Assembly (NCBI GenBank): GCA_030550225.1
Contig: JAUQPV010000003.1
Span: 1 to 33,085, forward strand
Length of the DNA: 33,085 nt
Direction: 5' to 3'
From: Acidobacteriota bacterium
GTDB taxonomy: Bacteria; Acidobacteriota; HRBIN11
The notes beneath the pieces were generated by a model that saw only the letters and a list, made by a program, of their open reading frames with translations, had not been told where the DNA came from and did no database searches. Within the stretch, counting starts at the first letter, position 1. Each line of letters opens with the position of its first letter. This document shows, piece after piece, positions 1 to 33,085 of this stretch. The translations under genes and the position numbers were made by a program.

Positions 1-25
1 ATTTCATCTGCATTTCATTTACCTA

Positions 26-127
26 TGAACTCGTCTCAAAACCCTCTCCCTGGGGGAGGGGACTGGGTGAGGGCCTCGATCCAGAGCTTCTTTCTCCCTG
101 GGATCAGGGACTTTTGAGATGAGTTCA
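26..127. repeat. About 100-bp element bounded by 16-bp inverted repeats (15/16)
   Basis: TGAACTCGTCTCAAAA (26-41) and TTTTGAGATGAGTTCA (112-127). Confidence 0.65.
42..61. repeat. Intergenic palindrome CCCTCTCCCTGGGGGAGGGG, copy 1
   Basis: 20-nt exact match to 3659-3678; resembles the common bacterial CCCTCTCCC...GGGAGAGGG intergenic palindrome. Confidence 0.75.
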
Positions 128-150
128 GGGTTTGGCCTGTAGACTTTCTC

Positions 151-240
151 CCTGCCTTTTACCTTTTTACCTCTTGCCTCCTACCTCCGGGCCTTTCATG
201 TCCATCTGCCTACCTGCCGACTGCCGAATTGCCGAATAAG
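151..240. repeat. Degenerate 7/8-bp periodic array upstream of the zinc-ribbon gene
   Basis: CCT trinucleotides recur at 7-8 nt spacing (CTGCCTTTTACCTTTTTACCTCTTGCCTCCTACCT), then CTGCCGA-CTGCCGA-ATTGCCGA. Confidence 0.6.
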
Positions 241-250
241 GAGGAGGCCG

Positions 251-412
251 ATGGCTGAGCCCGTCGTGGGCACCGTCGGGGAGATATGCAAGCAGGCCGG
301 TAACTACATCTGCGGCAACTGCGGTCACTACAAATACTACGACGAGGGCGACGAATTCGAGGCCTGCCCTATGTGCGGTGAAGAGGACATGGAGTGGGAA
401 TTGGAGACGTGA
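251..412 (+). CDS. Small zinc-ribbon-like protein, 53 aa (MAEPVVGTVGEICKQAGNYICGNCGHYKYYDEGDEFEACPMCGEEDMEWELET)
   Basis: ATG at 251 preceded by AAGGAGGAGG; two CxxC motifs (CGNC, CPMC); stop at 410-412. Below the length cutoff of the supplied ORF track. Confidence 0.75.
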   Translation: MAEPVVGTVGEICKQAGNYICGNCGHYKYYDEGDEFEACPMCGEEDMEWELET

Positions 413-466
413 TGCGGGATGGGTCTCAGGCACCGGGGAAGACAGACCCCGGGCATAGGGTCCTCT

Positions 467-1378
467 TCACGCCGTGCCCTCGGCCCGCATCATCCACAGG
501 GCCAGGATGGCCCCCAGCAATCCCAGCAGGAGGCCCCCGCCGACGATCCACTGGGCGATCGAGTAAAGGACCGGGAGCTGGACCTGGACGGACCAGTACG
601 CCATCGTCAACTTCCGGAGATACCAGTTCGCCCCCTGCAGGCTGAGAAACCATAGGGCCGCCGCCAGCAGACTTCCCAGGAGACCCAGCAGGATCCCCTC
701 CAGGTAAAAGGGGAGCCGCACGTGCCAGGGATGCGCCCCCAGGAGGCTCAAGATCTGGACCTCCTCCCGGCGGGCAAAGAAGCTAAGGCGGATGACGTTC
801 GCCACCGTAAAGAGAGCCATCACGGCCAGGACCCCGCCGAGGACCAGGCCGCCCCACCGGACGACCCGGAACAGCGTACCCAGTCGCTCGACCCACCATT
901 GTTGGTAGTCGACCCCGGCGACCCCCGGCAGGCGCTGAAGGCTGGCGACCAAACGTCGCAGGCTCTGGGCTTCGACCCGCTCCGGTACCAACCGGACTTC
1001 ATAATGCGCCGGCAGGGGATTTGTCTGAAGACTGTCCATCAGGCCCTGGAACTCGGGGAACATCTCGACGAACCGCCGGCGGGCCTCGGTCGGGGAGATG
1101 AATTGCCAGGTCCGGACCAGGGGACTCTCGTGGAGCCATCGCTCGACGGCGACCCGCTGGCCGTCGTCGGCCTCCTCCATCAGATAAACGTACAGGATGA
1201 AACTCTCCCGGTACGGCCGGAGCCAAGTCTCCAGCCAGTGACCCGTCTGGAGCCAGCATCCGAATAGCCACAGGACGACCATGATGATGGACGACGAGAC
1301 GCCCGTCGTCATTCGGTTCCGCTTCAGGTTCATCCAGGCAAACTGCAGGATGGCCAGCCACGTGTACAACCGCCTCAT
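467..1378 (-). CDS. ftsX: Cell division ABC transporter permease FtsX
   Basis: N-terminal TM, extracytoplasmic domain, C-terminal FtsX permease TMs; ATGA-type overlap with the upstream ftsE. Confidence 0.9.
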   Translation of the reverse strand: MRRLYTWLAILQFAWMNLKRNRMTTGVSSSIIMVVLWLFGCWLQTGHWLETWLRPYRESFILYVYLMEEADDGQRVAVERWLHESPLVRTWQFISPTEARRRFVEMFPEFQGLMDSLQTNPLPAHYEVRLVPERVEAQSLRRLVASLQRLPGVAGVDYQQWWVERLGTLFRVVRWGGLVLGGVLAVMALFTVANVIRLSFFARREEVQILSLLGAHPWHVRLPFYLEGILLGLLGSLLAAALWFLSLQGANWYLRKLTMAYWSVQVQLPVLYSIAQWIVGGGLLLGLLGAILALWMMRAEGTA

Positions 1379-2091
1379 GGGACCTCCACGGGTAGGAGAC
1401 TGGGGTTGATCGGACGCTGGTCGACCAATTGGATCCGCTCCCGCTCGATGGCGTAAATCTTGCCGCCGACCAGCCGGATCAGGCGGTCGTCGTGGGTCGC
1501 CACGATGACGGTCGTACCGGCGGCGTTGATCCGGACGAAAATCCGCATGATCTCGACCGACATCTCGGGGTCCAGGTTGCCCGTCGGCTCGTCGGCCAGC
1601 AGGACCTTGGGGTTATGGATGATGGCCCGGGCGATGGCGACCCGCTGTTGCTCTCCGCCAGATAGGGCCGGCGGGTAGCTCCGCCACAGGCCTCCGAGGC
1701 CGACCGACTGGAGGGTCCGGATCGCCCGTTGGCGCTGTTCCTTCGGGGGGACGCCCATCAGGCGCAGAAGCAAGGTCACGTTCTCTAAGACGGTGTACGT
1801 CGGGATCAGGCGGAAGTCCTGGAACACAAAGCCCATCTGGCGCCGGATGCGGTACAAGCGGGCATCCGGGATGGCCCGCAGGTTCTGGCCCATGACCAGG
1901 ACCTGACCCTCCGTCGGATGAAGCTCCCGCAAGAGCAGACGCAAGAAGGTCGTCTTGCCTGCCCCGCTCGGACCCGTCAGGAACACGAAGTCCCCGGGCT
2001 CGATGACGAGATTCACGTCCCGGAAGAGCCAACGTCGCCGGTCGTAGGTGTGGCCCAATTGGAAGGTCTGGATGACCGCCGCCCGCACCAC
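1375..2091 (-). CDS. ftsE: Cell division ATP-binding protein FtsE
   Basis: Walker A GPSGAGKTT, signature LSGGEQQR, Walker B VLLADEPTGNLD; FtsE-like spacing; coupled to ftsX. Confidence 0.93.
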   Translation of the reverse strand: MVRAAVIQTFQLGHTYDRRRWLFRDVNLVIEPGDFVFLTGPSGAGKTTFLRLLLRELHPTEGQVLVMGQNLRAIPDARLYRIRRQMGFVFQDFRLIPTYTVLENVTLLLRLMGVPPKEQRQRAIRTLQSVGLGGLWRSYPPALSGGEQQRVAIARAIIHNPKVLLADEPTGNLDPEMSVEIMRIFVRINAAGTTVIVATHDDRLIRLVGGKIYAIERERIQLVDQRPINPSLLPVEVP

Positions 2092-2094
2092 TGC

Positions 2095-3555
2095 TCACCG
2101 GTCGGAGGGGGTCGTGACGAGGGCCTGAAGTCGTTCTTGTAAGAGGGCCTGCACTCGCTGGGGGTCCGCCTTGCCTCCGGCCTTGCGCATGACCTGGCCC
2201 ATGAAGAACCCGATGAGCTTCGTCCGGCCGGCCCGGTACTGCTCGACCTGCTCGGGGTTCTCCTGTAAGACCTCCTCGACCCAGTGGCGAATCTGATCTT
2301 CGTCCTGCGTCGCCTGCCAACCCCGCTCCTGCACGATGGCCGCCGGGTCCCGGCCCGTCCCCAACATGACGGTAAAGACCTCCTTGGCGACGGGGCCCGT
2401 GATGACCCGCGCCTGAACCATCTGAACGAGTTGGCCCAGGTGCGCCGGGGGGACGGTCGCCGGCGGTAGACCCGTCTCGAAGTCCATACAACGAAAGAGT
2501 TCAGATAAGATCCAGTTCGCTACGGCCTTCGGGGGAGCCCCGACTTGAACGGCCGCCTCGAAGTAGTCGGCCACCCGGGGATTCGCCGTCAGGAGCTCAG
2601 CGTCATAGGCCGGAAGTTGGTACTGGCGCATGAAACGCTCCATCCGCTGGTCCGGAAGTTCCGGTAGCGTCCGCCGTAAGTCCTCGACCCAGGCCGGGTC
2701 CAGACGGACCTCCAGGAGGTCCGGGTCCGGAAAGTACCGATAGTCATGCGCCTCTTCCTTCGTCCGCATGACCTCCGTACGTTGGTTCCGCTCGTCCCAC
2801 AGGCGGGTCTCCTGGACAAGGGTCCCGCCCGCCTCCAAGACCCGGACCTGGCGCTCGATCTCATACTCCAAAGCCTTCTGGAGGAACTTAAAAGAGTTCA
2901 AGTTTTTGAGCTCGACCTTGTAGTCCGGCAGGGGGGCCCCGGGCCGTCGGACGGAAACGTTGGCATCGCACCGGAGGCTCCCCTGCTCCATGTTGCCATC
3001 ACAGACGCCCAGATACAGCAAGACCTGCCGGAGCTTCCGCAGATAGGCGGCCGCCTCCTTGGGGGAACGGATGTCCGGCTCGGAGACGATCTCCATCAGG
3101 GGGGCCCCGCATCGGTTGAAGTCCAGATACGTGTAGCGGTCTGAGTCCGGGAAGCCCTCGTGGAGGGACTTGCCGGCGTCTTCTTCGACGTGGAGACGGC
3201 GGATCCGGACCCGCCGGGTCTCGCCGTCGAGACGGAATTCGAGGACGCCGCCCGTCGCCAGGGGCCGGTCGTACTGAGAGATCTGATAGTTCTTGGGGAG
3301 GTCCGGATAGAAGTAGTTCTTACGGCTGAACTCACAGACGGCATGGACCGTACACTGCAAGGCCAGGGCCGTCCGGACGGCCATCGCCAGGGCCGCCTCG
3401 TTGGGGACGGGGAGGCTCCCCGGTAGGCCCAGACAAACAGGACAGACGTTCGTGTTTGGGGGGTCGCCGAACCGGTTCAAGCAACGGCAGAACATCTTCG
3501 TCGCCGTCAAGAGCTGGGCGTGAACCTCCAAGCCGATGACCGCTTCCCAAGTCAT
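2095..3555 (-). CDS. gatB: Asp-tRNA(Asn)/Glu-tRNA(Gln) amidotransferase subunit B
   Basis: [25 protein letters not shown]... with characteristic GatB motifs and C-terminal YqeY-like tail; start placed at the internal Met rather than the longer ORF start at 3645. Confidence 0.95.
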
Positions 3556-3567
3556 GAAGAACGCCTC

Positions 3568-3657
3568 CGATGGATGGCAGGATACAGGTGAAGGATGTAG
3601 GATGCAAGAGCAGGTTGGAGGGATACAGATTGACTCATGGCTCATGAGCCATGAGTC
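3568..3657. repeat. Heptamer-periodic array ending in a perfect 26-bp palindrome
   Basis: GATGTAG|GATGCAA..., GATACAG, CATGGCT|CATGAGC|CATGAGT; GACTCATGGCTCATGAGCCATGAGTC at 3632-3657 equals its own reverse complement. Confidence 0.7.
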
Positions 3658-3658
3658 G

Positions 3659-3679
3659 CCCTCTCCCTGGGGGAGGGGG
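3659..3679. repeat. Intergenic palindrome CCCTCTCCCTGGGGGAGGGGG, copy 2
   Basis: Shares 20 nt exactly with 42-61. Confidence 0.75.
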
Positions 3680-3911
3680 TAGCCTTAGTCATGCGGGGGT
3701 CTGGAGGGGGCCTGGTGGCGGCCTGACGGCCGGTGTCCTGAAAGACGAGCGCCGGCACGGGGCTGTTTCAGGAGCGGCTGACCCAGGTCATCGCCGGATT
3801 CGCTGAAAGGGGTCCTGAGACAGGCCCCATCGGACTGTGGAAAAACCCCTGCAGAGGAGGTCTTCATCCCCTACCCACCAAAAATGGAACAGTCACGTCA
3901 CCCTCCGGTCG

Positions 3912-3940
3912 TTGACAGGTCGGGGTGAGAGACCTAAGAT
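3912..3940 (+). promoter_or_regulatory. Sigma70-type promoter for the tRNA-Thr/tRNA/tuf region
   Basis: TTGACA (3912-3917), 17-nt spacer, TAAGAT (3935-3940); about 60 nt upstream of tRNA-Thr. Confidence 0.75.
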
Positions 3941-4002
3941 AAAGGCCTAAGTGACACCCGTGCCTTCTGCGGCGTGCTCCACCCGTAAGGGGAATGCCAT
4001 CC

Positions 4003-4078
4003 GCCGGCGTGGCGCAATCGGTAGCGCAATGGATTTGTAATCCGTGGGCTGGGGGTTCGAGTCCCCCCGCCGGCTCCA
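4003..4078 (+). tRNA. thrU-like: tRNA-Thr (anticodon TGT)
   Basis: Complete cloverleaf GCCGGCG...CGCCGGC, anticodon arm ATGGA-TTTGTAA-TCCGT, T-arm GGTTCGAGTCC, encoded CCA. Confidence 0.97.
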
Positions 4079-4197
4079 GGTGGCCCCGTCGTCCGGCGGG
4101 TCCGCCCTCCAGGCCCTTGGTCTTTCCCGACGGGTCCGGCCCCAGGTCCCAGTTGCCGGGTCCCAGGCGGATGGTGGATGATAGAAGGGGTGGACTA

Positions 4198-4203
4198 TAT
4201 AAT
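4198..4203 (+). promoter_or_regulatory. Perfect TATAAT -10-like box upstream of the tRNA-Tyr/Gly/Thr-tuf group
   Basis: ggactaTATAATagac; no convincing -35 at 16-18 nt spacing. Confidence 0.35.
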
Positions 4204-4439
4204 AGACATGGTGAAGGGGGTGGATTCTGTCGAACAGGTCGGTCCGAGTCAAAGGGCTTGAGGAGCCGATAGGGGTCTGCCCCAAGGGGTGGTTTTCGAG
4301 TCGGGGGTAGCGGCGTGGGGTTGCCGTACCGGCGGGACGTCGTGATGGCGGGACGAGGTCGTGCTCCTTTTCTGTAGTTCTCTCGATGGCTGCTTTCTTT
4401 GGAACCCCGTCACGATATCAGGACGTCCTGTCGTTAGGT

Positions 4440-4525
4440 GGGGAGGTGCCCGAGCGGCCAAAGGGAGTGGACTGTAAATCCACCGCCGGAAGGCTTCGGA
4501 GGTTCAAATCCTTCCCTCCCCACCA
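4440..4525 (+). tRNA. tyrU-like: tRNA-Tyr (anticodon GTA)
   Basis: GGGGAGG acceptor, anticodon arm GTGGA-CTGTAAA-TCCAC, long variable arm, CCA encoded. Confidence 0.97.
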
Positions 4526-4528
4526 GGG

Positions 4529-4603
4529 GCGGGAATAGCTCAGGGGTAGAGCATCAGCCTTCCAAGCTGAGGGCCGCGGGTTCGAATCCCGTTTCCCGCT
4601 CCA
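4529..4603 (+). tRNA. glyT-like: tRNA-Gly (anticodon TCC)
   Basis: GCGGGAA...TTCCCGC acceptor, anticodon arm TCAGC-CTTCCAA-GCTGA, CCA encoded. Confidence 0.97.
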
Positions 4604-4661
4604 CGGGGTCGGGTCCTGGGTGCCAGACCTCCGGCAGGGGTCGGGTAATTAGGGTCAAGTT

Positions 4662-4696
4662 CAATTCGCAATTCGCAATCCAAAATTCGCAATTCA
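4662..4696. repeat. Heptamer array CAATTCG|CAATTCG|CAATCCA|AAATTCG|CAATTCA
   Basis: Five contiguous 7-nt units between tRNA-Gly and tRNA-Thr. Confidence 0.85.
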
Positions 4697-4706
4697 TGGG
4701 AAGGGG

Positions 4707-4782
4707 GCCCACGTAGCTCAGGCGGTAGAGCACTTCCTTGGTAAGGAAGAGGCCACCGGTTCGAGTCCGGTCGTGGGCTCCA
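4707..4782 (+). tRNA. thrT-like: tRNA-Thr (anticodon GGT)
   Basis: GCCCACG...CGTGGGC acceptor, anticodon arm CTTCC-TTGGTAA-GGAAG, CCA encoded. Confidence 0.97.
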
Positions 4783-4858
4783 TCTGACGGTGCTGGGTCG
4801 TGGGTGGGACCCGACGTCCAGGACTCAGCACCAGACCGAAGGACCGAGGAGGAATCCC

Positions 4859-6055
<1,197 letters not shown>

Positions 6056-6061
6056 GGGCCG

Positions 6062-6226
6062 ATGGCCAAAAAGAAGGGTCGTCAGACGGTCACCCTGGAA
6101 TGTACAGAATGCCGACGCCGGAACTACACGACCCAGAAGAACCGGACCAACACGCCCGACCGATTGGAGCTCCGGAAGCACTGTCCGCACTGCCGTCGGC
6201 ATACCTTGCACCGGGAGACGAAATAG
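6062..6226 (+). CDS. rpmG: 50S ribosomal protein L33 (bL33), 54 aa
   Basis: [54 protein letters not shown]; below ORF track cutoff. Confidence 0.95.
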
Positions 6227-6259
6227 CCCATAATATGGGGTGGACTCCGGAGTCGCCGC

Positions 6260-6336
6260 AGGGCACTAGCTCAACCAGGCAGAGCATCGGTCTCCAAAAC
6301 CGAGGGTTGGGGGTTCAAATCCCTCGTGCCCTGCCA
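6260..6336 (+). tRNA. trpT-like: tRNA-Trp (anticodon CCA)
   Basis: AGGGCAC...GTGCCCT acceptor, anticodon arm TCGGT-CTCCAAA-ACCGA, terminal CCA encoded; canonical position before secE. Confidence 0.96.
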
Positions 6337-6356
6337 TCGTAGCGTGGAGTGCACGC

Positions 6357-6560
6357 GTGCAGTGGTGGCATCGTCTCCGCCGTTTCCTTCGCGACGTACA
6401 GGACGAACTCCGTCGAGTCACCTGGCCCAGCCGCCCATCGGTGGTAGAGCACACGGTCTTGGTCCTCCTGACGGTGGCCATCATCGGCTTCGTGCTGTGG
6501 CTGGTCGACCTGGGGGGCCAACAGGTACTGCATGAACTCTTTCGCCGTCTGCTCGGTTGA
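6357..6560 (+). CDS. secE: Preprotein translocase subunit SecE
   Basis: GTG start; RRFLRDVQDELRRVTWPSRPSVVEHTVLVLLTVAIIGFVLWLVD motif; position before nusG. Confidence 0.92.
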   Translation: MQWWHRLRRFLRDVQDELRRVTWPSRPSVVEHTVLVLLTVAIIGFVLWLVDLGGQQVLHELFRRLLG

Positions 6561-6641
6561 TCGAGCATCCCTACATTTTCGGTAGCCGGCTCGAAGGACC
6601 CGGGCCGACCTCTATGCTCAAATCGCTACGGGGTCTCCGAC

Positions 6642-7196
6642 ATGCCCGAATCGGTGGAAAAGACCACAAAGTGGTACGTCTTGCATACTTACGCCGGTCA
6701 GGAGGATGCCGTCCGGGAGGCCCTGGAACAACGAGTCCGGGCGTACAACCTCCAGGATAAGGTCCGGCGGATCCTGGTCCCCCGGCAAAAGGTCATCGAG
6801 ATCCGGGACGGCAAACGGGTCGAGACCGAGCGCAAGCTGTTTCCGGGCTACATCCTGATCGAGGCCGACCTGGACGACGAGCGGACCTGGCAAATCGTCC
6901 GGACGACGCCCCGGGTCGCCGGGATCATCAGCGCCGGTCGGCGGCCGATGCCCTTAACAGACGAAGAGATCCAGCGGATCTTCGAGCAAATCCGGGAAGC
7001 CGAGGAAAAGCCCGTCACGGAACTCGAATTCGAGCGCGGGGAGACGGTCCAGATCATCGACGGCCCCTTTACCGGTTTCGTCGGGCAAATCGAGGACATT
7101 AACTACCAGAAGCAGACCCTTCGGGTCGTCGTCACCATCTTTAGCCGGGCCACCCCCCTGGAGCTCAGTTTCTTGCAGGTCAAGAAGTTGCAGTGA
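6642..7196 (+). CDS. nusG: Transcription termination/antitermination factor NusG
   Basis: KWYVLHTYAGQEDAVREAL, FPGYILIEADLDDERTWQIVRTTPRVAGII, C-terminal KOW domain (GETVQIIDGPFTGFVGQIEDIN). Confidence 0.97.
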   Translation: MPESVEKTTKWYVLHTYAGQEDAVREALEQRVRAYNLQDKVRRILVPRQKVIEIRDGKRVETERKLFPGYILIEADLDDERTWQIVRTTPRVAGIISAGRRPMPLTDEEIQRIFEQIREAEEKPVTELEFERGETVQIIDGPFTGFVGQIEDINYQKQTLRVVVTIFSRATPLELSFLQVKKLQ

Positions 7197-7232
7197 CGCG
7201 GTGGCCGGGTTCACGGAGGGGAGAAGCGTCCG

Positions 7233-7661
7233 ATGGGTAAGAAGCGGGAGGTCGCTACCGTACGGTTAATCTTGGAAGGCGGGAGCGCCACGCCGGGTCC
7301 ACCGGTCGGCCCGGCCCTGGGTCAGCACGGCGTGAACCTGATGGAGTTTGTCAAGACCTTTAACGCCTTGACGGCCTCGATGCGGGGCCAACAAGTCCGG
7401 GTCCTGGTCCATATCTACGAGGACCGGACGTTTTCCGTCGAGCTGAAGGGTCCGGTGACCTCATTTCTGTTAAAGCAACTGGCCGGGATCGTGAAGGGCT
7501 CGGGGACGCCGAATAAGGAGAAGGTGGGTAAGATCACGCGGGCCCAACTGGTCGAGCTGGCCCGTCAGCGGATGAAGGATATGAACTGTGATTCCCTCGA
7601 GGCGGCTGTCCGGACCCTGGAGGGTCAGTGTAAGAGTATGGGCATCGCCGTCGTGGATTAA
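7233..7661 (+). CDS. rplK: 50S ribosomal protein L11
   Basis: LILEGGSATPGPPVGPALGQHGVNLMEFVKTFNA. Confidence 0.97.
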   Translation: MGKKREVATVRLILEGGSATPGPPVGPALGQHGVNLMEFVKTFNALTASMRGQQVRVLVHIYEDRTFSVELKGPVTSFLLKQLAGIVKGSGTPNKEKVGKITRAQLVELARQRMKDMNCDSLEAAVRTLEGQCKSMGIAVVD

Positions 7662-7666
7662 AGATG

Positions 7667-7706
7667 GGCAATAAGGCAGTGAGGCAGTAGGGCCGTAAGG
7701 CCGTAA
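7667..7706. repeat. Octamer array after rplK: GGCAATAA|GGCAGTGA|GGCAGTAG|GGCCGTAA|GGCCGTAA
   Basis: Five contiguous 8-nt units, starting 5 nt after the rplK stop. Confidence 0.85.
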
Positions 7707-7762
7707 GTTCTACCGGACGGGCATTTCAGGATGCCCCCAGTGACGGCGTACATAGACGGATG

Positions 7763-7794
7763 GCCTTACTGCCGTATTGCCTAATGGCCTAATC
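7763..7794. repeat. Opposite-orientation octamer array before rplA: GCCTTACT|GCCGTATT|GCCTAATG|GCCTAATC
   Basis: Four contiguous 8-nt units, inverted relative to 7667-7706. Confidence 0.85.
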
Positions 7795-7812
7795 CTGTGC
7801 CGGAGGATTGCG

Positions 7813-8508
7813 GTGGGGCGTAAATACGCGGCGGCGCTGGCGAAGGTCGAGGCCCGGCCGTACCGTCTGGAAGCGGCCCTGGCTCTGCTGAAGGAGATCG
7901 CTTTTGCTCGATTCGATGAGACGGTCGAATTGGCCTTGCGTCTGGGGGTCGACCCCCGAAAGCCCGAGCAACAGGTGCGTGGAAGCGTCGTCCTCCCGCA
8001 CGGAACGGGCAAAGCCCGGCGCGTCCTGGCCATCGCCGTCGGCGACAAGGCCGTCGAGGCCCGCCAGGCCGGGGCCGATTTCGTCGAAGGCCCCGAGGTC
8101 GTCGAGCGGATCGAGCAAGGGTGGCTCGACTACGATGCCGTCGTCGCCACGCCGGACATGATGCGCTTTTTGGGACGCGTCGGAAAGGTCCTGGGTCCCC
8201 GAGGCCTGATGCCGAACCCGAAGGCCGGTACGGTCACCCAGGACATCGGTCGGGCGATCCGAGAAATCAAGGCCGGTCGTGTGGAGTTTCGGACAGACAA
8301 GACGGGTAACGTCCACATTCCTGTCGGGAAGAAGTCCTTCCCGGTCGAGCACCTGGTCGAAAATGTCCTGGCGGCCGTCGAAGCCGTCCTTCGGGCGAAG
8401 CCCTCGACGGCCCGAGGGAAGTACCTCCGGCGGGCCTACGTGAGCACGACGATGAGCCCAGCCTTGGAGTTGGACCTGAACGACCTGCTGGCCCGTCTGC
8501 GGGTGTAG
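7813..8508 (+). CDS. rplA: 50S ribosomal protein L1
   Basis: [12 protein letters not shown]..., [33 protein letters not shown] start at 7813 with CGGAGG RBS preferred over ORF start 7777. Confidence 0.95.
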
Positions 8509-8510
8509 GG

Positions 8511-8550
8511 CCATTCGGGAATTCGGCAGTTCGGCAGATGGGCAGTTTGT
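8511..8550. repeat. Octamer array after rplA: CCATTCGG|GAATTCGG|CAGTTCGG|CAGATGGG|CAGTTTGT
   Basis: Five 8-nt units starting 2 nt after the rplA stop. Confidence 0.85.
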
Positions 8551-8644
8551 CAAAGAGCTTAGAGCAGAGAGGGCAGAGGATGCGGGGCGCTGGACTCGTA
8601 GCGCTTTACCCTATGCGCTGGGCTCTTGGCCATGGGCTTACCCA

Positions 8645-8684
8645 CCGAACGGCCGGATTCCCGAACTGCCGAATTGCCGAATGA
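8645..8684. repeat. Inverted octamer array before rplJ: CCGAACGG|CCGGATTC|CCGAACTG|CCGAATTG|CCGAATGA
   Basis: Five 8-nt units, complementary to 8511-8550. Confidence 0.85.
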
Positions 8685-8697
8685 TGGAGTCCTGACG

Positions 8698-9648
8698 ATG
8701 CGTGTCCGACCCAACCGGTTGAAGAAGGAAGAGTGGGTCCAGTCCTTTCGGCAGGAAGTCCTGCAGTATCCGGCTGTCCTCTTGCTGGCGCCCCAGGGCG
8801 TCTCGGCCCGAGAGGACCTGCAGATCCGGCGTCGCATCAAGGCCTTGCAGGCCCACTATCGGGTCGTCAAGAACCGTCTCGCCCGGCTCGCCTTCCAGGG
8901 GACGCCCTTCGAGAAGCTAAGCGACGCCCTCCGGGGGATGACGGCCGTCGCCTATCATACGGACGGGGTCGCCCTCGCCAAGTTGGTTCGGGACCTCATG
9001 AAGGAATACACGCACCTGGCCTTTAAGGCGGCCGTCGTCGAGGGCCAGCTCTTTACCGACAAGCAACTGGACTTATTGATCAACCTGCCGTCGAAGGAGT
9101 CGGCCCGGGCCCAACTGTTGGGCCTCTTCCAAGGTCCGGCGGCCCGGATGGTCCGGCTTCTGGCGGCTCCGCTTCAGCAATTTTTAGCCGTCTTACATCA
9201 GGCCCAAGCCCAACGGGCTCAAGAGCCTGCACGAGAAGGAGGTGGTCCCATGGCCGAGCTGACGAAGGAGCAGGTCATCGAGTACCTGAGTAGCCTGACC
9301 GTCACCCAGCTCGTCGAACTCGTCAAGGACCTCGAGCAACGGTGGGGTGTCCAGGCGGCGGCCGCCGTGCCGATGGCGGTGCCTGTCGCCGGCGGGGTCC
9401 CCGCCGGGACGACCGAGGAGGAGAAGGTCGTCACATACAACGTCGTTATCAAAGACGCCGGTCAGCAAAAGGTCCAACTCATCAAGGTCCTGCGGGAGAT
9501 CTTCCCGGAGCTGGGCCTGAAGGAAGCGAAGGCCCTGGTCGATGCGGCGCCCAAGACCATCAAGGAGGGCCTTACGCGGGAAGAGGCCGAGGACCTCAAG
9601 AAGAAACTGGAGCAGGCGGGCGCCACGGTCGAGATCACGTCCAAGTAA
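8698..9648 (+). CDS. rplJ-rplL: L10-L7/L12 composite ORF (rplJ and rplL in one uninterrupted frame)
   Basis: L10 domain MRVRPNRLKKEEWVQSFRQEVLQYPAVLLLAPQGVS..., then without stop ...AQEPAREGGGP-MAELTKEQVIEYLSSLTVTQLVELVKDLE (L7/L12). Codons read directly across 9181-9252 contain no stop. Confidence 0.9.
   Translation: MRVRPNRLKKEEWVQSFRQEVLQYPAVLLLAPQGVSAREDLQIRRRIKALQAHYRVVKNRLARLAFQGTPFEKLSDALRGMTAVAYHTDGVALAKLVRDLMKEYTHLAFKAAVVEGQLFTDKQLDLLINLPSKESARAQLLGLFQGPAARMVRLLAAPLQQFLAVLHQAQAQRAQEPAREGGGPMAELTKEQVIEYLSSLTVTQLVELVKDLEQRWGVQAAAAVPMAVPVAGGVPAGTTEEEKVVTYNVVIKDAGQQKVQLIKVLREIFPELGLKEAKALVDAAPKTIKEGLTREEAEDLKKKLEQAGATVEITSK
9250..9648 (+). CDS. rplL: 50S ribosomal protein L7/L12 (probable internal initiation, in frame with L10)
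   Basis: AAGGAGGT Shine-Dalgarno at 9236-9243 followed by ATG at 9250; complete L7/L12 NTD, Ala/Val-rich hinge and CTD. Confidence 0.88.
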   Translation: MAELTKEQVIEYLSSLTVTQLVELVKDLEQRWGVQAAAAVPMAVPVAGGVPAGTTEEEKVVTYNVVIKDAGQQKVQLIKVLREIFPELGLKEAKALVDAAPKTIKEGLTREEAEDLKKKLEQAGATVEITSK

Positions 9649-9696
9649 GGCCGGTTGCCTGCTCCGCCCCTCAATTCCTGTCGGATGGGAGAGGCT

Positions 9697-12600
9697 ATGA
9701 GCCAGTCCGTATTGGAACGATACCGCCGCACGGAAAGCGGGCGTTACTCGTTTGCCCGCATTTCGTCGGACTTGCCGCTCCCCCACCTGATGGAGCTCCA
9801 ACGCCGTTCGTACCAGGAGTTCCTTCAGATGGACCTCCTGCCCGAGGAGCGCCAGGACGTCGGCCTCCAGGCCGTCTTTAAGCAGATCTTCCCCATCGTC
9901 GACTACCGGGGCATCTGCCAGCTCGACTTTGTCGACTACACGGTCGGCGTGTGGGAGTGTCTCTGCGGTCACCTGAAGGGCCTCGAGTACCTCCGGACGA
10001 CCTGTAGCGGCTGTGGGGCCCGGATCCCCGTCAACCCCGAGGAAGGCGACAGCGTCGTGTGCCCCCAGTGCGGCACACTGAACCGGGAAGTCCTCCAGGT
10101 CTGTCCCAAGTGCCAGACGTACGTCCACCTGAAGAATCGCTACACGGACCGGGAGTGTAAGGAGCGGGGCGCGACCTACTCGGCCCCCCTGCGGGTCCGC
10201 TTGCGACTGTCCCTGTTCGAGACGCCCGAGGACCGGGAGGCGGGCCGACCCAAAGAGGTGAAAGAACAGCTCGTTTACTTCGGGGAGATCCCCCTGATGA
10301 CCGAGTTCGGGACCTTCATCATCAACGGGACCGAGCGGGTCATCGTCAGCCAGCTTCACCGGTCACCGGGGGCTTACTTCCGTCAGATCGGCCGGCGGTC
10401 CTACCTGGCCGAGGTCCTTCCCTATTACGGGGCCTGGATCGAGCTGATGTACGACCGTCGGGGCATCCTGCATGCCCGCATCGACCGCCGGAAGAAGGTC
10501 CCGGGAACAGTCCTCTTGAAGGCTTTTGGCCTGGAAAGCAACCAGGCGATCCTCCAGCGCTTCTACCAGATTCATCACGTCCGTCTCCACGAAGAAGCCA
10601 TCGAGGTCGAGCTGACGGACCGGCTGGTCAACGTCCGGGTCCTCCAGGACGTCGTCCATCCGAAAAAGAACACCCACGTGATCGTCCCAGCCATGGAGCG
10701 GTTGACCCGACCCCGCCTGGAAGAGGCCCTGGCGGCCGGTGTCAAGACCGTGATGGCCCGGACCCGACTCCTGTTCCGTCGAGCGTACTTGGCCGAGGAT
10801 GTCGTCGACCCCACGACCGGGGAGGTCCTGGCCACGGTCGCCTCCGAGGTGACCCCGGAGCTGGTCGAAACCCTGATGAAGAAAAAGATCCTCGACCTGG
10901 CCGTCGTGTTCCCGGACCGGGAGCCCATCGGCGACACGCTGATCCTGACGATGGCCAAGGACAAGACCCAGGACCGTAAAGAGGCCCTCCGGGAGATCTT
11001 TAAGAAGCTTCGGCCTGGGGACCAGGCGACGACGGAGACGGCCCGGATCTTCTTCGAGGAACTCTTCTGGAACCCCCGGCGGTACAGCCTGGGCCCCGTC
11101 GGCCGCCTGAAGCTGAACACGAAGCTCGGGATGGACAAGCCCCTAACCCAGACGACCTTGGACCTGGACGATATCTGTCGGATCACGGAATACGCCCTGA
11201 AACTCCAGCGGAACCTCACCCAGGTCGACGACATCGATAGCTTGGCCAACCGGCGGGTCCGGGCCGTCGGCGAGCTCCTGCAAAACCAGCTCCGGGTCGG
11301 CCTGAGTCGGATGGAGCGGTACATCAAGGAGCGGCTGAGCGTCCTGACGGACCTCACCGACGTCATGCCGGGCGACCTGATCAACACCAAGATGGTCATG
11401 GCCTCGGTCCGGGAATTCTTCGCCACGGGCCAGCTTTCCCAGTTTATGGACCAGACGAATCCCCTGGCGGAGATTACCCACAAGCGACGGCTCAGCGCCC
11501 TCGGCCCCGGCGGCCTGAACCGAGAGCGGGCCGGTTTTGAGGTCCGGGACGTTCACCCGACCCACTATGGCCGGGTTTGCCCCATCGAGACGCCGGAAGG
11601 CCCGAACATCGGCCTGATCGTCTCCCTGAGCTGTTATGCCCGGGTCAACGAGTTTGGCTTCATCGAGAGTCCCTACCGGAAGGTCGAGGACGGTCGGGTC
11701 GTCGACTACGTGCGCATCCTCCATCCCGGGGGTTCGCCCTTCGAGAAGGGCCAAATCCTGCCCCGCGAGGAGGTCGACCGGGTCAACCAAGACTTGACAA
11801 AAAAGCGGAAACAGCCGGCCCGGTACGAGATCCACATCTGGTACATGACGGCCTGGGAGGAAGCCCAGTACGTCATCGCCCAAGCGACGGTCCCCTTGGA
11901 CAACCACGGCCGCATCATACCGGACTTTGTCATCGCAAGGCGTGCCGGCGAGATCGCCCTCGTCCCCCGGGAGGAGGTCCAGTTCATCGACGTCTCGCCC
12001 AAGCAGGTCGTCAGCGTCTCGGCGAGCCTGATTCCGTTCCTCGAACATGACGACGCCAACCGGGCTTTGATGGGCTCGAACATGGAGCGGCAGGCCGTAC
12101 CCCTGATGAAGCCTGAGCCGCCCATCGTCTCGACGGGGATGGAGGCCATCACGGCCCGGGACTCGGGCGCCGTCTTGGTCGCCGAGGAGGACGGCATCGT
12201 CGAGGCCGTCGACGCCACCCGGATCGTCGTGCGCTCCCGCCGGTCCCCAGGGGAGGACCGGGTCCGCATTTACAAGCTCCGAAAGTTGGAGCGCTCGAAC
12301 CAGGGGACGTGCATCACCCAACGGCCCATCGTCCGCCCGGGTCAAGAGATCCGCAAGGGCCAGGTCATCGCCGACGGTCCGGCGACGGCCGAGGGCGAGC
12401 TGGCGTTGGGTCGGAACGTCTTGGTCGCTTACATGCCCTGGCACGGCTACAACTTCGAGGACGCCATCGTCATCAGCGAGCGCCTCGTCGAGGAAGACGC
12501 CTATACGTCGATTCACATCGAGGAGTTCGAGGTCCAAGTCCGGGAGACCAAGATCGGCGAGGAACAACTGACCCGGGATGTCCCGAAGGCGACGCCGGAC

Positions 12601-13977
12601 CAGCTCCGGCACCTGGACGACACGGGGATCGCCGTCATCGGTTCGTACGTCAAGCCGGGCGATATCCTCGTCGGTAAGGTGACGCCCCAGCCGGAGACGG
12701 TCCAGACGCCGGAGGAGCGCCTCATCGCCGTCATCTTCGGCGAGAAGGGGAAGTCCTTCACCGACTCGTCCCTGCGGGTCCCGCCCGGCGTCGAGGGCGT
12801 CGTCGTGGACGTCAAGATCTTCGCCCGCCGGGGCGTCGAAAAAGACCCCACGATGCGGGAACTCGAACGGATCGAGAAGGAGAAGATCCAACGGGACCAG
12901 GAAGACCAGGTCCGCATCCTGCGGGAAAACGTGAAGCTTCAGTTGGCGACCCAGCTCGCCGGGGCTGAGCTCCGGGAGGCCCTGCGGGACATCCACGGCC
13001 GAGAGATCTTCCCGAAGGGTCACGTCCTGCGAGCCGAGGACATCGAGGGCCTGGAATTCTTAGACCTGGAGAATCTCAAGCTCCGGCAAGCGGCGGCCCA
13101 GAAGACCCTCCGGGACGTCCTCAAGCGGTACCACCAGCGACTGAAGGTCCTTCGGAGCATTTACGAGGAACGGCTGAAGCGCCTCGAACAGGGCGACGAG
13201 CTCCCGCCCGGTGTCCTCAAGGTCGTCAAGGTCTACGTAGCCATGAAGCGGCGTCTGCAGGTCGGTGACAAGATGGCCGGCCGGCACGGTAACAAGGGCG
13301 TCGTCGCCATCATCCTCCCCAGGGAAGACATGCCGTTCTTGCCGGACGGGACACCGGTCGACATCGTCCTGAACCCCTTGGGCGTACCGTCCCGGATGAA
13401 CATCGGCCAACTCCTGGAGGCGAATCTGGGCTGGGCCGCTCATGTGCTCGGCGTGCGCTTCGAGTCGCCCGTCTTTGACGGCGCTCGGGAAGAGGACATC
13501 CGGGCCCTTCTGAAGGCGGCCGGCCTGCCCGAAGACGGCAAGACGATCCTCTACGACGGACGGACGGGTGAGCCTTTCGAACAGCGGGTCACGGTCGGCT
13601 ATGCCTACATGATGAAGCTGGTCCATATGGCCGAGGATAAGATCCACGCCCGGGCCACGGGTCCCTACTCGCTGATCACCCAACAGCCTCTGGGCGGTAA
13701 GGCCCGCTTTGGCGGCCAGCGCCTCGGCGAGATGGAGGTCTGGGCCCTGGAGGCTTACGGCGCCGCTTACGCCCTCCAGGAGATGCTGACCGTCAAGTCT
13801 GACGACATCGACGGCCGTCTGCGACTGTTCCAGAGCATCCTTCGGGGTCACCCCCGGATCGAGCCGACGATCCCCGAGTCCTTCCGGGTCCTGATGAAGG
13901 AACTGCAGAGCTTGGCGCTGGACGTCGAGCTCATCTACCAGACACCGTCCGAGGAGGTCCGGGAGGCGGCCTCGTAA
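9697..13977 (+). CDS. rpoB: DNA-directed RNA polymerase subunit beta
   Basis: [76 protein letters not shown]. Start at [13 protein letters not shown]. Confidence 0.98.
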
Positions 13978-14016
13978 AGGAAGGTCCCAGGCACCGGACA
14001 CCCGGGACCCTTCCTT
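13977..14016 (+). repeat. Hairpin right after rpoB stop (AAGGAAGGTCCC / GGGACCCTTCCTT)
   Basis: Arms complementary with a single bulge, 15-nt loop; no downstream T-tract. Confidence 0.7.
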
Positions 14017-14026
14017 ATGCCCCGCG

Positions 14027-14074
14027 GCCGAATGGCCGAACGGCCCGACTGCCGAATTCCCGAATTGCCCGACT
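14027..14074. repeat. Octamer array before rpoC: GCCGAATG|GCCGAACG|GCCCGACT|GCCGAATT|CCCGAATT|GCCCGACT
   Basis: Six contiguous 8-nt units abutting the rpoC Shine-Dalgarno (GGAGG). Confidence 0.88.
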
Positions 14075-14086
14075 GGAGGCATTGCC

Positions 14087-17000
14087 TTGGTGGCCACCAT
14101 CTTTCCACAGCCCGCCCAACGGCGGAAAAGGGAACGGAACATCAACGACATCGTGGCCATTCGCATCGGGTTGGCTTCCCCGGAGAAGATCCGTTCGTGG
14201 TCTTACGGGGAAGTCAAGAAACCCGAGACCATCAACTATCGGACCTTCAAGCCGGAACGGGATGGCCTGTTCTGTGCCCGGATCTTCGGGCCCGTCAGCG
14301 ACTACGAATGTCTGTGCGGCCGATACCGCAAGCTGAAGTATAAGGGTGTCGTCTGCGAGAAGTGCGGTGTCGAGGTCACGGAAAAACGCGTCCGCCGGGA
14401 GCGGATGGGCCATATCGAGCTGGCGGCGCCCGTCGCTCACATCTGGTACGTCCGGAACGTCCCGAGCCGGATGGGCCTCCTGTTGGGGCTGACGGCCCGG
14501 GAGCTCGAACGGGTCATCTACTATGAGTCGTACATCGTCGTCGACCCCGGCGACACAGACCTCCCATTCTGTCAGATCTTGACCCAGGAAGAGTACCGGG
14601 ACCTTCGCAAGCAGTACGGCCACCGATTCGTCGCCAAGATGGGCGCCGAGGGCATCCGGGAGGTCTTGCGGAAGATCGACTTAGCGACCTTGGCCCAGGA
14701 ACTGCGTCAGGAGATGAAGACGTCGCCGTCCCGTCAGCGGAAGATCCGGGCGGCCAAGCGCCTCCGGGTCGTCGAGGCCTTCCTCCGCTCTGGCCAGAAG
14801 CCCGAGTGGATGATCCTGGACGTCATCCCCGTCCTTCCGCCGGAACTGCGGCCCCTCGTACCCCTGGAGGGCGGCCGATTTGCCACCTCAGACCTGAACG
14901 ACCTGTACCGGCGGGTCATCAACCGGAACAACCGCCTCAAGAAACTTTTGGAACTCCATGCCCCCGAAGTCATCATCCGAAATGAAAAGCGGATGCTCCA
15001 GGAGGCCGTCGATGCCCTCCTGGACAACGGCCGGCGGTCTCGCGTCATGAAGGGGGCCCAGCGGCGACCCCTGAAGTCCCTCAGCGATAATCTCAAGGGC
15101 AAGCATGGCCGCTTCCGGCAGAACCTCCTGGGGAAGCGGGTCGACTTCTCGGGTCGAGCCGTCATCGTCGTCGGCCCCGAGCTGAGGTTGTGGCAGTGCG
15201 CCCTCCCCAAGAAGATGGCCCTCGAGCTGTTCAAGCCCTTCGTATACCACCAGCTTGAGAAGATGGGCATCACGGACCTCGTCCGCCGGGCGAAGGAACT
15301 GGTCGCCCGAGAAGACCCCCAGGTGTGGGACGCCCTCGAACAGGTCGTTAAGGACCATCCGGTCCTCCTGAACCGGGCCCCGACCCTGCACCGTTTGAGC
15401 ATCCAGGCCTTCCAGCCCGTCCTGATCGACGAGAAGGCCATCCGGATCCATCCCCTCGTCTGCACGGCCTACAACGCCGACTTCGACGGGGACCAGATGG
15501 GTGTCCACGTCCCTATCTCCCCGGAGGCCCAGCTCGAGGCCTCGACCCTCATGCTGGCCGTCAACAACATCCTGTCGCCGGCCAACGGCAAGCCCCTGGC
15601 GTCGCCGACTCAGGACATGGTCCTGGGGATCTATTACCTGACGGTCCGAAAGCCGACGGGTGACGGGGCGGCTTCCGAGCGGACGCCCTACTTCGGGACG
15701 GCCGACGAAGTCTTGATGGCCTATCAGTTAGGTCACGTCCAGACGCATACGCCTATCCGGTTCCGCTTCTCGGGCCTCCTCATCGACACCGAGTCGCAGG
15801 GGAATACGCAAGACATCCTGTACGCCGCCAAGGAGGAGGTCCGCAACCGGTGGATCGACACGACCGTCGGCCGGGTCCTCTTCCATGCGGCCCTACCGCC
15901 CCACATGCCCTTCGTCAACGGCGTCCTGAAAAAGAAGGGCGTGGCCTCCTTCGTCCACTTCGTGTATCTCAAGTACGGGATGCGGAAGACCGTCGAACTC
16001 CTGGACGCTTTGAAGGACGTGGGCTTCCGGTTTGCGACCCAGGCGGGCATCTCGATGGGCGTCTTCGACGACCTGGTCATCCCTAAGGACAAATGGGAGA
16101 TCATCGAAAAGGCCCGGAAGGAGGTCCGCCGCATCGAAGAACGCTACCGTCGGGGCGAGATGACCGCCCGAGAGAAATACAACCACGTCGTCGCCATCTG
16201 GTCCCGGGTCACCGAGGACGTCATGCAAGAGATGATCCGGGAGATGCGGGACCAGGCCATCGAACGGGGCGAGCTGAACCCCGTGTACGTCATGGTCGAC
16301 TCGGGCGCCCGGGGTTCGGACGTCCAGATCCGCCAGCTGGCCGGGATGCGGGGCCTGATGGCGAAGCCCTCCGGGGAAATCATCGAGACGCCGATCACGT
16401 CCAACTTCCGGGAAGGCCTGTCGGTCCTCGAGTACTTCATTTCGACCCACGGGGCCCGCAAGGGCCTGGCCGATACGGCCCTCAAGACGGCCGACGCCGG
16501 GTACCTGACCCGTCGGCTGGTCGACGTGGCCCAGGACGTCTACGTCACCGAGTACGATTGCGGCACGATGGAGGGGATTTACATCGAACCCCTCATCGAG
16601 GACGGTGAGATCGTCGAACCCCTGCGGGAACGCGTCGTGGGCCGCATCGCCGCTGAGGCCATCCGGGACCCCCTGACGGGCGAGATCATCGTCGGGGCCA
16701 ACGAGATGATCGACGAGGAGAAGGCCTTCCTCCTGGAAGAGGCGGGCATCGACCGGGTCAAGATCCGGTCCGTCCTGACCTGCCAGAGCCGGCGGGGCGT
16801 CTGCGTCTTGTGCTTCGGCCGGGACCTGGCGACAGGCCGACTCGTCCAGATCGGGACCCCCGTCGGGATCATCGCCGCCCAGTCCATCGGCGAGCCGGGG
16901 ACCCAGCTCACGATGCGGACGTTCCACTATGGCGGCACGGCCGGCCGGATCGGGGAGGTCTCCCAGCACCGATCCAAACACGGGGGCATCGTGCAATTCC

Positions 17001-18304
17001 GGGGCCTCCAGACGATTCGGAATAAGGCGGGCCACCAGATCGCCGTGAACCGCAAGGGTCAGGTCGTCATCATCGACCCCGACGGCCGGGAACGGGAGCG
17101 CTATACGGTCGTCTACGGCGCCCGGGTCCTGGTCGAAAACGGCCAGTTCGTCGAGCCCGACACGCCCCTTGTCGAGTGGGACCCCTACTCGTCGGTCATC
17201 CTGTGCGAGCACGAGGGAACCGTCCGGTACCACGACATCCGGGTCGGTGAGACCGTCCAGGAAGAGATCGATGAGGTTACCAAGAATCGAGACCTGGTCG
17301 TCGTCGACTTCGCCGTCGGCAAGGTCGTCCTGAAGCCTTCCATCGAGATCGTGGACAAGGCTGGCGAGGTCATCGCCACCTACCTCTTGCCGACAGGCGC
17401 CCGTCTGGTCGTCCAAGAGGACCAGAAGGTTTACCCGGGTGACGTCCTGGCCAAGATCCCCCGGGAGACGACTAAGACGAAAGACATCACGGGCGGTCTG
17501 CCGCGGGTCGAAGCCCTCTTCGAGGCCCGGAAGCCGGCCGAACCGGCCGTCATCGCCGAGATCGACGGCATCGTCCGCTTCATGGGCATCAACGAGAAGG
17601 GCCAGCGGATCATCCGCATCGAGGGCGAGGGCGGTGTCGAGAAGGAGTACATCCTCCCACGAGGCGCTCACGTCATCGTCCGGGACGGCGAAGCCGTGCA
17701 GGCCGGCGAGCCCCTTATGGAGGGACCCGTGAATCCGACGGACATCCTGCGGGTCTTGGGCGTGCGGGAGCTCGAAAAGTACCTCCTGAACGAGATCCAA
17801 CGGGTGTACCGCTCCCAGGGCGTCAGCATCGACGACAAGTATATCGAGGTCATCATCCGCCAGATGACCCGGTGGTTCCGCATCGAGGACGTCGGCGATA
17901 CCGACTTTCTGTACCGGGAGATCGTCGATAAGTTCCGCTTCATGGACAAGAACGCCGAGGTCGCCGCCCGGGGCGGTAAGCCGGCGACGGGCACGCCCGT
18001 CCTGCTTGGTATCACGCGAGCGGCCCTCAGCACCGATAGCTGGATTTCGGCGGCGTCCTTCCAGGAAACGACCCGAGTCCTCACGGAGGCGGCCATCCGT
18101 GGGAGCACCGACTACCTGTACGGCCTGAAGGAGAACGTCATCGTCGGGCGCTTGGTCCCCTGCGGGACGGGCAGTCCCTACTACCGACAGGTCCGTATCG
18201 AAAAGGACACGACCATCGAGGAGCGCATCGTCCCGGCCGCCTACGAGGAGCCAGCCGAGCTGGCGACCCCGCCGAGCGTTTCCGTCTCCGAAGAAACGGC
18301 CTAA
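14087..18304 (+). CDS. rpoC: DNA-directed RNA polymerase subunit beta'
   Basis: N-terminal zinc ribbon [22 protein letters not shown], catalytic [29 protein letters not shown](14087) or GTG(14090) start after GGAGG. Confidence 0.98.
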
Positions 18305-18318
18305 CAGCCCCATCTATT

Positions 18319-18349
18319 CCCGGCGGCCGGATTCGCTTCGGCCGCCGGG
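18319..18349 (+). terminator. rpoBC operon terminator-like hairpin
   Basis: CCCGGCGGCCG-GATTCGCTT-CGGCCGCCGGG perfect 11-bp stem 15 nt after rpoC stop; lacks a U-tract. Confidence 0.7.
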
Positions 18350-18454
18350 GCGTCCCTCCCTACCCTCCCCCGCCTGTCCCGACGCGGCGTAAGCCGTTCC
18401 GTAGGACGGTCCCTGACACAAGCCTGAGCGGTGGAATCAGATCAAGACCGAAAG

Positions 18455-19090
18455 CTACGGGGAACACATGCGGCGCATCCGGTCGGCGTCCATCGCATAC
18501 AGGAAACCCTCGGACAGCGGGGCCTCGGCCAAGGCCGTCGCCATCTCTTGGAACGCCGCCGCGCAGTCGCCCCGCAGGTACTCGACCCAGGCGGCCGTGT
18601 GGTGGTATCGGAAACCCTCAGGCCCCCCCAGGGCGATGGCCCGGCGGACCCAGGCGGCCGCCAGGGACTGTCGTTTTCCACTCCGCAGGGCCGACCAAGC
18701 CAGGTTGTTCAAGCAGTCGGCGCATGTCCCGTCCAGGCGGACGGCCCGGGCGTAAGCCCGGAAGGCGTCAGACCACCGACCCTGACGGGCGTAGAGAAAT
18801 CCGAGATTCATGTAAGGGACGGCCCATCCAGGCGCCTTCCGACGGGCCCGTCGGAGGGCCCGTTCAGCGGCCTTCCATGCGCCCTCTTCCATGTAACGAA
18901 GGGCCAGGTCGTTGTGGGCCTCGGCGGGCAGGGGGTCGTGCAAGACGATGACGTGAGGGGCACAGCCGGCCAGACCGAGGCTCAGGACACCGAGTACGAC
19001 CCACACGAATGGCGAATTGCGGATGGCGAATCTTCCGATAGCGCATACTTGGAAATGACACCAGAGCCGTTCGGTTCGGGAAAATGGCAT
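18455..19090 (-). CDS. TPR-repeat lipoprotein (start uncertain)
   Basis: VVLGVLSLGLAGC lipobox then TPR-like helices (AHNDLALRYMEEGAWKAAERALRRARRKAPGWAVPYMNLGFLYARQGRWSDAFRAYARAVRLD). Confidence 0.7.
   Translation of the reverse strand: MPFSRTERLWCHFQVCAIGRFAIRNSPFVWVVLGVLSLGLAGCAPHVIVLHDPLPAEAHNDLALRYMEEGAWKAAERALRRARRKAPGWAVPYMNLGFLYARQGRWSDAFRAYARAVRLDGTCADCLNNLAWSALRSGKRQSLAAAWVRRAIALGGPEGFRYHHTAAWVEYLRGDCAAAFQEMATALAEAPLSEGFLYAMDADRMRRMCSP
19007..19034. repeat. Heptamer array GAATGGC|GAATTGC|GGATGGC|GAATCTT
   Basis: Four 7-nt units at or near the TPR gene start. Confidence 0.7.
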
Positions 19091-19165
19091 CGGGACAGCC
19101 TTTCCCATGAGCCGGGAGGTGCGGTTTTCCAAGAAGGTCCCGGGTCCCAGGTGCCGGGTCCCGGC
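19060..19165 (+). repeat. Dispersed intergenic repeat, copy A
   Basis: CCGTTCGGTTCGGGAAAATGGCATCGGGACAGCCTTTCC...GGTCCCGGGTCCCAGGTGCCGGGTCCC aligns collinearly with 31241-31345. Confidence 0.7.
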
Positions 19166-19192
19166 GGGGCCACGGCTTTTCCCGCTCCCCGG

Positions 19193-19253
19193 CCAAACGG
19201 CCCGACTGCCGAACTCCCGAATTCCCAATTCGCATTTCGCAATTCGCAATCTG
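19193..19253. repeat. Compound array: 8-nt units (CCCGACTG|CCGAACTC|CCGAATTC|...) switching to 7-nt units (CAATTCG|CATTTCG|CAATTCG|CAATCTG)
   Basis: Direct reading; immediately 3' of the response regulator gene. Confidence 0.85.
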
Positions 19254-19257
19254 TATT

Positions 19258-20568
19258 TCATGTGGTCTTCATCCGTCGCAAGTGCCGGTACAAGGTCGCC
19301 CGGGAGATGCCCAGGCGGCGAGCCGCTTCCTTCTTGTTTCCGCCGACCTGGGCCAGGACCTCCAGGACCCGGGCGGGCTCTAAGCGCTCGGTCGGCAGGG
19401 CCGGTCGGGGGAGCCGACGGGGAGTCGTCAAGCCCGGGAAGTGCTCGGGTCGGAGGGGTTCGCCCCGGGCCAACAAGAGGGCCCGTTCCAGGACGTTTCG
19501 GAGTTCCCGGATATTACCGGGCCAGGCGTACGCCGTCAGCAGGCGCAGGACCTCGGGGGCGACGCGGGGATGAGGCGCCCCCAGAGTCTTCAGGAGGTAC
19601 TCGACCAGAGGCGGGATGTCCTCGACTCGTTCCCGCAAGGGCGGTAAGACGATGGGAAATACGTTGATGCGATAGAACAGATCCCGGCGGAATCGGCCCG
19701 TCTCGACCAGCGCCTCCAAGTCCTGGTGGGTCGCGCAGATGAGGCGGAAGTCGCTCCGCCGGAGCCGAACCTCCCCGAGGCGGCGAAAGACCTTTTCCTC
19801 CAAGACCTTCAGGAAGGCGGCTTGTAAGCTCAGGTCCATATCCCCGATTTCGTCCAAAAAGAGGGTCCCGCTGTCGGCGACCTCGATCAGGCCCTCCTTG
19901 GCGTCCACGGCGGACGTGAAGGCGCCGCGGGCGTGGCCGAAGAGTTCGCTGGCCAGGAGCTCGCCCCGGAGGGTCGAACAGTTGATCTCGACGAAGGGTC
20001 CCGTCTGGCGGACGCTGTGTTCGTGGATCCACCGGGCGAGGACGCCCTTGCCCGTGCCGGTCTCACCCATGAGGAGGACGGGCGCATCGCTTTCGGCGGC
20101 GACGGCGACCATCTCCCGGACGCGGCGCATGGCCGGGCTGTCCCCAAAGAAGGGCTCTTCCCGTCGGTCCAGGCGACGCCGGGCGGTGTACTGCTTATGG
20201 ACCTTCCGGACGTCGATGCTCTTGCGAAGGAGGGTTTCCAGGTCCTGGAGCCGCACGGGCTTCGTGAGAAAGTGATCGGCCCCCCGCCGCATGGCCTCGA
20301 CGGCTTGAGGGATGTCCCCATGGCCGGTGACGACGATGACGGCGACATCCGGGAACTCCTCCCGGAGTTCAGGAATCCAATCGAGGCCGTTGCCGTCCGG
20401 CAGGTGGAGGTCTAACAGGACGGCGCTGAAGCGTCGGTCCGCCGCGGCCTGACGGGCTTCGTCCAGGGAAGCCACGCCGTAGGCCACATATCCAGCCTGG
20501 GCCAGATGCTCCGTCAAAAGGTTCCGGACGTGAGGGTCATCGTCTACGACGAGAACGTCGACGGACAT
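19258..20568 (-). CDS. NtrC-family sigma54-dependent response regulator (REC-AAA+-Fis HTH)
   Basis: MSVDVLVVDDDPHVRNLL, VLLDLHLPDGNGLD, Walker A GETGTGKG, GAFTSA loop, LFLDEIGDMDLSLQAAFLKVLEE, WPGNIRELRNVLERA, C-terminal GGNKKEAARRLGISRATLYRHLRRM. Confidence 0.93.
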   Translation of the reverse strand: MSVDVLVVDDDPHVRNLLTEHLAQAGYVAYGVASLDEARQAAADRRFSAVLLDLHLPDGNGLDWIPELREEFPDVAVIVVTGHGDIPQAVEAMRRGADHFLTKPVRLQDLETLLRKSIDVRKVHKQYTARRRLDRREEPFFGDSPAMRRVREMVAVAAESDAPVLLMGETGTGKGVLARWIHEHSVRQTGPFVEINCSTLRGELLASELFGHARGAFTSAVDAKEGLIEVADSGTLFLDEIGDMDLSLQAAFLKVLEEKVFRRLGEVRLRRSDFRLICATHQDLEALVETGRFRRDLFYRINVFPIVLPPLRERVEDIPPLVEYLLKTLGAPHPRVAPEVLRLLTAYAWPGNIRELRNVLERALLLARGEPLRPEHFPGLTTPRRLPRPALPTERLEPARVLEVLAQVGGNKKEAARRLGISRATLYRHLRRMKTT

Positions 20569-20813
20569 GTGGACCTCCCGACCTCTAAACTTCCTGCCTC
20601 CGTCGTAGAATACTCGGTCACCCTGAATCCCGGTGCTGAACACGGGGTGTCCGGCCTCTTGGAAACCAGACACCCAAGTCCGGTATCTCCGGATGAAAGG
20701 CCCGGGCCGCCTCTATTATACCCGGTGTTCGGTGCTGGATGTTAGGCGCCTGGGTGCTCGGCTGGAGTCTCTTGAGACCCAACACCCATCCGGCACCCGA
20801 CCTTCATCAGCCC

Positions 20814-21947
20814 TCAAAACCGGAAGACGACGACGGGGTCGACCCGGAGGGCTTTCCGGATGGCGACCAGGGAGGATAGCGTGCACATCGCCATCGTGAG
20901 GCCGATCACGACGACATACAGCTCAGAGGGGATCAACAGCCAGAGCTGGAGGCGCTCGTAGAGTGGAACGGTCAGGAGCGTGATCAGGAGACCCGCCAGG
21001 TAGCCCAGGAGGCCGCTGGCCCAGCCTTGGAGTAGGATGACCTGGGCCAGCTCCTGATTCGTCGTGCCCATCGCCTTCAGGGTCCCGTACTCCCGCAAGT
21101 GTTCCATCGTCGACGCATAGATCGTCTGGCCCACGATGGCCGTCCCGACCAGGAATCCCAACAAGACGGTCACCCCGATGCCGAGGCCCAGGCCCGTCTG
21201 GATGCTCCAGTACCGCCGCGTCTTCCAGGACCACTCGGCCTTCGTATATACGTCGACACCCCGGAGCTCGGGCCATGCCCGCAGACGCCGGACAAAAGCT
21301 CTCGGGTCCTGGCCGGGTTTCAACTTCACGACGATGAAGGTCGTCGTGTCAGGCGTGACGATCCGGGAGTAATGGCGGGCCATTCGCAGGGACGTGAAGG
21401 CGATGGGGTATGTCGTGAAGGACTTGACGCCCCGGGAGAAGCCCACGATGCGGGTCTTCTGCCAGAAGACCTCGACCTCGTCGCCGACCCGAAGGGGCCC
21501 GAGTCGCCGGAGGGACGAAATGTCCAGGATGATCCCCGCCTGACCCCGCAGGTCTTGGATCGAACCCTCGGCCATCTCCCAGGGTCCGCCGACGCCCGTG
21601 TCCAGGTTGAAGCCGATGACCTGCACGGACTCGGTCGCTCCTGACGGGAGCTTCATCAGGCCCCAACTCATCACGATCTCCTCGGCCCACTCGACTTCCG
21701 GGAGGGATCGGACCTTAGAGAGTTTGCGAAGGGGAAAGGGTCGGGCCGAGTCGAAGTTGACGGCGTGCTCGCTCGTGATCCATACGTCGCCCGGCGTATG
21801 GTCGATGAGGATGGACGCACTGCTGACGAAGCCCAGGTAGGCCCCCAACTGGGCAAACATCAAGACGACGGCGAACGTCACGCCGATGAGGGTGATGAGC
21901 GTACGGACCTTGTCGTACCAAAGGTTCTTCCAAGCCAACCGGTACAT
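20814..21947 (-). CDS. ABC transporter permease, FtsX/MacB superfamily, DevC-like
   Basis: LAWKNLWYDKVRTLITLIGVTFAVVLMFAQLGAYLGF plus three C-terminal TMs; no adjacent ATPase gene. Confidence 0.8.
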   Translation of the reverse strand: MYRLAWKNLWYDKVRTLITLIGVTFAVVLMFAQLGAYLGFVSSASILIDHTPGDVWITSEHAVNFDSARPFPLRKLSKVRSLPEVEWAEEIVMSWGLMKLPSGATESVQVIGFNLDTGVGGPWEMAEGSIQDLRGQAGIILDISSLRRLGPLRVGDEVEVFWQKTRIVGFSRGVKSFTTYPIAFTSLRMARHYSRIVTPDTTTFIVVKLKPGQDPRAFVRRLRAWPELRGVDVYTKAEWSWKTRRYWSIQTGLGLGIGVTVLLGFLVGTAIVGQTIYASTMEHLREYGTLKAMGTTNQELAQVILLQGWASGLLGYLAGLLITLLTVPLYERLQLWLLIPSELYVVVIGLTMAMCTLSSLVAIRKALRVDPVVVFRF

Positions 21948-22033
21948 CGGCTAAGCTCCGGGACGGCGTGATTCATCGCTCATAGGTCCTGAGGGGGAGC
22001 CGACGCCCCATCAGCCATGACTCACGAGCCGTC

Positions 22034-23080
22034 TCAGCCCGCCGCCCCGGTGGGACTCGTGACCTCGGGGAAGGTCGCCGGGCCGATGACCCAGAGAGGG
22101 CCGGGGGGCGTCCGGAATCGGCCCTCGATCTCCAGCATCGGCGGCCAGGCGGACCATCCGACAATACGACCCATCCCGGAGGCATACCCGTCGGGCCGGA
22201 CGTCGCCGACCAGCCGGTGGCGCCATTGGGGGATCGGGTGGACCTGGACCTGATACTGGGGGAAGACTTCTCGGAGCCGATGATAGACGACCGGCGAGAG
22301 GGCCTCTCGGGTGAGGACCCAGACCTTCCGCGGCGTCTGTTCGGCATATACCAAGAAGTCCCCCAGGGCGTTCAGCATCCGGTCCCACTCGGGGGGCGTC
22401 GCCAGGGCCCCCAAGCCTGTGCAGTCGCTGATGAGATACGGGTCGATGGGCACATGAATACGCTGGACGTCGCTGAACCATCGTTGGAACATCTGATGCC
22501 GACGTTGGGCCCGCTCGGAGGGCGGCTTCGGTCGGACCCGCCCGTGGGGTTCCACGACAAACAGCTCGACGTCCGCCCAGGGGGCCAGCAAAGAGGCCCA
22601 CGGATGTTCGCCCCCGGGCCACGTCAGGAGGACAACCGTGCAGGGCCGGAGGCTCATCAGCAGGGTCCACTTGTATTCCCGTCCGACGGCGTCGTCGATC
22701 AGGCCGTCCGTGTCGACCAAGACCGTCGCATGACGCTGGCGGGCATACTGAACGACCCGCCGGATGGCGTCGACCGTCTGCAGAAGCCGGCCCGTCGGGT
22801 GCGTCGCCCCGACGAAAACACAAGCCTCCGGGAGGTACGCCTCGACGTCCGGTCGCCGGGGGTCCCACGGGGCATAGCTGATCAGGCCGGGGGCCCCAAA
22901 GAGACATTGACCCAGGTCGGCACTGACCAGACCGATGTCGACGTCCGGATACAGGTTGCAGTACTGCCGGACCCAGGTCGACTTGCCGCTGTCGATGGGT
23001 CCCATCAGGACGACGACGCCCCGGGGTGGTTTAAGGGTTTGCAGACTGGTGTCCCAAGTCAGCGCTCTTCCGTGCTTCAT
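22034..23080 (-). CDS. Clp1/Grc3-like polynucleotide 5'-hydroxyl kinase (P-loop)
   Basis: VVVLMGPIDSGKSTWVRQY; SADLGQCLFGAPGLIS; FVGATHPTGRLLQTVDAIRRVV; TVLVDTDGLIDDAVGREYKWTLLMSLRPCTVVLL, in the order typical of the CLP1_P family. Confidence 0.75.
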   Translation of the reverse strand: MKHGRALTWDTSLQTLKPPRGVVVLMGPIDSGKSTWVRQYCNLYPDVDIGLVSADLGQCLFGAPGLISYAPWDPRRPDVEAYLPEACVFVGATHPTGRLLQTVDAIRRVVQYARQRHATVLVDTDGLIDDAVGREYKWTLLMSLRPCTVVLLTWPGGEHPWASLLAPWADVELFVVEPHGRVRPKPPSERAQRRHQMFQRWFSDVQRIHVPIDPYLISDCTGLGALATPPEWDRMLNALGDFLVYAEQTPRKVWVLTREALSPVVYHRLREVFPQYQVQVHPIPQWRHRLVGDVRPDGYASGMGRIVGWSAWPPMLEIEGRFRTPPGPLWVIGPATFPEVTSPTGAAG

Positions 23081-23927
23081 GGAACCGCACCCACATCGGC
23101 GTCCCCAGCTTCCGCGCCGAGATAATCATCGCGTATCCCCGCAAGGGAAACGCCAGGTAGTCGAACCGTGTCAAGGCCCACAGGAGGGGGTACACCCGCC
23201 GGTACCACCGGAACGCCCCTTCGAGGGGCTGGAAGTCCGCCTCCGAGGTCGGGGCAATGACACCGTCCCGAGGAGCCGCACGTATGGCCGACACCCGCCG
23301 CCGTTGCTTCCGGACGTAATACCAGTTCATCAGCATTTCGATGCCCTCGGTCAGGAACCGGGCGTAGGTCACGACCCGCTCGACCTCGAAGCCCCGGTAT
23401 ACGAGGGCCTGATATAAGTCCTCCGGGCGGTACCCCTCGCGGACGTGGCCATAGTGTTCTAACCGAAGGCCCAACCGGGGCTTGACCCGATTGAGCAGAT
23501 ACCGACGGCCCGTGCAGGGCGTGCCGATGATCAGACGACCGCCGGGTTTCACCAAGCCACAGAGCTCGTCCAGACACGCCCGGTCGTCTTCGATATGCTC
23601 CATGTAATCCAGCGAGACCACGACGTCGAAGCTCTCGGGCCGAAAGGGCAGACCCCGGGTATCGACCTGGACGACGTTGGTCTCGACGACCCGACGGGTC
23701 TCTTGGACGTGGACGGTATCCAGATCGGCCGAGACCCACCAGCCGCCCATCTGCCGCAAGAAGTAACTGAGAGCCCCCTTCGCACAGCCAAGCTCCAGAC
23801 ATCGGACCGTCGGCGGCAGGTCCCGCAGGAGATACCGCAGGATAGTCAGCTTCTCCCGCTTCTTAAAGGAATACCGCGCCAGGCGAACCTGCCAGGGTTC
23901 GGGCGTCGGAGCCACCCTCGAGTTCAT
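23031..23927 (-). CDS. Class I SAM-dependent methyltransferase
   Basis: VRCLELGCAKGALSYFL (motif I), DTRGLPFRPESFDVVVSLDYMEHIEDD (motif IV), LVKPGGRLIIGTP; overlaps the next gene by 50 nt. Confidence 0.85.
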   Translation of the reverse strand: MNSRVAPTPEPWQVRLARYSFKKREKLTILRYLLRDLPPTVRCLELGCAKGALSYFLRQMGGWWVSADLDTVHVQETRRVVETNVVQVDTRGLPFRPESFDVVVSLDYMEHIEDDRACLDELCGLVKPGGRLIIGTPCTGRRYLLNRVKPRLGLRLEHYGHVREGYRPEDLYQALVYRGFEVERVVTYARFLTEGIEMLMNWYYVRKQRRRVSAIRAAPRDGVIAPTSEADFQPLEGAFRWYRRVYPLLWALTRFDYLAFPLRGYAMIISARKLGTPMWVRFHEARKSADLGHQSANP

Positions 23928-23975
23928 CAGGTCACCCGAGTGGGATGTGCCGTTTGGCCTGTGAGAATCCCGTTG

Positions 23976-24064
23976 GGTGCTGGGTATTAGGTGTTAGGTG
24001 TTGGGTATTAGGTGTTAGGTGTTGGGTTCTTGGAGAAGGACCCAGCACCTAACACCCAACACCT
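23976..24064. repeat. GGTNYYR heptamer array folding into a ~25-bp hairpin 3' of the OB-fold gene
   Basis: GGTGCTG|GGTATTA|GGTGTTA|GGTGTTG|GGTATTA|GGTGTTA|GGTGTTG|GGTTCTT, with right arm ACCCAGCACCTAACACCCAACACCT; 21/25 Watson-Crick in the stem. Confidence 0.88.
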
Positions 24065-24070
24065 GCCGAC

Positions 24071-24409
24071 CTACTCGTGGGTCTCGATGAGAACGACGAG
24101 GCTCTGGTCACCCAGGGCAAAGGCTTGGTTCACGATGCCCGTCACACGAACCCGTTCACCCACCCGGGGTACCGCTCCCTGCGTGACGACCGGGATTTCA
24201 CCCGTGGCGTCCCGGACGATGAAGTAACGGACGACTAATAGGTTCACGCCCTGTGTGACCTCACCGGCGATAGTGACCTTCTTCCCGTGATAGGTCCGCG
24301 GGTGGTCCAGGATGTCCCGGATCGACGTGGTCCTCAGGACACATGCCGGGCCGGCCAGGAGTCCGAACCCCACGAGGGCCGCGTACCGAAGCAGTAAAAC
24401 GACCCTCAT
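24071..24409 (-). CDS. Small exported OB-fold-like (putative lipo)protein
   Basis: Signal LLRYAALVGFGLLAGPAC; beta-rich KKVTIAGEVTQGVNLLVVRYFIVRDATGEIPVVTQGAVPRVGERVRVTGIV. Confidence 0.65.
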   Translation of the reverse strand: MRVVLLLRYAALVGFGLLAGPACVLRTTSIRDILDHPRTYHGKKVTIAGEVTQGVNLLVVRYFIVRDATGEIPVVTQGAVPRVGERVRVTGIVNQAFALGDQSLVVLIETHE

Positions 24410-24539
24410 GCATGCTCTCCGGGAGTGTGTCCGGATGATCCTGATTATATGGAGTTACGGCCTCGCCTGCCCACCCCACCCTCGCCATGATGACAGTCAG
24501 TCACCATCGGCCTCATGGCGAACGGCGGATCATATCTCC

Positions 24540-24574
24540 CCATTCGCCATTCGCTACTCGCTGTTTGCTTTTCT
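24540..24574. repeat. Heptamer array CCATTCG|CCATTCG|CTACTCG|CTGTTTG|CTTTTCT
   Basis: Phase-locked 7-nt units. Confidence 0.65.
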
Positions 24575-24669
24575 CGAAGGGTCGGAAAGGCTGAATCCAT
24601 ACGGGCTTCCACGGGCCGAACGGTTCTTAGATGCATGAGATCACCCTCAAAAATCCCTGGGGTGGACGA

Positions 24670-25230
24670 CTAAGCCGAACGACTGTCATTCCCAGGGGCC
24701 GAACGACTCTGGTAGATCAGCGTAGTTCCCTGAACTTGCACGCCGGCCGTGAGCCGATGAACTTGGCGGCGGGTCGGCGTCAGGATGTGCTCGACCCGCA
24801 GGCCCCGGACAGTCAGGGCGTCCGACAGAAGCCACCGATGGCATCGCCAGGGTAGAGCCTCGGCGCACATGTAGGCCAGCCGGTAGCGCTCGGTCAGCTC
24901 GATGATCACCCGGACGGCCTGGTCAAACTCGGGGGTCTCCATGTAGTCGGCGTAGCCCCGAAAGCCGGGGCTCGTCAGGCCCCGATGGGGCGAGTCGGGC
25001 CGGGGCGTCCGCCACCCGCCGAGTTCGGGAAAGTGTCGATACGTGATGCCGTACGGCGCCAGGGCGTCCGGCAAGGTATCCTTGTTGAACTGGGGATTCC
25101 GTCGAGACCGGGGGACCGTCCGAATGTCCGCCAGAAATTCGACACCGTGAGCCGTCAGGAGCCGGATGAAGTCCTCCAACGACCGGTTCGAATGGCCAAC
25201 CGTAAAGACCGTTCGAACGACTGATTCCAT
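24670..25230 (-). CDS. DUF488 family protein
   Basis: VFTVGHSNRSLEDFIRLLTAHGVEFLADIRTVPRSRRNPQFN, MCAEALPWRCHRWLLSDAL. Confidence 0.9.
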   Translation of the reverse strand: MESVVRTVFTVGHSNRSLEDFIRLLTAHGVEFLADIRTVPRSRRNPQFNKDTLPDALAPYGITYRHFPELGGWRTPRPDSPHRGLTSPGFRGYADYMETPEFDQAVRVIIELTERYRLAYMCAEALPWRCHRWLLSDALTVRGLRVEHILTPTRRQVHRLTAGVQVQGTTLIYQSRSAPGNDSRSA

Positions 25231-25264
25231 AGTCGAGAGTCTCGGATGCGAGATGCGGGCTGCG

Positions 25265-25326
25265 GGTGTCGGGTGTTTAGGGGTCAGACTCTTCGGGGCT
25301 CCCTGAACCCCGAACACCTAACACCG
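25265..25326. repeat. Heptamer-type hairpin 3' of yjbQ
   Basis: GGTGTCGGGTGTTTAGGGGTCAG pairs with CTGAACCCCGAACACCTAACACC; most mismatches are wobble-compatible. Confidence 0.7.
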
Positions 25327-25335
25327 CCTCTTTTT

Positions 25336-25755
25336 TCAGGGTTCGCCAAAGATCTTGCCGACGACGACCCGCTCCCGGGGATGAATGTCAAAGTTGAAGA
25401 GGACGATTTGCTGCCACGTCCCGAGGTCCAGCCGGCCCTTCGTGATGGGGACGGTCAGGGAAGGGCCCACGACGGTCGCCCGGACGTGGCTCCGGCCGTT
25501 GCCGTCGTTCCAAGTCCGGTGATGGGCGTAGTCGATATCGGAAGGGGCGATCCGCTCCATCGCGTCGAAGATGTCCTTCCGAAGGCCAGGCTCGAATTCC
25601 ATCGTGCTGAGGGCGCAGGTCGAGCCTTGAGCAAACAGGACGACGAAGCCCTCGCGGACGCCCGCGGCTCGGACCTGTTCTTGGACATGGGTCGTGATGT
25701 CGGCGGACGTCTCGGCCTCCATCCGAAAGGAGAGCTGGAAACTATAGAGCTTCAT
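25336..25755 (-). CDS. YjbQ family (UPF0047) secondary thiamine-phosphate synthase-like protein
   Basis: GFVVLFAQGSTCALSTMEFEPGLRKDIF, HHRTWNDGNGRSHVRATVVGPSLTVPITKGRLDLGTWQQIVLFNFD. Confidence 0.92.
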   Translation of the reverse strand: MKLYSFQLSFRMEAETSADITTHVQEQVRAAGVREGFVVLFAQGSTCALSTMEFEPGLRKDIFDAMERIAPSDIDYAHHRTWNDGNGRSHVRATVVGPSLTVPITKGRLDLGTWQQIVLFNFDIHPRERVVVGKIFGEP

Positions 25756-25765
25756 CGGCCGCCTC

Positions 25766-26644
25766 CTATGATCCCCGATCGCCGAAGTACTTTCCGACGA
25801 TGGGCCAGAGTTTCTCGAGGGTCGCCCGGGGGACACACTGGGGGTCCGTGATAAAGGCGTCCTTCAGGGCCGAGGGACACGGACACTGGCGTTGGAGGGG
25901 CAGGAAGTCCATGACTTTCCGGATAATGCGTTGGGCTTTCTCCAGGTTCTCCTGGAGGACCCGGATGACCATCTCGGCTGTCACGGGTTCGGCGTGCTCG
26001 TACCAGCAGTCGTAGTCGGTCGCCATCGCGATGGTGGCATAACAGATCTCGGCCTCCCGGGCGAGCCAAGCCTCCGGTAGGTTCGTCATCCCGATGACGT
26101 CTACGTTCCACGTCCGGTAGGTCTCGGATTCCGCTTTCGTACTGAACTGAGGCCCCTCGATGCAGAGGTAGGTCCCCCCGAATTGGGTCTCGACGCCGAC
26201 CTGCTGGGCCGCCGTGTAAAGGGCCATGCTCAGTTCGGGACAGACGGGATGAGCGAAGCTGACGTGGGCCACGAGGCCCTCCCCGAAAAAGGTCCGTTCC
26301 CGCAGACGCGTCCGGTCGAAGAACTGGTCGGGGATGACCATCATGCCCGGTCGGATGGCCTCCTTCATGCTCCCGACGGCGCTGACCGAGATCAGCCATT
26401 CGACGCCGAGGACCTTAAACCCGTAAATATTGGCCCGGAAGTTGATCTCGGTCGGGAGCTTGACGTGGCCGACGCCGTGGCGGGGCAAGAAGGCCACGGC
26501 ATGAGGCCCCAGGCGCCCGATGACGTAAGGGCCCGAGGGCTCGCCGAAGGGCGTCGAGACCGTGTACTCGCCCTGGACCTCCAAGTCCTTCATCCGGTAG
26601 AGGCCGCTTCCGCCGATGATGCCGATCCGGATGGGTTCCGTCAT
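25766..26644 (-). CDS. mtnP: S-methyl-5'-thioadenosine phosphorylase
   Basis: IGIIGGSGLY, FLPRHGVGH, INFRANIYGFKVLGVEWLISVSAVGSM, CIEGPQFSTKAES. Confidence 0.93.
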   Translation of the reverse strand: MTEPIRIGIIGGSGLYRMKDLEVQGEYTVSTPFGEPSGPYVIGRLGPHAVAFLPRHGVGHVKLPTEINFRANIYGFKVLGVEWLISVSAVGSMKEAIRPGMMVIPDQFFDRTRLRERTFFGEGLVAHVSFAHPVCPELSMALYTAAQQVGVETQFGGTYLCIEGPQFSTKAESETYRTWNVDVIGMTNLPEAWLAREAEICYATIAMATDYDCWYEHAEPVTAEMVIRVLQENLEKAQRIIRKVMDFLPLQRQCPCPSALKDAFITDPQCVPRATLEKLWPIVGKYFGDRGS

Positions 26645-27447
26645 GGCCCACCTCCGTGGGGTTCTCGAAAGATGATATGTTCGACCGACAAGGCTCGGCC
26701 CGTGTCGGCGTCGGCTACGACGTAGAGGCCGGCAAATTGACAGGGCCCATCGGCGACCTCCAGGTGGCGGGGAAACGTCGTGCGGAGCTTCCGGATGGCC
26801 ATCTGGACGTCCATCCCGATGACCGAATCGTAGGGACCGTTCATCCCCACGTCGGTCACGTAGGCCGTATGGCCGCCCGTCAAGATACGGGCGTCGGCCG
26901 TCGGGATGTGCGTGTGCGTCCCGAATACGACCGTGACCTTCCCGTTAAGGTACCAGCCCATGGCGTTCTTTTCAGAGGTCGCCTCGGCATGCATGTCGAC
27001 GACGATGAGGGGGGTCTCCCGTCGGATGGCCGCCAGGTGCTGGTCGACCCAGTCGAAGGGACAGGGGACCCAGGGCATCAAGACCCGGCCCTGGAGGTTG
27101 ATGACGGCGACTCGGACGCCGCCGGTCGTCTCGTACAGGCCCCAGCCCCGGCCAGGCACCCCCGCCGGGTAGTTCGCCGGCCGCAGAAGGTCCGCCATGT
27201 CGTCCAGGACCGGGATGATCTCCTTCTTATCATAGATGTGATTGCCCGAAGTCATCACGTGGATACCGTAACCCCGGAGCTCCTGGGCGATCTCCGGCGT
27301 GATGCCAAACCCGTGGGCCGCATTCTCTACGTTGGCGACGACCAGGTCCACGGGCCGCTCCCGCCGGATACGTTCCAACTGAGACCGTACGATGCGCCGG
27401 CCAGGCCGTCCGATGATGTCACCCAACAGCAAAAGGTGAACGTCCAT
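26641..27447 (-). CDS. YmdB-family metallophosphoesterase
   Basis: MDVHLLLLGDIIGRPGRRIV, VVANVENAAHGFGITPE, MTSGNHIYDKKEI, VVFGTHTHIPTADARIL; ATGA overlap with mtnP. Confidence 0.93.
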   Translation of the reverse strand: MDVHLLLLGDIIGRPGRRIVRSQLERIRRERPVDLVVANVENAAHGFGITPEIAQELRGYGIHVMTSGNHIYDKKEIIPVLDDMADLLRPANYPAGVPGRGWGLYETTGGVRVAVINLQGRVLMPWVPCPFDWVDQHLAAIRRETPLIVVDMHAEATSEKNAMGWYLNGKVTVVFGTHTHIPTADARILTGGHTAYVTDVGMNGPYDSVIGMDVQMAIRKLRTTFPRHLEVADGPCQFAGLYVVADADTGRALSVEHIIFREPHGGGP

Positions 27448-27477
27448 CCCTACCCACGGCATGGAGAATCGATTAAA

Positions 27478-27547
27478 GATGCAGGATGCGAGATGGGGGA
27501 TGCAAGATACAGGGTGTTGGGTGTTGGGTCCAGGAAGAAGGATCATC
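27478..27547. repeat. Heptamer array in the ymdB/tatA divergent region
   Basis: GATGCAG|GATGCGA|GATGGGG|GATGCAA|GATACAG|GGTGTTG|GGTGTTG|GGTCCAG|GAAGAAG|GATCATC, contiguous. Confidence 0.88.
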
Positions 27548-27620
27548 CGAAGGTCCATGGTCTGGGGTCCACGGTCCTTCTCGCCGACCCCTGGGGACCT
27601 CGGTCCCCCATCCCGAAGGG

Positions 27621-27649
27621 TCGACATCGGAGAGGGCGGATACCAAAAT
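27621..27649 (+). promoter_or_regulatory. Candidate tatA promoter
   Basis: TCGACA-N17-CAAAAT, about 30 nt upstream of the tatA start. Confidence 0.4.
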
Positions 27650-27680
27650 ATAGGCAGAATCCGGCGCGCGAGCCTTGGTC

Positions 27681-28034
27681 ATGTTCGGGAACCTGGGATT
27701 CGGCGAAATGGTCCTGATCGCCCTCGTCATCCTGCTCTTATTTGGGCCGGACAAGCTCCCGGAGCTCCTCCGGCAGGTCGGTCGGACCATGGCCGAAATC
27801 CGGCAAGCGGCCGAACGGGCCCAGGCTGTCGTCCGGGAGGAGTTGGCCCGGACAGGCCTCGAAAAGGGTCTGGACTTGACCGACACGGCGTCCGAGACGC
27901 CGGAGGCGACCGAAGCGGCCCGACCCGGCCCGGCCGAGACTTCCCCGGAGCCTCCCGGGGAAGGGGCCGACCTCGAGACGGCGCACGAGTCCGGGCCCGA
28001 AGGGACGGAAGATGACCCCAAAGGACGTCGATAA
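27681..28034 (+). CDS. tatA: Sec-independent translocase TatA/TatB family
   Basis: MFGNLGFGEMVLIALVILLLFGPDKLPELLRQVGRTMAEIRQA; acidic C-tail; TTG at 27675 is an alternative start. Confidence 0.92.
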   Translation: MFGNLGFGEMVLIALVILLLFGPDKLPELLRQVGRTMAEIRQAAERAQAVVREELARTGLEKGLDLTDTASETPEATEAARPGPAETSPEPPGEGADLETAHESGPEGTEDDPKGRR

Positions 28035-28788
28035 GCCGCTCCCCCTCTTGCAACATTTAGCCGACTTGCGGCGGTGTTTTTTGAACAGTCTGGCGGGGAT
28101 TTTCGTCGGGATGGTCGTCGCCTGGTTCCTCCGCCGGTGGCTCTTGGCCGAGCTCCTCCGGCCCCTCCGGCCCTACCTGCCGCCGGGGATGGGCCTGACC
28201 GTCTTGAGCTTGACGGAGGCCTTCATCTTTTACGTAAAACTTTCCTTCTTTGGGGGCATCTTCCTGGCGTCCCCCTGGGTCCTCTGGCAGGTGTGGCGCT
28301 TCGTGGCCCCGGGGCTGTATGCCCACGAGAAGCGGGCTCTCGTGGGCCTGATCGCCTTCAGTACGGTCTGCTTCTTGGCCGGCGGCTACTTCGGGTATCG
28401 GGTCCTCATGCCCCTGACGTGTCGGTTCCTGATCGACGTCAGCCAGGACTTTCATCTCCTGATCACGACGACCAGCTATCTATCGTTCTTCTTACACCTC
28501 ATCCTGGGCGTCGCCCTGACATTTGAAATGCCCGTCTTTACGCTTCTGCTGGCGCGGCTGGGGATCGTCTCGGCTCGGTCGCTGTGGAAGTTCTGGCGGA
28601 TCGCCGTCGTGGCCAGCTTCGTGGTCGCCGCCGTGATCACGCCCAGCGGGGACATGATTACCCAGACCGTCCTGGCCGTTCCCCTGGTGGGCCTCTACTT
28701 CGTGAGCGTCTTGGTCGCCTGGCTGTTTGGCAAGCGGCCCCAGGCGAAGGTGGCGGCCCGGGAGCGGGAAATCGAGAGCGCCCCATAG
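28012..28788 (+). CDS. tatC: Sec-independent translocase TatC
   Basis: LQHLADLRRCFLNSL, LTEAFIFYVKLSFFGGIFLASPWVLWQVWRFVAPGLYAHEK, FEMPVFTLLLARLGIV; overlaps tatA by 23 nt. Confidence 0.95.
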   Translation: MTPKDVDKPLPLLQHLADLRRCFLNSLAGIFVGMVVAWFLRRWLLAELLRPLRPYLPPGMGLTVLSLTEAFIFYVKLSFFGGIFLASPWVLWQVWRFVAPGLYAHEKRALVGLIAFSTVCFLAGGYFGYRVLMPLTCRFLIDVSQDFHLLITTTSYLSFFLHLILGVALTFEMPVFTLLLARLGIVSARSLWKFWRIAVVASFVVAAVITPSGDMITQTVLAVPLVGLYFVSVLVAWLFGKRPQAKVAAREREIESAP

Positions 28789-28875
28789 ACCCCAGATCAT
28801 GGACTTCATAAGACCACCGGAATGCTTCGTCTCGAGATGAGGCGCACCGAAGCCCCGCGACGGGTCTGGGGTCTA
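28787..28875 (+). terminator. Long inverted repeat downstream of tatC
   Basis: AGACCCCAGAtc ... GGGTCTGGGGTCT flank an inner GCTTCG...CGAAGC stem. Confidence 0.5.
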
Positions 28876-28884
28876 AGGTCTCTC

Positions 28885-28913
28885 TTGTATCCCCCCGCTC
28901 GCCGGTCTATGAT
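28885..28913 (+). promoter_or_regulatory. galU promoter
   Basis: TTGTAT (28885-28890), 17-nt spacer, TATGAT (28908-28913), 20 nt before ATG 28934. Confidence 0.65.
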
Positions 28914-28933
28914 GGTCCTGAAGGGGATCAGGA

Positions 28934-29830
28934 ATGAAGACATTTCATCGAGTTCGAAAAGCCATCTTTCCGGTCGCGGGGCTCGGCACCCGCTTTTTAC
29001 CGGCGACGAAGGCGCTTCCCAAGGAGATGCTTCCGGTCGTCGATAAGCCCGTGATCCAGTATATCGTCGAGGAAGCCCTGGCGGCGGGCTTGACGGACAT
29101 CGTGTTCATCACGGGACGGGGTAAGGAGGCCATCGAGAATCACTTTGACGTGAGTCTCGAGCTCGAGCGCATCCTGGAGGAACGGCAGGAGCTGGAAAAG
29201 CTCCAGGTCGTGCGGGATACCTCTAATATGGTCCACGTCGCCTACGTGCGGCAAAAAGTTCCCCAGGGCCTTGGGCATGCCGTCCTCTGTGCGGCGCCCT
29301 TCGTAGACGACGACGAACCCTTTGCCGTCTTGTTAGGCGACGACCTGATCGTGGCGGACGTGCCAGCCATTCAGCCCCTGATCGCCTGGAGTCAGGAGGC
29401 CCAGGCGCCTGTCATCGGCGTCCAGCCGGTCCATGAGTCCGAAGTCTCGGCCTATGGGGTGATCGACGGCGTACCGGTTCATGCGGGCATCTACCGGGTC
29501 CGGGGCCTGGTGGAAAAGCCCTCGCCCGAGGCGGCACCCTCCCGACTGGCTATCATCGGTCGGTACGTCTTACACCACGACATCTTCCGTTATATCGAGG
29601 CGACATCCCCGGACACCCGAGGTGAGATTCAGCTCACGGATGCCCTCCAGGCGTGGGTCCAGGATGGCCGCCCCCTGTATGCTGTCGAGATCCGGGGCCG
29701 CCGCTACGACACGGGGAGCAAGCTGGGATTCCTCCAAGCGAACATCGAGCTGGGCCTCCAGCACCCGGACGTGGGGCCCGCCTTGCAGGCATACCTGCGG
29801 GCCCTGCTCCGACGGATTGCGCCTGAATAG
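28934..29830 (+). CDS. galU: UTP--glucose-1-phosphate uridylyltransferase
   Basis: KAIFPVAGLGTRFLPATKALPKEMLPVVDKPVIQYIVEEAL, GLGHAVLCA, GEIQLTDAL. Confidence 0.97.
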   Translation: MKTFHRVRKAIFPVAGLGTRFLPATKALPKEMLPVVDKPVIQYIVEEALAAGLTDIVFITGRGKEAIENHFDVSLELERILEERQELEKLQVVRDTSNMVHVAYVRQKVPQGLGHAVLCAAPFVDDDEPFAVLLGDDLIVADVPAIQPLIAWSQEAQAPVIGVQPVHESEVSAYGVIDGVPVHAGIYRVRGLVEKPSPEAAPSRLAIIGRYVLHHDIFRYIEATSPDTRGEIQLTDALQAWVQDGRPLYAVEIRGRRYDTGSKLGFLQANIELGLQHPDVGPALQAYLRALLRRIAPE

Positions 29831-29879
29831 TTCATAAGATGGGCAGATAGGCCGACCGGCCTAAACGTGTAAGGGACCG

Positions 29880-31145
29880 ATGACGACCCGACCGGCGCCG
29901 ACCCAAATTCGAAACGATGGCCCCACGTGGTGGAATCCGACATGGCGGTGGTGGTGGGGACGGGGCCTGATCGGTCAACAGGCCGCCCTCCGGCCGTGGC
30001 TTCCGGAGGCGGTTCACCAAGAGGCCAGTCTCTGGACGCCGCCGGAGGCCGACGAACCCCTCCCCCTGGATGTGTTTGTCCTGACGCCTCATGAGGTCCA
30101 CGGCATCCCCGCCGAGGCCACCCGACAGTTTCTGACGGCCTGTCTGGTCCTTTTCGACCCGGCGGAGGGTCCCGTCTACGTCCGATGGCCCAACGCCTGG
30201 TTCATCCCCTGGCGTCCGGAGCAGGGGATCCAGCACCCCCGGGTCATCCGGTGGATCCAGGAGATCCAGCAGGGGATCGCCGTCCTCCCCGAGCGGTCGG
30301 CTGACCCGGTCGGGAACCGCCTGACCGATGCCTCGTCCTCCTTTGCGACCTGGCTGGCGACGGTCCACAGCCGTATCCTTTCTCACGCCGGCACGGTCGT
30401 CCTGGCCGAGGTCGGTTCCCTTCCCTTCCTGGCCCGGACCGTCGTGTCCCTCCTGGCGTCTCATCCCCAGTGGAATCCCGCCGAATGGCATGTCGCCGAA
30501 CCCCTGGAAGTCACCGAACCCCAACGGGAGCGTATCTCCGAGTGGCTGAAGCCCGCCCGGGGCGAGCGCGTCCCTCGAAGCTTGCTGACCCTCTACGGGC
30601 GGGAGGACCGTCTCTATGCGATGTCCCAGGCCTTCCGGAAGACATCTAACGTCCTCTGGGTGTGGCTCCCGAAACCGACCCAGATGGCCCACGCCTGGCC
30701 TGATGTCGTCCGCTTGCTCCGCCGTCCCCCGAAGCCCATCGTATGGACCCAGTGGGCCTGGCAACGCTTTAGTTCCTACCCCTGGCCCGACGATATGGGC
30801 TCCGTCGTCCAGTTCTGGGAACGCCTGGTCCGCCTCACGGAAGGGGGACCGGTCCTCCTAACGACGGCCCGCCTGCAAGTCCTCCTATCCGGTCGTCTCC
30901 CGATGGAGGCGCCGGAGCCCCTGGCCAATCTCATCATCAGCCTGATCCACGAATACCTCCAGTCGGGTCAGACGGACGGCCTGATGGCAGAAATCGAGGG
31001 GCTCTTCGAACGGGCCATGCTTCAGTTCGCCACCCGGATGTTCGCCACCCTACCCGAGGCCACCCGGCTCCTGGGCATCAGCCGGACGACCTTCTTGCGG
31101 AAGCTCGAGCGGCACGGGATCCCCAACCCCTGGGCGGCCAAGTAG
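29880..31145 (+). CDS. Degenerate NtrC/AAA+-like protein with C-terminal Fis-type HTH
   Basis: C-terminus FATLPEATRLLGISRTTFLRKLERHGI is a Fis HTH; YPWPDDMGSVVQFWERLVRLTEGGPVL resembles the NtrC WPGNxREL..ER region; P-loop position reads TVVLAEVGSLPFLARTVV without GxxGxGK. Confidence 0.65.
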   Translation: MTTRPAPTQIRNDGPTWWNPTWRWWWGRGLIGQQAALRPWLPEAVHQEASLWTPPEADEPLPLDVFVLTPHEVHGIPAEATRQFLTACLVLFDPAEGPVYVRWPNAWFIPWRPEQGIQHPRVIRWIQEIQQGIAVLPERSADPVGNRLTDASSSFATWLATVHSRILSHAGTVVLAEVGSLPFLARTVVSLLASHPQWNPAEWHVAEPLEVTEPQRERISEWLKPARGERVPRSLLTLYGREDRLYAMSQAFRKTSNVLWVWLPKPTQMAHAWPDVVRLLRRPPKPIVWTQWAWQRFSSYPWPDDMGSVVQFWERLVRLTEGGPVLLTTARLQVLLSGRLPMEAPEPLANLIISLIHEYLQSGQTDGLMAEIEGLFERAMLQFATRMFATLPEATRLLGISRTTFLRKLERHGIPNPWAAK

Positions 31146-31148
31146 ACC

Positions 31149-31188
31149 CTTCGGGAATTCGGGAATCCGGGGTTCGGCCGTTCGACAA
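31149..31188. repeat. Octamer array CTTCGGGA|ATTCGGGA|ATCCGGGG|TTCGGCCG|TTCGACAA
   Basis: Starts 4 nt after the stop of the NtrC-like ORF. Confidence 0.85.
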
Positions 31189-31240
31189 TGGGGGGATCCA
31201 TTGACTCGAGGTCAGACGAGCCCTCAGGGGTCGGATATAA

Positions 31241-31345
31241 CCGGTCGATTCGGCTCGGGAGAATGGTATCGGGACGGCCTTTTCTATTGGCAGGGAAGCA
31301 CGATTTTTCACAAAGGTCCCGAATCCCAGATGCCAAGTCCCGTGT
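31241..31345 (+). repeat. Dispersed intergenic repeat, copy B
   Basis: CGATTCGGCTCGGGAGAATGGTATCGGGACGGCCTTTTC...GGTCCCGAATCCCAGATGCCAAGTCCC. Confidence 0.7.
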
Positions 31346-31376
31346 GGCGACGGCTTCTCCCCTCTCCCTGCCCCCA

Positions 31377-31424
31377 GCCTTATTGCCTTACTGTCTGGCC
31401 GACCTGCCGAACTCTCGAATTGCC
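31377..31424. repeat. Octamer array GCCTTATT|GCCTTACT|GTCTGGCC|GACCTGCC|GAACTCTC|GAATTGCC
   Basis: Six 8-nt units adjacent to the clpX stop. Confidence 0.85.
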
Positions 31425-31428
31425 GAGG

Positions 31429-32667
<1,239 letters not shown>

Positions 32668-32689
32668 CGTTCCACCTCACGGGACATAA

Positions 32690-32718
32690 ATGTAACACGG
32701 ACCGGTCCCCCCTTGCAA
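32690..32718 (-). promoter_or_regulatory. clpX promoter
   Basis: On minus strand TTGCAA-N17-TTACAT, about 23 nt before the clpX start. Confidence 0.6.
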
Positions 32719-32837
32719 TGCCCGACCCGTCCATCCGAGAAGGAGCGAGATAAAGCCGGAGGCATCCATCCTTTCGTGGGATGACAAGGCCGTTCGGTTC
32801 GCTCGTCCCTTCGTTACCTCGTCACTCCGTCCCTTCA

Positions 32838-32910
32838 AAAAATCGTCCTTCCCGAAGAGTCGGAAGAGCTGATCCCATCGGGATTCTCATGGGCCAAGCG
32901 GCTATGCCCA
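32838..32910 (-). repeat. Dispersed intergenic repeat, copy C (reverse orientation)
   Basis: Reverse complement AGAATCCCGATGGGATCAGCTCTTCCG...GGGAAGGACGATTTTTTGAAGGGA aligns with copy B. Confidence 0.55.
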
Positions 32911-33085
32911 TCAAGATTTTCATAGGGAACTCATCTCGAAACCCGTGGGAAGGGATTCCGGGGGATCGCCCCGCATCCGAGGCCGAGACCCCGGCCCTTG
33001 ACTCGCGGGCCCTCCCCCGCCGCCACCGCCAGGACTCGACTCCCACCACCTCGGGATAGACGCCTCCCGCCCGCCCTCTCTCAGG

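Follow-up and report, generated by a model that had tools for sequence, protein, structure and literature searches.

In bacteria, translation GTPases are recruited by the L10(L12)n stalk, which is made of separate L10 and L12 proteins. Some bacterial genes, among them infB, cheA and clpA, contain in-frame internal starts and give both a long and a short product. The stalk requires several L12 copies per L10 (PMC4592705, PMC4379515), and the L10 spine of Thermotoga maritima has three 10-residue L12-binding segments (PMC4379515). Herein, we describe an rplJ–rplL fusion in a 33,085-nt stretch of an Acidobacteriota genome (hereafter the window). The locus resembles those encoding the L10(L12)4 and L10(L12)6 stalks in its two protein families, its gene order (rplKAJL-rpoBC) and its long L10 spine helix. 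Elsewhere, however, uL10 and bL12 are separate proteins of separate genes, whereas here L10 is covalently continuous with one L12. The fusion is real, it is lineage-wide and it carries a nested start.

The two halves lie in a single open frame of 316 codons, from the ATG at 8698 to the TAA at 9646–9648, with no stop between them; the whole L10–L12 chain has a predicted mass of 35.0 kDa (Table 1). The program-listed open reading frame begins at TTG 8626, and ATG 8698 was assigned as the L10 start by homology. The initial annotation had claimed an uninterrupted frame from L10 into L12, and this was borne out. Both halves are whole by profile match. A complete uL10 domain was found at residues 9–172 (NCBIfam NF000955, E=4e-40), and the profile of the L10 part covers the full-length T. 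maritima L10 chain 1zav (4–180). A complete bL12 was found at residues 185–313 (NCBIfam TIGR00855, E=1e-35, model positions 1–124 of 125), with model position 1 coinciding with the internal ATG at 9250. The Pfam models for the L12 dimerisation domain (PF16320) and C-terminal domain (PF00542) were matched separately. We obtained the same reading of the linker as had been given before (...LHQAQAQRAQEPAREGGGP-MAELTKEQ), and the strong Shine-Dalgarno (SD) sequence described 6 nt before the L12 ATG was found as AAGGAGGT. A candidate junction-spanning peptide of the predicted chain is AQEPAREGGGPMAELTK.

Table 1. Features of the fused gene and its neighbours (positions in the window)
Feature	Position	Strand	Evidence
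rplK (presumably L11), upstream	7233..7661	+	translation
rplA (L1), upstream	7777..8508	+	translation; homologue in every locus compared
fused rplJ-rplL (L10-L12), 316 aa	8698..9648	+	profile matches; frame open in 5/5 class genomes
L10 (uL10) part, residues 1-174, incl. C-terminal spine helix region	8698..9219	+	NF000955, AF2 helices, 1zav profile match
linker codons, residues 175-184, EPAREGGGP region	9220..9249	+	no stop in any frame, this genome
Shine-Dalgarno AAGGAGGT within linker	9236..9243	+	its GGA GGT codons give Gly-Gly in frame
internal ATG, predicted start of free L12 (132 aa, 14.3 kDa)	9250..9252	+	TIGR00855 position 1; ATG in 5/5 genomes
N-terminal domain of L12 (dimerisation and L10 binding), residues 185-220	9250..9357	+	PF16320 E=2e-14
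L12 hinge, residues 221-246, fast-evolving	9358..9435	+	low pLDDT; 9/26 aa differ from congener
factor-binding C-terminal domain of L12, with the TAA stop	9436..9648	+	PF00542 E=2e-25
rpoB, downstream	9697..13977	+	translation; homologue in every locus compared

Both the L10 and the L12 domains were recovered with normal folds in the AF2 model. The spine helix region was modelled as helices at residues 133–174, at low confidence; with the whole of 1zav 4–180 matched, the spine has the length expected for two to three L12 dimers. The AF2 monomer had low confidence across the junction as well, and gave no information on whether the L12 N-terminal domain packs against the L10 helix.

The fusion is common to the whole sampled class, a point absent from the reading in the initial annotation. 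It is uninterrupted in five out of five class genomes from three families, at 33–98% identity to the window protein: the window's own genome, two congeneric species (98 and 93%), and two further families (36 and 33%). Neither a stop nor a frameshift was found at the junction in these relatives, even at 33–36% identity. All five assemblies are probably MAGs, with a completeness of 87–95%, and an artefact of sequencing or binning might be suspected of having removed the stop. However, the frame is open in every one of five separate assemblies, which cover three families with linkers of different sequence, and the public record of the SKYB104 bin is fused as well. The open frame in these assemblies rules out assembly error, and we give an artefact practically no chance.

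An AGGAGG-type SD and an ATG stand exactly at the L12 N-terminus in all five genomes. The SD core GGAGG has an identical phase in each family (GAA GGA GGT GGT CCC ATG, TCA GGA GGA GAA ATG and ATA GGA GGA ACA ACA ATG). The linkers themselves vary by family (EPAREGGGP, RPESSGGE and SEGKDIIGGTT; 17, 10 and 15 codons as delimited for the stop-codon test described below), and their common element is the Gly-Gly from the SD codons. The window linker is flexible, is modelled at low confidence and evolves fast, differing from its congener at three of ten residues, which would make it an easy protease target. If a protease cuts the chain there, the cell would obtain a normal L10, one extra L12 and an ordinary ribosome. 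Yet no cleavage motif is common to the three linkers beyond the Gly-Gly imposed by the SD, and the uncut tethered product could work as is. We consider such cleavage unlikely.

Profile searches with PF00542 and PF00466 each returned a single domain copy in every one of the five genomes; no separate rplL or rplJ copy was found by these searches in the five class genomes (87–95% complete). Thus, neither protein appears to exist in a stand-alone gene. Since L10 has no terminator of its own, its translation would give the L10–L12 chain, barring cleavage or ribosome drop-off. A programmed frameshift or drop-off near the junction could end L10 early, so that the fusion product would not accumulate, and in this genus a TTT-TTA stretch does lie close to where the spine helix ends. 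The stretch is not retained in the other two families, though, and two of the three linkers (f1 and f3) are free of stops in both of the other frames, which makes termination by frameshift unlikely; we regard this explanation as very improbable.

Outside the class, rplJ and rplL commonly share a frame by chance. Among ~1,900 genomes from six phyla, every in-frame rplJ–rplL pair (434/434; our count of rows spanning both domains) had at least one in-frame stop. These comprised 61 pairs in Acidobacteriota, 131 in the phylum of an Endozoicomonas, 83 in that of a Lachnospiraceae, 64 in that of a Patescibacteria bin, 61 in that of a Saprospiraceae and 34 in that of an Actinomycetota bin. In a species-level genome collection (78 loci), the only fused locus was that of Acidobacteria bacterium SKYB104, the named public relative with the fusion. 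A literature search found no description of a bacterial L10–L12 fusion, which is limited evidence of novelty as most subscription journals lay outside its scope. In a tree of L1, L10, L12 and RpoB built from 32 loci, the five fused loci grouped together with a low support of 38%, and the fused families were separated by more than one substitution per site. The simplest history would be a single loss of the rplJ stop in the ancestor of the class.

We next consider why the fusion persists. Our main explanation, which we hold to be probable, is that an ancestral stop loss created a tethered L10–L12 chain while free L12 came to be made from the internal start. A neutral explanation agrees with it on the anatomy and differs on the reason for persistence: the stop would have been lost by drift, and the shortness of the SD-bearing linker would have kept it from being regained; the tether, although translated, would have no function. 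When the linker bases were shuffled, the probability that all three linkers lacked a stop was ~0.23, so that stop-free linkers could arise by chance. Moreover, the end of the L10 helix and the L12 N-terminal domains sit together in the stalk complex, and a neutral fusion would join parts that adjoin anyway. On the other hand, 7–8 codons per linker are one substitution away from a stop, and three families more than one substitution per site apart are all open and in the same frame. With a factor of 1/9 for frame agreement, the compound chance falls to ~0.03, which is suggestive only. Selection on the linker deduced from missing stops alone was rejected as not significant (P=0.23); at this value the open state can be put down to inheritance, and selection keeping the fusion is only suggested. 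The neutral explanation thus has to be taken seriously, but in our judgement it is somewhat doubtful.

The internal start bears on where free L12 would come from. The stalk needs several L12 copies per L10, so L12 has to come from a further source as well, and no other gene supplying it was found. At ATG 9250, the pairing energy with the anti-SD was −17.7 kcal/mol, compared with −5.9 kcal/mol at the rplJ start, and the pairing was stronger than at any of the 528 internal ATGs sampled in the same genome. In the other two families, the internal-start SD was among the best 5 of 579 and the best 10 of 596 internal ATGs (top 1–2%). The background in each case consisted of internal ATGs from sampled genome stretches. 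Free L12 (14.3 kDa) most likely originates at this internal start. RNA structure that would occlude the start was considered and rejected, since the z-scores were inconsistent across families (−1.5, +1.5 and +0.5). The SD at the rplJ start (window 8678–8700) is weak in this genus and strong in the other two families (−11.1 and −11.5 kcal/mol); the families may differ in how they set the L10:L12 ratio.

The initial annotation had proposed a fusion with a nested L12 start, acting as a hard-wired first stalk subunit or as a device for stoichiometry. The part of this proposal that concerns the gene holds, in that the frame is open and the SD and ATG are kept in three families. The two roles would follow logically from this arrangement, and we consider a functional reading of the fusion with its nested start likely.

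On our main explanation, the ancestor of the class would have lost the stop of rplJ, after which rplJ was read in frame across the former ribosome-binding region and on into rplL. Ribosomes that initiate at rplJ would make the tethered L10–L12 chain, and those that initiate at the internal site would make free L12 in excess. As the SD phase codes for Gly-Gly in all three families, the ribosome-binding site would serve also as a hinge in the protein. The tethered L12 N-terminal domain and a free L12 would then pair on the spine helix of the same L10. The stalk would thereby consist of L10~L12 and three or five free L12, always an odd number, as opposed to L10 and 4 or 6 copies. An L10 of T. maritima length with three L12-binding segments allows one tethered and five free copies; with two sites, the numbers would be one and three. 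Judged from the sequence, one arm of the stalk is probably tethered for good in the ribosomes of this class. We are evenly divided on the fuller proposal of a covalently tethered stalk, in which one L12 fixed to the stalk base has a free L12 as its partner, the stalk never loses its last factor-recruiting arm, and L10 is never made without L12.

The surroundings of the fusion are those of the usual rplK-rplA-rplJ-rplL-rpoB-rpoC cluster; the product of the first gene is taken to be L11 from its translation. An Rfam scan of the window returned only tRNAs, with no L10-leader or other leader RNA in the rplA–rplJ gap (8509–8697). The repressor in rplJL autoregulation would here be the fused protein itself. 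Clusters of a short TTCGG/CCGAA-based unit (e.g. TTCGGGAATTCGGCAGTTCGG) were observed at window positions 8514–8535, 8645–8682, 14028–14065 and 31150–31178, four in the window and none in shuffles. These clusters flank rplJ and recur elsewhere in the genus (in L131 at 11329, 16765 and 16898). The congener G001 also has them upstream of rplJ, in different copy numbers, and they are almost missing from the examined stretches of the other two families. The unit may be an intergenic repeat, either mobile or generated by slippage.

A naturally tethered L10–L12 protein would offer a ready-made test of whether the stalk needs arms that can be exchanged, and it would bear on how cells fix the L10:L12 ratio. 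It also carries a warning for annotation, as a label of 'L10' or 'L12' in this class denotes half of a longer protein.

Compared with the bacterial stalk, the locus departs in one respect: L10 and L12 are not separate proteins, given the absence of a stop in five out of five genomes and of any other copy. The multiplicity of L12 may be retained, as the strong internal SD suggests an excess of free L12. A second comparison is with archaeal and eukaryotic P0 (L10e), a stalk-base protein that likewise has its own factor-binding tail. In the fused protein this tail is a bL12 C-terminal domain of bacterial type (residues 247–313), and it comes with the rest of a bacterial bL12, dimerisation domain included. 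The fused protein was rejected as a P0, since the archaeal L10 models scored far under their cut-offs (NF003099, 21.8 bits against 341; NF003095, 19.7 against 381). It would be a bacterial parallel to P0 and, if the tether is real, another route to the built-in arm of P0. Like infB, cheA and clpA, the fused gene has a conserved same-frame internal start with its own SD and a predicted short product. In contrast to those genes, what the internal start would yield is a complete ribosomal protein in its own right, one that is usually separate and is required in excess over the long product. In conclusion, we read the locus as a lineage-specific and apparently undescribed version of the bacterial L10(L12)n stalk.
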